Assembly (NCBI RefSeq): GCF_004762035.2
Contig: NZ_SIJK02000008.1
Coordinates: 1-64,000 of the forward strand
Origin: Candidatus Chloroploca mongolica
Lineage (GTDB): Bacteria > Chloroflexota > Chloroflexia > Chloroflexales > Chloroflexaceae
Reading direction: 5' to 3'
Length of the DNA stretch: 64,000 nt
Shown here: positions 1 through 64,000 of the stretch, piece after piece
How positions within the stretch are numbered: position 1 is the first letter of the stretch
How the letters are laid out: the number at the start of each line of letters is the position of its first letter
The notes under the pieces: model-generated
What the model was told of the DNA's origin: nothing
Databases searched by the model: none
What the model saw: the letters and a program-made list of their open reading frames with translations, nothing else
Translations under genes and position numbers: made by a program

Positions 1-39
1 CAGGCGAAAACGGCCAGCTTCGCTGGCCGTTTTCGCCTG
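1..39. repeat. Family A palindrome, GCCAGC/GCTGGC core
   Basis: Perfect hairpin, 18-bp arms around a TTC loop, at the very start of the window. The core GGCCAGC-TTC-GCTGGCC recurs in many other intergenic hairpins here, while the outer stem is specific to this site. It probably ends a transcript entering from the left, but that gene is outside the window. Confidence 0.85.
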
Positions 40-116
40 CACAAGCATGATTTTTGGAGCCGCCCCCCCTTTTGCATAACCCCTGTACGGGAGTTGTGCA
101 AAAGGTACAAAACGAC

Positions 117-145
117 TTGACAACTTTTGGCATGCATTGTATAGT
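117..145 (+). promoter_or_regulatory. Promoter of gltB
   Basis: TTGACA at 117-122 and TATAGT at 140-145 are separated by exactly 17 bases, a near-consensus housekeeping (sigma-70-type) promoter. Transcription would begin near 152 and leave a leader of about 140 bases before gltB. Confidence 0.75.
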
Positions 146-160
146 AGCCAACAATACTAT
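141..160. promoter_or_regulatory. Inverted repeat over the gltB -10 and start site
   Basis: ATAGTA (141-146) and TACTAT (155-160) form a 6-bp inverted repeat with an 8-base spacer, overlapping the -10 hexamer and the expected transcription start. The position suits a repressor operator for nitrogen control. The regulator is not known, and the short AT-rich half-sites could arise by chance. Confidence 0.35.
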
Positions 161-192
161 CCGGCAAAACTACCACATCCTAGTGCGACAAT

Positions 193-234
193 GGCGCTCG
201 TCAATTGCTCAGTGATCTGAGTTTGGCGAGCGCC
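193..234 (+). promoter_or_regulatory. Leader hairpin of gltB
   Basis: GGCGCTCG (193-200) pairs with CGAGCGCC (227-234), enclosing a second stem CTCAG-TGAT-CTGAG (208-221). It lies in the untranslated leader and is followed by T-rich sequence (236-250). It could be an attenuator or an RNA-stability structure. No known riboswitch consensus was recognised. Confidence 0.4.
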
Positions 235-291
235 TGTTTGTAGGTTTTTCCTCGGTCCAACGTTTCAACGGTTCGACACTCTACTAGTAAG

Positions 292-3200
292 GTGAATAGC
301 GTGAACAATCTCCCTGCGCGAGTGACTGAGAGTCTGTATGACCCACGCTTTGAGCGTGATGCCTGTGGGATCGGCTTTGTTGCCCGGATTAATGGGCATC
401 CTGGTCACGAGATTCTAGCGATGGCCCTTGAGGCGTTGGGTAATCTTGAGCATCGCGGGGCAGTCGCAGATGATGCCAAGACAGGTGATGGTGCAGGGGT
501 ATTGATTCAGATTCCACGCGAATTTGTGCAACGTGAGTTGCAACGCCTGAATATCGGGGCTGATCCATCCACAGTTGCCCTGGGGATGTTTTTTTTCCCG
601 GCTGACGTTGAGGCCCACGCAGCAGCACGAGCGGTGGTTGCCTGCGAACTCGAGGCCCATAACCTCCGTTTGCTTGGGTGGCGTGAGGTGCCCGTTGATC
701 CCGAGGCACTTGGTGAACGCGCCCGCGAGGCGATGCCAGCCATTGATCAGGCGTTGATTGTCTCGGCCAATGGGCTCGATGAACTGGCTTTTGAACGGAC
801 ACTCTTTATTGCCCGCAAGGCAATGGAGCAGAGTTTTGCCCGCGAGGGGCTCGCAGCCTATGTCCCTTCCCTCTCGTGTCGTACTGTGGTCTATAAGGGT
901 CTGCTGCTGGGAACGACGCTAAAGCAGTTTTATCCCGATCTGAGCGACCCAAGCATGAAGACGGCCCTGGCCGTCTATCATCAGCGCTATTCGACCAATA
1001 CGTTCCCGACCTGGGAGCGCGCCCAGCCCTTTCGCATGCTTTCGCACAACGGCGAGATCAATACGGTGCAGGGCAATGCCAACTGGATGCACGCTCGCCA
1101 GGCGGTGCTGCACCTGCCTGCCGATTTTCTTGAGGTAGCCGTCGATGGGCCGTCAGCCCTCAATCCTGTGCTTGATGATACTGGCTCTGACTCGGGGATG
1201 CTCGATAATACGCTCGAGTTGCTGGTGCTCGCCGGGCGCGATGTTCGCCACGCGCTGGCGATGCTTGTGCCCGAGGCCTGGGAGAAGATTCCTGATATGA
1301 GCCCGGCTCTCCGTGCGTTTTATCAGTACCACGCATGTCTTGTTGAACCCTGGGACGGTCCGGCGGCACTGACCTTCTCGGATGGGCGGATTGTGGGAAC
1401 CTCCCTCGACCGCAATGGTCTGCGTCCGGCCCGCTATATCATCACCGATGATGGCCTGGTGATCTCGGGATCTGAGGTGGGCGCGGTTGCCATTGATGAG
1501 GCGCGCGTTGTCCATAAGGGCAAGCTTGGCCCTGGGCAGATGATTGCCGTCGACACAGCCACCGGGCGCTTCTTTACCGATGAGGAGGTCAAGGAATATC
1601 TGGCCCAGCAGCAGCCGTACGAGGCCTGGGTCGGGCAGCATTTGCGCCGGATGGCCCAGGTGGCCGAAGAGGTTCGCAATGCGGGAGGCGATACGCCTGC
1701 GCTGCCCTATCCCTCGGCGGCAACCCTCCAGCCCTTGCAACAGGCCTTTGGCTATACGAGCGAAGAGTTGAATGTCGTGCTCAAGCCGATGGGCATCACC
1801 GGGCAAGAGCCGGTTGGTTCAATGGGTGATGATACCCCTGCGGCGGTGCTGTCAGAGTTTGAGTTGGGTCGCCCGCTCTTCCAGTATTTCAAGCAGCGTT
1901 TTGCGGAAGTGACCAACCCACCCATCGACTCGCTCCGCGAAGAACTCGTGATGTCGCTGAGTGTCGCGGTTGGTCGTCGGCGCAATCTGCTCGAAGCCAC
2001 CCCTGAACACGCCCATCTGCTCGAACTCAATTCGCCGATCCTGACCGATCGCGAACTCGCCGCGCTGCGGGCAAATGGCGATCCGCTGCTGCCCGTAGCT
2101 ACGGTGTCAGCCCTGATGCCCCTTGGAGCATCGTTGCAGCAGGCCGTCGAGCACCTCTGTGCCAGCGCCGAAAAAGCGGTGCGCAACGGGGCTGCCGTCG
2201 TGATTGTCAGCGATCAGGGCGTTGATGCCGAGCATGCACCGCTTCCAGCCCTGCTCGCCGTGAGTGCCGTCCATCATCACCTGATCCGGACGGGGTTGCG
2301 TACCCTCTGTAGTCTGCTGGCTGAGACCGGTGAAATGCGCGAGGTGCATCATCTGGCTTGTCTCGTTGGGTATGGGGCCGAGGCGGTCAATCCGTATCTC
2401 GCCCTGGCCAGTGTGCGCCAACTCGCCCTCGAGCGCGATGCGGTCAAGCAGCGCGCCAGTGCCCCCATTGGGGCCGATGATCCGCTGATTGCCGCGCCGC
2501 GTGCCCATTCGCTGGGCCTCGAAGCCGAACGCAATGTGATCAAGGCCCTCGAAAAAGGCCTGCTCAAAATTATGTCCAAGATGGGCATCTCGACCCTCGA
2601 TAGCTACTGCGGTGCCCAGATCTTCGAGGCGCTCGGCATTGAACAAGCCCTCGTTGATGTCTGCTTCACCGGGACACCAACGCGCATCGGGGGCATTGGC
2701 TTCGCCCGCCTTGAACAAGATGTGCGTGCCCGCCATTGCAAGGCGTTTGCGTCTGAAGAGCGTGACGGCTTGATGAGCCTGCCACATCCGGGCTTTTACA
2801 AGTACAAGAAGGATGGCGAGTACCACGCCTTTAGTCCGCCGGTGGTACACGCACTGCAGAAGGCCGCGAAAAACCCCTATGCCCTGAACGGCGATAGCCA
2901 CGGTCCGGGGGTGAGTGCCGAAGGCTATGCGATCTATCGTACCTATGCCGATCTGGTCAACGGTCGTCCGGCCACCGATCCGCGCGATTTGCTCGAGTTT
3001 GTGCCTGCTGGTGCGCCGGTGCCCCTTGATGAAGTAGAGTCAATCGAGGCGATTGTGCAGCGCTTCAGTACGGCAGCGATGAGCCACGGGTCAACCAGTA
3101 GTGAGGCCCACGAAACGCTGGCGATTGCGATGAATCGCCTCGGTGGGGCAAGCAATTCGGGGGAAGGTGGAGAGGATGCCGAACGCCTCAAGGACGAGCG

Positions 3201-4950
3201 CAATTCCAAGATCAAGCAGGTTGCCTCGGGACGTTTCGGCGTGACCCCTGGCTACCTCGCAAGTGCCAGTGAATTGCAGATCAAGATGGCGCAGGGTTCT
3301 AAACCCGGTGAAGGTGGGCAACTGCCCGGCCACAAGGTCAATGAGGAGATCGCCCGGATTCGCCATACAGTGCCAGGCGTGGCCTTGATTTCGCCCCCAC
3401 CCCACCACGACATCTATAGCATCGAAGACCTGGCCCAGTTGATCTATGATCTCAAGCAGGTCAATCCTGCCGCACGCGTTTCCGTCAAACTGGTAGCAAC
3501 GTCGGGTGTGGGCACCATTGCCGCCGGTGTCGCCAAAGGCTATGCCGATACGATCCTGATTAGTGGTCACTCGGGTGGTACCGGGGCGTCACCACTCAGC
3601 AGTATCAAGAATGCCGGATTGCCCTGGGAACTAGGCCTCGCCGAAACCCAGCAGACCCTGGTACTCAACGGGTTGCGTGGCCGCGTGCGCCTCCGGGCAG
3701 ATGGGGGCCTCAAGACCGGGCGTGATGTGGTGATCGCCGCGATGCTCGGGGCCGACGAATATTCATTTGGGACAGCCGCACTGGTCGCCGAGGGCTGCAT
3801 TATGGCTCGCGCCTGCCACAATAATACGTGTCCCGTAGGCATTGCGACCCAGCGCACCGAACTGCGCTCGAAGTTCCCAGGCAAACCCGAGATGGTCATG
3901 GCCTTCTTCCGCTATCTCGCCCAGGAAGTGCGTGAGTGGCTCGCGAGCCTGGGGTTGCGCTCGCTTGACGAGGCCATCGGGCGCAGCAACCTGCTCCGGC
4001 AGCGCCAGGTCGGGCATGCTGGCCCCGACTCGCTTGATCTGACGCCGGTGATTGGCACCGCCCACATCGTTCCTGGGGCCGAGCTCAAGCATGGGGGCGA
4101 GCGCAACCCCCTGCCAGCCACCGAGAGCCTCAATGATCGCATTATGCACGATACCCGTGCGGCCCTCGCTGCGCGTGGGCCAGTGACGCTCACCTACCAG
4201 GTTCATAGCCGCGACCGCTCGGTTGGCACGCGGTTGGCCGGGGCTATTGGGCAGATCTATGGCGACAAAGGGCTGCCTCCGTCCACTATCAGGATCAACC
4301 TCCGCGGGAGCGCCGGGCAGAGTTTTGGGGCTTTCAATGCCCCCGGGGTTGACCTGCTCCTGACTGGCGATGCCAACGATTATGTTGGCAAAGGCATGGC
4401 CGGAGGAAGCATCGTCATTGCCCCTGACCCCAAGGCTCGCTTTGCCTCGCACGAAAATGTGATCGCAGGCAATACGCTGCTCTATGGCGCGACCGGGGGC
4501 GAACTCTACGCCGCTGGTCAGGTAGGCGAACGGTTTGCCGTACGCAATTCGGGGGCGGTTGCGGTTGTCGAAGGCGTTGGCGATCACGGGTGTGAGTATA
4601 TGACGGGTGGCGTTGTGGTCATCCTCGGTGGTACCGGACGCAACTTCGGGGCCGGTATGACGGGCGGCATTGCCTATGTGCTCGATGAAGCCGGCCATTT
4701 TGCCCAACGCTACAATCCCCAGTTGATCGAGTTGCGCCCAATGAGTACCCGTGACGAAGCCCAGGTACAGACCTTGATCCGCCGCCATGTCGAGGTGACC
4801 GGAAGCTCGCGGGGCGCGGAAGTCCTCGCCCGCTGGGAGGTCTATCGTAGCCTCTTCCGCGTTGTCGTGCCACGCGACGCCGTGGCAAAGATCGAGAATG
4901 CGAGCGAAGGTACCGAAGAGATCAAATCAGCCTCGGCACGTGCGGCCTGA
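292..4950 (+). CDS. gltB: Glutamate synthase (NADPH) large subunit
   Basis: Cytoplasmic enzyme that takes the amide nitrogen of glutamine and reductively aminates 2-oxoglutarate, giving two glutamates. At 1552 residues it is full length. The class II amidotransferase nucleophile is the Cys in DACGIGF (residue 25), implying a propeptide of about 24 residues. The central and FMN-binding synthase domains occupy roughly residues 480-1230. The 3Fe-4S cysteine motif is ACHNNTCPVGIATQ, near residue 1170, and the GXGXG beta-helix domain fills roughly 1290-1500. GTG at 292 is used as the start; a second GTG at 301 is possible. A strong promoter, an operator-like repeat and a leader hairpin precede it. 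Its partner gltD is not adjacent but lies at 39502-40926 on the other strand. Identification is secure. Confidence 0.98.
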   Translation: MNSVNNLPARVTESLYDPRFERDACGIGFVARINGHPGHEILAMALEALGNLEHRGAVADDAKTGDGAGVLIQIPREFVQRELQRLNIGADPSTVALGMFFFPADVEAHAAARAVVACELEAHNLRLLGWREVPVDPEALGERAREAMPAIDQALIVSANGLDELAFERTLFIARKAMEQSFAREGLAAYVPSLSCRTVVYKGLLLGTTLKQFYPDLSDPSMKTALAVYHQRYSTNTFPTWERAQPFRMLSHNGEINTVQGNANWMHARQAVLHLPADFLEVAVDGPSALNPVLDDTGSDSGMLDNTLELLVLAGRDVRHALAMLVPEAWEKIPDMSPALRAFYQYHACLVEPWDGPAALTFSDGRIVGTSLDRNGLRPARYIITDDGLVISGSEVGAVAIDEARVVHKGKLGPGQMIAVDTATGRFFTDEEVKEYLAQQQPYEAWVGQHLRRMAQVAEEVRNAGGDTPALPYPSAATLQPLQQAFGYTSEELNVVLKPMGITGQEPVGSMGDDTPAAVLSEFELGRPLFQYFKQRFAEVTNPPIDSLREELVMSLSVAVGRRRNLLEATPEHAHLLELNSPILTDRELAALRANGDPLLPVATVSALMPLGASLQQAVEHLCASAEKAVRNGAAVVIVSDQGVDAEHAPLPALLAVSAVHHHLIRTGLRTLCSLLAETGEMREVHHLACLVGYGAEAVNPYLALASVRQLALERDAVKQRASAPIGADDPLIAAPRAHSLGLEAERNVIKALEKGLLKIMSKMGISTLDSYCGAQIFEALGIEQALVDVCFTGTPTRIGGIGFARLEQDVRARHCKAFASEERDGLMSLPHPGFYKYKKDGEYHAFSPPVVHALQKAAKNPYALNGDSHGPGVSAEGYAIYRTYADLVNGRPATDPRDLLEFVPAGAPVPLDEVESIEAIVQRFSTAAMSHGSTSSEAHETLAIAMNRLGGASNSGEGGEDAERLKDERNSKIKQVASGRFGVTPGYLASASELQIKMAQGSKPGEGGQLPGHKVNEEIARIRHTVPGVALISPPPHHDIYSIEDLAQLIYDLKQVNPAARVSVKLVATSGVGTIAAGVAKGYADTILISGHSGGTGASPLSSIKNAGLPWELGLAETQQTLVLNGLRGRVRLRADGGLKTGRDVVIAAMLGADEYSFGTAALVAEGCIMARACHNNTCPVGIATQRTELRSKFPGKPEMVMAFFRYLAQEVREWLASLGLRSLDEAIGRSNLLRQRQVGHAGPDSLDLTPVIGTAHIVPGAELKHGGERNPLPATESLNDRIMHDTRAALAARGPVTLTYQVHSRDRSVGTRLAGAIGQIYGDKGLPPSTIRINLRGSAGQSFGAFNAPGVDLLLTGDANDYVGKGMAGGSIVIAPDPKARFASHENVIAGNTLLYGATGGELYAAGQVGERFAVRNSGAVAVVEGVGDHGCEYMTGGVVVILGGTGRNFGAGMTGGIAYVLDEAGHFAQRYNPQLIELRPMSTRDEAQVQTLIRRHVEVTGSSRGAEVLARWEVYRSLFRVVVPRDAVAKIENASEGTEEIKSASARAA

Positions 4951-5084
4951 TCACGGCAGGCTGATTCTGTGGTATAAATGCGAAGTTCGCGTCTGTTTGC
5001 TGATTGCTCTTCCAGGGAAGGTAGACCCAACGTAGGGTTCACCTGGAAGAGCATTCATATGTGGTAGAGAAGAAAAGGACACGT

Positions 5085-5207
5085 ATGGCCTGGCTTGGTT
5101 TGCTTGTTTTGATGGTGTGTATTGCTGCGCTCCCTGGGATTTCCGTCTACCTCGAGTCAATCCGTTCCAATCAAGCATCTGATCTGCCCGAAGGCGACGC
5201 TTCGTAG
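5085..5207 (+). CDS. Small single-span membrane protein, 40 residues
   Basis: This ORF is below usual length cut-offs. It begins with ATG after a good ribosome-binding site (AAAAGGA, 6 bases away) and encodes a hydrophobic N-terminal stretch (MAWLGLLVLMVCIAALPG) followed by a polar, acidic tail ending ASDLPEGDAS. The stop codon falls at the base of a terminator hairpin (5206-5231), so the unit is compact: ribosome site, coding region, terminator. It lies between gltB and the polysaccharide operon. No family was recognised; the layout resembles known small membrane proteins. The function is unknown, and the call rests on start context and composition only. Confidence 0.55.
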   Translation: MAWLGLLVLMVCIAALPGISVYLESIRSNQASDLPEGDAS

Positions 5208-5231
5208 CTTCTCTGGTGCGCCAGAGAAGCT
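5206..5231 (+). terminator. Hairpin closing the small membrane gene
   Basis: AGCTTCTCTGG-TGCG-CCAGAGAAGCT, an 11-bp perfect stem starting in the stop codon of the 40-residue ORF. No long T-run follows, so termination efficiency is uncertain. Confidence 0.55.
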
Positions 5232-5249
5232 ATGGTACAATAATCTTGC

Positions 5250-5294
5250 CTTCGCTGGAAAAAAACCAGCTACGCTGGTTTTTTTCCAGCGAAG
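5250..5294. repeat. Family A palindrome with T-rich arm
   Basis: 21-bp perfect arms around a TAC loop, with the core ACCAGC-TAC-GCTGGT. One arm carries seven A and the other seven T, so it can work as an intrinsic terminator before the polysaccharide operon. The preceding TATGGTACAAT (5231-5241) also precedes the men terminator near 60401. Confidence 0.8.
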
Positions 5295-5336
5295 ATGTTG
5301 AGTGAGCGGGTGTAAACCCGAAGACAGGAGGCCTGG

Positions 5337-6848
5337 ATGGATCAAAGCATCCGTCACCCTACCGGGCCGACACTGGTTGTGGAGACTGAACAAAAGAGTA
5401 TACGTCGCAGCCGACATTTCACCGCCCTCGGGATGTTGCTCTGGGATCTGGCCCTGATTCTCACGAGTGTGGTTTTTGCCTACTGGTTGCGTTATACGGC
5501 AAACTGGCCTGAACCTTTTGACCGCATTGTTTCAGAAGTAGCAACTCAGAATCAGGTCGAATTTGAGGCTTTTTTGCCAATTTTTTTACCTATGATGGTG
5601 TTGCTTGCCTTCCAGTTTGGTCGGCGTGGGCTCTATCAGCTATCTCCTCGCCTCAGTTTGCTCGATCAAATAGGCATTATTGTGAGCAGTACCCTCACGG
5701 TGATCGCCTTCCTGATTGTGGTCGTCTTTCTCTATAAGCCTTTTTACTATTCACGGCTGATCTTTGCCTTTACCGGGGCAACGATCATCCTGCTCCTCTC
5801 GGTGTGGCGTGTCATCCGTACCGGAGTGCAGCACTGGCAATGGTCACGCGGGATTGGTCAAGAACGGGTACTCGTGGTCGGTGGAAGCGGACTCGGCCAG
5901 GATGTGATGAATGGTATCGTGAGTTCGCCGGGCCTTGGCTATGCGCTCGCTGGCTATCTCAATGATCGTCCGGTCGTTGAAAATGGACGGGCGACTCGCG
6001 TCTATCGGCACCTGGGTGATTTTGATGACCTCGAGCAGGCGATCCGCGCAAGCAACTCGCAACAGGTCATTCTTGCACTGCCCTTCTGGGAACAGGGACG
6101 GTTGCCCGAGTTCGTCATGATCTGTGAGCGCCTCGGGGTCGAGTATCTGCTTGCTCCCGATTTTTATCAACTCAGTTTTGATCGAGTTGATCTGCATCAA
6201 CTCAGTGGCGTGCCCCTCTTGCGGCCCAAAGAGATCCGGTTGCAGGGTATTAATCTGACGATTAAACGGGTGATGGATGTCGCCCTTGTACTTGCCCTTG
6301 CACCTGTGATCCTGATGATCGGGGCGCTTGTGGCCCTGCTGGTGCGGCTTGACTCACATGGGCCAGTGATCTTTCGCCAGCAACGCGTCGGACGAGGGGG
6401 CACGATCTTCAATTGCTATAAGTTTCGTACCATGGTGCCTGATGCCGAGGCGCGCAAAGCTGAACTGGCACACCACAATGATGCCGATGGTCCGCTCTTC
6501 AAAATGCGCGACGATCCCCGCATTACCCGGATCGGACACTTCCTGCGCCGTAGCAGTCTCGATGAACTGCCCCAGCTCTGGAATGTGCTCCGTGGTGAGA
6601 TGAGCCTGATCGGGCCTCGCCCGGCCCTGCCGGACGAAGTCGCACGCTATGAACCATGGCATCGCCGCCGCCTGGAAGTAATGCCTGGCTGCGCTGGCAT
6701 TGTGCAGGCCCTCGGGCGCAGCGATATGTCGTTTGATGAACAGGTGCGGCTCGATATCTATTACGCCGAAAACTGGTCGGTCAGCATGGATATCCGTATT
6801 ATGTTGATGGTAATCCCGGCAGTGATCGGGGGGCGTGGTGCCTACTAA
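5337..6848 (+). CDS. Polyprenyl glycosylphosphotransferase (initiating sugar transferase)
   Basis: Membrane enzyme that would transfer a sugar-1-phosphate to undecaprenyl phosphate, the first step of exopolysaccharide or O-antigen assembly. Four hydrophobic segments (about residues 30-160) come first, then a Rossmann-like CoA_binding_3 domain (about 175-300), a fifth membrane segment (about 320-345) and the bacterial sugar-transferase domain to the C-terminus. Signatures in that last domain include KFRTM (near 362), SLDELPQ (near 417) and GPRP (near 436). The usual KPGITG motif reads MPGCAG here. A strong site AGGAGG precedes ATG 5337. It is the first gene of a four-gene polysaccharide set. 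The sugar specificity cannot be read from sequence. Confidence 0.93.
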
Positions 6849-6864
6849 GAGAGGAGCGGGTCTG

Positions 6865-7815
6865 ATGCGTGTGTTAATTACCGGTGCGGCAGGCTTTCTC
6901 GGATCCCATCTATCCGACCGGTTTTTGAGCGAGGGCCATGAGGTGATCGGGATGGATAATCTGATCACCGGAACAACTGATAATATTGCCCATCTAGCCA
7001 ATCATGCTCGTTTCAGCTTTATCAAACACGACGTTACCAACTACATCTATGTCGCCGGCCCGCTTGATGCGATTCTGCACTTTGCCTCGCCTGCGTCACC
7101 GATTGATTATCTGGAATTGCCGATTCAGACGCTGAAGGTCGGTGCCCTCGGTACCCATAAAGCCCTCGGTCTCGCCCGCGATAAGGGGGCCCGTTTCCTG
7201 CTCGCGTCAACCTCTGAGGTCTATGGCGATCCACAGGTGCATCCGCAACCCGAAACCTATTATGGTCATGTGAATCCGGTCGGGCCTCGTGGGGTCTATG
7301 ATGAGGCCAAACGCTTCGCTGAGGCGATAACCATGGCCTATCATACCTACCACGGCCTCGAGACACGCATTGTGCGCATCTTTAATACCTATGGCCCCCG
7401 GATGCGTCTGCGTGATGGACGAGTCGTACCCAATTTTATTGCCCAGGCCCTCAAACGCCAACCCCTGACCCTCTATGGTGATGGGATGCAGACCCGCTCG
7501 TTTCAGTATGTGAGCGATCTGGTCGAGGGGATCTATCGGTTGCTTCTTTCTGATGAGGCCGAACCGGTCAATATTGGCAATCCGGGCGAATTTACGATCA
7601 AGGAGTTTGCCGGGATTGTCAATGAACTGACCGGCAATGAGGCAGGGACCGTGACGAAAGATCTGCGGACACTGGATGATCCACAGGTACGCCAGCCCGA
7701 TATTAGCAAGGCGCGACGCATTCTCGGGTGGGAACCACAGGTAACGTTGAGTGAGGGCCTGGCTTTGACGATTCCCTGGTTTCGGGAGGAATTGCACCGC
7801 CGCAATGAGATCTAG
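6865..7815 (+). CDS. UDP-glucuronate decarboxylase-like NAD-dependent epimerase
   Basis: Short-chain (extended SDR) nucleotide-sugar enzyme of about 316 residues. It has the NAD motif GAAGFLG (7-13), STSE near 115-118, and the active-site YDEAK pair Tyr145/Lys149. The stretch [17 protein letters not shown] closely follows the UDP-glucuronate decarboxylase (UXS, UDP-xylose synthase) pattern. The product would be UDP-xylose for the polysaccharide made by this operon. ATG 6865 is chosen because GAGAGGAG precedes it and the fold begins there; the frame is open upstream to GTG 6835, inside the previous gene. Another nucleotide-sugar dehydratase or epimerase is the alternative. Confidence 0.88.
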
Positions 7816-7842
7816 CGCACGCGGGACAATGGCTTTGATGGT

Positions 7843-9393
7843 ATGACGCATCCGTGGTTCAAGGTTGTAGTCTGGTCGGTGGTCGGCAGCAGTGCGCTCG
7901 CGCTCGCCCTGCTGCCTTTTGCGACCGCAGCATTGTTGCTCTTTGTTCTGCTTGCCATGACCCTGGCGGTGGTTAATCCGGTCTGGATCCTCTATCTGGC
8001 GATCCTCTCGGTACCTGTACAAGAATTGCTGGTGTTGCCAGGCGGGCTTTCGTTGACCCAGACAGCCCTCGTGCTGATGATCGGGGCGTTTGCCCTGCAT
8101 ACGCTGATCCGGCCTGATGATCCCCAGCGCTTCGGGCGGCTCTTGCCCCCACTGGCGCTGTTTGTCTGGACACTCGCGCTATCGGCAGTGGGAACACCTT
8201 ACAACCGTAGCGAGGCGCTGCGTGAAGTCGTGCGCTGGGCCACGGTACCCTTGATCTATCTTTTTGGCCTGCTGATCCTCGATCCGGTGCGCCTGCGCGA
8301 AGACCGGGGATGGGCCGGGGTTAGCTGGCGCATCTGGGGCCTAGTGGCCGCCTTGCTGATTGCCCCGGCTGCAACGGCGCTCGTTGGCCTCGTTCAATAC
8401 TGGTATGGTCTCGGGCCGCCAAGTTTTGCGATTGGTGGCGGAAGAGTGCGTGCATATGGTACGATAGGTCAACCCAATTCATTTGCGGGCTATCTGAACC
8501 AGGCCTGGCCGCTGGCGGTAGGCATGGCTCTCTTTGCCATCGTCGGGTTGATGCGTGGGGCAAGGCGGCTGCCAGCCCTGGTGGCCCTGACAGGGGCTGG
8601 GCTTGCCGGCGGTTTGCTGGTGGCCGGCTTGCTGGCAAGCTTCTCGCGGGGGGGCTGGATCGGGGCCGTCGGGGGTACGCTGGCCCTGGGGGTTGCGACC
8701 GTGATCATGCTGCCTGCCCAACTCCGGCGCATGGTGCGGCAATTGGCCCTGGTTGCGGCCGCTGGATTGATCGGGTTGGCCCTGCTCGGCGGGGGAGGGG
8801 TGCTGCCAGCGACCTTCACCCAGCGAATCGCGAGTCTGACCAATAATCTGCGCCTCTTTGATGCCCGGGGGGTGGCCATTACCCCGGCAAATTTTGCGGT
8901 GGTCGAACGCATGGCGCATCTTCAAGCAGCCTGGCATATGCTGGAACGTTACCCGCTGACCGGGGTTGGGCCGGGTAACTACAGCATTGCGTATGAAGCC
9001 TCGCCGCGTCCGGGGGAACGTCCGATCAGTATTCGGCCCTGGTATGTGTCCCGTGGTCATGCCCATAATTACTATTTACATATTGCCGCCGAAGCGGGTA
9101 TTATTGGTCTGACAGCCTACTTGATTCTCATTGGGATGGTGATCGTTCAGGCGGTGCGTGCGGTACAAACGGCCGAGGGCTGGTTTTGGCAGGGAATTGC
9201 AGCGGGAAGCGTCGGGGTCGTGGGGGCCGTGGCGGCCCATAATCTGTTTGAACATCTGCATGTCCTGAATATGGGCCTGCAGCTCGGTACCATCTGGGCG
9301 TTGCTTGTCCTGGTTGAATGGCATGGCCTCGGCACGTCACAACCAGCGCCAGATCGGGTGCCAGCGGGTAGAAACTGGTTGTATGAGCGTTGA
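7843..9393 (+). CDS. O-antigen ligase / polymerase family membrane protein
   Basis: A 516-residue polytopic membrane protein with at least ten hydrophobic segments. It has a large extracytoplasmic loop (about residues 340-410) containing the pattern ERYPLTGVGPGNY and later RGHAHNYYLHIAAEAGIIGL, typical of the Wzy_C/WaaL ligase family. It would polymerise lipid-linked glycan repeat units or ligate the finished chain to an acceptor outside the membrane. It lies 27 bases after the epimerase in the same direction. The ribosome site is weak. Ligase and polymerase cannot be told apart from sequence. Confidence 0.85.
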   Translation: MTHPWFKVVVWSVVGSSALALALLPFATAALLLFVLLAMTLAVVNPVWILYLAILSVPVQELLVLPGGLSLTQTALVLMIGAFALHTLIRPDDPQRFGRLLPPLALFVWTLALSAVGTPYNRSEALREVVRWATVPLIYLFGLLILDPVRLREDRGWAGVSWRIWGLVAALLIAPAATALVGLVQYWYGLGPPSFAIGGGRVRAYGTIGQPNSFAGYLNQAWPLAVGMALFAIVGLMRGARRLPALVALTGAGLAGGLLVAGLLASFSRGGWIGAVGGTLALGVATVIMLPAQLRRMVRQLALVAAAGLIGLALLGGGGVLPATFTQRIASLTNNLRLFDARGVAITPANFAVVERMAHLQAAWHMLERYPLTGVGPGNYSIAYEASPRPGERPISIRPWYVSRGHAHNYYLHIAAEAGIIGLTAYLILIGMVIVQAVRAVQTAEGWFWQGIAAGSVGVVGAVAAHNLFEHLHVLNMGLQLGTIWALLVLVEWHGLGTSQPAPDRVPAGRNWLYER

Positions 9394-9455
9394 GATGCAC
9401 GAGATGAAGGTGGCGAAGTGGCAGCGAAGCGCGACAGCACAAGGGGTAAATTGAG

Positions 9456-10529
9456 TTGATGATTGATAAGAGCAACACCAATGAGGAAGGGTCTGATTTT
9501 ACATCAGATGCGCTGCCCGACGAAGCAGAAGTCGAGCAGAAGGGCTTTGTCCTTTGGGATCGGCTACGCAGTCCACGCACCCTGATTTCATTTGGCCTCG
9601 CGATTGCTATCGTGGTCTTTGTCTTTTCGGGGCTGAATATTGACATTCGCCAGACCTGGCAATATATCCGACAGGTCAATCCATGGATGCTCGTGCTCGG
9701 CTTTCTCATCTTTTATCTGACCTTCCCCATGCGGGCCTTGCGCTGGCGGCTCTTACTGGGCAATGCGGGGGTTCCTGTGCACGAAGGACGGCATGACTGG
9801 GCCTCACTCCCTGCGTTGATGGAATATATCTATCTCTCGTGGTTTGCCAACTGCATCGTACCTGCTAAGCTTGGTGATGCGTATCGGGGGTATCTACTCA
9901 AGCATAACGGGCGCGTCTCGTTCTCGTCGGCCTTTGGCACCATCTTTGCCGAGCGCTTGCTCGATATGCTGGGCCTGTTCTTGCTCCTCCTTATTTCGGC
10001 CTGGTTTACCTTTGGCGTCCACATGCCCGAAGGCACGCAACTCATCTTTGGCTTCGGGGCCATCCTGGTGGTCGCCATTCTGACTGGGCTCGCCGGGATG
10101 CGTTGGCTCGGGCCAGTGGTGCGCAAGATCATCCCGCAGCGCATGCACCAGTTTTATGACCGTTTCGAGCACGCTGCACTCAGTTCGTTCAAGCCAACCG
10201 TCTTGCCACGCCTGATCCTCTTTACCGGAATGATCTGGATGCTCGAAGGGTTCCGACTCTTTTTTGTGATCGAAGCCTTTGGCCCAGCCGTCTCGGGGCT
10301 CTCGCTCTCGGCGATCATCTTTGTGGCGCTCGCTTCATCGCTCTTGACGGCCCTGCCGATTACGCCTGCCGGGCTTGGAGTTGTGGAGGGGGCGATCACG
10401 GTCGTGCTGCTCTTCTTTGGCATTGAACAGAGCCTGGGGATCGCGATTACGCTGCTCGACCGCCTGATCAACTTCTGGAGCATTGTCGTCGGGGGATTCT
10501 TCGTCTATCTGTTCAGCAAACGGCGCTAG
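9456..10529 (+). CDS. Flippase-like integral membrane protein (LPG synthase TM region / UPF0104)
   Basis: A 357-residue protein with about eight membrane segments after an acidic, polar N-terminus (about 45 residues). Motifs such as LRWRLLL, NCIVPAKLGDAYRGYLL, AERLLDMLGL and PITPAGLGVVEG are those of the lysylphosphatidylglycerol synthase transmembrane family without the catalytic domain. Members are often found with glycan or glycolipid genes and are thought to flip lipid-linked substrates. It follows the ligase gene by 62 bases and ends at a strong bidirectional terminator, so it is probably the last gene of the polysaccharide operon. The substrate is unknown. Confidence 0.85.
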   Translation: MMIDKSNTNEEGSDFTSDALPDEAEVEQKGFVLWDRLRSPRTLISFGLAIAIVVFVFSGLNIDIRQTWQYIRQVNPWMLVLGFLIFYLTFPMRALRWRLLLGNAGVPVHEGRHDWASLPALMEYIYLSWFANCIVPAKLGDAYRGYLLKHNGRVSFSSAFGTIFAERLLDMLGLFLLLLISAWFTFGVHMPEGTQLIFGFGAILVVAILTGLAGMRWLGPVVRKIIPQRMHQFYDRFEHAALSSFKPTVLPRLILFTGMIWMLEGFRLFFVIEAFGPAVSGLSLSAIIFVALASSLLTALPITPAGLGVVEGAITVVLLFFGIEQSLGIAITLLDRLINFWSIVVGGFFVYLFSKRR

Positions 10530-10534
10530 TAGGA

Positions 10535-10596
10535 CCAAAGCATCCGCCCCCACAACCTCGCGCCATAGCACGAGGTTGTGGGGGCGGATGCTTTGG
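10535..10596. terminator. Bidirectional terminator between convergent genes
   Basis: Arms of 26 bases (CCAAAGCATCCGCCCCCACA... and its complement) enclose about ten unpaired bases. It lies between the flippase-like gene and fumarase, which converge. It lacks the GCCAGC core of the family A palindromes. Confidence 0.8.
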
Positions 10597-10622
10597 CCCC
10601 CGCCGGGGGCCTGGCCCCGGCA

Positions 10623-12038
10623 TTACCCAGCGGCAGCAATGCCCTGGATACCACCTTCGGTCAGTTTACGCGCATCAATCAGCTTGTCAACCTCGTCGCC
10701 CGAGAGCAAACCCTTCTCGACGACAACTTCTTTGATCGTCCTGCCCGAAGCCATCGCCTCCTTGGCGACCGCCGCACCGTTGTTGTAGCCAATCACCGGA
10801 TTGAGCGCCGTCACCAGGATGGCATTCTTGGCCAGCCAGCCTTCGGCCTTTTCGCGGTTGGCGGTAATGCCGACTACACACTTGGTCGTAAAGGCATTGA
10901 TCGCACCAATCAAGACATGCATCATCTCAAAGAGATTATGGGCAATGATCGGCATCATCACGTTGAGTTCGAGTTGCCCGGCCTGCGCAGCGAGATTGAC
11001 CGTCAGGTCACAGCCCTGCACGTGGAAAGAGGCCATATTGAGCATCTCGGCCAGCACGGGATTGACCTTGCCAGGCATGATGCTTGAGCCAGGCTGCACC
11101 GCAGGCAGGCGAATCTCGTCAAAGCCCGTCGCCGGACCCGAGCTAAGCATGCGGAAATCGTTGGCGATGCGCACGAGCGTCCCACAGAGCGTCCGCATAC
11201 TGGCCGAGAAATCTGCCGGATCAGCCATGCTCTGCATCGCCTCAAAGAGATTGCCCGAGGAACGCAGGCCATGTCCGGTCAACTCACTCAACTTGTCAAC
11301 CATGCGCTGATGGTACTCGTCATGGGCATTCAGCCCGGTACCGGTTGCCGTCCCGCCAATGCCCAGACGACGCATCCGCTCAGCAGCGGTCACAATCCGC
11401 TCCATATCATTGCGGACAGCCAGCGCATAGGCGCCAAACTCTTGCCCAAGGCGCACCGGCACGGCATCCTGCAGGTGGGTACGACCCGACTTGACCACAT
11501 CGTCGAACTCGGCAGCCTTGGCTTCGAGCGCATCAGCCAGATCATCAATGGCGGCGAGCAACTCGGGCAAGCGCCAGAGGCACCCGAGGCGGATCGCGCT
11601 CGGGATCGTATCGTTGGTTGACTGCGCCATATTGACGTGGTCATTCGGATTGACCGGCTTCTTGGGGTCATCGAGCGCAAACCCGAGGATCTGATTGGCC
11701 CGATTGGCAATCACCTCGTTGACATTCATATTGTGGGACGTACCGGCCCCGGCCTGGAAAGGATCAACGACAAACTGATTCTGCCATGTACCGGCAAGCA
11801 CCTCATCGGCAGCCTGGATAATCGCCCCGGCCAATTCCGGCTCGAGCAAGCCGAGATCACGGTTGACTTCAGCCGCCGCCCGCTTGATCATGGCCTGCGA
11901 CCAGACAAACGCTGGATAGGGGCGCTGACCACTTACCGGAAAATTGAGCACGGCGCGTTGCGTCTGCGCCCCATAGAGCGCATCAGCCGGAACTTGCATC
12001 TCACCGAGCGAATCCTTCTCAATGCGGAAACCATTCAT
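10623..12038 (-). CDS. fumC: Class II fumarate hydratase (fumarase/aspartase superfamily)
   Basis: Interconverts fumarate and malate in the TCA cycle (and in the 3-hydroxypropionate bicycle, if this lineage has it). 471 residues, the normal homotetramer length. The superfamily signature GSSIMPGKVNP is intact, and the substrate-site motifs STNDTIPSA and SGRTHLQDA are present. ATG 12038 is chosen: AAAGGAG lies just upstream, and the conserved N-terminus (LGEMQVPADALYGAQTQR) begins there, although the frame is open to 12146. Aspartate ammonia-lyase is the main alternative, because the segment QAGAGTSHNMNVNEV mixes features of both families; fumarase is preferred. Confidence 0.87.
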   Translation of the reverse strand: MNGFRIEKDSLGEMQVPADALYGAQTQRAVLNFPVSGQRPYPAFVWSQAMIKRAAAEVNRDLGLLEPELAGAIIQAADEVLAGTWQNQFVVDPFQAGAGTSHNMNVNEVIANRANQILGFALDDPKKPVNPNDHVNMAQSTNDTIPSAIRLGCLWRLPELLAAIDDLADALEAKAAEFDDVVKSGRTHLQDAVPVRLGQEFGAYALAVRNDMERIVTAAERMRRLGIGGTATGTGLNAHDEYHQRMVDKLSELTGHGLRSSGNLFEAMQSMADPADFSASMRTLCGTLVRIANDFRMLSSGPATGFDEIRLPAVQPGSSIMPGKVNPVLAEMLNMASFHVQGCDLTVNLAAQAGQLELNVMMPIIAHNLFEMMHVLIGAINAFTTKCVVGITANREKAEGWLAKNAILVTALNPVIGYNNGAAVAKEAMASGRTIKEVVVEKGLLSGDEVDKLIDARKLTEGGIQGIAAAG

Positions 12039-12094
12039 ACTGTCGGGCTCCTTTGTCCATTTCATTACGCCACAAAGCGCATCGCCACGGCTAG

Positions 12095-12100
12095 ATTGTA
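12095..12100 (-). promoter_or_regulatory. Extended -10 element of fumC
   Basis: On the minus strand TGCTACAAT gives a TGn-extended -10 (TACAAT) about 57 bases upstream of the fumC start. The same TGCTACAAT string precedes nadE (29957-29962). No good -35 is visible, as is usual for extended -10 promoters. Confidence 0.5.
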
Positions 12101-12158
12101 GCACACGTCTACGCCCCTGTGCGAAGCCTCCTTCAAGACTCATCAATAATCAGTTGGC

Positions 12159-12189
12159 TTCCCGCTCAGCCGACTGAAGTCGGCACTCC
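12159..12189. repeat. Family B palindromic repeat (half copy)
   Basis: This 31-base segment is identical to 62518-62548, and its right part AGCCGACTGAAGTCGGC is itself a small hairpin. The left arm seen in other copies is missing or decayed here. Confidence 0.7.
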
Positions 12190-12240
12190 ACGTCGAGAGG
12201 AAAGCTGATCCGACCCTTTTGAAACCATGTCATAGACGCA

Positions 12241-12288
12241 TAAGTGGGTCTCAACGGCCAGCGCATGCTGGCCGTTGAGACCCACTTA
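12241..12288. repeat. Family A palindrome, GCCAGC-GCAT-GCTGGC
   Basis: Perfect 22-bp arms around GCAT. It stands 20 bases beyond the stop of the minus-strand protease gene and may end its transcript. No T-run follows. Confidence 0.85.
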
Positions 12289-12308
12289 GATGAAATAAAC
12301 AGTAAAAT

Positions 12309-13952
12309 TTACAATTCGCCAACCACGATAAACGTATCAAGGATACGATCAAGTGCTTCGAGATCCGCTTCCGTCACCACCTGTACCTGCACCAGGCCGA
12401 GGAATGAGCCATCTTCTGGTTCAAAGCCGACCACGATCAAGACCGTATCGGTGCCACCACAGTTTGTCCAGGTGTCGAAGAAGCCGGTGTAGAGGCCATC
12501 GCTATAGTCGTCACGGCCTTCGTAGGTACAACTCTGACTGAAGGCGTTCTGATCAAGCAGATCGGTGACATTCATCTCTTGCGCGAGTTGCTGCGAGGCT
12601 CCAATAAAGACGCCAGGGCTATCCCAGGTATTGATGAACGCATCAATATTAGGGGCAGCCGTCATGCCAACGCTGCGCTCCAGTTCACGGCCAGCAAAGT
12701 TCCAGGTGCCCGACGAAACATCGCTCCACGAGGTAGGCACTTCAACGATCAAAAGCTCGTTGGCATCGGTAATCTGCTCGTAGCCATCATAAGTGGCCGA
12801 GCCACCATCCTGAACACCAGGAATATTCTCATCGCGCGCAAACGAGAAGGTCTCTTCGAGTTCGCGTCCGTTGATCTGGCCCTCAAGCACCTGCTGCGTA
12901 TCACTACGAAAAACTTCGATCGCCAGGGTATCGCTCGGGTTACGGCTGCGCAGAATATCGCAGTAGTCGGTCATCGTACCGTCCGTCGCCAGCACGAGCC
13001 GTTCGAGCTTGGTGATGATATCACCTGGTTTGACCCCGGCATTATCGGCGGGCGAGCCCGACTTGACCGACCAGACCCAGATGCCCGAGTCGAAGCCATT
13101 GCTAAAGGCTTCACCGTTAATCCCAATCGACGTGACATCCTCACCATTGCGCATCTTCTCAATCAGCGGCAGGGCCTCATCACGCGAAATCGCAAAGTAC
13201 TGGTTTGTATCCGAGCGACCGGCATAATTGACGCCAATCGCCAGACCACTTTCGCTCAGCAACGGCCCACCCGAATTGCCTTGATTGATCGTCGCATCGT
13301 GTTCGAGCACATTATCAACCGAAGCCCAACTTGTTTCACCGTCGGTACGTGCCTTCGAGATAATGCCACGGGTCAGCGTAAACTCGGGATCGCCAAGCGG
13401 ATAGCCAGCCGCAAACACATCGAGACCAACTTGCAGATCGCCGTCGTACCAATCGAGGTAAGGAAAGCCCTCACCTTCAATATCGATCACGGCCAGATCG
13501 GAACATTCCGACACCCCAAGGACACGCGCGTTGCGTGGACGACTCTCACCATTGACAAAGACCTTGAGCAACGCCGCCCCAGTAACCACGTGGTTATTCG
13601 TGACCGCAATGCCACTCTCATCAATGATAAAACCAGAACCACGCCCGGCTAGATTGAAGAGCATACCTTCATCTGGCGAAACAAACGTTCCCTGAGCTTC
13701 AATCTGAATGACCGCTTGCTGCGCATCAGTCAGCGAACCAAGGCCACGAGCAGGCTCAGGGGTTGGCTCAACTGTTGGGGGTTCGCTTGTTGGGGGTTCG
13801 CTTGTTGGGGCCTCGGTGGGCACAGCGGTTGGCCCGGTAGCACCAGGGATCGCAGCCCCACATCCACTCAGCGCCACCATTGCGATCACGAGCATCAGCC
13901 AGCCGAACTTCCCTACCTGTCTACTCAAAAACCATCTGCTCGACTTCATCAC
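12309..13952 (-). CDS. Lipoprotein trypsin-like serine protease with PDZ domain (HtrA/DegP type)
   Basis: A 547-residue exported protease anchored by lipid. The signal peptide ends in the lipobox VALSGC (Cys31). A Pro/Thr/Glu-rich linker (about 40-70) contains a near-exact repeat of TSEPP. The S1C catalytic triad is visible as His121 (TNNHVV), Asp152 (SDLAVID) and Ser227 (GNSGGP). A PDZ domain follows (about 285-370; SPADNAGVKPGDIITKLE). A C-terminal domain of about 170 residues has no family I recognise, with two cysteines that could pair. The role would be envelope protein quality control or regulated proteolysis. The start may be Met1 or Met2. The extra C-terminal domain is unusual for DegP-like enzymes. 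Confidence 0.92.
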   Translation of the reverse strand: MMKSSRWFLSRQVGKFGWLMLVIAMVALSGCGAAIPGATGPTAVPTEAPTSEPPTSEPPTVEPTPEPARGLGSLTDAQQAVIQIEAQGTFVSPDEGMLFNLAGRGSGFIIDESGIAVTNNHVVTGAALLKVFVNGESRPRNARVLGVSECSDLAVIDIEGEGFPYLDWYDGDLQVGLDVFAAGYPLGDPEFTLTRGIISKARTDGETSWASVDNVLEHDATINQGNSGGPLLSESGLAIGVNYAGRSDTNQYFAISRDEALPLIEKMRNGEDVTSIGINGEAFSNGFDSGIWVWSVKSGSPADNAGVKPGDIITKLERLVLATDGTMTDYCDILRSRNPSDTLAIEVFRSDTQQVLEGQINGRELEETFSFARDENIPGVQDGGSATYDGYEQITDANELLIVEVPTSWSDVSSGTWNFAGRELERSVGMTAAPNIDAFINTWDSPGVFIGASQQLAQEMNVTDLLDQNAFSQSCTYEGRDDYSDGLYTGFFDTWTNCGGTDTVLIVVGFEPEDGSFLGLVQVQVVTEADLEALDRILDTFIVVGEL

Positions 13953-14253
13953 AACCTCCTATCAGGGCCTTGCAGAAATGAAAGCGGCCTACAACATCTC
14001 AAACTCTGGCTGTCTTCTGGTCGACCGGGTAACATGTGAACGGTTGAGGAGAGGGTGAGGGGAGCACCGGGCAGATCCCATCAACGCCAGACCTTTGTGC
14101 CTACAGGAAGCAGGACGACCTGGACATCTTCAGCCTAAGTATACAACGCTTTTAGCGACTTGTATTGCATACAACGGGGCCTGCGGCCCCAAGAATCTTG
14201 CTTGCATTGACCACCAACCTAGCATAGCTGGCTTGGTGGTCAACATCTTCGCG
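13953..14253. other. Intergenic region with repeat
   Basis: No gene is supported. It holds the protease ribosome site (AGGAGGTTGTG on the minus strand), a small dyad TTGTAT-TGC-ATACAA (14160-14174), the family A module GGGGCCTGCGGCCCC (14176-14190) and the hairpin at 14207-14243. Confidence 0.6.
14207..14243. repeat. Family A palindrome (imperfect)
   Basis: 17-base arms around ATA with two mismatches; one core arm is CTAGC and the other GCTGGC. It follows the GGCCTGCGGCCCC module and sits 10 bases beyond the thiamine pyrophosphokinase stop, where it may terminate that transcript. Confidence 0.75.
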
Positions 14254-14892
14254 CTAGCGGGTAAAACGATGCACAATCACCAACAAACCCTCGCGCACAC
14301 TCACGTGCGCAGGTGTTGTGATAATGGTATTGCTGATGCCACGGGAGTGTTCGAAGTAGAGGTCAGCTTCATACAGGCTATACTCAAGCCCCCGGGTCGT
14401 AATGCCACGGGCAGGCCCCCCCAGCGGCAAGAGCGAAACAACGTCGCCGATAGCACCATTGATCACCACCGACTGATGCGCCAGATACACCTCTTGCTCG
14501 GCATCAAGCAGACGCACCCGGCACGAGGCGAGCTCGGGCAGGGCGAGCAGCGCCACATTCGCCAGGCTCTGATCGAACCGCCCGCCCAGCGCCCCCAGAA
14601 TATCAATGCGGGTTGCATTCGCAGCAACGGCCTGGAGCAAGGCAAGTTCCAGATCAGTCTCGTCTTTGGCGGGTGGATACTGGTGGATCACAACCCCGGC
14701 CTGACGAAACGCATGTAACGCCTGTGGCTTGAGCGAGTCGAGGTCGCCCACCAACAGATCAGGGGTCAAACCAGCGCGATACAAGCTATTGCCACCACCA
14801 TCTGCAGCAATCAAAAGATCAGCATGACTCAACAGGCCATAAAATGGCTCGATCATAAAGGCAGGGGCATTGGCAACAATGACAGCATACAT
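14254..14892 (-). CDS. Thiamine pyrophosphokinase
   Basis: Transfers pyrophosphate from ATP to thiamine to make thiamine diphosphate. The 212-residue product has the family's ATP/Mg motifs: AADGGGNSLYRAGLTPDLLVGDLDS (in two parts near 33-57), PPAKDETDLELAL and GALGGRFDQSLAN. The C-terminal half matches the vitamin-binding region (SLLPLGGPARGITTRGLEY). ATG 14892 is preferred over ATG 14901 because a TACAAT element at 14905-14900 (minus strand) would place the transcript start at about 14893, making the mRNA leaderless. The frame is open far upstream but overlaps the divergent nrtR gene, so longer starts are rejected. Confidence 0.9.
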   Translation of the reverse strand: MYAVIVANAPAFMIEPFYGLLSHADLLIAADGGGNSLYRAGLTPDLLVGDLDSLKPQALHAFRQAGVVIHQYPPAKDETDLELALLQAVAANATRIDILGALGGRFDQSLANVALLALPELASCRVRLLDAEQEVYLAHQSVVINGAIGDVVSLLPLGGPARGITTRGLEYSLYEADLYFEHSRGISNTIITTPAHVSVREGLLVIVHRFTR

Positions 14893-14899
14893 GCGCACC

Positions 14900-14905
14900 A
14901 TTGTA
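14900..14905 (-). promoter_or_regulatory. -10 element of the thiamine pyrophosphokinase gene
   Basis: Minus-strand TGTTACAAT (extended -10), with GGGACA 17 bases upstream (14928-14923). The start point would fall at or next to ATG 14892, which implies leaderless translation. Confidence 0.4.
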
Positions 14906-14931
14906 ACACGCAGCACACACTCTGTCCCGGC

Positions 14932-14960
14932 TTGACACTCATCGCAGAGTGCCCTATCAT
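14932..14960 (+). promoter_or_regulatory. Promoter of the NrtR-like gene
   Basis: TTGACA (14932-14937), 17 bases, then TATCAT (14955-14960). The expected start is near 14967, inside the operator described next. Confidence 0.75.
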
Positions 14961-14979
14961 AGTGTAGAAGTAACACTAT
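14959..14979. promoter_or_regulatory. Putative NrtR autoregulatory operator
   Basis: ATAGTGT-N7-ACACTAT is a perfect 7+7+7 palindrome that overlaps the last two bases of the -10 and covers the transcription start. NrtR proteins bind 21-bp palindromes and often repress their own genes. A repressor bound here would block transcription of nrtR and the MATE gene. Confidence 0.65.
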
Positions 14980-14994
14980 CATGAGGAGCACATT

Positions 14995-15714
14995 ATGGAG
15001 GAGTCTGCTGCCACATATGACCCGACCCACTACCAGCGCCCCTCGGTGACCGTTGATGTGGTGATCTTTACCCTGATCAACCAGGAACTGCACGTCTTGC
15101 TTGTCCAGCGGCGTCACTGGCCGTTTGAAGGCTACTGGGCCATCCCTGGTGGGTTTATCAATATGGACGAGTCACTCGTTGAGTCGGCGCGCCGTGAACT
15201 GGCCGAAGAGACCGGGGTACGCGATGTCTATCTCGAGCAACTCTATACCTTTGGCGAAGTAGGCCGCGATCCGCGCTCGCGGGTGATCAGTGTCGCCTAT
15301 ATTGCCTTGATCAGCGCCGATGCCCAGAAGATCCGTGCGAGTGACGAGAGCACCGACGTGCGCTGGTTCCCGGTCAGCGCGTTACCCGAACGGCTTGCGT
15401 TTGACCACGACCAGATCCTGGCCTATGCCATCTCGCGCCTGCGTTCAAAGCTGGAGTATACAACGCTGGCGTTTCAATTGTTGCCCGAGCTCTTTTCGAT
15501 CCTTGAACTGAAACATATCTATGAACAGATTCTCGGCGAAGAGCTTGATAAAGGCAATTTTTACCGCAAAATCAAAGAGTCGGGCCTCCTCGAAGAGACC
15601 CAGTTGACCCGCGAAGGGCGCGGACGCCCAACCCGACTCTGGCGCTTCCGCCGTGATCGGGCCGGCGAAAAGCAGTTTGTCTTCCGCTGGCGCGAAGATC
15701 GCCTGAGTAGATAA
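14995..15714 (+). CDS. nrtR: NrtR-type transcriptional regulator (Nudix + winged helix)
   Basis: A 239-residue protein with an N-terminal Nudix domain (about 18-150) and a C-terminal winged-helix DNA-binding domain (about 160-230), ending in basic sequence. This architecture is that of NrtR, which regulates NAD metabolism or pentose use in response to ADP-ribose-type ligands. The Nudix box G-x5-E-x7-REL-x-EE-x-G-V is complete (GGFINMDE... to RRELAEETGV), so ADP-ribose hydrolysis may be retained, unlike many NrtR proteins. ATG 14995 follows GAGGAG. The gene carries a palindrome on its own promoter and is followed by a MATE gene 19 bases on. nadE is also in this window (27864-29918) but shows no matching operator. 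Confidence 0.88.
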   Translation: MEESAATYDPTHYQRPSVTVDVVIFTLINQELHVLLVQRRHWPFEGYWAIPGGFINMDESLVESARRELAEETGVRDVYLEQLYTFGEVGRDPRSRVISVAYIALISADAQKIRASDESTDVRWFPVSALPERLAFDHDQILAYAISRLRSKLEYTTLAFQLLPELFSILELKHIYEQILGEELDKGNFYRKIKESGLLEETQLTREGRGRPTRLWRFRRDRAGEKQFVFRWREDRLSR

Positions 15715-15733
15715 GAGATGGTCAGATCGTTTT

Positions 15734-17131
15734 ATGCATGTAACAACCACCGCTCAAGGCGAAGTTCGCCTTCCTACCATCAAGCTCCGCAAACGGGTCT
15801 TGCTCCTGGCCCTGCCAGCCGTCGGTGAACAACTCCTCAACACCCTGGTCGGTCTGGTTGACATCTATCTTGTCGGTAACCTGAGCGCCGAAGCAACCGC
15901 ACAGCTTGGCTATGGCAGTGCAACCGCTCTGACCGCAGCCGGGCTAGGCAATCAATTCACCTGGCTTATGATGGTTCTGTTTATGGCGGTCGGCATCGGG
16001 GCGACGGCCCTGGTCTCACGCGCCATCGGGGCCAAAGACGAGGCCAGTCTGGTACGGATCATCCGCCAGACGATCTTTCTCGCTTCACTGGTGGGACTGG
16101 CAGCGACCCTACTGGGCTTTTTGGTTGCCGAGCCTTTCCTGCGGCTGGTCGGGGCGCCAGTCGAGGTACAGAGTCTCGGCGCGAGTTACATTCATATCAA
16201 TGCCGCCACCTTTTTGCCCGCGACGTTGCTCCTAGTTGGCACGGCCTGTTTGCGTGGGGCGGGCGATACACGCACCCCGTTACTCGTGATGCTGGGGGTC
16301 AATGCGTTGAACATCGGGGTCTCGTGGTTGCTGGTCAATGGGCAACTCGGTGCGCCTGCCCTCGGGGTCCATGGGGCCGCCGTTGGCACCGCACTGGCCC
16401 GCGGGCTAGGGGGTCTCATAATGCTAGGCCTGCTCTTCCGTGGGCATGCCGGTCTGCGCTTTGTCTTTGACCACCGGCCTGACCCTGAAACAATGCGGCG
16501 ACTGCTCAACGTCGGGCTCCCCACGGCAGGCGAGCAGTTTGTCTTTCAAGCAGCCCTATTGATCTTCGTTCGTTTTGTGACGGGCCTGGGCACTGCCGCC
16601 TATGCTGCGCATACGATCTCGATCACGATCGAGTCACTCTCGTTTCTTCCCGGCATGGGCTATGCAGCCGCGACCAGTGCCCTCGTTGGGCAATCACTCG
16701 GCGCACGCCAGCCACAGCAAGCGAAACGTTTTGCCTACGAAGCGCTGCTCCAGGGTGGCTTGATGATGAGTGCTGTCGGTGGGCTGATGATCCTCTTTCC
16801 GCAACAACTGCTGGCCTTCTTTACCAACGATCCGAACGTGATCGAAGCAGCGATCCCTGTGCTCCGTGCCGCTGGACTGGTGCAACCGGCGCTGGCAGTC
16901 AGCTTTATCCTGCTTGGGGCGTTGCGAGGCGCCGGCGATACCCGCTGGCCGCTCTACAGCCGCCTCGTAACGACCTGGCTCGTCCGTCTGCCCTTAACCT
17001 TCCTGCTGGTTGGCGGGTTGAACCTTGGGCTCGCCGGCATCTGGCTCGCGATGTGCAGTGATTTCACGTTGCAAGCAATCCTGGTGCTGTGGCGCTTCAA
17101 CGCAGGCACCTGGCAAAAGATCCAGGTCTAA
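15734..17131 (+). CDS. MATE family efflux transporter
   Basis: A 465-residue membrane protein with about twelve hydrophobic segments in two homologous halves (MatE repeats). The repeat motifs LVGTACLRGAGDTRTPLLVM (about residue 165) and LLGALRGAGDTRWPLYS (about residue 390) are nearly symmetrical, as expected for NorM/DinF-like Na+- or H+-coupled exporters. It lies 19 bases after the NrtR-like gene and is probably co-transcribed with it, suggesting export of a metabolite or drug linked to that regulator. Substrate unknown. Confidence 0.92.
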   Translation: MHVTTTAQGEVRLPTIKLRKRVLLLALPAVGEQLLNTLVGLVDIYLVGNLSAEATAQLGYGSATALTAAGLGNQFTWLMMVLFMAVGIGATALVSRAIGAKDEASLVRIIRQTIFLASLVGLAATLLGFLVAEPFLRLVGAPVEVQSLGASYIHINAATFLPATLLLVGTACLRGAGDTRTPLLVMLGVNALNIGVSWLLVNGQLGAPALGVHGAAVGTALARGLGGLIMLGLLFRGHAGLRFVFDHRPDPETMRRLLNVGLPTAGEQFVFQAALLIFVRFVTGLGTAAYAAHTISITIESLSFLPGMGYAAATSALVGQSLGARQPQQAKRFAYEALLQGGLMMSAVGGLMILFPQQLLAFFTNDPNVIEAAIPVLRAAGLVQPALAVSFILLGALRGAGDTRWPLYSRLVTTWLVRLPLTFLLVGGLNLGLAGIWLAMCSDFTLQAILVLWRFNAGTWQKIQV

Positions 17132-17156
17132 TAGCTATTTTCGCCAGCACAAGCCT

Positions 17157-17184
17157 TAACATTAGGGCACCAGCCCTAACGTTA
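17157..17184. terminator. Hairpin between MATE and ABC1 kinase genes
   Basis: TAACATTAGGGC-ACCA-GCCCTAACGTTA with one mismatch, within an outer TTCGCC/GGCGAA pair. The inner AGGGCxxxAGCCCT recurs elsewhere in the window as the right-hand module of family A repeats. Confidence 0.6.
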
Positions 17185-17197
17185 CGGCGAATAGATC

Positions 17198-18874
17198 TCA
17201 TTCCCAACGGCGCAGCAGCGCAAAAACGAGCGCAACCCCGGTCAAGAGGAACGCCGCGACACTAAAGCCAAGCAACAGGTTGGGCAACACACCCGTCCAC
17301 CCACCAATGCCAATGGCGACCGCAAGCATGCCAATACCGAGGATCAGGGCCGCCAGCACCACCGCCACCGCCAGCCGATTGGCGGCCCCGACGAGCGCAC
17401 CGGCCACCCGGCGCAATTCGCGTTCTTCAGTCTGAATGCGCAATTCGCCGCTATTCAACCGATGGATCAGATCACTCGCCTGGTAGGGCAATTCCACCGC
17501 CACTTCGCCCAGATCACGCACCCCGCGCAGCGCCTGATTGCCCAGATTCGCCGGGGCGAGGTCTTCCAGAATAGCTTTCTCGACATACGGACGCGCAATG
17601 CCAAAGACATCGAGCTGCGGATCGAGCTGCAAACCGACGCCCTCCATCATCACCAGCGCCTTCATCAAGAGGGCCAGTGGACCGGGGAGGCGGATGTGAT
17701 GGCGCCGCAGCAGGCTCAGCAATTCATTGATCGTCTCTTGAGCTGAAATTTCACAGAGTGGGCGATCAACAAAACCCTGGGTAAAACGTTCAAGATCACG
17801 CTGCAACTGAGGGGTGATCTCACGCCGTGTAATCAGGCCCAGACGCTCAAGCGATCGGATCGTACCATCGGTATTCTGGTCAACCATTGACGTCAAGAGC
17901 AAAAGGAGCGCGTGGGTCGTGTGGGCATCAAGGCTCCCCATCTGCCCATAATCAACGACGCCAAGGACTTCACCGGGCATGGCGAAAAAATTACCGGGAT
18001 GCGGATCGCTATGGAAAAAGCCAAAGGTAAAGATTTCGCGCAAAATCAAGGCGAGACAATTGCGCGCCAACCCGACCCGATCAATCCCAGCGGCTTCCAG
18101 GCCCACATGATCCGTCACCTTGACCCCATAGAGCCGCTCACTGGTCAGAACCTTGCTGCCGCTGTACTCCCAATAGATCTGAGGAATATAGATCGAGTCA
18201 TGCTCGGCAAAGAGGCGCCGGAAGCGATCGGCATTGCGTCCCTCACGCCGATAATCGAGTTCAGCCCGGAGTGTCGCGGTAAATTCCCAGGTCAATTCAA
18301 TCAAATTATACTGTTGCCCCAGGGGTAAGCGTTCCTGTGCGAGGACTGCGAGATCAGCGAGAATCGCGAGGTCAGTATTGATGCGCCCAGCAATATCAGG
18401 GCGCTGCACCTTGACGACGACCTTTTCGCCGGTATGCAACTGCGCGGCATGAACCTGACCAAGCGACGCGGCGGCCAGGGGAACCGGATCGAAACTGGCA
18501 AAAATCTGATCAACCGGGCGACCGAGGCACTCTTCAATCGTCGCAATGGCTACCTCAGCCGGAAACGAGGGCACAGTATCCTGCAGTTTGCCAAGTTCGG
18601 TGACAAACTCGGGGGGCAAGAGATCGGGGCGCGTACTGAAAGCCTGCCCCAGCTTGACAAACGTTGGCCCCAGCGCCACCAGCGCCTCACGCAGACGGCC
18701 AGCCGTGCCAAGCGGCGGGGTCGGCGGCACGCGCAGCACCGCACGGCGGGGCAGCGACAGCAACGAGATCAGACCAAGTTGCTCGACCAGCGCACCAAAC
18801 CCATGCCCAACAAGAACCTGGGTAATTTCACGGTAGCGCCCAAGATAACGAGCCTGGCGAACCAGAGGCCACAT
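17198..18874 (-). CDS. ABC1/AarF/UbiB family atypical kinase
   Basis: A 558-residue membrane-associated protein of the UbiB/COQ8 family, linked to isoprenoid-quinone biosynthesis and lipid homeostasis. Family features visible are the KxGQ motif (FVKLGQAFSTRPDLLP, Lys74), the Ala-rich loop AAASLGQVH, the ATP-site lysine in VVVKVQRP, the ELDYRREGRNADRF segment, the catalytic SDPHPGNFF and the metal-binding DYGQMG. Two hydrophobic segments close the C-terminus (about 490-555). Because this organism has menaquinone genes at 55-60 kb, a role in menaquinone or lipid metabolism is plausible but not shown. It may share a transcript with the upstream dgkA-like gene. Confidence 0.93.
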   Translation of the reverse strand: MWPLVRQARYLGRYREITQVLVGHGFGALVEQLGLISLLSLPRRAVLRVPPTPPLGTAGRLREALVALGPTFVKLGQAFSTRPDLLPPEFVTELGKLQDTVPSFPAEVAIATIEECLGRPVDQIFASFDPVPLAAASLGQVHAAQLHTGEKVVVKVQRPDIAGRINTDLAILADLAVLAQERLPLGQQYNLIELTWEFTATLRAELDYRREGRNADRFRRLFAEHDSIYIPQIYWEYSGSKVLTSERLYGVKVTDHVGLEAAGIDRVGLARNCLALILREIFTFGFFHSDPHPGNFFAMPGEVLGVVDYGQMGSLDAHTTHALLLLLTSMVDQNTDGTIRSLERLGLITRREITPQLQRDLERFTQGFVDRPLCEISAQETINELLSLLRRHHIRLPGPLALLMKALVMMEGVGLQLDPQLDVFGIARPYVEKAILEDLAPANLGNQALRGVRDLGEVAVELPYQASDLIHRLNSGELRIQTEERELRRVAGALVGAANRLAVAVVLAALILGIGMLAVAIGIGGWTGVLPNLLLGFSVAAFLLTGVALVFALLRRWE

Positions 18875-18889
18875 GATCGTAACTTACTA

Positions 18890-19306
18890 TCAAAACCAGG
18901 CAATCAGCCGGGGCAAAAAGATCAAACACCCAACAACAATACTGCCAAACGCACAGAGCAAGACCGTTCCTGCCGCGACATCCTTGGCAATTTTCGCCAG
19001 CGGATGATAGCTCGTTGTGGCCAGATCAACGGTGGCCTCAACGGCCGTATTGACCCCTTCGGCGGCAAGCACCAGGGTCATTGTCAACACCAGGATCAGC
19101 CATTCCCAGCGCTCGATGCGCAGCAACGCACCAAGCAGCGTCGCCACTAGCGCAGCAAAACAATGGATCTGAGCATTGCGCTGCGTACGCACCAGATACC
19201 CTAGCCCCTGAAAGGCATACTTGAACGACGCTATCAGTCTACTCAGACGATAGGCATTCCCTCGGGGCGGCATCGACTGCTCATGCTGATCGCGTGGCTG
19301 TTCCAT
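18890..19306 (-). CDS. dgkA: DgkA-type lipid kinase (diacylglycerol/undecaprenol kinase)
   Basis: A 138-residue inner-membrane kinase with three hydrophobic segments after a polar N-terminus. Conserved family motifs are present: RTQRNAQIH, EGVNTAVEATVDL (catalytic Glu and Asn) and KIAKDVAAGTVLL. It would phosphorylate undecaprenol or diacylglycerol to recycle lipid carriers. ATG 19306 is chosen; the frame is open further upstream, but that part overlaps the divergent phosphatase start. A minus-strand TATAAT (19321-19316) lies so near the ATG that the leader would be only a few bases. It sits 15 bases from the ABC1 kinase gene. Confidence 0.87.
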   Translation of the reverse strand: MEQPRDQHEQSMPPRGNAYRLSRLIASFKYAFQGLGYLVRTQRNAQIHCFAALVATLLGALLRIERWEWLILVLTMTLVLAAEGVNTAVEATVDLATTSYHPLAKIAKDVAAGTVLLCAFGSIVVGCLIFLPRLIAWF

Positions 19307-19409
19307 GACGTGCTGATTATACACCAGGTAGCCACACAGATGCACGATTGCTTTATAATGGACACCTGGAGGTTTGGTGCTCTCTATGTAACATAAAGGT
19401 AAGCTCGAT

Positions 19410-20051
19410 ATGCGTCTCATCATTGTTCGTCATGGCGAAAGCGAATGGAATCGGATTCATCGGTATCAGGGCCAGCTTGATGCAGCCCTCTCAGAACTAG
19501 GTATGCGCCAGGCAGCCGCGCTCGCCGAACGCCTCAAGTCTGAGAAGATCGATCAGATCTACAGTAGCCGGCTGCAACGCGCTGCGCGTACAGCCGAAGC
19601 TATTGCCGCCTTCCATCCCAACACCCCCTTTGCCTATTCTGAAGCCCTACTTGAGATCAATCATGGGGAATGGGAAGGCAAATACGCTGACGAAATCACC
19701 AGCAAATACGCCGATGGTCTCCGTGAATGGCGCGAACACCCAACCCGCTCGCAGATGCCGGGGGGCGAGAGTTTCTCGAATGTGCTGAAGCGCACCCTCG
19801 ATTTCCGTGAGCAGATCACGGCGACCCATATGGATCAGACCGTTTTGATCAGCACGCACGATGTCGTGGTCAAAATTCTCGTGGCCGATGCGCTGGGGAT
19901 GAACATGGATCGCATCAACCGGATCTGGGTCACCAACGCCAGCATCTCGGTAATCGAATACGGCAACGACCTACCCTACCTGGTGAGCCTCAGCGAAGCC
20001 TGCCATCTTGGCACGCTCGCCAGCACCCGCGAAGGCCAGAAGGCGTTGTGA
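19410..20051 (+). CDS. Histidine phosphatase family protein (phosphoglycerate mutase-like)
   Basis: A 213-residue cytoplasmic phosphatase. The phosphohistidine motif is RHGESEWN (His8-Gly9 region), with Arg in SSRLQRAARTAE, Glu in EINHGEWEGK and the second catalytic His in STHDVVVK. Such proteins may be cofactor-dependent phosphoglycerate mutases or phosphatases of small molecules (cobalamin, nucleotide or sugar phosphates); the length and loose similarity favour a broad-specificity phosphatase. A -10-like TATAAT lies at 19354-19359. It diverges from dgkA. The exact substrate is unknown. Confidence 0.88.
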   Translation: MRLIIVRHGESEWNRIHRYQGQLDAALSELGMRQAAALAERLKSEKIDQIYSSRLQRAARTAEAIAAFHPNTPFAYSEALLEINHGEWEGKYADEITSKYADGLREWREHPTRSQMPGGESFSNVLKRTLDFREQITATHMDQTVLISTHDVVVKILVADALGMNMDRINRIWVTNASISVIEYGNDLPYLVSLSEACHLGTLASTREGQKAL

Positions 20052-20056
20052 ACTCA

Positions 20057-20089
20057 GCGTACGAGGCCAGCTTCGCTGGCCTCGTACGC
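20057..20089. repeat. Family A palindrome, GCCAGC-TTC-GCTGGC
   Basis: Perfect 15-bp arms between convergent genes (histidine phosphatase and GT-C glycosyltransferase). Probably a shared terminator. Confidence 0.85.
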
Positions 20090-20122
20090 CAGCATACGCG
20101 CAAGCGCCAGAAGGTTCCACCC

Positions 20123-21580
20123 TCAACAGGTTTGATTGGTGGTCAGACGGCACCGATCAAAGAGCAACGCGCCAAGTCGATCAACGATCTGGCGGGGCAC
20201 CTCGACAAACTGGTAGTAGAGCATATCAGACCAGATCAACTCGCGCCGCAGCGCAGGACGAATAATTGTCCACTGGGCAATCAAGCCGACATTCCAATAG
20301 ATCAACAAGGCCGCGCCAAGCAGAATCGGCCCAAGCCCGATCCGTGGGCGCAGCCACATCAGCAACGCAGCCAACCCCATCACAAAGATGGGCGTCATCT
20401 CGATCAAGCGGCGAAAGCCAAACGCCCCCCGCAAATGCCAGGTCGTCCCAAACGCCCCGTTGATATAGGTCTGAGCGAGAAAACCGGCCAGCAAGAGCAA
20501 CGCCAGCCCCCGATCCTGGCGGGCCAACCAGATCAAGCCCAGCAGACCAAGGGCAAGCACAGGTGCCCAAAGAAACGCCCCCCGCCCAGGATCAAAGAGG
20601 GTATTGAAGAAATTGGGACTTGTCCAGTCGAGTTTGCCCGCCACGGTTGCCGACGGCCCGGGGCGCCCATTGAGGATCTGATAGGCAACGAGCTGTGGCG
20701 TCACGGTCAGTACCAGCGTGAGCAGAAACGCAACGTGACGGCCCAGAAGCCCTGGCACAGCGGCGAAACGGCGTTCACGGAGCAAGCGCCAGTAGAGTCC
20801 GAGGGCTTCCAGTGCAGGGACAAGCATCAACAGACCGAGTTGCTCGCGGGTGATCACCATCAACCCACCGATCACCCCAAGCGCCAACCAGCGCCCCAGG
20901 CTGCGCTGCTCACCCTTGCCCCAGGCATCAATCCAGAGATAGAGAAAGAGCGACCAGAGAAAAAAGCCCGGCCCGTGCGACCAGACCATCGCGATATAGG
21001 TATAAAAGACCAGTGGCGACGCCAGGAACACCGTCAGCGTCGCGATTGTTGCCACAACATCGTCGCTATACCGTCGCGCCAACCGATAGGTCAGCTGCAA
21101 CCCGAGGCAGGTATAGAGGACGGTCATCAGGGAAACCGCCACAATATACGGGCGCGAAAAGCCATCACGGGGAATGGATGCGCCAAACGCATTAGCCAGA
21201 ACAACCGCCAGATCAGCGAGCACAAACCCCGGTGCCCACATGATCGCCGACCCGACCGGCGCTACATTGCGGAGCAGACCGGTGGTTGGATTGGGATTGA
21301 CGGCATCCTCACGGAGTAACGCATTCGCGACGGCTTCATCACCAAATTGCCGCCCCTGCTCGGCAAAATAGAGATACTCATTCTGAAAATCGAGATCGCG
21401 GTCAAAATAGACCGAGCGCAGGTACGCGTAATATTGCACCTCATCACTCAACGCGACGCGGGGCAAACTGATTGGAAGCAGCAACAAACAAACCGCCAGA
21501 ATGATCCAGGGGCCATACGCTCGATCTTTCAGGCGCAACAGCAAGGCTTCACGACGCAACACAGATCTTATCCCCAACAC
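20123..21580 (-). CDS. GT-C fold membrane glycosyltransferase (ArnT/PMT-like)
   Basis: A 485-residue protein with about ten to twelve membrane segments. After the first segment comes SDEVQYYAYLRSVYFDRDLDF, where the acidic pair Asp-Glu in the first extracytoplasmic loop matches the metal/catalytic site of GT-C glycosyltransferases that use polyprenyl-phosphate sugars (GT39/GT83-like). It would transfer a sugar outside the membrane to protein, lipid or glycan. It stands alone on the minus strand, followed by a family A palindrome. Acceptor and donor are unknown. Related proteins are often annotated only as hypothetical membrane proteins. Confidence 0.75.
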   Translation of the reverse strand: MLGIRSVLRREALLLRLKDRAYGPWIILAVCLLLLPISLPRVALSDEVQYYAYLRSVYFDRDLDFQNEYLYFAEQGRQFGDEAVANALLREDAVNPNPTTGLLRNVAPVGSAIMWAPGFVLADLAVVLANAFGASIPRDGFSRPYIVAVSLMTVLYTCLGLQLTYRLARRYSDDVVATIATLTVFLASPLVFYTYIAMVWSHGPGFFLWSLFLYLWIDAWGKGEQRSLGRWLALGVIGGLMVITREQLGLLMLVPALEALGLYWRLLRERRFAAVPGLLGRHVAFLLTLVLTVTPQLVAYQILNGRPGPSATVAGKLDWTSPNFFNTLFDPGRGAFLWAPVLALGLLGLIWLARQDRGLALLLLAGFLAQTYINGAFGTTWHLRGAFGFRRLIEMTPIFVMGLAALLMWLRPRIGLGPILLGAALLIYWNVGLIAQWTIIRPALRRELIWSDMLYYQFVEVPRQIVDRLGALLFDRCRLTTNQTC

Positions 21581-21653
21581 AGTTCTATCAACGACGTTTT
21601 TTGGATGTTTACTCAGTAGAGTGTAACCTACGTTTTCTGCTCTGCTGCCGAAG

Positions 21654-21689
21654 GGAGTGCCGGCTTCAGCCGGCTAAAGCCAGCACTCC
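21654..21689. repeat. Family B palindromic repeat
   Basis: GGAGTGCCGGCTTCAGCCGG joined to CTAAAGCCAGCACTCC: a 36-base imperfect palindrome with nested GCCGGC. Close relatives lie at 12159, 45349 and 62497. Confidence 0.8.
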
Positions 21690-21712
21690 AGAATGCCCGA
21701 AAACTTCGCGCC

Positions 21713-21745
21713 CTGAGAGCGAGGGCATCCCGCCCTCGCTCTCAG
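21713..21745 (-). terminator. Hairpin downstream of the exported beta-propeller-like gene
   Basis: CTGAGAGCGAGGGC-ATCCC-GCCCTCGCTCTCAG, a 14-bp perfect stem 18 bases past the stop codon of the minus-strand gene at 21763. Confidence 0.65.
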
Positions 21746-21762
21746 CAATCTTGACAGACTAC

Positions 21763-24045
21763 TTAACGCCGGATCAGCGGCAGATGCACCTTTGGCTGCG
21801 TAATCGTTTCAACGGTGATCATCGTCGAGATCACCCCATCAGTCGCATTGCCGGCACCATCAAGGAAACGCAGATAGATATAGTAATCACCAGGCGAGAC
21901 TGCACTCGCCTCAAGGCCATTGGCAAGGCTCCACCCTGGTACATCAAAGCTACTTGCGCCACCCGACACCTCAACCGGAATCCAGTTGAGCGCCGACGAC
22001 GTTGCAGGAGAGGCAATAGGCGTCCGACTATTGGCGACCCACACGCCCCAGAAGCCACGGCCCGGATAGAGATTATCCGTCACCGCGACATCACGCACGG
22101 TAAGGCGGGTCACAATTGTAGCAGAAAGATCGACCGTCGCCGTCAACGACTCGGCAGTACTCGAGGCCAGCACCGGTTTCACGGTATCATAGATCATCGT
22201 CGCTGGATAGTCGAGGAAATTGCCAACCTTATCGGTGACGCGTACAACCAACGGGTTTGCACCCTGATTCATCGTCCCAGGATAAGGAATCACATTCGCA
22301 AAAAACTCATTGGTCAACTCGGTTGGTTCACCAAGGATACTTGCATCACGCCCAAAGGCACTTGCATCGCGACCAATGGCAACTGACTGCAACTGACTGC
22401 AATCATTGAGGCTACGCAACTCAAGATACACCAGCGGCGCACGGGTATAGGCAGGATGCCCCTTGCTTGCGCCTTCCCTTCCATCATCAGCCAGAGTCGC
22501 AAGGTCACTCAGCGCGGTAAAGATCGGGGCCTTGTTGACACCATAGGGATTACCAGCATAGACACTGGCATCAATCTCGCCATCAAGGATAATGTCATCG
22601 CTCTGCACGGGACTGACCGAGCCATCGTCGCCGCGTACCTGGGTATAGAGGGTGACAGGCGCACAGGCAAGGGCATTGATAATGTGTTGTGGCACCTCGA
22701 TCGAGGCAGGATTCGCAAAGGATTGCCAGCCACCCGAGTCATCATTCGCAGCATCAAGTGGAGCGCCCCAACGCCAGCGCATCTGCACCGGGGTACCCTG
22801 AATATTATCGAAGCGCACCTGCACCAGCTTTGAGGTCGTATCAAACCGAGCGATAGGAGCGCCACCCTCGATCACCGGGAAGGCATTGACATCCTGGGCG
22901 ATATTCGCCGACACGAGCGCATAATTGACGGCGAGGCCACTGCCGCCAAAGACCTCGTGAACCGTATGGGTAAAGGCCTGACCATCGCCAAGGGTCGTCG
23001 CAATGCGCCCATTAAAGATACTACCACCAGGGCTCGGCACCATCAAAGGATTGCCAAAGACACCTCCACGAGGACGGATTGAATAGAAGAGGTGTTGCGT
23101 ACGATTGAAATCGGCAATCCAGGCCGCGTGAAGATTGCCCCGGGTATCGGCAAAAATATTCGAGGTACTGATGGAATTGACGCGATCGGTCAAGCGATTG
23201 ATTTGCCATTGCGTGCCGCCCTGGTACGTACCGAGCCAGATTCCCGAGTTGGGTGAATTTTCGATCCCCCGCCAGAGCAGAGAGAGCTGACCATCCGGCG
23301 CAAAGGTTGCCCCGGGATCGGCATAATCGCCATCAAACGGACTCACGAGTTGCGCATCGAAGCCATTGCCATTCCAAAATGCCACAAAGATGCGCAAGCC
23401 ATCAGCGAAGCCGGCAGCATAGGCAACGGCGATCTGGCCCTGCAAGCCCCTGGCAATCGTAGGGGCACCAAGGGCCGTAGAAGCACCAAGGCGATAGGGT
23501 GAAGTCCAGTTCACACCATTATCACCTGAGCGGACAATATGGATCGGAGCATCAACTTCACGCCAGCCAATAAAGATGCCCCCATCGCTGGCGACATTCA
23601 TGTGCAAATTGGCTGGAAAAATGCGTGAGACATAAGCCGTACGGATCGGGCCAAACACCCCACCGAGCGGTTTCTGGGTATAGTAAATCGTCCGTTCAGG
23701 CCCATTGATCCACGCAACGTGGACGGTGCCATCGACACCCGTGGCGGTAGCAAGGGGCGAATAGTCAGGCGTGCCTTCAGCACGACCGATCACCTGGAGC
23801 GGCGAAAAGGCCGGGGCCGTATCCTGTTTGGTCAAATAGATGGCATGCTGGCGACTTGAATTCGTCACAACATGGATCTGCCGATCAAACCCGGCCACAC
23901 TTGGGAACTTCGGTTCTGAGATGCCAGGTATTTCAAACTGGAAGGCAAAGTTTGGCACCGGTGGATTCTGTGCAAAAACAGGGCTACTCACACTCAGCAG
24001 ACTGAGCATGAGCAAGCCACTTAACACGAGATAAAAACGTCGCAT
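21763..24045 (-). CDS. Exported sialidase-like repeat protein with Ig-like tail
   Basis: A 760-residue secreted protein. ATG 24045 follows TTGGAGGA; the signal peptide ends near PVFAQ. From about residue 40 to 360 there are repeated units with the pattern GxxHxAWI or GxIFIGWR, GDNGVNWTSPYRLG and similar, as in BNR/sialidase-type beta-propellers. The central part has a segment like fibronectin/Ig domains (about 400-500). The C-terminal part resembles a bacterial Ig-like domain (GDYYIYLRFLDGAGNATDG). The protein ends KVHLPLIRR, a short hydrophobic-LP-hydrophobic-Arg tail shared with the surface protein at 34914. No enzymatic residues of a true sialidase were recognised; an adhesive or structural role is more likely. 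Confidence 0.75.
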   Translation of the reverse strand: MRRFYLVLSGLLMLSLLSVSSPVFAQNPPVPNFAFQFEIPGISEPKFPSVAGFDRQIHVVTNSSRQHAIYLTKQDTAPAFSPLQVIGRAEGTPDYSPLATATGVDGTVHVAWINGPERTIYYTQKPLGGVFGPIRTAYVSRIFPANLHMNVASDGGIFIGWREVDAPIHIVRSGDNGVNWTSPYRLGASTALGAPTIARGLQGQIAVAYAAGFADGLRIFVAFWNGNGFDAQLVSPFDGDYADPGATFAPDGQLSLLWRGIENSPNSGIWLGTYQGGTQWQINRLTDRVNSISTSNIFADTRGNLHAAWIADFNRTQHLFYSIRPRGGVFGNPLMVPSPGGSIFNGRIATTLGDGQAFTHTVHEVFGGSGLAVNYALVSANIAQDVNAFPVIEGGAPIARFDTTSKLVQVRFDNIQGTPVQMRWRWGAPLDAANDDSGGWQSFANPASIEVPQHIINALACAPVTLYTQVRGDDGSVSPVQSDDIILDGEIDASVYAGNPYGVNKAPIFTALSDLATLADDGREGASKGHPAYTRAPLVYLELRSLNDCSQLQSVAIGRDASAFGRDASILGEPTELTNEFFANVIPYPGTMNQGANPLVVRVTDKVGNFLDYPATMIYDTVKPVLASSTAESLTATVDLSATIVTRLTVRDVAVTDNLYPGRGFWGVWVANSRTPIASPATSSALNWIPVEVSGGASSFDVPGWSLANGLEASAVSPGDYYIYLRFLDGAGNATDGVISTMITVETITQPKVHLPLIRR

Positions 24046-24120
24046 CGTGGTGTCCTCCAACAAGGTACGCGTAAGCCAGGTTACGCAAGAACGGTGGTTA
24101 TCGCATCGACGTGGCCTACG

Positions 24121-24900
24121 CTATGGCGTCACCACCACAACATCGTCAAAAAGGATCGTGCCGACGGCCCTGGTAGCAATACCAGCCTTGCCTGCTGGCA
24201 ACGGATTAGCATCAACAGCCTGGAGCATCAGTTCGCCATTCATGCGAACTTCGATGGCGTTGCCCACGACCTGCATGCTCAAGACGTGCCACATCCGCTC
24301 ATCAAAACCAACCTGCTGCACTTCGGCCAGCGGCACGGCAACCCCTCGTTCGACCCGTTCGAGCACCTGACGCGGCGTATCGCGGAAGCTATTTTTGATG
24401 ATGCGATAGCGATAGTAGGTCGCGGTAAGCGGATCGTCACCCTGATAGCGGGCAATGAGACCTGCCGTCCCATTGAGCTGGTCGTAGAAACTGACCTGCA
24501 CGGTATAGTCACGCCAGGTCTCGTCGCCAATCAACGCTGCCGTCTGGTGGATCGACGGGCTGAAGGCAGGGCCAGCGCGATTCTGCACCAGGTAGCCATC
24601 GCTCACCTGCCAATTGGCCCGGTTATCGGCGAGCACAAATTCGAGATCAACGACCTCCCAGGCATCAAGCGCCTCGGGCATGTCAAAGGTAGCCTCGGCG
24701 AGCATCACGCTCGCCAGCGCGGGCATAACGGTAGGATTTGGCCCGACTGTCGGGGTGGGGTCCTGGGGTGGATACGTCAACATAGGTTGCTGCTCTTGGG
24801 CAACCCCTTGAGGCACCTGCCAGAGCACGAAGGCGAGCGCGGAGCCCAGGATTGCGATCACAAACGCCCCGATCACCGTAGGGATACGCAGTGGTTTCAT
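24121..24900 (-). CDS. Membrane-anchored concanavalin A-like (LamG/DUF1080-type) domain protein
   Basis: A 259-residue protein with one N-terminal hydrophobic segment (about 7-30), a Pro/Thr-rich linker (PPQDPTPTVGPNPTVMP) and a domain of about 190 residues. Features such as WEVVDLEFVLADNRANWQV, DYTVQVSFYD, GLIARYQ and GKAGIATRAVGTILFDDV are typical of the jelly-roll 3-keto-disaccharide hydrolase/LamG-like fold, which binds glycans. ATG 24900 is chosen over the frame's earlier Met because the signal-anchor starts there and AGGTC precedes it. It lies upstream of the propeller-like gene on the same strand, with a 75-base gap, so the pair may form a secreted-protein operon. Confidence 0.72.
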   Translation of the reverse strand: MKPLRIPTVIGAFVIAILGSALAFVLWQVPQGVAQEQQPMLTYPPQDPTPTVGPNPTVMPALASVMLAEATFDMPEALDAWEVVDLEFVLADNRANWQVSDGYLVQNRAGPAFSPSIHQTAALIGDETWRDYTVQVSFYDQLNGTAGLIARYQGDDPLTATYYRYRIIKNSFRDTPRQVLERVERGVAVPLAEVQQVGFDERMWHVLSMQVVGNAIEVRMNGELMLQAVDANPLPAGKAGIATRAVGTILFDDVVVVTP

Positions 24901-25044
24901 AGTGAGACCTGACCTTACTTGTATGAAAGTCTTCACAGACTTATAACGTAGATTCGTTCACATTTCATTGTACTATGTTGGCAGGTGCGTTGTGAGTAGG
25001 AATCTGGTCACATCTTTCTCGACCATGGTTTCGCCTGGCATAGC

Positions 25045-25071
25045 AAAACGGCCAGCAATGCTGGCCGTTTT
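25045..25071. repeat. Family A palindrome, GCCAGC-AAT-GCTGGC
   Basis: Perfect 12-bp arms ending in TTTT on the strand of the aldehyde dehydrogenase gene, 20 bases past its stop; a likely terminator. Confidence 0.8.
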
Positions 25072-25091
25072 TCCAAGTCAAGCGAAAAGCG

Positions 25092-26639
25092 TTACGCTTC
25101 TTCATCGAGTGGTGGGAGCAACGCATCCCACCAGATCTTGCCCGAGCGGTGCCGTTGGAAATCAACGTGGATATGCTTTGGCTCGGTATATTCAAGCATG
25201 CCAGCGATACCCATTTCGCGGCCAATGCCACTCTCTTTATGGCCGCCAAACGGGGCATAGGGATTGAGCACGTGGTGCTCGTTGATCCCAACCGTACCAG
25301 TACGCAGCCGTTTCGCAACTTCGATCGCCTGTTGAATATCTTCCGACCAGACCGAGGCGGCGAGACCGTAGATCGAGTCATTTGCCATTTCAATGGCGTC
25401 ACCGATCTCCTCATAGCGAATGATCGCAAAGACCGGGCCAAAGATCTCTTCCTGAGCCAGCCGTGACCGATTTTTAACATTGGCAAAGATCGTCGGCTCA
25501 ACGAATGGCCCGCGCTCATACGCTTCACCGATGGGGCGGCCACCGCCAATCACGACATTTGCGCCCTCTTCACGGCCAAGCGCAATATAACGCTCAACCG
25601 TATCACGCTGCTTGAAACTAATCAACGGGCCAATATCAGTAGCAAGATCGAGCGGATCACCAACGCGCAGTTGCCGCGTCCGATGCACAAGGCGTTCGAC
25701 AACCTCGTCATACATTGAGCTCGGCACAAAGCAGCGTGTTCCGGCTTCACAGAGCTGGCCAGCATGATAAAACATGCCAAACAACACGCCATCGATGGCT
25801 TTTTCGAGATCGGCATCAGGCAAAATAATGCTTGGTGACTTGCCCCCAAGTTCGAGCGTCACCTTCTTGATATGGGGGGCGGCAATGCCCATAATCTTGC
25901 GCCCGACCTCGGTCGAGCCCGTAAAGGCAACCTTGTCGATCTTGGGGTGACCAACCAGATATTCGCCAACGTCACCGCCGGGTCCGGTGATCAGGTTGAC
26001 CGTACCGCGAGGCAAGAGGCCCGACTCATCAATAATGCGCACCAGTTCGATCGCGGTCAGCGGGGCCAGCGACGACGGTTTGAAGACCACCGTATTGCCG
26101 GTTGCCAGGGCCGGGAAGATCTTCCAGACGGCCATACAGAAGGCATAATTCCAGGGGATAATCTGGGCACACACCCCGAACGGATCACGCCAGACAAAGT
26201 TCCACGAGACGGTTGGAAAATCATTCCACGGCAAGGGCTCGTAGGGTGAACGGCGGGCGAGTTCACCAAAGACGTGAATCATATGGAGGCCAAGCGGGAT
26301 GTCGTTGAAGGTCGTCTTGCGGATGGGCACGCCACCGTCGCGCGTTTCCAGCTCGGCCAGTTCTGAACTGCGCTCTTGAACGAGTTGCGCCAACTGATGA
26401 ATAATATGCGCACGCTCGTAATGGGGGGTATGCGGCCAGGGTCCTTTATCAAACGCTTGACGCGCAGCGGCAACCGCTCGATCGACATCAGCATGGCTCG
26501 CATGCGCAACACGAGCCAGCGGCTCACCTGTAGCAGGCTCAGTCACTAAGAACCTGCGCTCCTCCTGGGCATCACACCATTCACCATTGATATACAACGG
26601 ATGATAGGGCACATCACCCTCTGCTGGCTCAAGCGTCAT
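25092..26639 (-). CDS. NAD(P)-dependent aldehyde dehydrogenase
   Basis: A 515-residue soluble enzyme that oxidises an aldehyde to the carboxylic acid. Key features are IIPWNYAF (near 165), FKPSSLAP, FTGSTEVGRKI (cofactor glycine), the general-base Glu in LELGGKSP and the nucleophile Cys in GQLCEAGTRCFV, all present in order. The EEIFGPV and PFGGHKESGIGRE motifs close the domain. Substrate specificity is not evident; betaine-aldehyde- or aliphatic-type enzymes are nearest in pattern. A perfect operator-like palindrome (26683-26703) sits 44 bases upstream of ATG 26639, suggesting control by a dedicated repressor. Confidence 0.93.
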   Translation of the reverse strand: MTLEPAEGDVPYHPLYINGEWCDAQEERRFLVTEPATGEPLARVAHASHADVDRAVAAARQAFDKGPWPHTPHYERAHIIHQLAQLVQERSSELAELETRDGGVPIRKTTFNDIPLGLHMIHVFGELARRSPYEPLPWNDFPTVSWNFVWRDPFGVCAQIIPWNYAFCMAVWKIFPALATGNTVVFKPSSLAPLTAIELVRIIDESGLLPRGTVNLITGPGGDVGEYLVGHPKIDKVAFTGSTEVGRKIMGIAAPHIKKVTLELGGKSPSIILPDADLEKAIDGVLFGMFYHAGQLCEAGTRCFVPSSMYDEVVERLVHRTRQLRVGDPLDLATDIGPLISFKQRDTVERYIALGREEGANVVIGGGRPIGEAYERGPFVEPTIFANVKNRSRLAQEEIFGPVFAIIRYEEIGDAIEMANDSIYGLAASVWSEDIQQAIEVAKRLRTGTVGINEHHVLNPYAPFGGHKESGIGREMGIAGMLEYTEPKHIHVDFQRHRSGKIWWDALLPPLDEEA

Positions 26640-26682
26640 TGCTTTACTCCTTACGATTTTTCTTGTATGCCGCTATGCGTCA

Positions 26683-26703
26683 TGATAACACAATGCGTTA
26701 TCA
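26683..26703. promoter_or_regulatory. Operator-like palindrome upstream of aldehyde dehydrogenase
   Basis: TGATAAC-N7-GTTATCA, a perfect 7+7+7 palindrome 44 bases upstream of the start codon. No matching regulator gene is in the window. The geometry suits a homodimeric helix-turn-helix repressor (TetR or MarR-like size). Confidence 0.5.
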
Positions 26704-26733
26704 ATCACAAGCCCCACCGTGGCCATATGGTAG

Positions 26734-26776
26734 CGTTGCCGTAGCGACGTTGCAGTGCAACGTCGCTACGGCAACG
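26734..26776. repeat. Long perfect palindrome
   Basis: 21-base arms around a single G, centre TTGCA-G-TGCAA. It follows the homoserine dehydrogenase stop by 2 bases (minus strand) and may terminate it. The family A core is absent, but the build (perfect arms unique to this site) is the same. Confidence 0.8.
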
Positions 26777-26778
26777 TC

Positions 26779-27846
26779 TTACATTTCCCGAGCGGTGGCA
26801 ACAATATCCGCCAGGACGCCAGCGGCGGTCAACGCCTGCCCGGCCCCGGGCCCACGCACCACCAGCGGGCGCTCGGCGTAGCGGGCCGTGGTGAAGCTAA
26901 AGAGGTTGTCAGCCCCACGCAGGCTGGCAAGTGGGTGCTCGGTAGGGACGATGCGCAGGCCAACACTTGCTCCCTGGGGTGTCACAGTCGCCACATAGCG
27001 CAGTGCCCCACCGACTGCACGGGCCTCGGCGACCCGGGAAGCAAAGGATGCATCGAGTTCTTCAGCGCGCGCCAGGAACTCATCGCGACTGAGCCCGGCC
27101 ATCGCCGGGGGAAACCACGGCTCGGCAGGGACATCGTTGATGCTCCACGGCAGGCCACAGGTACGGGCGAGAATAAGCGCTTTGCGGGCAACGTCGGCCC
27201 CACTAAGATCATCGCGGGGATCAGGCTCGGTATAGCCAAGGGCATGGGCGGCCCGCAGTGCGGTCGAGAGTGACTCACCCGCTTCGAGTTGGCTGCACAG
27301 ATACCCGAGGGTCCCACTCATCGCGGCCTCGATGCGCGTCACGGTATCACCGCTGTCAAGCAAGGCTTGCAGGGTCGCAATGATCGGCAAGCCAGCGCCA
27401 ACTGTGGCCTCATAGCGCGTCGCGCCCTCAGCCATCAGGGCCTGAAACTGCGCAAGCCCGGCGCTGAGCGGCAACTTATTCGCCAGCACCACCCGGCTCC
27501 CTGAGGCAACGCGATCAGCCAGCATCATCTCGTGACCAGGGGCCGCCGAGACATCAACGAAGATCGCCGCCTCGCGCAGCGCCAGCGAAGACCACGGCAT
27601 CCCCGAGCTTTTGCCTGCGACGGTCGCAACCGAGCGCCCTTCGGCTTTGGCCGCCAGCGTCGCCTCGATCTCATCCCTGGTGAGCGCCGCGCCGGTTGCA
27701 TGCACGCCGCCACTGTCCGCCAGCGCAAGGTAGACTAGGCTCAACCGATAATGTTTTGCCAGCGCCTCACGGGTGGCGAGCACCTGCCGAACAAGCTCGC
27801 GGCCAACGCCGCCGAGTCCAATCTGTACAATGGGTATGCTTCGCAT
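26779..27846 (-). CDS. hom: Homoserine dehydrogenase
   Basis: Reduces aspartate semialdehyde to homoserine on the threonine/methionine pathway. 355 residues: NAD(P)-binding Rossmann start IVQIGLGGVGRELV, the conserved ANKLPLS segment, and the signature LGYTEPDPRDDLSGADVARK carrying the catalytic Asp and Lys. The length matches ACT-less enzymes, resembling the ThrA C-terminal domain, so feedback inhibition through an ACT domain is not expected. It lies 17 bases after nadE on the same strand and is probably co-transcribed. Ribosome site AAGGAG is 13 bases before ATG 27846. Confidence 0.93.
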   Translation of the reverse strand: MRSIPIVQIGLGGVGRELVRQVLATREALAKHYRLSLVYLALADSGGVHATGAALTRDEIEATLAAKAEGRSVATVAGKSSGMPWSSLALREAAIFVDVSAAPGHEMMLADRVASGSRVVLANKLPLSAGLAQFQALMAEGATRYEATVGAGLPIIATLQALLDSGDTVTRIEAAMSGTLGYLCSQLEAGESLSTALRAAHALGYTEPDPRDDLSGADVARKALILARTCGLPWSINDVPAEPWFPPAMAGLSRDEFLARAEELDASFASRVAEARAVGGALRYVATVTPQGASVGLRIVPTEHPLASLRGADNLFSFTTARYAERPLVVRGPGAGQALTAAGVLADIVATAREM

Positions 27847-27863
27847 AGGCGTATTGTCGCTCC

Positions 27864-29918
27864 TTATGGTACGTTGGCGCGTAATTCATCTAACCAGACC
27901 CGTGCCTCAGAGTCGCTTGGGGCACGCCAGTCGCCACGCGGTGAAAGTGAGCCGCCCGAGCCGACTTTGGGGCCGTTGGGCATGGCTGAGCGTTTGAACT
28001 GGCTGATCTGGAAAAAGCGGTACAAAAAGACTCCGAGCCACTGTTTGATGATGGGCAGATCGTAGGCGATCTGCTGGGCAATGGGCAAGCCGTCCGGCCA
28101 CGCGCCCCGCGTGGCGTCTGACCAGGCGTGATGGGAGAGAAAGGCAACTTTGCTGGGGCGAAAGCCATAGCGCGTGATGTAGTAGAGGTTGAAATCTTGC
28201 AGCGCGTATGGCCCGATCTTCGCCTCGGTGCTCTGCGCTGGTTCACTCGCCGAGCCGTCGCTCGCCGGGACAAGCTCGGGCGAGATTTCGGTCTCCAGAA
28301 TCGATTGCAGGATGACGCCTGCCGACGCGTCAAAGTCACCAGACCTGATCACCCAACGGATCAGGTGTTGAATCAGCGTCTTGGGCACCGAAGCGTTGAC
28401 GTTGTAGTGCGACATCTGATCGCCAACGCCATAGGTGGCCCAACCCAGGGCCAGTTCGCTCAGGTCGCCAGTGCCAAGCACCAGCGCGTTGTGGAAGTTG
28501 GCGAGCCGAAAGAGGTGCGAGGTGCGTTCGCCAGCCTGGACATTTTCAAAGGTAATGTCATAGACCGGCTCGCCTGCCGCATAGGGATGTCCAAGATCGT
28601 TGAGCATCTGCAAGGCTGAGGGGCGAATGTCAATTTCGTTCGCCGTTACGCCCAGCGCCTCCATCAAGGCATGGGCATTGGAACGAGTATGCTCAGAGGT
28701 CGCAAAGCCCGGCATCGTATAGGCGAGGATATTGCGGCGGGGCAAGCCCAGGCGATCCATTGTCCGGGCCGCCACAATCAGCGCCTGCGTGCTGTCGAGC
28801 CCGCCCGAGACGCCGATGACCAGATGGTTGATGCCAGTGGCTTTGAGCCGCTTGATCAGACCATGCACCTGAATATTGTACGCTTCGTAACAACGGGCGT
28901 CACGGGTCACCGGATCGTTGGGCACAAAGGGAAACCGCTCGACCGTACGGATCAGGGCGAGTTCGCCTGTGGGAACCTCAAGCGCAAAGGGGATCTGCCG
29001 AAACTGGCGCAAGGCTTCGCGGTGATCGTGAACCGTGTCGGTGAAACTGCCGAGACGCATGCGATCCTGGGCGAGCCGCTCCAGATCAACATCCGCCAGG
29101 ATCAGTTGCTCATCATCGGCAAAGCGTTCGGACTCGGCCAGCAGTTCGCCATTTTCATAGATCAACGCGTGGCCGTCCCAGGCCAGATCGGTCGTACTCT
29201 CACCGGGGCCAGCCGCCGAGTAGAGGTAGGCCGCCACACAGCGGCCCGACTGACCGGCACAGAGCGCATGCCGATAATCGGCTTTGCCAATCGTAATATT
29301 GCTCGCCGACAGATTGCAGAGCACCGTCGCCCCCGCTAGCGCAGCATAGGTGCTCGGCGGAATGGGAGTCCAGACATCCTCACAGATCTCGGCATGCACC
29401 AGCAAACCAGGCAAACCCTGCGCGACATAGATCAGGTCGCTACCAAAAGGAACCGACGCGCCACCAATTTCGATGGTCGTGCCAAGGGCATCACGGGCGG
29501 CGGCAAACTGACGCTTCTCATAAAACTCGCGATAATTGGGCAGAAAGCTCTTGGGCGTCACGCCAAGGATGCGTCCGGCATGGATGGCGACCGCACAATT
29601 GAAGAGGCGTCCTTCGGTACGCAGCGGCACACCAACGATGATCAACAGCGGCAACGCCAGACTCGCCGCGACCACCTGCGCTAACGCTTCACGGGAAGCA
29701 TCGAGCAAAGCATCCTGATGAAAGAGGTCTTCGTTGCTATAGGCCGAGAGGCCCAGTTCGGGAAAGATAACCACCACAGCGCCAGATGCATGGGCGCGCT
29801 GCGCCAGAGCAAGCGTCTGCTGCGCATGGAAGAGCGGATCGGCCACGCGCACCGCCGGCACCCCAACGGCAACCCTGGCGAATCCATGACGATAGATCGA
29901 GAAAAATGATTTGCCCAC
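27864..29918 (-). CDS. nadE: Glutamine-dependent NAD(+) synthetase
   Basis: Last step of NAD biosynthesis: amidation of deamido-NAD with glutamine-derived ammonia. 684 residues. The N-terminal nitrilase-like glutaminase domain has Glu54 ([10 protein letters not shown]), Lys123 ([18 protein letters not shown]) and Cys179 (HAEICEDVW). The C-terminal synthetase has the ATP pyrophosphatase loop SGGLDS (371-376). GTG 29918 is the start: AGAAGGA precedes it and the family's N-terminus ([14 protein letters not shown]) begins there; the longer open frame is not coding. An extended -10 lies at 29957-29962. It heads the nadE-hom pair. The NrtR-like regulator is 13 kb away, but its palindrome is not found here. 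Confidence 0.95.
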
Positions 29919-29956
29919 GCGATGATCCTTCTCCCTTTTCACCCTCTGGTGGCTCA

Positions 29957-29962
29957 ATTGTA
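29957..29962 (-). promoter_or_regulatory. Extended -10 element of nadE
   Basis: Minus-strand TGCTACAAT, identical to the element before fumC, about 39 bases upstream of the GTG start. Confidence 0.45.
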
Positions 29963-30028
29963 GCATGGCTTCGGTGAATGGGCGAAGGATCGATGCACAT
30001 GAACGGTAGGGCTGACGCCCTAAAAAAC

Positions 30029-30065
30029 CTCGCTTGTGCTGGCCGTTTTCACCAGCACGAGCGAG
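30029..30065. repeat. Family A repeat unit with AGGGC...GCCCT module
   Basis: Stem CTCGCTTGTGCTGG / CCAGCACGAGCGAG around nine bases. Just left of it lies AGGGCTGACGCCCT (30008-30021), the small module that accompanies other copies. It lies in the 230-base gap between nadE and the esterase; nothing else is seen there. Confidence 0.7.
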
Positions 30066-30148
30066 ATGCCTGGGGCTGCTTCCCACGCTGGTGCGCCCAT
30101 CTACGGGGAGGGGCGTGATCCAAAAGGCTGGGGTTTAACCCAATGACT

Positions 30149-30877
30149 TTACAAATACAGCCCAATCATGCGGCGCCAGTAGGCTGGGCGATGCGCCTCG
30201 CCATCCCAATAGTGCAACCCATGCCAGATGCCCTTTGCCCAAAGCAGCGCACTAAAGTGGCGATTGTTATCAAGAAAAACATCTGCCTCACCAATCACCA
30301 GCGTAATCTCCATGCGCCGTAATGCATCAAGCAAATGCTGATCGCCGATCTGAGAAATAAAATGACAAGGGGTATGAAAATAGACCTTTTCACAATAGTA
30401 ATTATCAAAGAGGCCAGGATACGATCCAACCGGAGTGGTGAGATCGTAACGCCCACTGAGGGCCACAACTTTGTGAAAAAGATGGGGATGGCGCAAGGCA
30501 ATATTGGCGGCATGGTAGGCACCAAGGCTGCATCCGTGCGCAATTAAAAAGGGGTTGGCATTGATCTGCCGTGAAAACGGCACCACTTCATCGAGAATAT
30601 AACGCTCATACTCCATATGGCGCAAAATGCGCTCGTGCGGGGCGCGCCAATAGGCATAGAGGCTCTCTGCGTCGATACTATCAACACAATAGAGCTGTAA
30701 ATACCCTTGCTCGATTGATGAGCGCAATGCCTCAACCAGGCCCCAATTTTCATAATCAAAAAAGCGGCCACTGCGTGTTGGAAAGACAATTACACGAGCA
30801 CCCGCATGCCCAAAGACCAGCAACTCCATTGAGCGTTGAAGATGGGGGCTCCACCAGCTATGATAGGCTCGCAGCAT
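30149..30877 (-). CDS. Esterase-family alpha/beta hydrolase
   Basis: About 243 residues with an alpha/beta-hydrolase core. The nucleophile elbow is GCSLGA in LIAHGCSLGAYHAAN, the acid is probably Asp in VIGEADVFLDNN, and the His is in YWDGEAHRPAYWRRM. The pattern (VFPTRSGRFFDYEN, ALSGRYDL) is that of the small putative esterase family related to esterase D and the mycolyl/antigen 85 fold (COG4947-like). ATG 30877 is chosen because the family fold starts there; the frame stays open to ATG 30937, and a TACAAT element just upstream of that point (minus strand, near 30953) leaves the longer start possible. Substrate unknown. Confidence 0.83.
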   Translation of the reverse strand: MLRAYHSWWSPHLQRSMELLVFGHAGARVIVFPTRSGRFFDYENWGLVEALRSSIEQGYLQLYCVDSIDAESLYAYWRAPHERILRHMEYERYILDEVVPFSRQINANPFLIAHGCSLGAYHAANIALRHPHLFHKVVALSGRYDLTTPVGSYPGLFDNYYCEKVYFHTPCHFISQIGDQHLLDALRRMEITLVIGEADVFLDNNRHFSALLWAKGIWHGLHYWDGEAHRPAYWRRMIGLYL

Positions 30878-31005
30878 CTGTTCATTTTGTGTCCGAGGTA
30901 AGCGGACAGGGTAATAGGGTATTGGTAAGACGCACAACTACCCTATTGTAAAATTTCCAGATTACTTGCATGTTAAGAGTTGATGGAACTTGGATTATGG
31001 ACTCA

Positions 31006-31602
31006 TTATGGTTCAAGAAGAGGATAGCGATACGCAGCAAGGATCTCTGTCCAGAGTTGATAGCCTTCAGGGCTGAGGTGGAGCCCATCATCGGCAAAGA
31101 GCGTCTGGCGTGGAGTTCCATCCCGGTTGAGCATAGGATGGTAGACATCAATAAAGTAGCCAAGGGTACGTGCGCGCAGCTCTTCGCGAATAGCTTCATT
31201 GACGGTGCAGATCTGCTCGCGAAGATACCAACGGGCGGGGCTAGCCTTGATCGATACAAAAGCAAACGGGATCGGGCCGAGGTGCTGATCAACTTTGCCA
31301 AGCAACGTGCGAAATGATGCAATCACTGACGCTGGTGCTTGCCCATCACCCAGATCATTATCGCCGGCATAGCAGATCAAGCTGCGTGGGGCATATGGTT
31401 TCACCAGACGCTCAAAAAAGTACACACAGGCAGCCAGCGTTGAGCCACCAAACGCATGATTGACCACCGGCCAGGGCGACAGATCCTCGGTCAGCGTCTC
31501 CCACAGGCGAAACGACGAACTCCCATAGAACATAATCCGCCCAGGAGCCTCTTGCTTGCGCATCTGCTCAAGCGAGCGCACCTCATCGGCATACCATTCC
31601 AT
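31006..31602 (-). CDS. SGNH/GDSL hydrolase
   Basis: A 198-residue cytoplasmic (no signal peptide) serine hydrolase. The blocks are visible in order: FYGSSSFRLW with the nucleophile Ser (block I), GGSTL (II), CYAGDNDLGDG with the oxyanion Asn (III) and DGLHLSPEGYQLW with the Asp-x-x-His pair (V). Related proteins act as esterases or lysophospholipases. ATG 31602 has a near-ideal site GGAGGAAGG 3 bases upstream. It lies upstream of, and on the same strand as, the esterase gene, 129 bases away. Substrate unknown. Confidence 0.88.
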   Translation of the reverse strand: MEWYADEVRSLEQMRKQEAPGRIMFYGSSSFRLWETLTEDLSPWPVVNHAFGGSTLAACVYFFERLVKPYAPRSLICYAGDNDLGDGQAPASVIASFRTLLGKVDQHLGPIPFAFVSIKASPARWYLREQICTVNEAIREELRARTLGYFIDVYHPMLNRDGTPRQTLFADDGLHLSPEGYQLWTEILAAYRYPLLEP

Positions 31603-31789
31603 AGCCTTCCTCCAACACATTGCAAACGAGCCCAAAGAAATGACGGCTTATGGTAGCATGCTTTGCGCACATTGATACACCTGGCTTGCGCTGTCATACT
31701 TGGTAACATGTTGATCATAGGCTGTGTCTAGCTTGTGATCGCGTCTGGTGGTACAACATAAAGAGACGATTGATCATTGGAGGATACCC

Positions 31790-32926
31790 ATGCGACGAAT
31801 AAGCTTATTTCTTGTCTTGTTGATCAGTGTGTTGAGCCTTGCAGCCTGTACCGAGGCACTGCCAACTGCTGAAGAGATTGTCGAGCGGATGGAGACGGCT
31901 CGCGAGGGGATGAATGATGCCCATGCGACCGTAGCCTTTGATTTCACCTCGCCCGAGCAGTCAGGTCGGATTGTGGTTGAGGGTTGGATGCAGAAGACCG
32001 GGGAGACCGATGCCGCTGGGAAGCCAATTGGCCGGATGCGCGTCGAGGTGCTTGAGGCAAGCGAGGCGGCCATGGTTGGCACCATCGCGGTGAGCGACGG
32101 GACAACCTTCTGGCTCTACAATCCCGCCGAGAATACCGCGATCACCGGTGAAGCCGGTCAGATGAAGGATGCCATGCAAGCCACGCCGGCTGGCGCGGCC
32201 ACGATGTTGACTGACATCATCGCGCAGGGCCTTGAGGCCGTGAACCTGGAAGTGCTTGGTACCGAACAGGTTGCTGGCAACGAGACCTGGAAAGTCCTGG
32301 TTACACCAAAGAGTGAAACGACCGCCCAGTTGCAACTTGATGGTATCATTGAGGGGACAATGTGGGTTGATACCGAGCTCGCCCTGCCGCTCAAGCTCGC
32401 CGTGGATGCACGTGACTTTGGCCAGGGAACCATGGAAGTGCAGAGCATTGAGACGAACAGCGGGCTGAGTGCCGACATCTTTGCCTTTACCCCACCTGCT
32501 GGCACGACGATTATTCAGGCCGAGGAACTGATTGCGCAGATGAGCGAGCGGGCACCTGCGGCAGCAACGATCGAAGAGGCGCGCACGTCCGTCAGTTTTG
32601 TCCTGCGTGAGCCGACCTACATTCCCGCCGGGATGACGCTGATCGAAGTACGCGTAGTTGGCACTTCAACCGTCATTCTGAACTATAGCGGCGACACCGG
32701 CAGCATGAGCGTGGTGCAGAGCAACGAAGATGTCGGGCGCGACCGCGAGCCACCTACGGGTAGTGTGGTCGAAGAGGTCACCGTCGATGGTGTACCGGCG
32801 ACTTTGATCAGCGGCAACAACGGCCAGGGGAGCTTGTTGCGCTGGGAAGTGGACGGGATTCGTTATGTCATTGCCGGGACGCTGAGTGGAGATGAAGCCA
32901 TCGCTGTAGGCGAAGGGCTAGAGTAG
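31790..32926 (+). CDS. LolA-like outer lipoprotein
   Basis: A 378-residue lipoprotein: signal sequence with lipobox LSLAAC (Cys about 20). The body (about 25-240) has the LolA/LppX-type pattern in which a curved sheet shields a hydrophobic cavity (FWLYNPAENTAITGEAGQM, LPLKLAVDARDFGQGTMEV, DIFAFTPPAGTTII). A second part (about 265-375) resembles DUF4367 (EPTYIPAGMTLIEV, SLLRWEVDGIRYVIAG). ATG 31790 follows GGAGGATACCC. The next gene on the same strand is a LolD/MacB-type ATPase, hinting at a lipid- or lipoprotein-handling system, but a terminator-like palindrome separates them and no permease is present. Confidence 0.82.
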   Translation: MRRISLFLVLLISVLSLAACTEALPTAEEIVERMETAREGMNDAHATVAFDFTSPEQSGRIVVEGWMQKTGETDAAGKPIGRMRVEVLEASEAAMVGTIAVSDGTTFWLYNPAENTAITGEAGQMKDAMQATPAGAATMLTDIIAQGLEAVNLEVLGTEQVAGNETWKVLVTPKSETTAQLQLDGIIEGTMWVDTELALPLKLAVDARDFGQGTMEVQSIETNSGLSADIFAFTPPAGTTIIQAEELIAQMSERAPAAATIEEARTSVSFVLREPTYIPAGMTLIEVRVVGTSTVILNYSGDTGSMSVVQSNEDVGRDREPPTGSVVEEVTVDGVPATLISGNNGQGSLLRWEVDGIRYVIAGTLSGDEAIAVGEGLE

Positions 32927-32986
32927 AAGGTTTTTTCTGACGCACGATGCCAGCAAAGCTGGCATCGTGCGTTAGCAAAAAACCTT
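32927..32986. repeat. Family A palindrome, GCCAGC-AAA-GCTGGC, long form
   Basis: Stem of about 28 bases with one wobble pair and one bulge, starting at the lipoprotein stop codon and ending just before the ribosome site of the ATPase gene. Outer arms are AAGGTTTTTT and AAAAAACCTT. Confidence 0.85.
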
Positions 32987-32997
32987 CGAGGATCACT

Positions 32998-33729
32998 ATG
33001 CAGGAACCGTTGATCAAGACAATGGCGCTAGCCCGTCGCTATCAGATGGGCAAGACTGCCGTAGACGCGCTTCGTGGGGTTGACCTGACGATTGCGCCCG
33101 GTGAATTTGTCGCGCTTGTCGGCCCAAGCGGCAGCGGCAAATCGACGCTGCTGCATCTGATCGGCGGGTTGGTACGCCCCACAGGCGGCGAGGTCTGGGT
33201 GGCAGGGCTAGAACTGGGCCGCAGTAGCGACCAGCAGCTCGTGGTCTACCGGCGCGATACGCTCGGGTTTATTTTTCAGAGCTTCAACCTGTTGCCGATC
33301 AAGACAGCCTGGGAAAACGTGGCCGTGCCGTTGATGCTCGCGGGCATGCCCACCTCGCAGCGCAAAACACGCGCCCTCGGCTTACTTGAGCAACTCGGGC
33401 TAGGCGCTCGTGGCGACCATCGTCCGTCCGAATTGAGTGGTGGCGAGCAGCAGCGGGTTGCCATTGCCCGCGCCCTCGCCAATAATCCCTGGCTCATCCT
33501 GGCCGACGAGCCGACCGGCAACCTCGACAGCAAAACAGGCACCGACATTATGCACTTGTTGCGCCAGCTTGTCCGCAACGAAGGTCGAACCCTGTTGCTT
33601 GTCACTCACGACATGGGCGTAGCGCGTTATGCCGACCGCATTGTTCACCTGCGTGACGGGGCCGTGCAGACGATTGAACTAGTAACGAACGACCAAGAAG
33701 CGCAACCCGCAGGTGCAGGCTACGCATAA
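32998..33729 (+). CDS. ABC transporter ATPase, LolD/MacB type
   Basis: A 243-residue ATP-binding subunit. Walker A GPSGSGKST (about 43), Q-loop FQSFNLLP, signature LSGGEQQRVAIARA, Walker B LILADEP with TGNLDS, and the switch His in VTHD are all present. TGNLDS and the overall pattern place it with the MacB/LolD/FtsE exporters that work with FtsX-like permeases rather than importers. ATG 32998 is used (GAGGAT upstream); the longer frame runs through the palindrome and is rejected. No permease gene is next to it. The partner may be encoded elsewhere. Confidence 0.92.
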   Translation: MQEPLIKTMALARRYQMGKTAVDALRGVDLTIAPGEFVALVGPSGSGKSTLLHLIGGLVRPTGGEVWVAGLELGRSSDQQLVVYRRDTLGFIFQSFNLLPIKTAWENVAVPLMLAGMPTSQRKTRALGLLEQLGLGARGDHRPSELSGGEQQRVAIARALANNPWLILADEPTGNLDSKTGTDIMHLLRQLVRNEGRTLLLVTHDMGVARYADRIVHLRDGAVQTIELVTNDQEAQPAGAGYA

Positions 33730-33732
33730 GGT

Positions 33733-33775
33733 AACGCACACCGAGACCGGCCTTTGGCCGGTCTCGGTGTGCGTT
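33733..33775. repeat. Palindromic terminator between convergent genes
   Basis: 20-bp perfect arms around TTT (core ACCGGCC-TTT-GGCCGGT), between the ATPase gene and the selenoprotein gene. Right next to it is the stop codon of the latter. Confidence 0.8.
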
Positions 33776-34599
33776 TAAAAATCCCAGCCCTCAGGCAGAG
33801 CATACCGTTCGCGGCGCCAGCGCCAGTCCGGCTCAAAAATGAGGCCCGGCTCTTCGGCGGTATAGAGCTTTTCGAGCGCGTAGTGGATCACGCTTAGCTG
33901 TTGCGCGGCATTGCCTGGTTCGCCGAGCGGATGCCCAAACGGCCACTTGAGATGCACCGTACGCGGTGGGCGCACCCGTTCGGCAATCTCGCGCAGCCCA
34001 ACAATGCTCACCGTTGCGATGCCAGCGGCCTCAGCGGCGCGTGCGATCAGTCCCACGGACTGATTGCAGAGTCCTCAGCCAGGGGTGAGCAGCAGCGCAT
34101 CGACGCCTTCCTCGCGCATCAAACGCGCCGCCTCAGGTGCCGTCTCATTGATCAAAGCCTCGAGATGGGGCGGCTCGATATGGCCCATAAAGCCATAACA
34201 CGTACCCAGGCTGCCGATATGGCCGGCAGCAACAAGATCGCGCAGATGTTCCAGCGGGAAGAGAAGATTGAGATCACGGTCGGCATTGGTATGATCGTAA
34301 TAGTCATGCGTGATCATCAAATCCTCACGCGGGGTCGCAGAAGGGATCGAGCGAAAGGTCGCATCGCCCCGGGAATCAGCCATATCAAACGGCGTCTGGC
34401 TGCGCAGATGAACGCCACCAGTCGTCGCGAGGGCTATGCGCACCTCACGCAACGGCTTCTGCAACCGGGTAAACGGCACCTCTTCACTAATCACCGACTC
34501 AAACGTCCGGCCCCACGTCTGAGCCAGGGCGGGCACATGCGACAAAACCTGCCCAAACATGCGTGACAAATTCTGGCGCAACCCATCAAAATCTGACAT
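33775..34599 (-). CDS. Selenoprotein of the glycine/sarcosine/betaine/D-proline reductase B family (GrdB/PrdB-like)
   Basis: Read as one gene of 274 residues with UGA at 34077-34075 decoded as selenocysteine (residue 175). ATG 34599 follows AAAGGA. Both sides of the UGA belong to one family: before it, RIALATTGGVHLRSQTPF, FPLEHLRDL and EGVDALLLTPG; after it, GLCNQSVGLIARAAEAAGI. Across the UGA this gives PG-U-GLC-NQS, a Sec-x-x-Cys redox motif exactly where this family carries U in U-x-x-C-x-QS-VGLIAR. The frame is unbroken, there is no other stop, and a stem-loop follows the UGA at the spacing of bacterial SECIS elements. The protein probably reduces a substrate with Sec as nucleophile; the substrate is unknown and need not be glycine. 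It is normally annotated as two fragments (34075-34599 and 33775-34056). selA, selB, selC and selD are not in this window. Confidence 0.88.
34046..34064 (-). promoter_or_regulatory. Candidate bacterial SECIS element
   Basis: On the coding (minus) strand, ATCAGTCC-GTG-GGACTGAT forms an 8-bp perfect stem. It begins 10 bases after the UGA, and its loop begins 18 bases after it, with G as first loop base. These are features of bacterial SECIS hairpins recognised by SelB. The hairpin is itself coding. Confidence 0.7.
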
Positions 34600-34617
34600 A
34601 TATTTTTCCTTTATGGT

Positions 34618-34646
34618 GCAAACGGCCAGCTTCGCTGGCCGTTTGC
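34618..34646. repeat. Family A palindrome, GCCAGC-TTC-GCTGGC
   Basis: Perfect 13-bp arms just upstream of the selenoprotein gene start, followed by GCATACGCATAGGGC and the small module AGGGCTACCGCCCT. Confidence 0.85.
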
Positions 34647-34730
34647 GCTGGCATACGCATAGGGCTACCGCCCTACAACCTGTTCTTCATTGTAACAAAG
34701 CTTTGGCAAGGTCGCCTCCGGCGGTAGGGT

Positions 34731-34894
34731 GTGGCGCGGCTGCGCCGCGCCACGAGATTTTTTGGTTCGTTTTGGCGGCTTCGCCACCAAAGCGAACCAA
34801 AAACTGGGGTTTGCGGAGGCTTTGCCTCCCCCAGGCCCCGCGTAGGGTAGCGCAAGAGGCTAGCTTTGCTAGCCTCTTGCACTACCCTACGCGG
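34731..34894. repeat. Cluster of four adjacent hairpins
   Basis: Four palindromes stand almost end to end: GTGGCGCGGC-TGC loop (34731-34753); a 21-base arm pair starting TTTTTGGTTCG (34759-34803); GGAGGC-TTT-GCCTCC (34815-34829), with outer CTGGG/CCCAG; and a 27-base arm pair around TTT with core GCTAGC-TTT-GCTAGC (34838-34894). The rest of the 34600-34913 gap holds no gene. Confidence 0.75.
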
Positions 34895-34913
34895 AATTGC
34901 CGGAACAAGCACG

Positions 34914-37900
34914 TTAGCGTTGGAGCACGGGCAAGAAGACCTGGAAACGCCCTCCGGGTGGGGGTGCCGAGGCTTCAACAAGCACAGTGAGCGTATTGAA
35001 GCCATTTTCGGCGTCACTGATCGTATAGACGCCAGGTTCATCAAAGGTGGCAAAGAAGCTGCCGCCAGGGGCAATCAAGCCCGTGGTGAACAACGCTCCT
35101 TGCGCGTGATCATGATCATGGTCGCCGTGCTGGGGCGCCACGCGGGGGCGAGGATCGGGCGAGCCTTCGGGTTGACGCGGCACCAAAAGCTCGTTTTCCC
35201 AGATATCGCTGTTGACAAACTCGACGACCGAGCCAGGTTGAATATTGAGTGACGAACCCTCAAAGCCACCTGAACCGATGATCTGGCGATAGCGGCCCCC
35301 CCCACCGAACGAGGGCGAGAGACGGAGCGTTGCCGTCAATGGCTCTCGCCAGTGTATGGCAGGCGTGATCGTGCCTAGGCCATCTTCCGGCTCACCCGAA
35401 GGGGCAACCCGCGGCACGCTCAGCAGATCCTGGATCTCAAAGTTGCCCAACGCATTGCTACTCCGAATGATTACGGGTTGGAAGCCATCGGCCTGAACAC
35501 GCACGAGCAGGGAGCGGGGGTTAACGGTAAAGCCAAAGCGCCCATTGGCATCAGGATTGATCGGGTTCTGGAATTCGTCATCCTGATAGTCGAGCGGCAC
35601 GTCGCTGAAGCCATCCGTCGTCATGCGATAGAACGTCACGGTGGCGGTGACGATTGGCGTATCGGTACGGCCATCGAGGATCTGCACGTCCTCGAAGGAC
35701 GTCAGCAGTCCACTACTTTCAGTGTTTTGCGCACCACAGACAACCGTCAACCGGAACGCCACATCCTCAGCCAGATCCCCGGTGGTAAAGGTACCGGTAT
35801 AGATGCCATTGCCGGTTGCATCGGTCAACACGATCGGATCAAGCCCCCGTATTTGCAGGGTCAACGCCGCTTCGGCGTCGTCACAACACGAACGGACACT
35901 GAAGGTATAGGTGGTATTGGGGCGCAAATGGACAAACCAGCCATCGGGAGAAGTAATCCCACGCCGATCCTCCGGACGCGTCCGTGTATTCGTGCCTTCT
36001 TCGCTAAAGACCATGCTAAGCGGATCGAAGGGCAGATTCGGATTCACAAAGATCGCCAGGGGTGCCGAACGAGGACTTGTTTGCTCGCCAAGGCGGGCCT
36101 GCGCATAGAGTTGATTGCGCCCCTGGTTCAGGGTGACAGCAATTTGCCAGCGCCCATTTGGCCCTGCCGTCGTCGGGGAACCAACGGTAGCCCCGCTCGC
36201 ATTGAAGAGGCGCACCTCGGCCCCCGGGGTCGCAAGGCCGCGCACCGTCACCTCAGCATTGCACGTCACCCCCGAGCCAGGGGCAACAATGATTGGCGCG
36301 GGCAGGCCAATGCGGATCGTCGCAGACGCATTCGAATTGCTCGTGGCGTCAGCCCGCATCGTGACCGTATTGATCAGCGCGGCACGCCCGGTCGTCGCGG
36401 GAAGGCGCGTACGAACGACAATGCGCCCACCGGTATCGGGATCAAGCTTGCCAACGGCAAAACTGAGTCGATTCTCTTCGGCAGTTGGCTCAACTTCAGG
36501 GTTACTCTGCACATCAATGAGCAACTCATTGATATTCAGACCGGTGATAGCATCAGTGATCACCACATTTTCGGCAACGGCGCTACCCGTATTGCGATAC
36601 TCGATGAGCCAGACCGCAATGCGTTCACCAAGATCCGCATCGAAGACAACGCGGCCCACCTTGCGCACCTGCAACTCGGGTTGAGTCGCTGCACCGCGGC
36701 GATTGATGAGATAATCCTCGGTCTCCCCATGACGGAAGCGCAACGCATTACCCTGGGCATCTTCGAGGCCACGGCCATCGCCATAGCGCACATCACCGAC
36801 CGTCAACGGTTTGCTCGAAGGCTCAAGACTCAGGGTTGCCCGCAGCCAGGCCGGACGCTCTTGCAACGCATCAGGCCACGGCACCGCACCGGTCATGAAG
36901 GTCAACGGATTGAGACCGGGGTTGAGGCTCGCGAGATCAATTGGCGCATCAATGAGGATATGCTCAACCGCAACAGCGGCACTGCTCCCCTCGGGGCACT
37001 CGACCGCATCAGCCCAATCGCCATCACGATTGCCATCGAGCCAGATATTCAGGTAGCCCTGGGTCACGCCAGCTTCAAGTGCAGCAGCCTTGAACGCAGG
37101 CGTCACAAAGACGAGCGCACCAACCCTGGCTGGCTCGCAATGCTTGAGGGTGGCTGGATCAAGACGAATGCCATCATCGGCACGGTCGTTATCGGGGCGA
37201 TTAGCGGATGGCACAAGATTATTGCGCGGATCCTGATCTGGGCCAAGATCTGCTTCAGCCTCAAGACTGACTCGTGGGCCAAGGTGGAACGGACGCGGAT
37301 CAACATGCAGCGGCCCGGAAGGTGTGCCGGTCGCGGGAGCAAAGACCGTCGGAAAATTCGCCTGAATAGTAGGATACGCCAGCATAGGCACACCAGCGTG
37401 ATTGGTGCTATCGGGCGCGTCGCCGAGATCATTCATGCGAAGCGGAATATTCAACACATGACGCACCGAAGTAGCAGGCGCCAGTTCGGGGTCAGGACAG
37501 GGATCTTCAACCGCATTGGGATTCGCCAAAACACAGGCGGTAACCGTACTGCTCAACACTTGATCAACCAGTGTCGCCTGAAACGTCGGCTCCATCAGCG
37601 GCATCGGCGGCACAGGACGCGCAAAGCTGCGGCTTTCACCACTGGTCAGGCGGAGCACCTGGTCTTCATCAGGATCTTGCTCGGTGGCAGTACGCGCCCC
37701 AAAGGTCGCTTCCTGCCAACTGATCTTCACAAAGATTGGCGCATCGGTGAGATTCGTGACGGTGGTACGAAGCTCGGCCCGGATGCCAGGCACCAGTTCA
37801 TCGAGTTGAGTTGCCTCATTGGCTGAAGTATCGCGGGTAAACAACGCTTGCGACACCGCCAGCGAAGGCTCGTCATTGGCACGAGCAGCAGGAATAGAAA

Positions 37901-37973
37901 CGGTGGCAAGCAGACCAAACAGCAACAAGAGCGGCAGAAAGCGACGCCAGACGAGATGAACAAAACGATGCAC
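34914..37973 (-). CDS. Large exported surface protein with GEVED, DUF11-like and cupredoxin-like domains
   Basis: A 1019-residue exported protein. A signal peptide (about 1-32, AARA before NDE) is followed by a beta-rich domain. A GEVED-type region (about 180-430) has LGDAPDSTNHAGVPM and GETEDYLI. A DUF11-like segment (about 435-560) has NTGSAVAENVVITD. Ig-like segments follow. Near the C-terminus (about 905-1000) is a plastocyanin-like domain: PGSVVEFVNSDIWENELLV, then a His/Asp cluster HGDHDHDH (949-956) and FDEPGVYTISDAENGF. The extreme C-terminus is RFQVFLPVLQR, like the tail of the exported protein at 21763. It is probably an adhesin or cell-surface structural protein. The metal-binding idea rests only on the His cluster and fold resemblance. 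Confidence 0.8.
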   Translation of the reverse strand: MHRFVHLVWRRFLPLLLLFGLLATVSIPAARANDEPSLAVSQALFTRDTSANEATQLDELVPGIRAELRTTVTNLTDAPIFVKISWQEATFGARTATEQDPDEDQVLRLTSGESRSFARPVPPMPLMEPTFQATLVDQVLSSTVTACVLANPNAVEDPCPDPELAPATSVRHVLNIPLRMNDLGDAPDSTNHAGVPMLAYPTIQANFPTVFAPATGTPSGPLHVDPRPFHLGPRVSLEAEADLGPDQDPRNNLVPSANRPDNDRADDGIRLDPATLKHCEPARVGALVFVTPAFKAAALEAGVTQGYLNIWLDGNRDGDWADAVECPEGSSAAVAVEHILIDAPIDLASLNPGLNPLTFMTGAVPWPDALQERPAWLRATLSLEPSSKPLTVGDVRYGDGRGLEDAQGNALRFRHGETEDYLINRRGAATQPELQVRKVGRVVFDADLGERIAVWLIEYRNTGSAVAENVVITDAITGLNINELLIDVQSNPEVEPTAEENRLSFAVGKLDPDTGGRIVVRTRLPATTGRAALINTVTMRADATSNSNASATIRIGLPAPIIVAPGSGVTCNAEVTVRGLATPGAEVRLFNASGATVGSPTTAGPNGRWQIAVTLNQGRNQLYAQARLGEQTSPRSAPLAIFVNPNLPFDPLSMVFSEEGTNTRTRPEDRRGITSPDGWFVHLRPNTTYTFSVRSCCDDAEAALTLQIRGLDPIVLTDATGNGIYTGTFTTGDLAEDVAFRLTVVCGAQNTESSGLLTSFEDVQILDGRTDTPIVTATVTFYRMTTDGFSDVPLDYQDDEFQNPINPDANGRFGFTVNPRSLLVRVQADGFQPVIIRSSNALGNFEIQDLLSVPRVAPSGEPEDGLGTITPAIHWREPLTATLRLSPSFGGGGRYRQIIGSGGFEGSSLNIQPGSVVEFVNSDIWENELLVPRQPEGSPDPRPRVAPQHGDHDHDHAQGALFTTGLIAPGGSFFATFDEPGVYTISDAENGFNTLTVLVEASAPPPGGRFQVFLPVLQR

Positions 37974-38323
37974 AGACTACTCCTTTGGGTTCAATGCAGA
38001 AGACCGGGTGTACCTTGAATGGTACTTGTCATAGTACACCGTTTAACAAGGGGATAGTATTGAAATACCGTAAAAATCTCGGCTTGGCACCCTACAAGCA
38101 GCTTTTGCCGTACAGACAGAAGAGCATCAACGGCTCGGCATGTACACAGCAAAGCTCACCCAACAATGTGTGGTATCATCCTCTGGATGCACTGAAAGCA
38201 TCTCGGCAAGACAAGGGTTCAGGGGTCAGATCGAGCGGATCAAGACGCAGTGGATAGCCCTGAACGGTACTATAGTGTAGCCTGGAAACCCTGCCAAACT
38301 ACAATAAAAGGTTGTGCATCTCT
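37974..38323. other. Intergenic region between divergent genes
   Basis: Holds the ribosome site of the surface-protein gene (AAAGGAG on the minus strand), small dyads around GTACC/GGTAC (38008-38035), and a TACAAT -10-like element (38300-38305) upstream of the antiporter gene. No gene was supported: the open frame 37985-38257 has no ribosome site or recognisable product. Confidence 0.55.
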
Positions 38324-39430
38324 ATGGATTGGATCTCGCTCGGACTCATTGCGGTCGGTCTGGTTTGTCTAGTGATCGGGGGTGAATTGCTGGTGCGTGG
38401 TGCGTCGGCATTGGCTGCGGTCGCAGGCATCTCGCCACTGGTGATTGGGCTAACTGTCGTCTCGTTTGGTACCAGTTCACCTGAATTGGCCGTCAGTCTT
38501 CAGGCAGGTCTCAGTGGCAACGCCGACCTTGCGCTAGGCAATGTTGTGGGCAGCAATATCTTCAATGTCCTATTCATCCTGGGACTCTGCGCCCTCATCG
38601 CCCCACTGGTTGTCTCGCTCCAGGTCGTGCGCCGCGATGTGCCGATTATGATCGGCGTTTCCTTCTTGCTTGGCTTCCTGGCGCTGGATGGGCACATTTC
38701 GCGACCTGAGGGAGGGGTGCTCTTCCTTGGCATTCTGAGTTATGTCACGTGGTCTGTCATTAGTAGTCGGCAAGAGACGGCCCAAAATCAAGCTGCCGCT
38801 GAAAAACTGGGGAAGGCGCAAGCACCGGCACCGCAAAGTAGCATGGCGCAAATCCTGACCAACATTGGGCTGGTTCTAGGTGGGCTGATTGTCCTGGTAC
38901 TGGGCGCAGGCTGGCTGGTTGATGGTGCGGTTGAACTTGCGCAGGCCCTGGGGGTCAGCGATGTGGTCATCGGACTCACGATTGTTGCTGTCGGCACATC
39001 GTTGCCCGAAGTCGTCACCTCGGTGATTGCGACGATCCGCAATCAGCGCGATCTCGCGGTAGGCAATGTGGTCGGCAGCAATATCTTCAACATCCTGGGC
39101 ATCCTGGGGGTGGCAGCATTAGTAACACCAGACGGGATCGCGGTACCGCAATCAGCGATTGTCTTTGACATTCCGGTGATGATCGCGGTTGCCGTCGCGT
39201 GTCTGCCGATCTTTTTTACCCGCATGATGATTGCCCGCTGGGAGGGGTTCCTCTTTATGGGCTACTACATTGCGTATACGGCCTATCTGGTTCTTGCAGC
39301 AACCCATCACGAAGCATTGCCCGAGTATAGCAGCGTCATGATCGCGTTTGTCTTGCCCTTGACCGCTGTAACCCTGGCGGTACTGGCAGTGCGAGCCTAT
39401 ATGAAGCAGCGTGTGCAAAAGAAGGCATGA
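38324..39430 (+). CDS. Calcium/sodium antiporter (CaCA family, YrbG-like)
   Basis: A 368-residue membrane protein with about ten segments. The two alpha-repeats are clear and nearly identical: FGTSSPELAVSLQAGLSG with GNVVGSNIFN, and VGTSLPEVVTSVIATIR with GNVVGSNIFN. These bind and exchange cations (Ca2+ against Na+ or H+). The loop between the halves (about 150-170) is Gln/Ala-rich. ATG 38324 is preferred to the upstream TTG 38312, which abuts the AAAAGG ribosome site. A palindrome follows the stop at once. Confidence 0.92.
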   Translation: MDWISLGLIAVGLVCLVIGGELLVRGASALAAVAGISPLVIGLTVVSFGTSSPELAVSLQAGLSGNADLALGNVVGSNIFNVLFILGLCALIAPLVVSLQVVRRDVPIMIGVSFLLGFLALDGHISRPEGGVLFLGILSYVTWSVISSRQETAQNQAAAEKLGKAQAPAPQSSMAQILTNIGLVLGGLIVLVLGAGWLVDGAVELAQALGVSDVVIGLTIVAVGTSLPEVVTSVIATIRNQRDLAVGNVVGSNIFNILGILGVAALVTPDGIAVPQSAIVFDIPVMIAVAVACLPIFFTRMMIARWEGFLFMGYYIAYTAYLVLAATHHEALPEYSSVMIAFVLPLTAVTLAVLAVRAYMKQRVQKKA

Positions 39431-39483
39431 GTGCTTCTCTGCCAACACAACCAGCAATGCTGGCTGTGTTGGCAGAGAAGCAC
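39431..39483. repeat. Family A palindrome, CCAGC-AAT-GCTGG
   Basis: 25-base arms around AAT with one mismatch, directly after the antiporter stop and 18 bases from the gltD stop (convergent). Likely a shared terminator. Confidence 0.85.
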
Positions 39484-39501
39484 GTATGAAGAGTGGGTCA
39501 A

Positions 39502-40926
39502 CTACCCAGCCAGAAACTGATTGACCCCTTCGGCGGCGGCGCGGCCTTCAGCAATCGCCCAGACGACGAGCGATTGACCACGGCTCATATCGCCAGCGGC
39601 AAAGACACCGGGGCGCGACGTCATCTTCTGGGCATTGGTGGCAAGGGCGCCACGCTCGTTGAGGGCAACCCCGAGCTGCTCAAGCAGGCCGCCACGGACA
39701 GGCCCGGTAAAGCCCATCGCCAGCAGCACAAGATCGCAGGGCAGGGTAAACTGCGAGTCAGGCACAACTTCCATGCGCTGGCCACCCTGAGCATCCGACA
39801 CCCAACATACCTCAACGGCCTCGACCGCCTCGACGTGGCCCTGGGCATTGCCAAGGAGCCGTTGGGTCAGCACGCAATAACGGCGTTCGCCACCCTCTTC
39901 GTGCGAAGAAGAGGATCGCTGCACGCGCGGCCATTCGGGCCAGGGGTTGTTCGCCGAGCGCTGCACTGGCGGTTGGGGCAACAGTTCAAACGAGGTGACC
40001 GAAAGCGCACCCTGGCGCAGCGAGGTGCCCACACAATCGGCCCCTGTATCGCCGCCGCCAATCACGAGGACGTGCTTGCCCCGGGCGGTCAGTTCACGGG
40101 CAGGATCAATCTCATCGCCCGCACAGCGCCGATTCTGCTGGCTCAAAAACTCCATCGCAAAATGGACACCCTTGAGCTCGCGGCCTTCAACCATCAGATC
40201 GCGTGGCTGCTGGGCACCGCCGGCAAGCAAGACCGCATCAAAATCGTGGCACAACTGCGCACCCTCGACATCAACCCCAACATTGACCCCAGTGCAAAAG
40301 ACCACACCCTCGGCTTCAAGCTGAGCCAGACGGCGCTCGAGGGTCTGCTTTTCGAGTTTGAAATCGGGAATGCCATAGCGCAAGAGACCACCAAGGCGAT
40401 CGTCGCGCTCAAAGACCGTCACCTCGTGACCCATCCGCCGCAATTGCTGCGCTGCCGCCAGACCCGCAGGCCCTGAGCCAACCACGGCAACACGCTTGCC
40501 CGTGAGGAAACGAGGGGGTTGCGGTTTGATCCAACCTTCGGCAAACCCGCGCTCAACCGCCTCAAGCTCAAGCAGACGGATCGAGACCGGGGCAAAGTTG
40601 AGCCCGAGGGTACATGAACCTTCACACAAAGCAGGGCAGAGATGACCGGTGAACTCGGGAAAGTTATTATCGGCATGCACCTGAGCACACGCTCGTTGCC
40701 AATCGCCCTCGGCCACCAGACTATTCCAGCCAGGAATATAGTTACCAAGCGGACAGGCCACGTGACAATAGGGAATGCCACAGTCGAGGCAACGCTCGCC
40801 CTGCTGCATTAACGTCCCTGGTTCAACATGCTGGTAGATCTCGTGATAATCCTGCAGACGCTCGGCAACCGGACGGGCAGGGAACTCCTGACGCGGATAG
40901 ACCAGAAAAGCATCGGAATTTGCCAT
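39502..40926 (-). CDS. gltD: Glutamate synthase (NADPH) small subunit
   Basis: A 474-residue FAD/NADPH subunit that feeds electrons through 4Fe-4S clusters to GltB. The N-terminal cluster cysteines 46, 49, 54 and 58 (CLDCGIPYCHVAC) and the second set in LCPALCEGSC are intact. The FAD site is VAVVGSGPAGLAAA (about 150), and the NADPH site is VLVIGGGDTGADC. The final motif GVFAAGDMSRGQSLVVWAI is typical. ATG 40926 follows GTGAGG. It is 35 kb from gltB and in the opposite direction, so the two subunits are not in one operon here. Confidence 0.96.
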   Translation of the reverse strand: MANSDAFLVYPRQEFPARPVAERLQDYHEIYQHVEPGTLMQQGERCLDCGIPYCHVACPLGNYIPGWNSLVAEGDWQRACAQVHADNNFPEFTGHLCPALCEGSCTLGLNFAPVSIRLLELEAVERGFAEGWIKPQPPRFLTGKRVAVVGSGPAGLAAAQQLRRMGHEVTVFERDDRLGGLLRYGIPDFKLEKQTLERRLAQLEAEGVVFCTGVNVGVDVEGAQLCHDFDAVLLAGGAQQPRDLMVEGRELKGVHFAMEFLSQQNRRCAGDEIDPARELTARGKHVLVIGGGDTGADCVGTSLRQGALSVTSFELLPQPPVQRSANNPWPEWPRVQRSSSSHEEGGERRYCVLTQRLLGNAQGHVEAVEAVEVCWVSDAQGGQRMEVVPDSQFTLPCDLVLLAMGFTGPVRGGLLEQLGVALNERGALATNAQKMTSRPGVFAAGDMSRGQSLVVWAIAEGRAAAEGVNQFLAG

Positions 40927-41083
40927 ACAGAGCCTCACTCACACGCAACAGTGGAAAAAGATAGCCACCAGAAGCCCGCGAAAAGTCTCGCGGGCCAATA
41001 TACGCTGACTGTACGCTGAGCGAGCGTTTTGTGCAGTAATAGAATATTAACTGTAGCTGAGCATATGGCAACAGAAGGGTGCT

Positions 41084-41130
41084 ACGAGGGGTCAACGAGA
41101 CTGACTTCGTCAGCCTCGTTGACCCCTCGT
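41084..41130. repeat. Palindrome with TTC loop
   Basis: 22-base arms around TTC with one mismatch, core CTGAC-TTC-GTCAG. It lies 18 bases past the stop of the minus-strand GDSL gene. The arms fit family A in style; the core is a variant. Confidence 0.8.
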
Positions 41131-41148
41131 GGGATGAAAAAGAGCGGT

Positions 41149-41919
41149 TTAGCGCTGGGCGGTTTCGTAACTGAGCGCCTGCAAGAAGGTCTCGGCAATC
41201 AGGCGATGGCCCTGAGCATTGGCGTGGACATCATCAAAGAGGGCAAAGGTGTGGGTATACTCGCGGCCACCGACAAAGGCGGTATAGACCTCGGCAACGG
41301 CCACCCCACGTCGGCCAGCCTCTGCGCGGATCACCTGATTGAGGCGCTCAACCCAGTAGGCATCACTGCCCTCCATGGTAGGATCGCCACCATACGGGTT
41401 ATAGTAGGTCATCACCGCGATGTCAGCCTGCGCACCAGCGGCTGCACGGAGCACATCCAACGCCTCGGCAAGATTGCGCTGAAAGATCTGGATTGCCGCT
41501 TCACGCTCAGCGGCAGGAGCGCGCTCGACTCTGATCAGGTCGTTGCCCCCAATGGTCAGCGTAAGCGGACTCACGCGACGGCCCTGCTGGCGCGTATCGC
41601 GGAGATAGGCCAACGCACGCGGCAATTGACCGGCGACAAACGAGCTACTCGTCTCGCCCGGCACCGCCAGATTTACCAGTTCGGGGAGACCAGAAGCGCC
41701 CAGGTTAGCCGCAATCAAGCCAGGAAAGCCATCCTGCTGGCGATCGTCGAGCCGAAAGCCCCAAGGCAACGAATCACCCAGGGCCAGATACACGTCCCCT
41801 GGCCCTTGAGGGGTATAGGCCTGCGGACGATTAGCCCAGCTGCTCCGCGTGACCGCAAACGCAACCATACCGATCACCACGAACGTTGTAAGCAAAAGAA
41901 GGAGCCGTTGTGTCATCAT
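41149..41919 (-). CDS. Exported GDSL/SGNH lipase-acylhydrolase
   Basis: About 256 residues: hydrophobic signal/anchor (about 4-24), then block I ALGDSLPWGF, block II (AVPGETSSS), block III TIGGNDLIR and block V DDVHANAQGH, complete in order. It would be an extracytoplasmic esterase or lipase. ATG 41919 (or 41916) is preferred, because the upstream ATG 41937 falls inside the hairpin at 41936-41980. The open frame continues to 42345 across the divergent TPR gene and is not accepted. Confidence 0.85.
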   Translation of the reverse strand: MMTQRLLLLLTTFVVIGMVAFAVTRSSWANRPQAYTPQGPGDVYLALGDSLPWGFRLDDRQQDGFPGLIAANLGASGLPELVNLAVPGETSSSFVAGQLPRALAYLRDTRQQGRRVSPLTLTIGGNDLIRVERAPAAEREAAIQIFQRNLAEALDVLRAAAGAQADIAVMTYYNPYGGDPTMEGSDAYWVERLNQVIRAEAGRRGVAVAEVYTAFVGGREYTHTFALFDDVHANAQGHRLIAETFLQALSYETAQR

Positions 41920-41935
41920 CTGCCATAGACTTGCC

Positions 41936-41980
41936 ATGCTCGCCGCTGGGCCTACGACACACAGACCCAGCGGCGAGCAT
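41936..41980. promoter_or_regulatory. Long hairpin between divergent genes
   Basis: 15-base perfect arms ATGCTCGCCGCTGGG / CCCAGCGGCGAGCAT around a 15-base loop, between the GDSL and TPR genes. Its position in both leaders suggests a regulatory role. A TATAAT (41989-41994) for the TPR gene follows directly. Confidence 0.45.
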
Positions 41981-42045
41981 GATTGATATATAATGCAACT
42001 ATTCGTATTCAGTATACACCGAACAGCGATAGCGAGTCGTAGGTT

Positions 42046-42783
42046 ATGGAGATGAACGATCCAAAAGCCCAAGCCGATGCCTTGGTCAAGCGCGGGCATA
42101 CATTGCTTGAGCAGGGCAATCTGCCGCAGGCAACCGATCTGCTCAATCAAGCCGTCAAGCTCTACTGGGCAGCGGGGGAACAGTATGCGGCGGCGGCTCA
42201 GATTGGCAATTATGGGTGGGCCCTGCGCCGTCGCGGGCGGCCCGATCTTGCGCGCCCCTATCTCGAAGAAGCGGCCTCGCTCTTTACGCAGCTTGGCCTG
42301 ACCGATTTTGCCGAACGCCATCGTTTTGCCGCCGAAGATGCCCATACCGGTTTGACCGAGGAACTGCTCACCAGTCTACCGCCGGCGGTGCGCGGTGCGC
42401 TCGAGCGCGGTGATGTCGAGGGCCTGCAATTTGCGCTGGATGCCCTGCCCCTGGCCGAACGCGAGCTGATCCTTGAACGACTCATGACGGCGGGGGTGGT
42501 CAGTACGGCGCGGAGTGACGACGATGTGACTGAGGCAATACGCCAGTTTGAGCCGTTGCTGCAGGGCATTGCTGCGGTAGCGACAGGCGATGAGCGCGAA
42601 CGCGGCGATATCGAGACGGCCCTGGTTGAACTGGAACGCAAAGGGTGGCAACTGCGCCAGGCCGTGAGTCAGATCTGGCAAGGTGAACGGAACCTGAACG
42701 TGCTAGGGCGGCAGCTCGATGAGCTTGATCAAGCCCTGGTGAAGAAGATGCTTGAGTTGATCGAGCCTCACAGAGCGGGCTAA
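42046..42783 (+). CDS. TPR-repeat protein
   Basis: A 245-residue cytoplasmic protein. Two to three tetratricopeptide repeats are visible (about 10-110: ALVKRGHTLLEQGNLPQATDLLNQAVKLY and YGWALRRRGRPDLARPYLEEAASLF, given in part). The C-terminal half is helical with no recognised family, ending in a basic/acidic helix. A protein-interaction role is likely. TATAAT lies about 50 bases upstream. The stop codon sits in the loop of a strong terminator hairpin. Confidence 0.72.
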   Translation: MEMNDPKAQADALVKRGHTLLEQGNLPQATDLLNQAVKLYWAAGEQYAAAAQIGNYGWALRRRGRPDLARPYLEEAASLFTQLGLTDFAERHRFAAEDAHTGLTEELLTSLPPAVRGALERGDVEGLQFALDALPLAERELILERLMTAGVVSTARSDDDVTEAIRQFEPLLQGIAAVATGDERERGDIETALVELERKGWQLRQAVSQIWQGERNLNVLGRQLDELDQALVKKMLELIEPHRAG

Positions 42784-42801
42784 CGCCCGCTCTGTGAGGC
42801 T
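42764..42801 (+). terminator. Terminator overlapping the TPR gene stop codon
   Basis: AGCCTCACAGAGCGGGC-TAAC-GCCCGCTCTGTGAGGCT: 17-bp perfect stem whose loop contains the TAA stop codon. Confidence 0.75.
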
Positions 42802-42862
42802 GCTGGCGATTTGCGGCCCCCAGGGGTTTTATGCTGGCGATTTGCGGCTCCCAGGGGTTTTC
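42801..42862 (+). repeat. 31-bp tandem repeat, two copies
   Basis: Two copies of a 31-base unit (TGCTGGCGATTTGCGG... CCCAGGGGTTTT) with two differences, in the gap before xdhC. It carries the GCGGCCCCCAGG module also seen beside family A hairpins. Confidence 0.8.
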
Positions 42863-42904
42863 GAGACAGCAGCCTGAACAGGGTAACAAGAGGGCAACCA
42901 GGTT

Positions 42905-43939
42905 ATGCGTGAATTGATCCCAACGCTTGATCAATGGCTGGCAGACGGCGAGCAGGTAGCCCTGGCGACCGTGGTACAAACGATGGGGTCATCGCCGCGC
43001 CAGGTCGGCGCGACGATGGCCGTCACAGCCAGCGGGCGCATGGCCGGCTCGGTGAGCGGCGGGTGCGTCGAGGGGGCGGTGGTCGAACAGTGCCATGCCG
43101 TGCTTGCCAGTGGTCAGGCGCGATTGCTTACGTTTGGCGTCAGCGACGAGACAGCCTGGGAGGTCGGGTTGGCGTGTGGAGGCACGATCGAGGTCTTTGT
43201 TGCGCCACTGGACACCACAAGCGTCTATCCTCTGGTTCGTGCCGCGCTGCTGGAAGAAGAAGCCATTGCCGTGGCGACCGTCATCGCGGGGAACGAGCAT
43301 GTTGGGGCGCATCTGGTGGTAGAAGCAGGGGGGGAAAGCCACGGCGCACTGGGCCAGGCGAGGCTTGATCAGGTGGTCATCACGGCGGCAACTGATCTAC
43401 TTGCCCACGGAACAAGCCGGGTCATTGAAGCAGCACAGGGCGCAACACGGGTCTTTGTAGCAAGCTTCAATCCTCCGGCCAAGCTCTTTCTTGTGGGGGG
43501 CGTGCATATTGCCGTGGGGCTCGCCGCGATGGCGCACCTGATTGGAATGCGCACCATCGTCGTTGACGCACGGGCCGCGTTTGCCAGCCCCGAGCGCTTT
43601 GCCCATGTTGATGAACTGATCGTCGCGTGGCCGGATGAAGCCCTGACCGGACGCCTCGATGCGCGCAGCTATGTCGCCGTTTTGACCCACGATCCCAAAC
43701 TTGACGACCCGGCCCTACGGGTGGCGCTGCAATCGCCGGCACGCTATATCGGTGCGCTTGGCAGCACCAAAACCCATGCCCGGCGGCTCGAACGGCTGCG
43801 TGCTGAAGGCTTCGATGAAGCGAGCCTCAGCCGGATCAAAGGCCCGATCGGACTTTCCATTGGGGCAAAGACCCCGGAAGAGATTGCGGTCAGCATTCTG
43901 GCCGAGCTTATTGGTGTGGGAAATAAGTCGATACTGTGA
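42905..43939 (+). CDS. XdhC/CoxI family molybdoenzyme maturation factor
   Basis: A 344-residue protein with the N-terminal XdhC domain (SSPRQVGATMAV, SVSGGCVEGAV with the conserved Cys) and a C-terminal Rossmann-like domain (FLVGGVHIAVGLAAMAHLIG, IGALGSTKTHARR, GPIGLSIGAKTPEEIAVSI). Such proteins bind molybdenum cofactor and help sulfurate and insert it into xanthine dehydrogenase or CO dehydrogenase. No molybdoenzyme gene is next to it, but modA-modB lie 6 kb downstream. The stop codon overlaps a family C repeat. Confidence 0.9.
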   Translation: MRELIPTLDQWLADGEQVALATVVQTMGSSPRQVGATMAVTASGRMAGSVSGGCVEGAVVEQCHAVLASGQARLLTFGVSDETAWEVGLACGGTIEVFVAPLDTTSVYPLVRAALLEEEAIAVATVIAGNEHVGAHLVVEAGGESHGALGQARLDQVVITAATDLLAHGTSRVIEAAQGATRVFVASFNPPAKLFLVGGVHIAVGLAAMAHLIGMRTIVVDARAAFASPERFAHVDELIVAWPDEALTGRLDARSYVAVLTHDPKLDDPALRVALQSPARYIGALGSTKTHARRLERLRAEGFDEASLSRIKGPIGLSIGAKTPEEIAVSILAELIGVGNKSIL

Positions 43940-43962
43940 CGCAAAGGCGCAAAGGCGCAAAG
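43938..43962 (+). repeat. Family C repeat (GCAAAGGC units)
   Basis: GAC followed by GCAAAGGC GCAAAGGC GCAAAG, overlapping the TGA stop of the XdhC gene. Confidence 0.9.
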
Positions 43963-44023
43963 GGCTAAAGCCAATACCTTTTTGCCAAGTACTGTCACTA
44001 CTACGAAAGGGGTGAATGCTCCA

Positions 44024-44275
44024 ATGGATCAAGATCAAATTGCCACATGGCTCTACGAAGGGGCGGTCGCCTTGCAAGAGGGCAACCGTGAACAAGCACT
44101 CGAATTGCTCTTGCGCGTTGTTGAAGCCGATGAAACCAACGAAGAGGGCTGGCTCTGGCTCAGTGGGGCCGTTGACGACATCGATGATCAACGGACGGCG
44201 CTGCAAAACGTGCTGGCGATCAATCCGCTCAATCACCACGCCCGCTACGGGTTAGAGGTGCTGAGTGGTCAGTGA
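44024..44275 (+). CDS. Small TPR-like protein, 83 residues
   Basis: ATG 44024 follows AAAGGGGTGAATG. A single TPR-like helical pair is visible (WLYEGAVALQEGNREQALELL ... EGWLWLSGAVDDIDDQRTALQNVLAINP, in part). Small acidic TPR proteins of this type are common in Chloroflexota; function unknown. It lies between two family C repeats. Confidence 0.7.
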   Translation: MDQDQIATWLYEGAVALQEGNREQALELLLRVVEADETNEEGWLWLSGAVDDIDDQRTALQNVLAINPLNHHARYGLEVLSGQ

Positions 44276-44295
44276 CGTATGTTGGCTGATGTTTT

Positions 44296-44320
44296 TGACG
44301 CAAAGGCGCAAAGGCGCAAA
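44296..44320 (+). repeat. Family C repeat (GCAAAGGC units)
   Basis: Same 25-base unit as at 43938, 20 bases past the stop of the small TPR gene. Downstream, AGATGCCCAGCGTGCGACGA resembles the segment after the copy at 50470, so the repeated unit is longer (about 60 bases). Confidence 0.9.
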
Positions 44321-44369
44321 GGGTCTCTCAAGCGCATCGAGATGCCCAGCGTGCGACGAATGACTGTCC

Positions 44370-44412
44370 GTGGCCCGGGAGCGCAGGCGGAACGCCCGCA
44401 CTCCCGGGCCAC
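44370..44412 (-). terminator. Terminator after pcm
   Basis: 12-bp stem GTGGCCCGGGAG/CTCCCGGGCCAC with an inner GCGGGCGT-like stem, 5 bases past the stop of pcm. Confidence 0.65.
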
Positions 44413-44417
44413 ACAGA

Positions 44418-45239
44418 TCACCCGTTGTCGTCCCAGACGACGACGATCTGACTCCACTCTTTTTCGATAGTGGCGTGTGAGCGCGTCACGGTGATTCGTT
44501 CGTCACGCGGGTGCAGAATGAGACGCGGCGATGTCCAATCGCGTCCGGGATGGGCTTCGCTGCCGCGGAGCAAGACGAAACCGCAGGGATGGGCCGAGAT
44601 CGCTTCCCAGACTGATCCGCGTTGCTCGAAGCCGAGTGAGAGCATCAAAGAGGGAAAGATCGTCATCGGGACAACAATGCGGCCCTCAGGGGCAAGCTGC
44701 GTGCGCCAGGCCGGCAAGAGATCCCAGGCCCCGGCGGTGACGATGATCCGGTCAAAAGGAGCGGCATCGGGCGCACCAAAAGCTCCATCGGCGTGACGGA
44801 GGTCAACCTCGGTGTACCCGGCTTGAGCGAGGTGAACGCGGGCGGATTTAACCAGATCAGCTTCCAGATCAAGGCTGATCACTCGCCCGTTCGGGCCGAC
44901 AATGGCCGCGATCAGGGCCGCATTGTACCCCGTACCAGTGCCGATTTCGAGGACGCGGTGTCCCGGTTGCAGGCCAAGCTGGGCCAGCATAATTGCCATC
45001 ATGCCAGGCTGCGACGAGGAACTGACCCAGGCACCGGCTTTGCGTTTGACGGCAAGCGCCTGGTCACTGTAGATCTGCTCAAGCGAATGGTCGGGCAGAA
45101 AGTGGTGGCGTGGCACCAGCCGAAAGGCGCGGGCAAGCGCCGGATCAGCAAGCAGACCATCACGGGTCAGTTGGTCGACCAGATCAGCGTGGAGCTGGTG
45201 CGCCTGTTGTGGATCAAAAGAGGCTTTCTTGGATGGCAC
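44418..45239 (-). CDS. pcm: Protein-L-isoaspartate O-methyltransferase
   Basis: Repairs isoaspartyl damage by SAM-dependent methylation. 273 residues from GTG 45239, chosen because GAGGAGG lies 6 bases upstream; the open frame to 45335 runs into a repeat element. Family motifs include AFRLVPRHHFLP, SSSSQPGMMAIMLAQL, the SAM motif VLEIGTGTGYNAAL and RIIVTAGAWDLLPAW. The protein is longer than E. coli Pcm (208 residues) because of a C-terminal extension of about 60 residues ending in WSQIVVVWDDNG, whose role is unknown. Annotation as a generic methyltransferase is the alternative. Confidence 0.88.
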   Translation of the reverse strand: MPSKKASFDPQQAHQLHADLVDQLTRDGLLADPALARAFRLVPRHHFLPDHSLEQIYSDQALAVKRKAGAWVSSSSQPGMMAIMLAQLGLQPGHRVLEIGTGTGYNAALIAAIVGPNGRVISLDLEADLVKSARVHLAQAGYTEVDLRHADGAFGAPDAAPFDRIIVTAGAWDLLPAWRTQLAPEGRIVVPMTIFPSLMLSLGFEQRGSVWEAISAHPCGFVLLRGSEAHPGRDWTSPRLILHPRDERITVTRSHATIEKEWSQIVVVWDDNG

Positions 45240-45289
45240 CGGGCCTCCTCTCGGGCTGCTACCGTTAGGGTGCGCGCCTGTCAGACCAC

Positions 45290-45416
45290 AGAGGCGGTCT
45301 GAAAAGGGTGTCAGCATTGTTCTGTTCGCCACCACGTGGCGTGCCCTTGGAGTGCCGGCTTTAGCCGGCTAAAGCCGACACTCCGGAGCAACCCGTCGAC
45401 TTTTCAGACCGCCTCT
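45290..45416. mobile_element. MITE-like element with 17-bp inverted ends
   Basis: The ends AGAGGCGGTCTGAAAAG (45290-45306) and CTTTTCAGACCGCCTCT (45400-45416) are perfect inverted repeats. They frame 93 bases with no coding potential that contain a family B palindrome (45349-45384). No clear target duplication is visible. This is the size and build of a miniature inverted-repeat element. Confidence 0.5.
45349..45384. repeat. Family B palindromic repeat
   Basis: GGAGTGCCGGCTTTAGCCGG joined to CTAAAGCCGACACTCC, nearly identical to 21654-21689. It lies inside the 127-base inverted-end element. Confidence 0.8.
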
Positions 45417-45439
45417 CACCGGTCTTGAAAACCGGTGAG
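45415..45439 (-). terminator. Terminator after sbcD
   Basis: CTCACCGGT-CTTGAAA-ACCGGTGAG, 9-bp perfect stem 10 bases past the sbcD stop (minus strand), directly abutting the MITE-like element. Confidence 0.55.
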
Positions 45440-45449
45440 GTCTCACGAC

Positions 45450-46679
45450 CTACTGTTCACCAGCAATCAATTCGTCAGCAGCCGCCAGCAAAGCAGCGAT
45501 ACGTGCGGAGGCAAGGGGTGGCTGCTTGCTCTTGAGGTAGAGTTCAAGAGCACGCCGGGGCGTCAAACTCCCAACTAATTCTTGTTCAAGGCCAGCGATA
45601 CGGCGCCGCCCAGTACGTTCAACATCAATGGTGATCGCAGCAATCACAAAAGAACCCGCGTCGGAGAGCATCGTACGCAGCACATCCTCGCGGAGCAGAG
45701 GCACCTGTTCACGGGTAGCCTGGAGGTTGAGGCGAACGACTGCTTCGCGCAGATCGTGGCGAGAGATCAGCGTCTGGATCAACCCCATCGGATCACTGCT
45801 GGCACGAACATCGTGTTGAATAGTGACAAAGGGGCGGGCCGACAACTGATGAAACTGCCAGCGGGCTTGATTGCCTTCGATGGTCACGAGGACACAGCCC
45901 TTGGGATCGGCATATTCACCAAAGTCAACCCGTTCGAGACTACCAGGGTAGACCATCGGCGGATCCTGCGCGAGGGCCTGATGCTTATGGATATGGCCGA
46001 GCGCAACATAAGCAATACCGGGCTGCGCCATCACGGAACGAGGCAAGACAAGATCCTGCCCAAGGGTCATCGCACGTTCGGCGCCAACCTCAGCGCCATC
46101 GAGACTCCCGTGGAAGGCAATGATCGCAGGCAAGGCCGGATCGAGTTTCGCAGCCGTCTCGATCACAAAGCGCTCGAGGCGGCGACGCAACTCATAATCA
46201 ATCTGGACAAACGACGCATTGCGCATCTCTTCGCGGGTCATCAGCATGTGGCGCGTAACCCAGGGGATCGCCATAATCTGCAGCGGGCCTGAGGCCGTCG
46301 GGATCACATGCAACGCAAGGCGATCGGCAATCGTGACCCCCTCGACCCCCAACGCATCAAAGATCGCGACCGAATGGGCTTTGCCGAGTGCCGGCGAAAT
46401 ATCGTGATTGCCCGTCAGAATAAAGATCGGCACCCCGGCTGAGCGGACACGATTGATCCGACGGGCAAACTCACGCTGATGGGTCGGATTGGGGGCGCGT
46501 GTTTTATAGATATCGCCGGAGATCAAGACCAGATCGACCTGCTCGGCCAGGCCAAAGGCAAGCGCATCATCAAGTCGATCAAGATAATCAAGGAAACGGG
46601 TGTGCAGACCCGTTGCCGGATCGACACGCCCGTAATTTTCAACGCCAAGATGAAGATCGGCCAGATGGAGAAATTTCAT
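45450..46679 (-). CDS. sbcD: SbcD/Mre11-family DNA exonuclease
   Basis: A 409-residue nuclease subunit for double-strand-break and hairpin processing. The metallophosphoesterase motifs are all present: LHLADLHLG (about 4-12), SGDIYKTR, LTGNHD, IAFHGSLDG and ALGHIHKHQ. The C-terminal half corresponds to the DNA-binding/capping region. The ATPase partner sbcC (Rad50) is not adjacent; the next gene is a Yip1-family membrane protein 4 bases upstream. A hairpin-cutting nuclease is of interest in a genome so rich in long palindromes. Confidence 0.9.
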   Translation of the reverse strand: MKFLHLADLHLGVENYGRVDPATGLHTRFLDYLDRLDDALAFGLAEQVDLVLISGDIYKTRAPNPTHQREFARRINRVRSAGVPIFILTGNHDISPALGKAHSVAIFDALGVEGVTIADRLALHVIPTASGPLQIMAIPWVTRHMLMTREEMRNASFVQIDYELRRRLERFVIETAAKLDPALPAIIAFHGSLDGAEVGAERAMTLGQDLVLPRSVMAQPGIAYVALGHIHKHQALAQDPPMVYPGSLERVDFGEYADPKGCVLVTIEGNQARWQFHQLSARPFVTIQHDVRASSDPMGLIQTLISRHDLREAVVRLNLQATREQVPLLREDVLRTMLSDAGSFVIAAITIDVERTGRRRIAGLEQELVGSLTPRRALELYLKSKQPPLASARIAALLAAADELIAGEQ

Positions 46680-46683
46680 AGGT

Positions 46684-47283
46684 CTACAAGAACCAGGAGA
46701 TAATGCCCATGATCAGGCCCGACGCGAGAAACGACAAGACAAGCACAATCAGCGTCTGGGTCGAGTCGCGCAAGTTCATGCTCGACTGAACACCCAGATA
46801 GGCGTAGTAGATCTGCACCACCATCAACACCAGGCTCACCAGCAAGCCAATCAGACCGACAAGGGCGCCAATGAACGGAATCCATGCAAAGAGCGTAACA
46901 ATGAACGTAATCACGGCTCCAATGGCAATCAGTGGCGCAATGAAGAGCGAGAAGGTATAGGCCACTTCGTCCCAGGTACCATCACCAGCATAGAGTTTCT
47001 TGCCCATAAAGTAGACCATGCCCGTGAAGATAAAGAACTGGGCCAGGCCGCGCAGAATGGTATCAAAGACGCCCAGGAAACTGGGACGAGGCGTACCAGG
47101 CAAGAACGAACCAACAAACCCAAGCACTGCCGAGATAGCAATAGCTGCTAACACATAGACCGCCGCATTGCCGAGGGTGCCATAGCGCTCGTAGCGCTCG
47201 AACTTCTCGACACTCGGATTGGTCATAAGATCAGTGCTCTGGGTAAGCATTTCAGGAACCGACGATTGTCGTATCATAGCCAT
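46684..47283 (-). CDS. Yip1-family membrane protein
   Basis: A 199-residue integral membrane protein with five hydrophobic segments after a short polar N-terminus, matching the bacterial Yip1 domain (GKKLYAGDGTWDEVAYTFSLF is the cytosolic-loop signature, given in part). Function in bacteria is not established. ATG 47283 (site GAAGGAG) is used; a second ATG lies 6 bases on. TATAAT on the minus strand (47366-47361) suggests a promoter about 80 bases upstream. It overlaps no other gene and runs into sbcD with a 4-base gap, so the two are probably one transcript. Confidence 0.8.
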   Translation of the reverse strand: MAMIRQSSVPEMLTQSTDLMTNPSVEKFERYERYGTLGNAAVYVLAAIAISAVLGFVGSFLPGTPRPSFLGVFDTILRGLAQFFIFTGMVYFMGKKLYAGDGTWDEVAYTFSLFIAPLIAIGAVITFIVTLFAWIPFIGALVGLIGLLVSLVLMVVQIYYAYLGVQSSMNLRDSTQTLIVLVLSFLASGLIMGIISWFL

Positions 47284-47544
47284 ATGCGTTCTCCTTCACA
47301 AGCAAGCCAATCGACTTCTTGCGCATAGGACGTGCCGCAAGAAAGGGAAGTTGCAGCTCTATTATATACGAATGATGCAAGAGCGGCACTGGCCAATGCA
47401 CACAATCGTTTTACACGTAGCAACTAGATATACCCACAGTATCCCACACTATCCCACATGAATCCCTCATTTGTGTGGGATAAAACCCTCGTCGGGGAGA
47501 CGAGAACCGCCATACGTTCATCTGTTCTATTGTCAAGAGTTTAA

Positions 47545-47558
47545 CGAACGAGTGTTCG
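47545..47558. promoter_or_regulatory. LexA-type SOS box without an SOS gene
   Basis: CGAACGAGTGTTCG fits the CGAAC-N4-GTTCG LexA consensus of Gram-positive-type bacteria at every position. On the plus strand an extended -10 (TGGTATACT) ends at 47578. No coding region follows before the repeats, so the controlled gene is either lost or is the distant cysteine desulfurase. Confidence 0.6.
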
Positions 47559-47632
47559 ATTTATTGGTATGGTATACTAGAATAAGGAAGGCCTCCGGCG
47601 GGTGTTTGGGGGCCTGCGGCCCCAGGAAGCTC

Positions 47633-47680
47633 GCGTATGCTGGTGCAAAGACAGCTTCGCTGTTTTGCACCAGCATGCGC
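47633..47680. repeat. Family A palindrome, array unit 1
   Basis: About 22-base arms around TTC with one bulge and one mismatch (core CAGC-TTC-GCTG). Preceded by GGGGGCCTGCGGCCCCAGG and followed by GAGGGCGGTAGCCCTC. Confidence 0.8.
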
Positions 47681-47743
47681 ACGAGGGTTGAGGGCGGTAG
47701 CCCTCACATTCATACGTATGGGTTCGCAAGCCCCCAGGAGTCG

Positions 47744-47796
47744 TTCGTTCGCTGGGCAAACGGCTAGCGTTGCTGGCCGTTTGCCCAGCGAACGAA
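47744..47796. repeat. Family A palindrome, array unit 2
   Basis: 25-base arms around GTT, core GGCTAGC-GTT-GCTGGCC, one wobble pair. Preceded by GGGTTCGCAAGCCCCCAGGA. Confidence 0.8.
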
Positions 47797-47830
47797 GCCA
47801 GGTTTGGGGCCACAGGCCCCCAGGAATCTC

Positions 47831-47883
47831 GCTTATGCGAGGGTAAACGACCAGCGTTGCTGGTCGTTTACCCTCGCATAAGC
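47831..47883. repeat. Family A palindrome, array unit 3
   Basis: 25-base perfect arms around GTT, core GACCAGC-GTT-GCTGGTC. Preceded by GGGGCCACAGGCCCCCAGGA and followed by AGGGCATCAGCCCT, just upstream of the cysteine desulfurase gene. Confidence 0.85.
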
Positions 47884-47931
47884 ATGGGTTTTTAGGGCAT
47901 CAGCCCTCCATAGCAAGGGACAACAAAAGCT

Positions 47932-49116
47932 ATGCGCGAGCGCCAGATTTATCTCGATCATGCCTCAACGACCCCGGTTGATCCCGAGGTACTCGAGGCG
48001 ATGTTGCCCTATTTTACGCAGTATGCCGGCAATCCTTCAAGCATCCATCATGCCGGGCGCATGGCGCTGCAGGCGCTTGATGATGCGCGCGAGCAGGTGG
48101 CGCTGGTGCTTGGATGTACCCGTCGCGAGATCGTCTTTACGGGCGGGGGCAGCGAGGGGGCCAATCTAGCAGTCAAGGGCGCGGCCCTGGCTCAGCGTGC
48201 CCATGGCAAAGGGGCACATGTGATCGTCAGTGCGATTGAGCATCACGCGGTGCTGCACGCCGCCGAGTATCTGACCCACGATGGCTTTGCCTTGACCGTC
48301 TTGCCCGTCAATGCAGCCGGCCTGGTTGAACCTGAAGCGCTTGCACAGGCGCTCCGTCCCGATACCGTCCTGGTCTCGGTGATGTATGCGAACAACGAGA
48401 TTGGCACCATCCAGCCCATCGCCGCCATCGGGGCGCTCTGTCGTGAGCGTGGGGTGCTTGTGCATACCGATGCGGTGCAGGCACCGGGGTCATTGCCACT
48501 CGATGTTGAGGCGCTCAAGGTTGATCTGCTGAGCCTGACGGCGCACAAATGCTATGGACCCAAAGGGGCCGGGCTGCTCTATGTACGCCGGGGCACACCG
48601 TTGCTCTCGCAGATCAACGGTGGAGCGCAGGAGCGGCGGCGACGGGCCGGCACCGAGAATGTGCCAGGGATCGTTGGGTTGGCGGCGGCCCTCACCCGTG
48701 CCGAAGAACGGCGCATCACCTATGCGGCACGGATGCGCATGCTGCGGGATCGCCTGATTGATGGGGTGCTCGACCGGGTACCGCAGAGCTGGCTCAATGG
48801 CGACCGCACCGAACGCCTCCCAAATAATGCGAACCTCGGCTTTGCCGGGGTCGAGGGCGAAAGCATCCTCTTGTTGCTCGACCAGGCCGGCATCGCCGCA
48901 AGCAGCGGCTCGGCGTGTACCTCGGGCTCACTGGAGCCATCGCACGTCCTGGTGGCCCTGGGGATGAGTCCCGACGAGGCAAATGGCTCGGTACGTTTTT
49001 CGCTTGGGGCCAGCAACTCGCGCGAAGAGATTGACTATGTGCTCGAGGTTCTGCCACCGATGATCGAACGCCTGCGGGCCGTCGTTCCAGGGTATGAGCC
49101 AATTGCGCTTAGATGA
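47932..49116 (+). CDS. Cysteine desulfurase (NifS/IscS class)
   Basis: A 394-residue PLP enzyme that releases sulfur from cysteine for Fe-S clusters, tRNA thiolation or molybdenum cofactor. The N-terminus YLDHASTTP, the substrate pocket HxxHHAV, the PLP lysine Lys206 (LTAHKCYGPKG) and the sulfur-carrying Cys329 (SSGSACTSGSLEPSHV) are intact; the long loop is of class I (NifS/IscS). ATG 47932 has AAGGGA about 13 bases upstream. Its TGA overlaps the ATG of the next gene (ATGA), so these are translationally coupled. XdhC and ModA/ModB lie nearby, so a link to molybdoenzyme sulfuration is possible but unproven. Confidence 0.93.
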   Translation: MRERQIYLDHASTTPVDPEVLEAMLPYFTQYAGNPSSIHHAGRMALQALDDAREQVALVLGCTRREIVFTGGGSEGANLAVKGAALAQRAHGKGAHVIVSAIEHHAVLHAAEYLTHDGFALTVLPVNAAGLVEPEALAQALRPDTVLVSVMYANNEIGTIQPIAAIGALCRERGVLVHTDAVQAPGSLPLDVEALKVDLLSLTAHKCYGPKGAGLLYVRRGTPLLSQINGGAQERRRRAGTENVPGIVGLAAALTRAEERRITYAARMRMLRDRLIDGVLDRVPQSWLNGDRTERLPNNANLGFAGVEGESILLLLDQAGIAASSGSACTSGSLEPSHVLVALGMSPDEANGSVRFSLGASNSREEIDYVLEVLPPMIERLRAVVPGYEPIALR

Positions 49117-49598
49117 CCGGAGAGAGAGCACCCGTGAAGCAGCCTGAGTCGCAGCAGCCAGATCAGTCCTTTCCGTGGCGCGGCCTCTGGCAGATGAGTC
49201 GCCCCATCATTCTCGCCAGCGGAGGGCTGGCTTATGCAGTTGGCGTCGCGATTGCGAAGTACGAGGGTTTGCCCATCGCCTGGGAGCGCCAATTGCTCGC
49301 GCTCAACCTCACACTGCTCGCCAACCTGGCGGCCCACTACGCCGATAAATATGCTGATGCTGACACCGACACACTCGCCGTCGCCACGGGCATTTCGGGC
49401 GGGAGCGGGGCCATTGCGTCCGGGTTGGCGACGCGCACGCTGGCGCTCCAGACGGCGCTAGTCGTCAGCGCCCTGACCATCGTGCTCGGCCTCGGGGCGG
49501 TGGGCAGCGGTTTGCTTCCAGGGGCAGCACTCATGGTTGGGTTGATGCTCGCCCATGCCGTGGGGTACTGGCTGAGCGCGGACAGGGGCGATGCTTAG
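49113..49598 (+). CDS. Truncated UbiA-like membrane protein
   Basis: 161 residues with four hydrophobic segments. The N-terminal part resembles UbiA/MenA prenyltransferases: WRGLWQMSRPIILASGGLAYAVGVAIAKYEGLP, then NLAAHYADKYADADTD in the place of the N-x3-D-x3-D prenyl-diphosphate motif (both quoted in parts). Full UbiA proteins have about 290-300 residues and a second Asp-rich motif, which is absent here. The ORF ends within modA's leader, overlapping it by frame only. It is probably a decayed or shortened relative rather than a working prenyltransferase; the complete menA is at 58009. Its start ATG overlaps the cysteine desulfurase stop. Confidence 0.6.
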   Translation: MTGERAPVKQPESQQPDQSFPWRGLWQMSRPIILASGGLAYAVGVAIAKYEGLPIAWERQLLALNLTLLANLAAHYADKYADADTDTLAVATGISGGSGAIASGLATRTLALQTALVVSALTIVLGLGAVGSGLLPGAALMVGLMLAHAVGYWLSADRGDA

Positions 49599-49611
49599 CA
49601 AAGGGAATTCG

Positions 49612-50442
49612 ATGCAACGTGTTATCCGCACGCTGGCTGCGGTGATGCTCTGTGTGGTTTTTGCTGGCTGTGGTAGCGCACCCGAGGCAGCCGTGTCAGG
49701 GACAGGCGCTGCGGGGTCAACGCTGCGGGGTCAGATCACGGTGTTTGCCGCCTCTTCACTGACCGACGCCTTTGAGGCGCTTGGCACAGCCTTTATGGTC
49801 ACATATCCCGAAGCGGTCGTTACCTTCAATTTTGCCAACTCTGCGCAACTGGCGGCACAGATCAATGAAGGTGCGCCTGCCGATGTATTTGCTTCGGCGA
49901 ACGCGGCCCAGATGCGTGTGGCGGTTGAGGGTGGGCGGATCAACGAGAACGACCAACGCGTGCTTGTCTATAACCACATCGTGGTCATCACACCTTATGA
50001 CAACCCGGCGAAAGTGACGGAGCCGGCTGATCTTGCGCAACCAGGCTTGCGCCTGATCCTGGCTGATCCTGTCGCTCCTCTTGGGCAACACAGCCTGGAC
50101 TTTCTCGACCAAGCGAGTGCGCAGCCTGCCTTTGGTGCAGATTTTCGTGAGCGCGTCCTCGCAAATGTGGTCAGTTACGAAGACTCGGCGCGCATCGTGC
50201 TCGCCAAAATTGTCCTTGGTGAAGGTGATGCGGCCATCGTGTTTACCACCGATGCCGCTGCCGAAGCCGCGCATGTTCAAGCGCTCCCCATTCCCAACGA
50301 GTTGAATGTGCTTGCGAACTACCCCATCGCACCTGTCGCGGATAGTCGAAACCTTGCGCTGGCCGAAGCATTTGTAGCCTTTGCACGCACGGCAGAGGGG
50401 CAAGCCATCCTCGCCGGTCACGGCTTTCTTCCGATCGAGTAG
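49612..50442 (+). CDS. modA: Molybdate ABC transporter substrate-binding lipoprotein
   Basis: A 276-residue lipoprotein (lipobox VVFAGC, Cys about 20) of the ModA family. Patterns are ITVFAASSLTDAFEALGTAF, FNFANSAQLAAQINEGAPADVFASAN and DPVAPLGQHSL, the substrate-site signatures. ATG 49612 follows AAAGGGAA. A 15-base near-exact duplication (GCTGCGGGGTCA) lies in the linker after the signal peptide. It would bind molybdate or tungstate outside the membrane and deliver it to ModB. The overlapping truncated UbiA gene shares its upstream DNA. Confidence 0.92.
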   Translation: MQRVIRTLAAVMLCVVFAGCGSAPEAAVSGTGAAGSTLRGQITVFAASSLTDAFEALGTAFMVTYPEAVVTFNFANSAQLAAQINEGAPADVFASANAAQMRVAVEGGRINENDQRVLVYNHIVVITPYDNPAKVTEPADLAQPGLRLILADPVAPLGQHSLDFLDQASAQPAFGADFRERVLANVVSYEDSARIVLAKIVLGEGDAAIVFTTDAAAEAAHVQALPIPNELNVLANYPIAPVADSRNLALAEAFVAFARTAEGQAILAGHGFLPIE

Positions 50443-50469
50443 TTTGGCAACGAAGTTTTCCGATGATTT

Positions 50470-50486
50470 GACGCAAAGGCGCAAAG
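50470..50486 (+). repeat. Family C repeat, short copy
   Basis: GAC followed by GCAAAGGC GCAAAG (one unit fewer), 28 bases past the modA stop. It shares GTGCGACGCATG-like sequence downstream with the copy at 44296. Confidence 0.85.
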
Positions 50487-50582
50487 AGCGTTTGGAGTGC
50501 ATCTAGATGCCAGGTGTGCGACGCATGGTTGTACCAAATAAAGATCAGAAATTTTTTATTGAAAGATTATTGATTAATTTTA

Positions 50583-51422
50583 ATGAATTCATCTCTTTAC
50601 AAACGTGTAATTCAAATGCATTCTCGTTTGCATCGGCGCAAGAAGGTAATGTTGTTATGGCTCCTGGCTGCGCCCTTGCTCATCTTCCTACTGCTGCCCC
50701 TGGGGGCACTCATCGTGCGCATCGACTGGATGAAGCTCGGGGAAACCGTGAGCAGCCCAGGGGTGACGCAGGCCTTGCGCATCAGCATGATAACGACGCT
50801 GATTGCAACAACGCTGGCCGTATTACTGGGCACGCCGCTCGCCTACGTGCTAGCGCGGCACCAATTTCGAGGGCGAACCCTAATTGACACGCTGATCGAC
50901 CTACCCATCGTCTTACCGCCAGCGGTGGCGGGCATAGCGCTCTTGATCACCTTTGGGCGCCGGGGACTGGTAGGCGCGCCCCTTGCAACGCTCGGCATTA
51001 CGCTTTCATTCACAGAAATCGCGGTCATCATGGCGCAGTGTTTTGTAGCCGCACCCTATTTTATCAAGGCGGCGACGGCTGGTTTGAGTGGAGTGGATCG
51101 CGAATTAGAGCAAGCTGCGGCCCTCGACGGGGCGAGTGGGTGGCAAGTGTTCGCCCTGATTACCGTACCCCTGGCATGGCCGGTGCTCTTCAGCGGCGTC
51201 GTGATGACATGGGCACGGGCACTAGGTGAGTTTGGTGCGACCATCATCTTTGCGGGCAATCTGCCGGGGCGTACCCAGACCATGCCGCTGGCAATCTATC
51301 TCGGCTTCGAGCGGGATCTCAATCAGGCGCTGACGCTCGCGGTCATCCTACTCGTCATCTCATTTGGCGTTCTCGCGCTGGTGAAAGTAGTGCTCAAACA
51401 GCGGGTAGGGGTCAAGCTGTAG
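50583..51422 (+). CDS. modB: Molybdate ABC transporter permease
   Basis: A 279-residue permease with about six membrane segments. The BPD-transport-type signature EQAAALDGASGWQVFALITVPLAWP (EAA loop) lies near 185-205, and the preceding LPIVLPPAVAG is typical of ModB. ATG 50583 is used; ATG 50616 is possible. It lies 140 bases after modA, across an AT-rich stretch (50527-50600). No modC ATPase follows; the next gene is on the opposite strand. The importer's ATPase must be encoded elsewhere or is lost. Confidence 0.9.
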   Translation: MNSSLYKRVIQMHSRLHRRKKVMLLWLLAAPLLIFLLLPLGALIVRIDWMKLGETVSSPGVTQALRISMITTLIATTLAVLLGTPLAYVLARHQFRGRTLIDTLIDLPIVLPPAVAGIALLITFGRRGLVGAPLATLGITLSFTEIAVIMAQCFVAAPYFIKAATAGLSGVDRELEQAAALDGASGWQVFALITVPLAWPVLFSGVVMTWARALGEFGATIIFAGNLPGRTQTMPLAIYLGFERDLNQALTLAVILLVISFGVLALVKVVLKQRVGVKL

Positions 51423-51485
51423 AAGGAGAGGGGTTTCCTTCTGGCTTAACTATGAAGCAATGACCCTTTCGCGCAGCAGATCCAC

Positions 51486-52532
51486 TTATACCGACGCGCA
51501 CGTACGCACCAACCATGCCTGGAGATCGTCCAGGCTCGTGAAATCGAGCAGGGTCTCGCTCAACTCCAAGAGGTGTGCGGGACTCAGGGCAAGGAGCTGA
51601 TGCTGCACCTGCTCGGATAGTGAGCCACACCGCCGAGCCAGTTGGCGCAGCACGACTTCTTGGAGCGTCTGGTGACGCCCTTGTTCGATGCCCTGTTCGA
51701 TGCCTTGCTCAAGCCCTTCGGCGAACGCAAGCTCTTCGATACTGGTGACAAAGGTGTCCATCTGGGTCTCCTCCTGTTCAATGAGGCGCATTGTAGCACG
51801 AACTGTCGCGTGCATGCTGGGGTCGAGGCGCAATAGTTGATCGAGGATGCGATAGAGTCGGCGCATATCGGCCGCCCCGTACCCGTAACGGAAGAACGAG
51901 CGAAAGCGGGCCAATTTGCGCCGCAGCCGCTCCTCGGGTTGCCCACGGGTTGCCTGCGCGTCGCGGTGGATCAAGATGACCATCGCGATGGGATTGCGGC
52001 TTGCTTCGAGCATTGCTAGGTCAAGCTCGAGCAGCTTGACCGTAGGGAAGTCGAGCCGCACCACGCACCCGGCCTCGGCGTAACCAAAGGAGCGCGGGTG
52101 ACAGCCCGGTTGGTCATCGCTCAAGACGGCGAGGCTAATGACCGGGTGGCGTTCGCGGACGAAGATCTGGGCGTGGTAACAGAACATCCGCTCGGCGAAG
52201 GTAGGATCACGCTGGGACTGGACTTCCAGGTGCATGAAGATCGTGCGCGGCGTGCCATCGAGGGCCTTCACCTGCACAAGCTTGTCAATGCGATGCTTGC
52301 CACGATTAACATCTGGGTCAAGCTGCTGTAGTTCGGTATCCCGGAAAATGACGGGTTGCCGCCAATCCACAGTGCGCCACACCTCTGGGAAGAGCAGTTC
52401 GAGCAACGGGGCAACATAGAGGATACAGACGCGAAGGGGGATTGACGCAAAGGCGCAAAGGCGCAAAGTAGGGGCACGGCTTGCCCGTGCCCCTCGCCCA
52501 TGGCCCGCCCGTTGCCCGAACGCCCCGGTCAT
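51486..52532 (-). CDS. Rpn-family nuclease (DUF4351 C-terminus), N-terminus damaged
   Basis: The conserved part spans about 310 residues: LLELLFPEVWRTVDW, IFRDTELQQLDP, DKLVQVKALDG, IFMHLEVQSQRD (PD-(D/E)xK-like core), then a helical region and a C-terminal DUF4351-type segment (LEQGIEQGIEQGRHQ, ELSETLLDF). This is the recombination-promoting nuclease/putative transposase family. The usual N-terminus (about 20-25 residues before LLELLFP) is missing. Immediately upstream of the conserved part lies a family C repeat (52444-52468), and no start codon with a ribosome site is seen near there. The frame stays open to 52649, so the start is a guess (ATG 52532). It is probably a 5'-truncated gene. 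Confidence 0.6.
   Translation of the reverse strand: MTGAFGQRAGHGRGARASRAPTLRLCAFASIPLRVCILYVAPLLELLFPEVWRTVDWRQPVIFRDTELQQLDPDVNRGKHRIDKLVQVKALDGTPRTIFMHLEVQSQRDPTFAERMFCYHAQIFVRERHPVISLAVLSDDQPGCHPRSFGYAEAGCVVRLDFPTVKLLELDLAMLEASRNPIAMVILIHRDAQATRGQPEERLRRKLARFRSFFRYGYGAADMRRLYRILDQLLRLDPSMHATVRATMRLIEQEETQMDTFVTSIEELAFAEGLEQGIEQGIEQGRHQTLQEVVLRQLARRCGSLSEQVQHQLLALSPAHLLELSETLLDFTSLDDLQAWLVRTCASV
52444..52468 (+). repeat. Family C repeat disrupting the Rpn gene 5' end
   Basis: Same 25-base GCAAAGGC-type unit as elsewhere, at the point where the Rpn-family sequence loses similarity. Confidence 0.85.
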
Positions 52533-52664
52533 CGCTGCTGCACCCACCGGTCTGAGAATCATCGCTGCGCCCACCGGCCTCGGTGACGCGGCCCGCACCC
52601 CGATGGCCCCTGCCCACCGATGTGTCCGCGGGGATGGGTGTACGGGCACGGCGGCGCCGTGCCC

Positions 52665-53681
52665 CTACGTTGTTGCTATCAATCGATCGATCTGCCGGGC
52701 GATCCGCAGGTCGCTGAGAGGCGAGGGGGCAGGGGTAATCCAGGTTGCAAGGTCATTGATGGAGGCTGTGCGGCGCGCCTGGATCGCCTGGCGTTGCTGG
52801 CGTAGCGCGGGTAGTTCGCGCAGGGCTTCCACGCGGCCTGCGATAATTGCGGGTTGGCGGCGTGCCAGGGCGTAGGCTGCTGCGAGCAGGTCGTAGCGTA
52901 GGATCGCTGGTAGACATTCGCGGAGCAGTGCTGTCGGGAGGCAGCGGATTAGTACGCGGATGCGGTTGCGTCCGAGCAAGCGTTGTTTGAATGGGCTGCC
53001 TTGCCCCGACGTGGCTGAGTAGACGTGGCGCGCCCGGGCGTGCGGGGCGAGTACGCATGTCCAGTTACGTAGTTGCGCCCGCCAGGCGAGATCGACATCC
53101 TCCAGGTAGTTGAAGAAACTGGCCTCGAATGGCCCGATGTCGTCGAGCATCGCCCGCCGTAGCAGCGCGAGACCACCACTGGCCCCAAAGATAGGCTGCG
53201 TATTGGTGGGCAGGGCGTTGATGGATATGCCCAGATCGCGGTCGGTGGCGACGCCGTCGCGCCGTACGGTGATCCCCGCTGATGCGATCCGTTCGGGGTG
53301 ACGGCTGAAGGTGAGGACACCGGCGGCGGCCCCCGCGTGCGGGTGTTCGCTGAGGGCGTGCCATAAGGCCGCAATGCAGCCTGGTTCGGCCAGGGCATCG
53401 TCGTTGATCAAGAGCAGCAGTTCGCCCCGCGCCACGGCGAGCCCGGCATTGGTTCCGCCGGCAAAGCCGAGGTTGGTGGGCAATTGCACCACCCGCACAT
53501 CGGGCGCATACCGTTCTGCCCAGGCCCCCGCATGATCGCGTGAACCATTGTCAACGAGAATGATTTCGTCGTCGGGTTCAAGCTGCGCACGCAAGGCACT
53601 GAGGCACGCGGGTAGATAGCGCAGACCTTGCCAGGTTGGAATTACTGCCGAAATGTGTGGACGCTGCTTTGTCATTGGCAT
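52665..53681 (-). CDS. Glycosyltransferase family 2
   Basis: A 338-residue GT-A fold enzyme using a nucleotide-sugar donor, cytoplasmic side. The N-terminus ISAVIPTWQGLRYLPACLSA, VDNGSRD, GFAGGTNAGL, the metal-binding LLLINDDALA and NYLEDVDLAWRAQL (catalytic Glu-Asp) give the family. The overall pattern is that of rhamnosyltransferase-like GT2 (WbbL/RfbF). The C-terminal 90 residues are basic and membrane-associating (LRECLPAILRYDLLAAAYA). ATG 53681 or 53675 are both possible. It stands alone on the minus strand with repeats on both sides. Sugar specificity unknown. Confidence 0.88.
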   Translation of the reverse strand: MPMTKQRPHISAVIPTWQGLRYLPACLSALRAQLEPDDEIILVDNGSRDHAGAWAERYAPDVRVVQLPTNLGFAGGTNAGLAVARGELLLLINDDALAEPGCIAALWHALSEHPHAGAAAGVLTFSRHPERIASAGITVRRDGVATDRDLGISINALPTNTQPIFGASGGLALLRRAMLDDIGPFEASFFNYLEDVDLAWRAQLRNWTCVLAPHARARHVYSATSGQGSPFKQRLLGRNRIRVLIRCLPTALLRECLPAILRYDLLAAAYALARRQPAIIAGRVEALRELPALRQQRQAIQARRTASINDLATWITPAPSPLSDLRIARQIDRLIATT

Positions 53682-53692
53682 ACTTTTTTGAA

Positions 53693-53780
53693 GGCCTGCG
53701 GCCCATCCTTAAAACCCGTTGCTTTGCGAGCAAAGCAGAGATTCTTGGGGCCTGCGGCCCCCAAACCCCCAACCGGAGGC
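53693..53780. repeat. Composite repeat with GGCCTGCGGCC modules
   Basis: GGCCTGCGGCCC (53693-53704), hairpin TGCTTTG-CGAG-CAAAGCA (53720-53736), then AGATTCTTGGGGCCTGCGGCCCCC. It has the modules that flank family A hairpins, with a short core hairpin. Confidence 0.65.
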
Positions 53781-53899
53781 GTAGCTTGATTGAAAGGCAT
53801 TGGCTCTCGTGCTGAGCCACGCTATGCTAAACAGGTATAATACTATAAACAAAGTAGCGATAGGGCATTGTGCGAGAAGATGATACGGAAAGGGCGTGC

Positions 53900-55159
53900 A
53901 TGATGCAACTTGTGATTATCGGGGGAGGCCCCGCAGGGATAGAGGCAGCGCGTACTGCTGCGCCTCATGCAACGGTGAAGGTAGTGACAGCCGGGGCGGT
54001 GGGCGAGTGGCGCCCGATGACGATGCGCGTCTGGCTGGCGGCGGCAGCGGCTGGCGAGCGCGATGTGGCGAAGATTGTTGCCCGTGCGAATCAAGTCGCT
54101 ACCGAGTGGCAGACCCGATGCGCTGATGAACTGGCGACCCTTGAAGTCGAGATAATCGCCGGGCGTGGTCGCCTCGGCAAGCCCGGTGAGGTGCTGGTTG
54201 AGCCGTTGGATGGTGGCCCCACGCAGAGTCTCAATGCCGATGCGATCATTCTGGCGGCTGGGGCCCAGGTTGCTTTTCCTGAAGCGGTTGCGCCCGACGG
54301 CGAGCGTATGTTGACGAGTGGCGATCTTGGGGTGTTGCAGACGTGTCCTGAACGGGTGATGGTGCTTGGTGATGGGCGCGCCGGGTTTGAACTGTGCCAC
54401 CTCTTTAGCCTGCTTGGCGCTGAGGTCTCCTGGCTCATTCCCGAGGCGTCGCCCCGCACGCATGTCGCACCTGAGGTTGACGGCTATCTGACGCGGATGC
54501 TCGAGCGGCAAGGGGTGCGTGTGGTGCCGCATACAACCGTGCAACGCCTTGCGCACAAGGGCGACGATGTGACGGCTACCCTTGCTGATGGTACCCGCTA
54601 TGGCGGCGCGATCGCCCTCCTCGCTTTCGAGCGTCGGCCTGATCCAACGGCTGTTGGGCTCTCGCTCGATCTGCTTGACACCGATATCTATGGGCAGACC
54701 AAGCTGCGCGGGGTCTATCTGGTCGGCGATATCCTGACACCCCAGGCGGCGAGCATTGCGATGGCGCAGGGGCGAGCTGCCGCGTTGCATGCCGTGCGCC
54801 GGTCGAGTGCGCCTGCTGATATTCGCGACATTGTGCTCACCTTTATGTATCAGCCTCAGGTGGCAAAGGTTGGGCGGCTCACGACCGAAGGTGCGCACGG
54901 GAGTGTGACGATTGCGCTTAACGAGAGCATGGCCGCCCATGCCGATGGCGCAACCGAGGGCTTTTTGACCCTGGCCTGGGATCATGGGGGCTATGTTGCC
55001 GGTGCGCTGGCGGTGGCGCCTGCCGCCGCCGAAATCCTTGCGCCAGTCGCGATGGCGATGCGTGCCGGGATGCAACTCCGCGATCTGGCGGCGATCTACG
55101 GTCCCCATCCGTCGGTCAGCGAGCTTGCGGCGATGGCAGCCCGGCGGGTTGAATTGTAG
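53900..55159 (+). CDS. Pyridine-nucleotide oxidoreductase-like flavoprotein without redox cysteines
   Basis: 419 residues from ATG 53900 (AAAGGG upstream). The FAD motif LVIIGGGPAGIEAA opens the protein, and the NAD(P) motif VMVLGDGRAGFELCHLFSLLG and the FAD-closing GVYLVGDILTPQAASIAMAQ follow, then a C-terminal dimerisation domain. This is the dihydrolipoamide dehydrogenase/mercuric reductase fold. The active-site disulfide motif (CxxxxC after the first Gly-rich loop) is replaced by GEWRPMTMRVWLAAAAAG, with no cysteine. The chemistry must therefore differ from Lpd. It heads the menaquinone operon, 180 bases before menH, suggesting a role with quinones, but this is inference. Confidence 0.8.
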   Translation: MMQLVIIGGGPAGIEAARTAAPHATVKVVTAGAVGEWRPMTMRVWLAAAAAGERDVAKIVARANQVATEWQTRCADELATLEVEIIAGRGRLGKPGEVLVEPLDGGPTQSLNADAIILAAGAQVAFPEAVAPDGERMLTSGDLGVLQTCPERVMVLGDGRAGFELCHLFSLLGAEVSWLIPEASPRTHVAPEVDGYLTRMLERQGVRVVPHTTVQRLAHKGDDVTATLADGTRYGGAIALLAFERRPDPTAVGLSLDLLDTDIYGQTKLRGVYLVGDILTPQAASIAMAQGRAAALHAVRRSSAPADIRDIVLTFMYQPQVAKVGRLTTEGAHGSVTIALNESMAAHADGATEGFLTLAWDHGGYVAGALAVAPAAAEILAPVAMAMRAGMQLRDLAAIYGPHPSVSELAAMAARRVEL

Positions 55160-55198
55160 ATTTTGAGACCCTTGACCAAGCAAGGTGAAACCTTTTGA

Positions 55199-55328
55199 AG
55201 GTGAGGCGTGCTGGCGCGGTAGCAACAATGGCTGAGCGATGGCGGCCCGGCACGTTGAATTGGAAGTGGGACGTGCTGGCGCGGCAGCAACAATGGCTCG
55301 GCGATGCAGGGCTGGCGGCTTGCATTGG
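55199..55328 (+). repeat. 65-bp tandem repeat, two copies plus a partial third
   Basis: The units at 55199-55263 and 55264-55328 share CGTGCTGGCGCGG-AGCAACAATGGCT and later parts. A further partial copy, GCGATGGCAGCCCGG...GTTGAATTG, is the 3' end of the flavoprotein gene (55129-55156). It fills the gap before menH. Confidence 0.75.
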
Positions 55329-55338
55329 AGGTGGGGTG

Positions 55339-56193
55339 ATGTCGTTTGGTGATAATCGTGGGGAAGCACATGCCGCCCCCCGCTATCTTCATGAGCTCTA
55401 TGTTGAACAGGTGGGCCACGGCCCGCCCTTGCTGATTTTGCACGGTTTCACGGGAAGCACCGCCGAATGGGATGAGGTGGCACCTCTGCTGATGCCCCAC
55501 GCGACGCTGCTCAAGGTTGATCTGCTTGGTCATGGTCGCTCTCCAGCCCCCGTTGAGCTTGACGCATACCGGATGGAGCAGGCCGTAACTGATCTGCTTG
55601 CGCTTCTTGACCGCAACCGGCTTGAGCAGGTTGCGCTGCTTGGCTATTCGATGGGTGGACGTGTCGCGTTGCACCTGGCGGCGGCGGCCCCCGAGCGTGT
55701 CACCGCACTGATCCTTGCAAGTGCCTCGCCGGGCCTCGCTGAAGCCCAGGAACGCGCTGCCCGCCGTGCCAACGACGAGGCGCTCGCTGATCGCATTGAG
55801 CAGCAAGGCCTGGCCTGGTTTGTCGATTACTGGGCAAGCATTCAACTCTTTGCGAGCCAGGCCCAGTTGCCGTCTGCCACCAGGGCGGCGTTGCGAGCGC
55901 GCCGCTTGCGCGGCACCGCCCATGGCTACGCCCAGAGTCTGCGTGGCATGGGCACGGGGCATCAGCGCAGCCTCTGGCAAGAATTGCCCCGCCTGACGAT
56001 GCCCACATTGCTGATCACGGGTATGCTCGACCAGAAATTTGTTGCGATCAACGAGCAGATGGCCGAGGCCTTGCCCAATGTTGAGCATGTGCGTATCGCT
56101 GAGGCTGGTCATACGGTACATCTTGAGCAGCCGCAAGCCTTTTGCGAAGTTGTGGTACGATTCTTACACCAAGGACGCAACAAGAACCATTGA
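55339..56193 (+). CDS. menH: 2-succinyl-6-hydroxy-2,4-cyclohexadiene-1-carboxylate synthase (MenH-like alpha/beta hydrolase)
   Basis: 284 residues from ATG 55339, which follows GGAGGTGGGG. Alpha/beta-hydrolase features: LLILHGFTGSTAEWD, DLLGHGRS, nucleophile elbow GYSMGG (Ser), acid in LITGMLDQKF, and the catalytic His in AEAGHTVHLEQP. GYSMGGRVALHLA with the HGFTGS loop is the MenH pattern; the operon (menB, menA, menE) supports it. It would remove pyruvate from SEPHCHC in menaquinone biosynthesis. The frame is open upstream to 55195 through tandem repeats, which is rejected as coding. Confidence 0.88.
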   Translation: MSFGDNRGEAHAAPRYLHELYVEQVGHGPPLLILHGFTGSTAEWDEVAPLLMPHATLLKVDLLGHGRSPAPVELDAYRMEQAVTDLLALLDRNRLEQVALLGYSMGGRVALHLAAAAPERVTALILASASPGLAEAQERAARRANDEALADRIEQQGLAWFVDYWASIQLFASQAQLPSATRAALRARRLRGTAHGYAQSLRGMGTGHQRSLWQELPRLTMPTLLITGMLDQKFVAINEQMAEALPNVEHVRIAEAGHTVHLEQPQAFCEVVVRFLHQGRNKNH

Positions 56194-56224
56194 GGTGCTT
56201 GAGTTTGTTGAATAAGGAGGAGCT

Positions 56225-57052
56225 ATGCCCATTGAATGGGTGCGGGTTGCCGAGTATACCGATATTATCTACGAGCACGATGCCGCCGGCGAAGGCATTG
56301 CCAAGATTACCATTAACCGTCCCGAAAAGCGCAATGCCTTTCGCCCCGAGACGGTTCAAGAGTTGCTTGACGCTTTTAGCCGGGCGCGCGATGACGAACG
56401 GGTTGGCGTCATTCTCTTTACTGGGGCAGGCGAGATGGCCTTTTGCTCGGGCGGTGATCAGGCGGTGCGCGGCGATGGTGGCTATGTTGGCAAAGACACG
56501 GTGCCGCGCCTCAACGTGCTCGATCTGCAACGGCTGATCCGCATCATTCCCAAGCCCGTGGTCGCCATGGTCGCAGGGTACGCGATTGGTGGCGGACATG
56601 TGCTGCACATTGTGTGTGACCTGACGATTGCTGCCGAGAATGCCATCTTTGGGCAGACGGGGCCGCGGGTCGGTAGTTTTGATGGTGGCTATGGCTCAAA
56701 TCTGCTTGCCCGCATGGTAGGCGACAAAAAAGCCCGCGAAATCTGGTACCTCTGCCGCCAGTACAATGCGCAGCAGGCGCTCGAGATGGGCTTGGTCAAC
56801 ACCGTCGTTCCCCTTGAGCGCCTGGAAGATGAGGCGGTGCAATGGGCGCGTGAGATGCTCGAAAAGAGCCCCATGGCGCTCCGTTTTCTCAAGGCGGCGA
56901 TCAATGCGGCCGCCGACGGCCATGCTGGGCTGCAACAGCTTGCCGGTGATGCAACGCTGCTCTACTACCTGAGTGAAGAGGCGAAAGAGGGCAAGCAGGC
57001 CTATCTTGAGAAGCGCCGCCCCAACTTCCGACGCTTCCGGCGCTTCCCGTAA
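56225..57052 (+). CDS. menB: 1,4-dihydroxy-2-naphthoyl-CoA synthase
   Basis: A 275-residue crotonase-fold enzyme that closes the naphthoquinone ring. It has [54 protein letters not shown] (in part) and [25 protein letters not shown], all close to the MenB consensus; the C-terminus [14 protein letters not shown] is also typical. ATG 56225 follows AAGGAGGAG. It lies 31 bases after menH. The next original operon member is menA, with an unrelated Uma2-family gene and a repeat in between. Confidence 0.97.
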
Positions 57053-57067
57053 GAGGCTGGTTGTTTT

Positions 57068-57092
57068 GACGCAAAGGCGCAAAGGCGCAAAG
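57068..57092 (+). repeat. Family C repeat
   Basis: 25-base GCAAAGGC-type unit, 16 bases past the menB stop, inside the men operon. Confidence 0.9.
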
Positions 57093-57196
57093 GTTGCTCT
57101 GGCGAACGAGGGCGGCAACGTTGGTCTCGTTCGCCAGCAGAACCCTGGCGCAGACCAGGTGACAGGTGACCGAAAGTGAGCGCTGAGGAGGTACCG

Positions 57197-57997
57197 ATGG
57201 CAGAGGTGAAGGCCGATGTGGTCTACACGGATGCGCCGCTCGATGATCCCGACGAGGCGTCGTTGCATTACTATGACCACCACCCGACACGGGAGGATCT
57301 GATGGGTGAGAGTGTGGCCCATTCGTGGTTGATTGCTTATGTGCAGCAGGTGCTCGAGTGGTTGTATGGGGCCGAGCGCTGGTTTGTGGTGAATGATCTG
57401 AATATTTATCGCACCCGCTCGCGGTATGAGTATCCGGTCGCCCCTGATGTGGCGGTCTTTAAGGGCGTGGTGCTTGAGGGGCATAACCGGCACCGCTTCC
57501 GAAGTTGGCGGCTTTATCTCCCAGAGCGGCCACCGCCTCAGGTGGTCTTTGAGTTCTGTTCAGAGTCGACCTGGCGCGATGATCTGCAGCAGAAACCGCG
57601 TCAGTATGCGGCGCTGGGGGTGCGCGAGTACTTTGTCTATGACCCGAATGACCCGCCATATACGCGCCGCCTGGGGGGCCGCCTGTATGGGTGGCGGATC
57701 GAGCATGGCAAGGCGGTGCCGCTAGCGCCTGATGCGACAGGACGGATCTGGAGTGCCGAGTTAGCGAGTTATCTCGTCGCTGATGGGGCGTGGCTGCGCT
57801 TCTATGACCGTGACGGGATGCGGCGGCTCACCCAGGCTGAGGCGGAACGGGCGGCAAAAGAGGCGGAACGGGCGGCGAAAGAGGCGGAACGGGCGGCGAA
57901 AGAGGCGGAACGGGCGGCGAAAGAGGCGGAACGGGCGGCAAAAGAGGCAGCCTGGGCGAAACTGCGTGAACTGGGCATTGACCCTTCCGAGTTATAA
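57197..57997 (+). CDS. Uma2-family endonuclease-fold protein with heptad-repeat tail
   Basis: 266 residues from ATG 57197 (GAGGAGGT upstream). The Uma2 core (PD-(D/E)xK fold) is recognised by YPVAPDVAVF (acidic residue), PQVVFEFCSEST (Glu/Cys in place of the usual ExK arrangement) and RQYAALGVREYFVYDP. The C-terminal tail is five copies of AERAAKE (about residues 215-250), a predicted coiled coil or single alpha-helix, encoded by a 21-base tandem repeat. Uma2 proteins are expanded in cyanobacteria and Chloroflexota with unknown role. Its place between menB and menA suggests a recent insertion; it is not expected to act in menaquinone synthesis. Confidence 0.85.
   Translation: MAEVKADVVYTDAPLDDPDEASLHYYDHHPTREDLMGESVAHSWLIAYVQQVLEWLYGAERWFVVNDLNIYRTRSRYEYPVAPDVAVFKGVVLEGHNRHRFRSWRLYLPERPPPQVVFEFCSESTWRDDLQQKPRQYAALGVREYFVYDPNDPPYTRRLGGRLYGWRIEHGKAVPLAPDATGRIWSAELASYLVADGAWLRFYDRDGMRRLTQAEAERAAKEAERAAKEAERAAKEAERAAKEAERAAKEAAWAKLRELGIDPSEL
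57839..57943 (+). repeat. 21-bp coding minisatellite, five units
   Basis: Five units of 21 bases (GAGGCGGAACGGGCGGCRAAA), differing only at one position, followed by a degenerate sixth. It encodes the AERAAKE heptads. Length change by slippage would stay in frame. Confidence 0.95.
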
Positions 57998-58008
57998 AAG
58001 AAGATGGT

Positions 58009-58911
58009 ATGACGACTGATCTCTCATCGGCTCCTCCGGGGCCGCTTAAAGTCTGGTTGATGGCGATCAGGGTGCCGACCCTGCCGGCGGCGGTGGTACC
58101 TGTGCTGGTTGGTTCGGCGACCGCGTTTGCGAGTGGTCTTTTTCAACCGCTGGTCTTTCTTGCGGCGCTGCTGGCGTCGTTGTTGATCCAGATTGGCACC
58201 AATCTTGCGAATGATTATTTTGATTACAAGAAGGGGGCCGATACCGCCGAGCGGCTCGGGCCAACACGGGTGACGCAGAGTGGCCTGGTGCCTGCGGCAA
58301 CTGTGCGCACGGCGATGCTGGTCTGTTTTGGGTTGGCTGCGCTCTGTGGGGCCTATTTGATACTGGTAGGCGGTTGGCCGATCCTGTTGATTGGCGTGCT
58401 CTCGATTGCCTCGGGCATCCTCTATACGGGGGGGCCGTTTCCGCTTGGCTACAATGGCCTGGGTGACCTCTTTACCTTTGTCTTCTTTGGCCTGGTCGCG
58501 GTAATGGGCACCGATTATGTGCATACCGGAACCTGGGGTGCGCTGGCTTTGCTGGCGAGTCTGCCCGTGGCGATGCTGGTGACGGCGATCATTGTGGTCA
58601 ATAATCTGCGCGATGCACCAACTGATCGCAAAGCAGGCAAACGAACGCTGGCGGTCATCTTTGGTGAGCGGTTTGCGCGGATTGAGTATGCGCTTCTGGT
58701 GATCGGGGCCTATCTGCTGGTGCCCTTGTTGTGGGTCGTTGGTGGGGCCTCGCCTTTTGTGCTGATCACCTGGTTGAGTCTGCCGCTTGCCGTGCCAATG
58801 CTGCGCCTGATGAGCCGTGGTCACGGGCGTGAGTTGAACCTCGCCCTGCGTGGTACCGGTCGTTTGCATATGGTTTTTGGTCTTTTGCTTGCAGTAGGAT
58901 TATTGTTGTAG
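58009..58911 (+). CDS. menA: 1,4-dihydroxy-2-naphthoate polyprenyltransferase
   Basis: A 300-residue membrane protein with about eight segments. Both Asp-rich prenyl-diphosphate/Mg motifs are present: NLANDYFDYKKGAD (about 66-79) and NNLRDAPTDRKAGKRTLA. It attaches the polyprenyl chain to dihydroxynaphthoate. The stop of the Uma2-family gene is 11 bases upstream and menE starts 11 bases after its stop. This is a complete UbiA-family protein, in contrast to the short one at 49113. Confidence 0.95.
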   Translation: MTTDLSSAPPGPLKVWLMAIRVPTLPAAVVPVLVGSATAFASGLFQPLVFLAALLASLLIQIGTNLANDYFDYKKGADTAERLGPTRVTQSGLVPAATVRTAMLVCFGLAALCGAYLILVGGWPILLIGVLSIASGILYTGGPFPLGYNGLGDLFTFVFFGLVAVMGTDYVHTGTWGALALLASLPVAMLVTAIIVVNNLRDAPTDRKAGKRTLAVIFGERFARIEYALLVIGAYLLVPLLWVVGGASPFVLITWLSLPLAVPMLRLMSRGHGRELNLALRGTGRLHMVFGLLLAVGLLL

Positions 58912-58922
58912 CCTCAAAGAAT

Positions 58923-60383
58923 ATGCATCTTCCCGATTGGCTGGCGCGCCGTGCCGCGCTGCATCCCGAACGCCCGGCGTTGATCTGCGCAGACCAGACG
59001 TGGTCGTTTGCGGCGTTGCATCGTGACGCTGATCTGGTGGCGTTCCACCTGCGTGAGCTTGGCGTGCAACCCGGTGATCGGGTTGCGCTGCTGGCACAAA
59101 ATGGTCCTGGCTATGCGGCGATCTTGCACGCGGCCCCGCGCTGTGGCATGGTGCTTGTGCCCTTGAATACGCGGTTGAACATGCAGGAACTCGCCTGGCA
59201 ACTTGAGGATTGCCAGGCTCGCCTGCTTATCGCTGATGAAGCCTACGCCGCGCAGGCAGCCTCACTGCCGGTACGCTCGGTCGCCCTGGATAACCTGGGC
59301 ATGGCTCGCTCTCCCACTTTTGATTCTCCTACTTCTCCAACAAGCTCTTCAGATCAACAGATTGATCTTGCCGCGCCGCATACGCTGATCTACACCTCGG
59401 GAACCACCGGGCAACCCAAGGGGGCCTTGCTGACGGCGGGCAATCATTGGTGGAGCGCGACGGCCTCGATGCTCAACCTGGGCCTGAACGAGGCTGACCG
59501 CTGGCTTGCGGTTTTGCCCCTCTTTCATGTTGGTGGCCTCTCGATCCTGATGCGCGGTGCCATTTACGGAATGCCGGTGGTATTGCACGAGCGGTTCGAG
59601 CCGACGGCGGTATTGCAGGCGCTGGTGGAAGAACGAGTGACGCTTGTGTCGCTGGTGGCGGTGATGCTGCAACGGCTGCTTGACCATGATCAGGCCGGAG
59701 TTCTGCCTGCTTCGCTGCGCTGTGTCCTGCTGGGCGGTGGGCCAGCGCCGCGCCCACTGCTTGAAACGTGTGCGGCACGTGATCTTCCTGTGGCCCAGAC
59801 GTACGGCATGACCGAAACGGCGTCGCAGGTCGCAACGCTGGCGCCTGCCGATGCCCTGCGCAAACTCGGCTCGGCGGGGCAGCCATTGTTGCCGATGGAA
59901 CTGCGCGTCGAAGCGCCGACGCGTGAAGTGGGCGAGATATGCGTGCGTGGGCCGATGGTGACCCCAGGTTACTACAATCGTCCCGAGGCAACGGCCAAAG
60001 CGCTGCGCGATGGATGGCTGCATACCGGCGATCTTGGCTATCTCGATGAAGAAGGCTATCTCTATATCGTTGACCGCCGGAGCGACCTGATCATCTCGGG
60101 GGGCGAAAATATCTATCCTGCTGAAGTCGAGGCGGCATTGCTTGCCCATCCTGCGGTGGCCGAGGCGGGCGTAGTTGGCGCACCTGACGCAACCTGGGGC
60201 GAGGTACCGGTGGCGTTTGTCGTCGTGCGTGAAGGCAGTGCGCCCAAAGTCGCCGCACTGCTTGAGCATTGCCGAGCGAGCCTGGCGGGCTACAAAATCC
60301 CGCGCAGGATCACCCTGGTCAACGAACTACCGCGTACGGCTGCGGGCAAACTCCGGCGAAACCTGCTGCGCACTATGCTCTGA
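58923..60383 (+). CDS. menE: o-Succinylbenzoate-CoA ligase
   Basis: A 486-residue adenylate-forming enzyme that makes OSB-CoA for MenB. Motifs: LIYTSGTTGQPKGALLT (P-loop-like, about 155), QTYGMTETASQVATL, LHTGDLGYLDEEGYLYIVDRRSDLIISGGENIYP and PRTAAGKLRRNLL (catalytic Lys), the longer ones quoted in part. It is the last gene of the men operon. menF, menD and menC are not in the window. The terminator at 60408-60445 closes the unit. Confidence 0.94.
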   Translation: MHLPDWLARRAALHPERPALICADQTWSFAALHRDADLVAFHLRELGVQPGDRVALLAQNGPGYAAILHAAPRCGMVLVPLNTRLNMQELAWQLEDCQARLLIADEAYAAQAASLPVRSVALDNLGMARSPTFDSPTSPTSSSDQQIDLAAPHTLIYTSGTTGQPKGALLTAGNHWWSATASMLNLGLNEADRWLAVLPLFHVGGLSILMRGAIYGMPVVLHERFEPTAVLQALVEERVTLVSLVAVMLQRLLDHDQAGVLPASLRCVLLGGGPAPRPLLETCAARDLPVAQTYGMTETASQVATLAPADALRKLGSAGQPLLPMELRVEAPTREVGEICVRGPMVTPGYYNRPEATAKALRDGWLHTGDLGYLDEEGYLYIVDRRSDLIISGGENIYPAEVEAALLAHPAVAEAGVVGAPDATWGEVPVAFVVVREGSAPKVAALLEHCRASLAGYKIPRRITLVNELPRTAAGKLRRNLLRTML

Positions 60384-60407
60384 TCGGCACGTTGAGGCTG
60401 TATGGTA

Positions 60408-60445
60408 CAATCGTGGGGGCCATAAGGCCCCCACGATTGTTTTTT
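60408..60445 (+). terminator. Intrinsic terminator of the men operon
   Basis: CAATCGTGGGGGCC-ATAA-GGCCCCCACGATTG (14-bp perfect stem) followed by six T. A textbook Rho-independent terminator 24 bases past the menE stop. Confidence 0.9.
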
Positions 60446-60507
60446 CGCTGTTGTTCCAACGAAAGAAGTTGGGTTACAGGGCGCTAGCCCTGAAGTAGAG
60501 AGAAGCG

Positions 60508-61458
60508 ATGCACGATCATACACCCTTCAACGACAAATTGATCCATTCGCATCAGTTTGTAACCCTGTATGGTACGACGCCACCGCGTGCCGACAGCCCG
60601 CTTGAGCGCGTAGAGACGGCGGCGGCGAAGTTAGCCGGACGCGTCGCGGGGCTCGACCTGGATGGCCTGGTTGTCTATGATGTCCAGGACGAACACGAGC
60701 GCACGAGCGAGCCACGGCCGTTCCCGTTTTTGCCGACGCGTGATCCGCGTGACCACGCCCGGCGCCTGCGCGAATTGACGGGTTTGCCTGCGGTGACGTA
60801 CAAGTGCGTAGTCAATTTTACCGAAGAGGCATGGCTGGCCTGGCTCGATGAGACGGCGGCCAACTATGGCATCGAGCACCTCTCGCTGGTCGGGGCTTCA
60901 ACGCCAACACCCGACCCGAGGGCTTTGCCGGTTGACCGGGCGCTCGAACTGACTGCCGGGCATGGCGAAGGCTTTGTGCTTGGTGGCGTCATGATCGCCG
61001 AGCGTCACAGTCCTGACTTTGATGAAAGTCAGCGGCTCATCGCCAAGGCGGAGCGAGGCTGTCGCTACTTTATTTCGCAGGTTGTCTACGATCCCGAACC
61101 AACAATTCGTCTGTTGCGCGATTATCGCGAGACGTGCAGACGGGCCGATGCCAACCCGCAGCGGCTGGTGCTCACCTTCTCGCCGTGTGGTCGCCCGCAG
61201 ACGCTCACCTTCATCAAATGGCTTGGCATCGCGATTCCACCTGCGACCGAGCGCATGCTCTGCGAAGATCCGGCCCCCTTCCAGCGCTCGATCGCGATCT
61301 GTTGTGCCAATCTACGCACCATTCTCGACCAGGCCTACCGCGAAGACCTGGCCCTGGGCATCAACATCGAAAGCGTCTCGATCCATCACGACGAAATCGA
61401 AGCCTCGATCGAACTGGTGCATGCGCTGCGGACGGTTGCGGCTGAATACGAGCTTTGA
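60508..61458 (+). CDS. Methylenetetrahydrofolate reductase-like protein
   Basis: A 316-residue TIM-barrel protein resembling the MetF family. Supporting segments are GLDLDGLVVYDVQDE, HLSLVGASTP, FISQVVYDPEPTIRLL and LTFSPCGRPQTLTFIKWLGIAIPP, with the IxIPP turn near 240 (longer ones in part). It lacks the usual TGGD-type FAD motif in an obvious form, so it may be a divergent folate- or flavin-binding paralog. ATG 60508 has AGAGAG upstream, and the small module AGGGCGCTAGCCCT (60480-60493) precedes it. It converges on lipA with a 19-base gap. The reaction is not certain. Confidence 0.72.
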   Translation: MHDHTPFNDKLIHSHQFVTLYGTTPPRADSPLERVETAAAKLAGRVAGLDLDGLVVYDVQDEHERTSEPRPFPFLPTRDPRDHARRLRELTGLPAVTYKCVVNFTEEAWLAWLDETAANYGIEHLSLVGASTPTPDPRALPVDRALELTAGHGEGFVLGGVMIAERHSPDFDESQRLIAKAERGCRYFISQVVYDPEPTIRLLRDYRETCRRADANPQRLVLTFSPCGRPQTLTFIKWLGIAIPPATERMLCEDPAPFQRSIAICCANLRTILDQAYREDLALGINIESVSIHHDEIEASIELVHALRTVAAEYEL

Positions 61459-61477
61459 TGTGATGGCGGGTGGAGGC

Positions 61478-62395
61478 TTAACTATGCTGATGCGCACCGA
61501 CGTGCAAGTGCGCATGATAGCTTGAGCGCACCATCGGCCCGCTTTCGACGTGGCGAAAACCGCGCCGTAGCCCCTCGGCCTTGAAGGTGGCAAACTCGTC
61601 GGGCATGACATACCGATCAATGGGCCAGTAGCTGCTATCGGGAGCGAGGTATTGACCGATGGTCATCACGTTCACATCGACCGAACGCAACGCATCCATC
61701 ACTTCCAGCACTTCATCATTGGTCTCGCCCGCCCCGACCATCATCCCGCTTTTGGTGACCAGGTCTGGGTCGAAGGCTCGCGCTCGCCCGAGCAGTTCAA
61801 GGCTCTGCTGGAAACCTGCGCGGGGGCGGAAGCGGCGGAAGATGCGGGGCACGGTTTCGATATTATGGTTGAGCACATCGGGCCGCGCCTCAAGCACGAG
61901 TTGCAGGGCGTCCCAATTGCCATCAAAATCAGGAATCAGCACCTCGATCTTGCATTCAGGCACACGCTCGCGGATCAATTCAATCGTACGGGCAAAGATA
62001 TGCGCCCCGCCATCAGGGGCATCGTCGCGGTTGACCGAGGTGAGCACCGCGAAACGCAGGCGCAGATGAGCCACCGAAGCGGCGACGCGCTCGGGCTCAG
62101 CTTCATCAATCGGCTGGGGCTTGCCCTTGCCAATCGCGCAATAGCGGCACCCGCGGGTACACGTATCGCCGAGCAATAAAAAAGTTGCCGTGCGATTGTT
62201 CCAGCACTCGCCGAGATTTGGACAGCGTGCCTCTTCGCAGACCGTATTGAGGCCCTTTTCGTGCATGAGGCGATGGACATCGCTATAATTCTCGCCTGAT
62301 GGCGCACGCGCCTTGAGCCATTCGGGGCGCCGGGGGCGCACCGGCGTTGCCGAGGCCGGCGTCTGCACAGGCGTCAATGGGATCAGTTCGGACAT
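61478..62395 (-). CDS. lipA: Lipoyl synthase
   Basis: A 305-residue radical-SAM enzyme that inserts two sulfurs into octanoyl chains on lipoyl domains. The auxiliary cluster cysteines are in CEEARCPNLGEC, the radical-SAM CxxxCxxC motif in CTRGCRYC, and the C-terminal SGPMVRSSYHA holds the conserved Arg-Ser-Ser-Tyr. The length is normal. ATG 62395 is used; the ribosome site is weak (TAGAAAG). Confidence 0.97.
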   Translation of the reverse strand: MSELIPLTPVQTPASATPVRPRRPEWLKARAPSGENYSDVHRLMHEKGLNTVCEEARCPNLGECWNNRTATFLLLGDTCTRGCRYCAIGKGKPQPIDEAEPERVAASVAHLRLRFAVLTSVNRDDAPDGGAHIFARTIELIRERVPECKIEVLIPDFDGNWDALQLVLEARPDVLNHNIETVPRIFRRFRPRAGFQQSLELLGRARAFDPDLVTKSGMMVGAGETNDEVLEVMDALRSVDVNVMTIGQYLAPDSSYWPIDRYVMPDEFATFKAEGLRRGFRHVESGPMVRSSYHAHLHVGAHQHS

Positions 62396-62496
62396 GCCAT
62401 ATACTTTCTAGCTTGATCCTGGTCTCTTCCTATTGTACCGCACTTTTCTCGCAGAACATGGTTTCAGCAAGACCAGATCCGCTTGACCCTCGACGC

Positions 62497-62548
62497 GGAG
62501 TACCAACTTCAGTCGGTTTCCCGCTCAGCCGACTGAAGTCGGCACTCC
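62497..62548. repeat. Family B palindromic repeat, long copy
   Basis: GGAGTACCAACTTCAGTCGG, ten bases, then AGCCGACTGAAGTCGGCACTCC (quoted in part): 52 bases with outer GGAGT/ACTCC arms. The right 31 bases equal 12159-12189. It lies in the gap between lipA and the following promoter; nothing else is seen between 62396 and 62621. Confidence 0.8.
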
Positions 62549-62621
62549 GATGAGCCTAAACGGTACAATAAGTTTTGTGGCACGCCCGCGTACCCAGAGC
62601 GCGAAGTATCAGAAAATGTAG

Positions 62622-62650
62622 TTGACAGACCAATGATGGTATAGTATAGG
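62622..62650 (+). promoter_or_regulatory. Promoter of the PKD-domain gene
   Basis: TTGACA (62622-62627), 17 bases, then TATAGG (62645-62650). The leader to ATG 62687 would be about 30 bases. Confidence 0.65.
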
Positions 62651-62686
62651 CAATCGATAACAACCCCTTCGTGAAAGGACTCCGAC

Positions 62687-64000
62687 ATGGTTGCACAGAG
62701 GCTTCGCCCTCTTGCCCTACTCGCTGTCTTTGCTCTTCTCCTCACGTTCCTTTTTCCTCTGATTTTTCCCATCGCTGCCCAACCTACCACCGCTAATCTC
62801 TTGAGCAACGGTGATTTCGAGCAAGGCACAACGGCTCCGTGGCAAGGGATTACCTCGACCCAATTGACCACGGATTATGCTGCTTCCGGGCAGTCTAGTG
62901 TGCGAATTACGTCGCAGGAGGCGTCGCAGGGCTGGATTAATGTCCAGGCCGGGCAGGAGTATGTCTTGACGGCCTGGTTTCGCTGGTCCAGGTTTGCTGG
63001 CAATCAGTGGGGCTATGCGCACCTGACGGTTGAGGATACGGCCTATCGCGAGCTTGGGTCGATCATCAATCCCCAGACGAGCTATGAGCGGGATCGTTGG
63101 CATAAGCTGGCGCTTACGTTTACCGCACCAACTGGCGGTGTTCGCGTGCGCTTTGGGCTCTATGGCCCGCAGGACGATGTTGAGCTCTATTTTGACGATC
63201 TGCAATTGCGCTCCCGAGACGCGAATGTTGCCCCGACGCTTGATCCGGTCGCGAACACGCTGTCAGGGACGACCCCGCTGACAGTTGCGTTTGAGGCTCG
63301 CGCTGATGATCCCGATGGCGCAGTGCGTAGCTATCGCTGGGAGTTTGGTGATGGGACGGAGAGTCGGAGCCCTGACCCGACCCACATCTTTCGTTCCCGC
63401 GGATCTTATCCCGTGAAGCTGACCGTCTGGGATAACGATGGGGCCGCACAGAGTCAGACGCTGACGATCACCGTAACCGATGCGGTCAATCCTGCGATCA
63501 CGATCAATGCACCAACGACGCAGCAAATCTGGACGACGAGTGCCGCGAGTCTGGCGCTCGAAGGGCAGGCGTCCACGCCTACGGGGACGCTCGCGATGCT
63601 TGCCTGGGATAATCTACGCACCGGCGCCGCAGGGAGTCTGGCGGTGCCGACCGAGGCGACGATGACCTGGGCGACGCCTTCCATCGCGCTTGCCCCCGGG
63701 CGCAATGATCTGCAAGTCAGCGTCGTTGACTCACGTGGCCGCGCGCATAGTGCGCGTCTGGTGGTGCAGCGTCAACTTGAGGCACCGCGCATCTATGATG
63801 TGCAAGTGCAAACATCGACGGTTGCCGTCTATGAGCGTTATGAGGTGAGATTCCAGGTTGATACCGTTGCTTCCTCGCCGCTCTTCAGTTATACCGACCA
63901 ACCGCCTCCGGGCGTGACACCAGGGAGCGGGGTGACGGTCGAAGGGGTGATTACGACGCCATCGGGGGCGACGGTGACGCATCCGGCATTCTTCTTTACC
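62687..64000 (+). CDS. Exported PKD-domain protein, partial (runs off the window)
   Basis: Open from ATG 62687 (AAAGGA upstream) to the end of the window, at least 438 residues. A signal peptide (about 1-31, ending PIAAQ) is followed by a CBM_4_9-like carbohydrate-binding region (LLSNGDFEQGTTAPWQGI to LYFDDLQL), a PKD domain (GTTPLTVAFEARADDPDG, YRWEFGDGT, HIFRSRGSYPVKLTV; about 205-285), an Ig-like region, and from about 380 a segment resembling DUF5060, which usually precedes a glycoside hydrolase. The product is probably a large secreted polysaccharide-binding or -degrading protein; whether a catalytic domain follows lies outside the window. Confidence 0.78.
   Translation, partial: MVAQRLRPLALLAVFALLLTFLFPLIFPIAAQPTTANLLSNGDFEQGTTAPWQGITSTQLTTDYAASGQSSVRITSQEASQGWINVQAGQEYVLTAWFRWSRFAGNQWGYAHLTVEDTAYRELGSIINPQTSYERDRWHKLALTFTAPTGGVRVRFGLYGPQDDVELYFDDLQLRSRDANVAPTLDPVANTLSGTTPLTVAFEARADDPDGAVRSYRWEFGDGTESRSPDPTHIFRSRGSYPVKLTVWDNDGAAQSQTLTITVTDAVNPAITINAPTTQQIWTTSAASLALEGQASTPTGTLAMLAWDNLRTGAAGSLAVPTEATMTWATPSIALAPGRNDLQVSVVDSRGRAHSARLVVQRQLEAPRIYDVQVQTSTVAVYERYEVRFQVDTVASSPLFSYTDQPPPGVTPGSGVTVEGVITTPSGATVTHPAFFFT

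Follow-up and report, generated by a model that had tools for sequence, protein, structure and literature searches.

D-proline reductase does not function without its pyruvoyl subunit PrdA, nor do the glycine-type reductases without GrdE and GrdA. Of the described assemblies, the GrdA/GrdB/GrdC complex is treated in a 2026 review, which in its passage on the family also devotes one line to selenocysteine (Sec)-containing “PrdB” (PMC13188914). “PrdB” with a UxxC motif is a catalogued Sec family in the survey passages that deal with it (PMC1088965, PMC2398784, PMC13188914). These passages report 42 “PrdB” sequences from the Sargasso Sea, where the family ranked third in abundance among known selenoprotein families (PMC1088965), 235 Sec and 110 Cys forms from Global Ocean Sampling (PMC2398784), and single entries for Anaeromyxobacter and Geobacter uraniumreducens (PMC1794560). 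A missing PrdA is not discussed in the passages on PrdB of any of these four sources (PMC1088965, PMC2398784, PMC1794560, PMC13188914). Our literature search found no paper on PrdB-like or “selenoprotein B family” proteins, and what it returned on selenoproteins and selenocysteine in Chloroflexus dealt, by title and abstract, with other topics.

Here, we describe a gene of this kind from the window, by which we mean the whole analyzed stretch of 64,000 nucleotides from Candidatus Chloroploca mongolica (contig NZ_SIJK02000008.1), a filamentous phototroph. Since Sec “PrdB” has been catalogued since 2005, the kind itself is already known, and the window gene adds one more example to a known kind that is mis-named or at least unproven. 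The catalogued PrdB sequences likely belong to the clade of the window gene or to its sister clades. The features of the locus are as follows.

33775..34599, minus strand: selenoprotein gene of the PrdB/GrdB superfamily with U175, one continuous frame if TGA is taken as Sec, with matches to PF07355 and TIGR04483
34075..34077, minus strand: UGA codon for Sec175, in a U-x-x-C motif with Cys178, supported by UGA conservation and by Cys in the relatives L152 and L153
34046..34064, minus strand: bacterial SECIS-type hairpin within the coding sequence, 8-bp stem AUCAGUCC/GGACUGAU, loop GUG, supported by compensatory changes, recoding z and fold
34607..34612, minus strand: Shine-Dalgarno-like AAAGGA, 7 nt 5' of the ATG, read in the sequence
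33735..33773, minus strand: 18-bp inverted repeat 3' of the TAA, before a convergent ABC-ATPase gene, read in the sequence

An earlier note on this DNA had joined two same-frame minus-strand ORFs across a lone UGA into one protein, and both the arrangement and the joined product were read back exactly. The ORFs at 34075-34599 and 33775-34056, listed separately under translation table 11, are the two halves of one gene, whose frame runs on the minus strand from 34599 to 33775 with 274 codons, one TGA at 34077-34075 and a terminal TAA at 33777-33775. Sec falls at residue 175 of the 274-aa product, in the context TPGUGLCNQSVGLIAR. The inverted repeat at 33735-33773 is probably a terminator hairpin. 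An Rfam search of the locus gave miRNA matches over this repeat, all below gathering scores, and these were rejected as chance matches to a hairpin. Three intergenic palindromes lie 5' of the gene (34618-34646, 34759-34803 and 34838-34894). Their core, GGCCAGC..GCTGGCC, has 7 matches in the window versus 0.2 expected and thus probably marks a dispersed palindromic repeat family of the Chloroploca genome.

The genome of the organism (6.3 Mb, 99.8% complete) encodes the full apparatus for Sec use that the earlier note had anticipated: tRNA-Sec (70.8 bits; called tRNA-SeC(tca) by ARAGORN), SelA (553 bits), SelB (321 bits plus a C-terminal domain, in one 632-aa ORF), and SelD (379 bits). The selD gene (L018, G000:C72:130459-131388) is of the Sec type, with an in-frame UGA of its own at SSAGUASK; SelD is thus a selenoprotein too, which brings the Sec genes of this genome to two or more. 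Across 158 genomes, full SelA was found in 50 of 56 carriers of the gene versus 69 of 102 noncarriers (Fisher p = 0.003, uncorrected for kinship). Within one genus, a single genome (G006) has neither the gene nor SelA, and seven others have both. The Sec trait and the gene go together.

The UGA is conserved across a class that is widespread, with at least 582 stretches recovered in one genome scan. Each of the 30 class relatives examined has it, as do 79 of the 80 nearest relatives from named genomes, which are spread over Chloroflexota, Deltaproteobacteria lineages, Nitrospirae, an Acidobacteriaceae MAG, and others. Carriers that are grown as laboratory strains include Chloroflexus, Herpetosiphon aurantiacus (L126), and Geomonas silvestris (L146). 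The DNA pattern used in the scan began 3' of the UGA codon, so that the UGA was not imposed by the search. Residue 175 is thus U in 79 of 80 relatives and Cys (TGC) in two more, L152 and L153, located on Roseomonas and Haematobacter plasmids, in line with the expectation of the earlier note that homologs would carry U or C at this position. A sequencing error, one of the findings on which that note would have fallen, does not account for a UGA encountered repeatedly, in dozens of independent genomes. Among named genomes, that of Candidatus Chloroploca sp. Khr17 (L071) is the nearest, with a protein 94% identical. Among members of the genus, the 99 codons 3' of the UGA display a dN of 0.004 and a dS of 0.18-0.22 (about 0.2), hence a dN/dS of about 0.02, values that indicate strong purifying selection on the codons after the UGA. 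One relative, L149 (near position 6500; Deltaproteobacteria bacterium GWB2_55_19), has GGA (Gly) at the Sec codon with an intact hairpin. Either a sequence error or the recent loss of the Sec site may explain this, and a loss would leave room for a role without Sec.

The 8-bp stem-loop was found exactly where it had been claimed, beginning 10 nt after the UGA and with its loop 18 nt after it. Its arms (34064-34057 and 34053-34046) form a perfect 8-bp stem around the loop GUG at 34056-34054. In the window gene alone the fold is at most moderately unusual (z of -1.44 versus shuffles), but comparison across sequences settles the matter. Pairing holds for 95.9% of stem cells across the 101 distinct UGA regions of homologs, and sliding one arm by 1-3 nt in the same regions drops it to 7-51%. 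Folding is more stable than in synonymous recodings for 92% of sequences (mean z of -1.6). Compensatory changes are observed at stem pairs 15-31 (a T-A to C-G switch), 19-27, and 18-28, the last alternating between CAG/CTG and CAA/TTG, which is synonymous in both codons (91 G-C, 9 A-T, and 1 mismatch); the exchanges in the stem include AAT/ATC with AAC/GTC. The observed arrangement is far beyond chance. No SECIS-type hairpin was predicted in the two Cys-coding relatives L152 and L153; L065, a Sec-coding relative of these two, has the hairpin, with one pair compensated.

Several relatives vary at the Sec site itself. A Chloroflexota subfamily has a UxxU motif with two in-frame UGAs (PAUPIUHQSVALVQRAIERRG; L061 4016-4720, L062 7327-8004, and L066 7479-8159) and is also found in genomes G134, G053, G094, and G135. 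It probably represents a double-selenocysteine active site, judging from the motif, and its hairpin is weaker at the register of the window gene. In L064 (7426-8070, genome G083) the motif reads UPHVCHRS, where Sec and Cys stand one residue further apart, giving UxxxC and changing the predicted redox spacing; homologs scoring similarly to L064 are found in G082 and G084. Another superfamily member, L067 (7939-8685, genome G088), carries no Sec and no Cys at this position (PGGPLSHQ), and G088, a genome only 51% complete, contains no full-scoring selA. Finally, L157 (6001-6732, on a Peptoclostridium acidaminophilum plasmid) is annotated as prdB with no prdA among the listed neighbors, and in Clostridia, too, the name PrdB may be assigned too liberally.

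The reading of the product as a Sec-containing, reductase-like protein of the GrdB/PrdB family gains support from profile matches. With 31.8 bits, PF07355 (GRDB) exceeds its threshold of 22, which places the protein in the superfamily, and the match covers model positions 211-345, the C-terminal part of GrdB. The best NCBIfam model is TIGR04483 (PrdB) with 174.2 bits, under its equivalog cut-off of 300. The protein is nearer to PrdB than to GrdB (174 versus about 50 bits) and shares 34-38% identity with the PrdB encoded in clostridial and enterococcal operons. A tree of 41 sequences puts it into its own clade (99/94), which includes relatives from the other phyla and stands apart from operon-borne PrdB (100/100). 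Residues in common with PrdB include H64, H98, Y101, D102, D109, U175, C178, R187, and R213, whereas Y100, H103, H140, P173, N179, H223, and W261, among others, are invariant over 107 sequences of the clade and differ in PrdB. PrdB signatures are altered as well, among them SHGGYDN to THDYYDH, GFMGGGG to FMGHI, and GANAGEP to FGHPLGEP. With the core residues shared and their neighbors clade specific, the redox core appears kept and its surroundings changed. Together, these matches assign the protein to the GrdB/PrdB superfamily, but not as a proven D-proline reductase.

The earlier note also saw no partner subunit nearby. For PrdA/GrdE and GrdA, the partners tested, this holds and extends genome- and clade-wide. 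PF09338 (PrdA/GrdE) was found in 0 of 45 Chloroflexota carrier genomes, with a Terrisporobacter prd plasmid as positive control, and GrdA in 0 of the same 45, with Peptoclostridium acidaminophilum as positive control. PrdA over the cut-off was found in 0 of 26 carrier genomes of other phyla (control, 976 bits), and the genome of the window likewise returned no PrdA. No gene neighbor is conserved beyond the genus, and nothing among the neighbors points to a pathway; the immediate neighbors in relatives show no relationship to each other and include DUF547, histidine kinase, TetR, CofD, phosphorylase, TrkA_C, and DegT aminotransferase genes. A defense library gave no match. The AlphaFold model is confident (pLDDT of 93); Foldseek returned no match to it at E <= 0.001, and VIA-align gave middling Z values (best, 7.5). 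In the absence of a convincing PDB match, we make no fold assignment. Neither single-sequence nor profile search found a solved relative, and the proposed chemistry therefore builds on PrdB/GrdB homology and the UxxC motif.

How firmly the locus can be read differs between its decoding and its function. That the UGA at 34077-34075 encodes Sec is as good as established at the level of sequence, because five independent lines converge: the machinery, the conservation of the UGA, the selection downstream, the covarying hairpin, and the Cys-coding relatives without a predicted hairpin. The UGA could instead be a true stop, leaving a pseudogene or two separate ORFs, just as table 11 lists the two halves; a stop codon kept in dozens of independent genomes, followed by codons with a dN/dS of about 0.02 and by a covarying hairpin, in a genome with the full Sec machinery, makes this vanishingly improbable. 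Pseudogene, sequencing-error, and alternative-code readings are ruled out by the conservation, selection, and tRNA-Sec data.

The function leaves more room. The protein might be an ordinary PrdB of D-proline reductase, whose PrdA is encoded elsewhere in the genome but has diverged strongly or gone unrecognized: PrdB is its best-scoring family at 174 bits, identity to operon-borne PrdB reaches 34-38%, many residues are shared (H64, H98, Y101, D102, D109, U175, C178, R187, and R213 included), and earlier surveys, in their passages on such sequences, label them proline reductase (PMC1088965, PMC1794560). We regard this as quite unlikely given a score under the 300-bit cut-off, the separate clade in the tree, the altered signatures (for example, THDYYDH for SHGGYDN, FMGHI for GFMGGGG, and FGHPLGEP for GANAGEP), and the missing partner, with PF09338 in 0 of 45 carriers and PrdA over the cut-off in 0 of 26 from other phyla while controls were positive. 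Another reading takes it as a housekeeping or detoxification protein of the thiol-disulfide or peroxide type, in which the GrdB/PrdB fold is reused as an antioxidant in facultative aerobes. A solitary gene without catabolic neighbors, the wide spread over phyla, and the UxxC motif would fit such a role, as would the place of “PrdB” among the most abundant surface-ocean selenoproteins in the corresponding survey passages (PMC1088965, PMC2398784), since Stickland-type catabolism would be unlikely in the surface ocean. The many invariant residues far from UxxC point more to a specific substrate pocket than to a general-purpose disulfide exchanger, and a thioredoxin fold is absent among the structure matches listed, which weighs slightly in the same direction; an antioxidant role thus seems unlikely. 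That the multi-phylum, solitary PrdB-like clade, entered in metagenome surveys as proline reductase, is a different enzyme, with no pyruvoyl subunit, with clade-specific histidines, possibly with a metal, and with a substrate new to selenium, we put at somewhat short of an even chance.

Gene structure, Sec coding, machinery, family, and the absence of PrdA/GrdE and GrdA can each be read from the sequences, and we consider it likely that the locus is one gene for a Sec-containing, PrdB-like oxidoreductase working as follows. SelB with Sec-tRNA(Sec) would decode UGA 175, aided by the hairpin 10 nt downstream. The U175/C178 pair (UxxC) would form the redox site, at which the U175 selenolate would attack and reductively cleave a bond in a small substrate, and the resulting U175-C178 selenenylsulfide would then be re-reduced by a thioredoxin-like dithiol donor. 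As PrdA/GrdE and GrdA are missing from the genome, the protein would have to bind and activate its substrate alone or with a further partner, without a pyruvoyl group. The clade-invariant Y100, H103, H140, H223, and W261 may serve in substrate activation, and the histidines specific to the clade could help to activate the substrate or to bind a metal. A dithiol-coupled, Sec-dependent reductase of a small substrate is most likely, and the substrate, as the earlier note suggested, may be new.

Standard gene finding splits such genes at the UGA, and they are easily missed even though the class is widespread. If the catalogued PrdB entries belong to partnerless clades, a major natural use of selenium has been named after a reaction that it probably does not catalyze. 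The absence of PrdA, together with H103, H140, H223, and W261, provides signatures by which the clade can be recognized.

Among known systems, PrdB (TIGR04483), the 26-kDa Sec subunit of D-proline reductase, is homologous over about 215 residues and has in common with the window protein the UGxC motif, SECIS-type decoding, and H64/H98/Y101/D102/D109/R187/R213. PrdB and PrdA are encoded together in a prd operon, whereas the window protein has no PrdA in any genome tested, and H103, H140, H223, Y100, N179, and W261 replace PrdB residues in its clade. GrdB, GrdF, and GrdH of the glycine, sarcosine, and betaine reductases (PF07355, TIGR01918) also display a UxxC site, but selenoprotein B comprises about 435 aa and the window protein about 270, and the carrier genomes are without a GrdE-type pyruvoyl protein and without GrdA. 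L152 and L153 of aerobic Alphaproteobacteria, annotated as “glycine/sarcosine/betaine reductase selenoprotein B family protein,” form a distant, Cys-coded subfamily without a predicted SECIS-type hairpin; like the window gene, they belong to this superfamily and stand alone, and their motif is CxxC where the window protein has UxxC.
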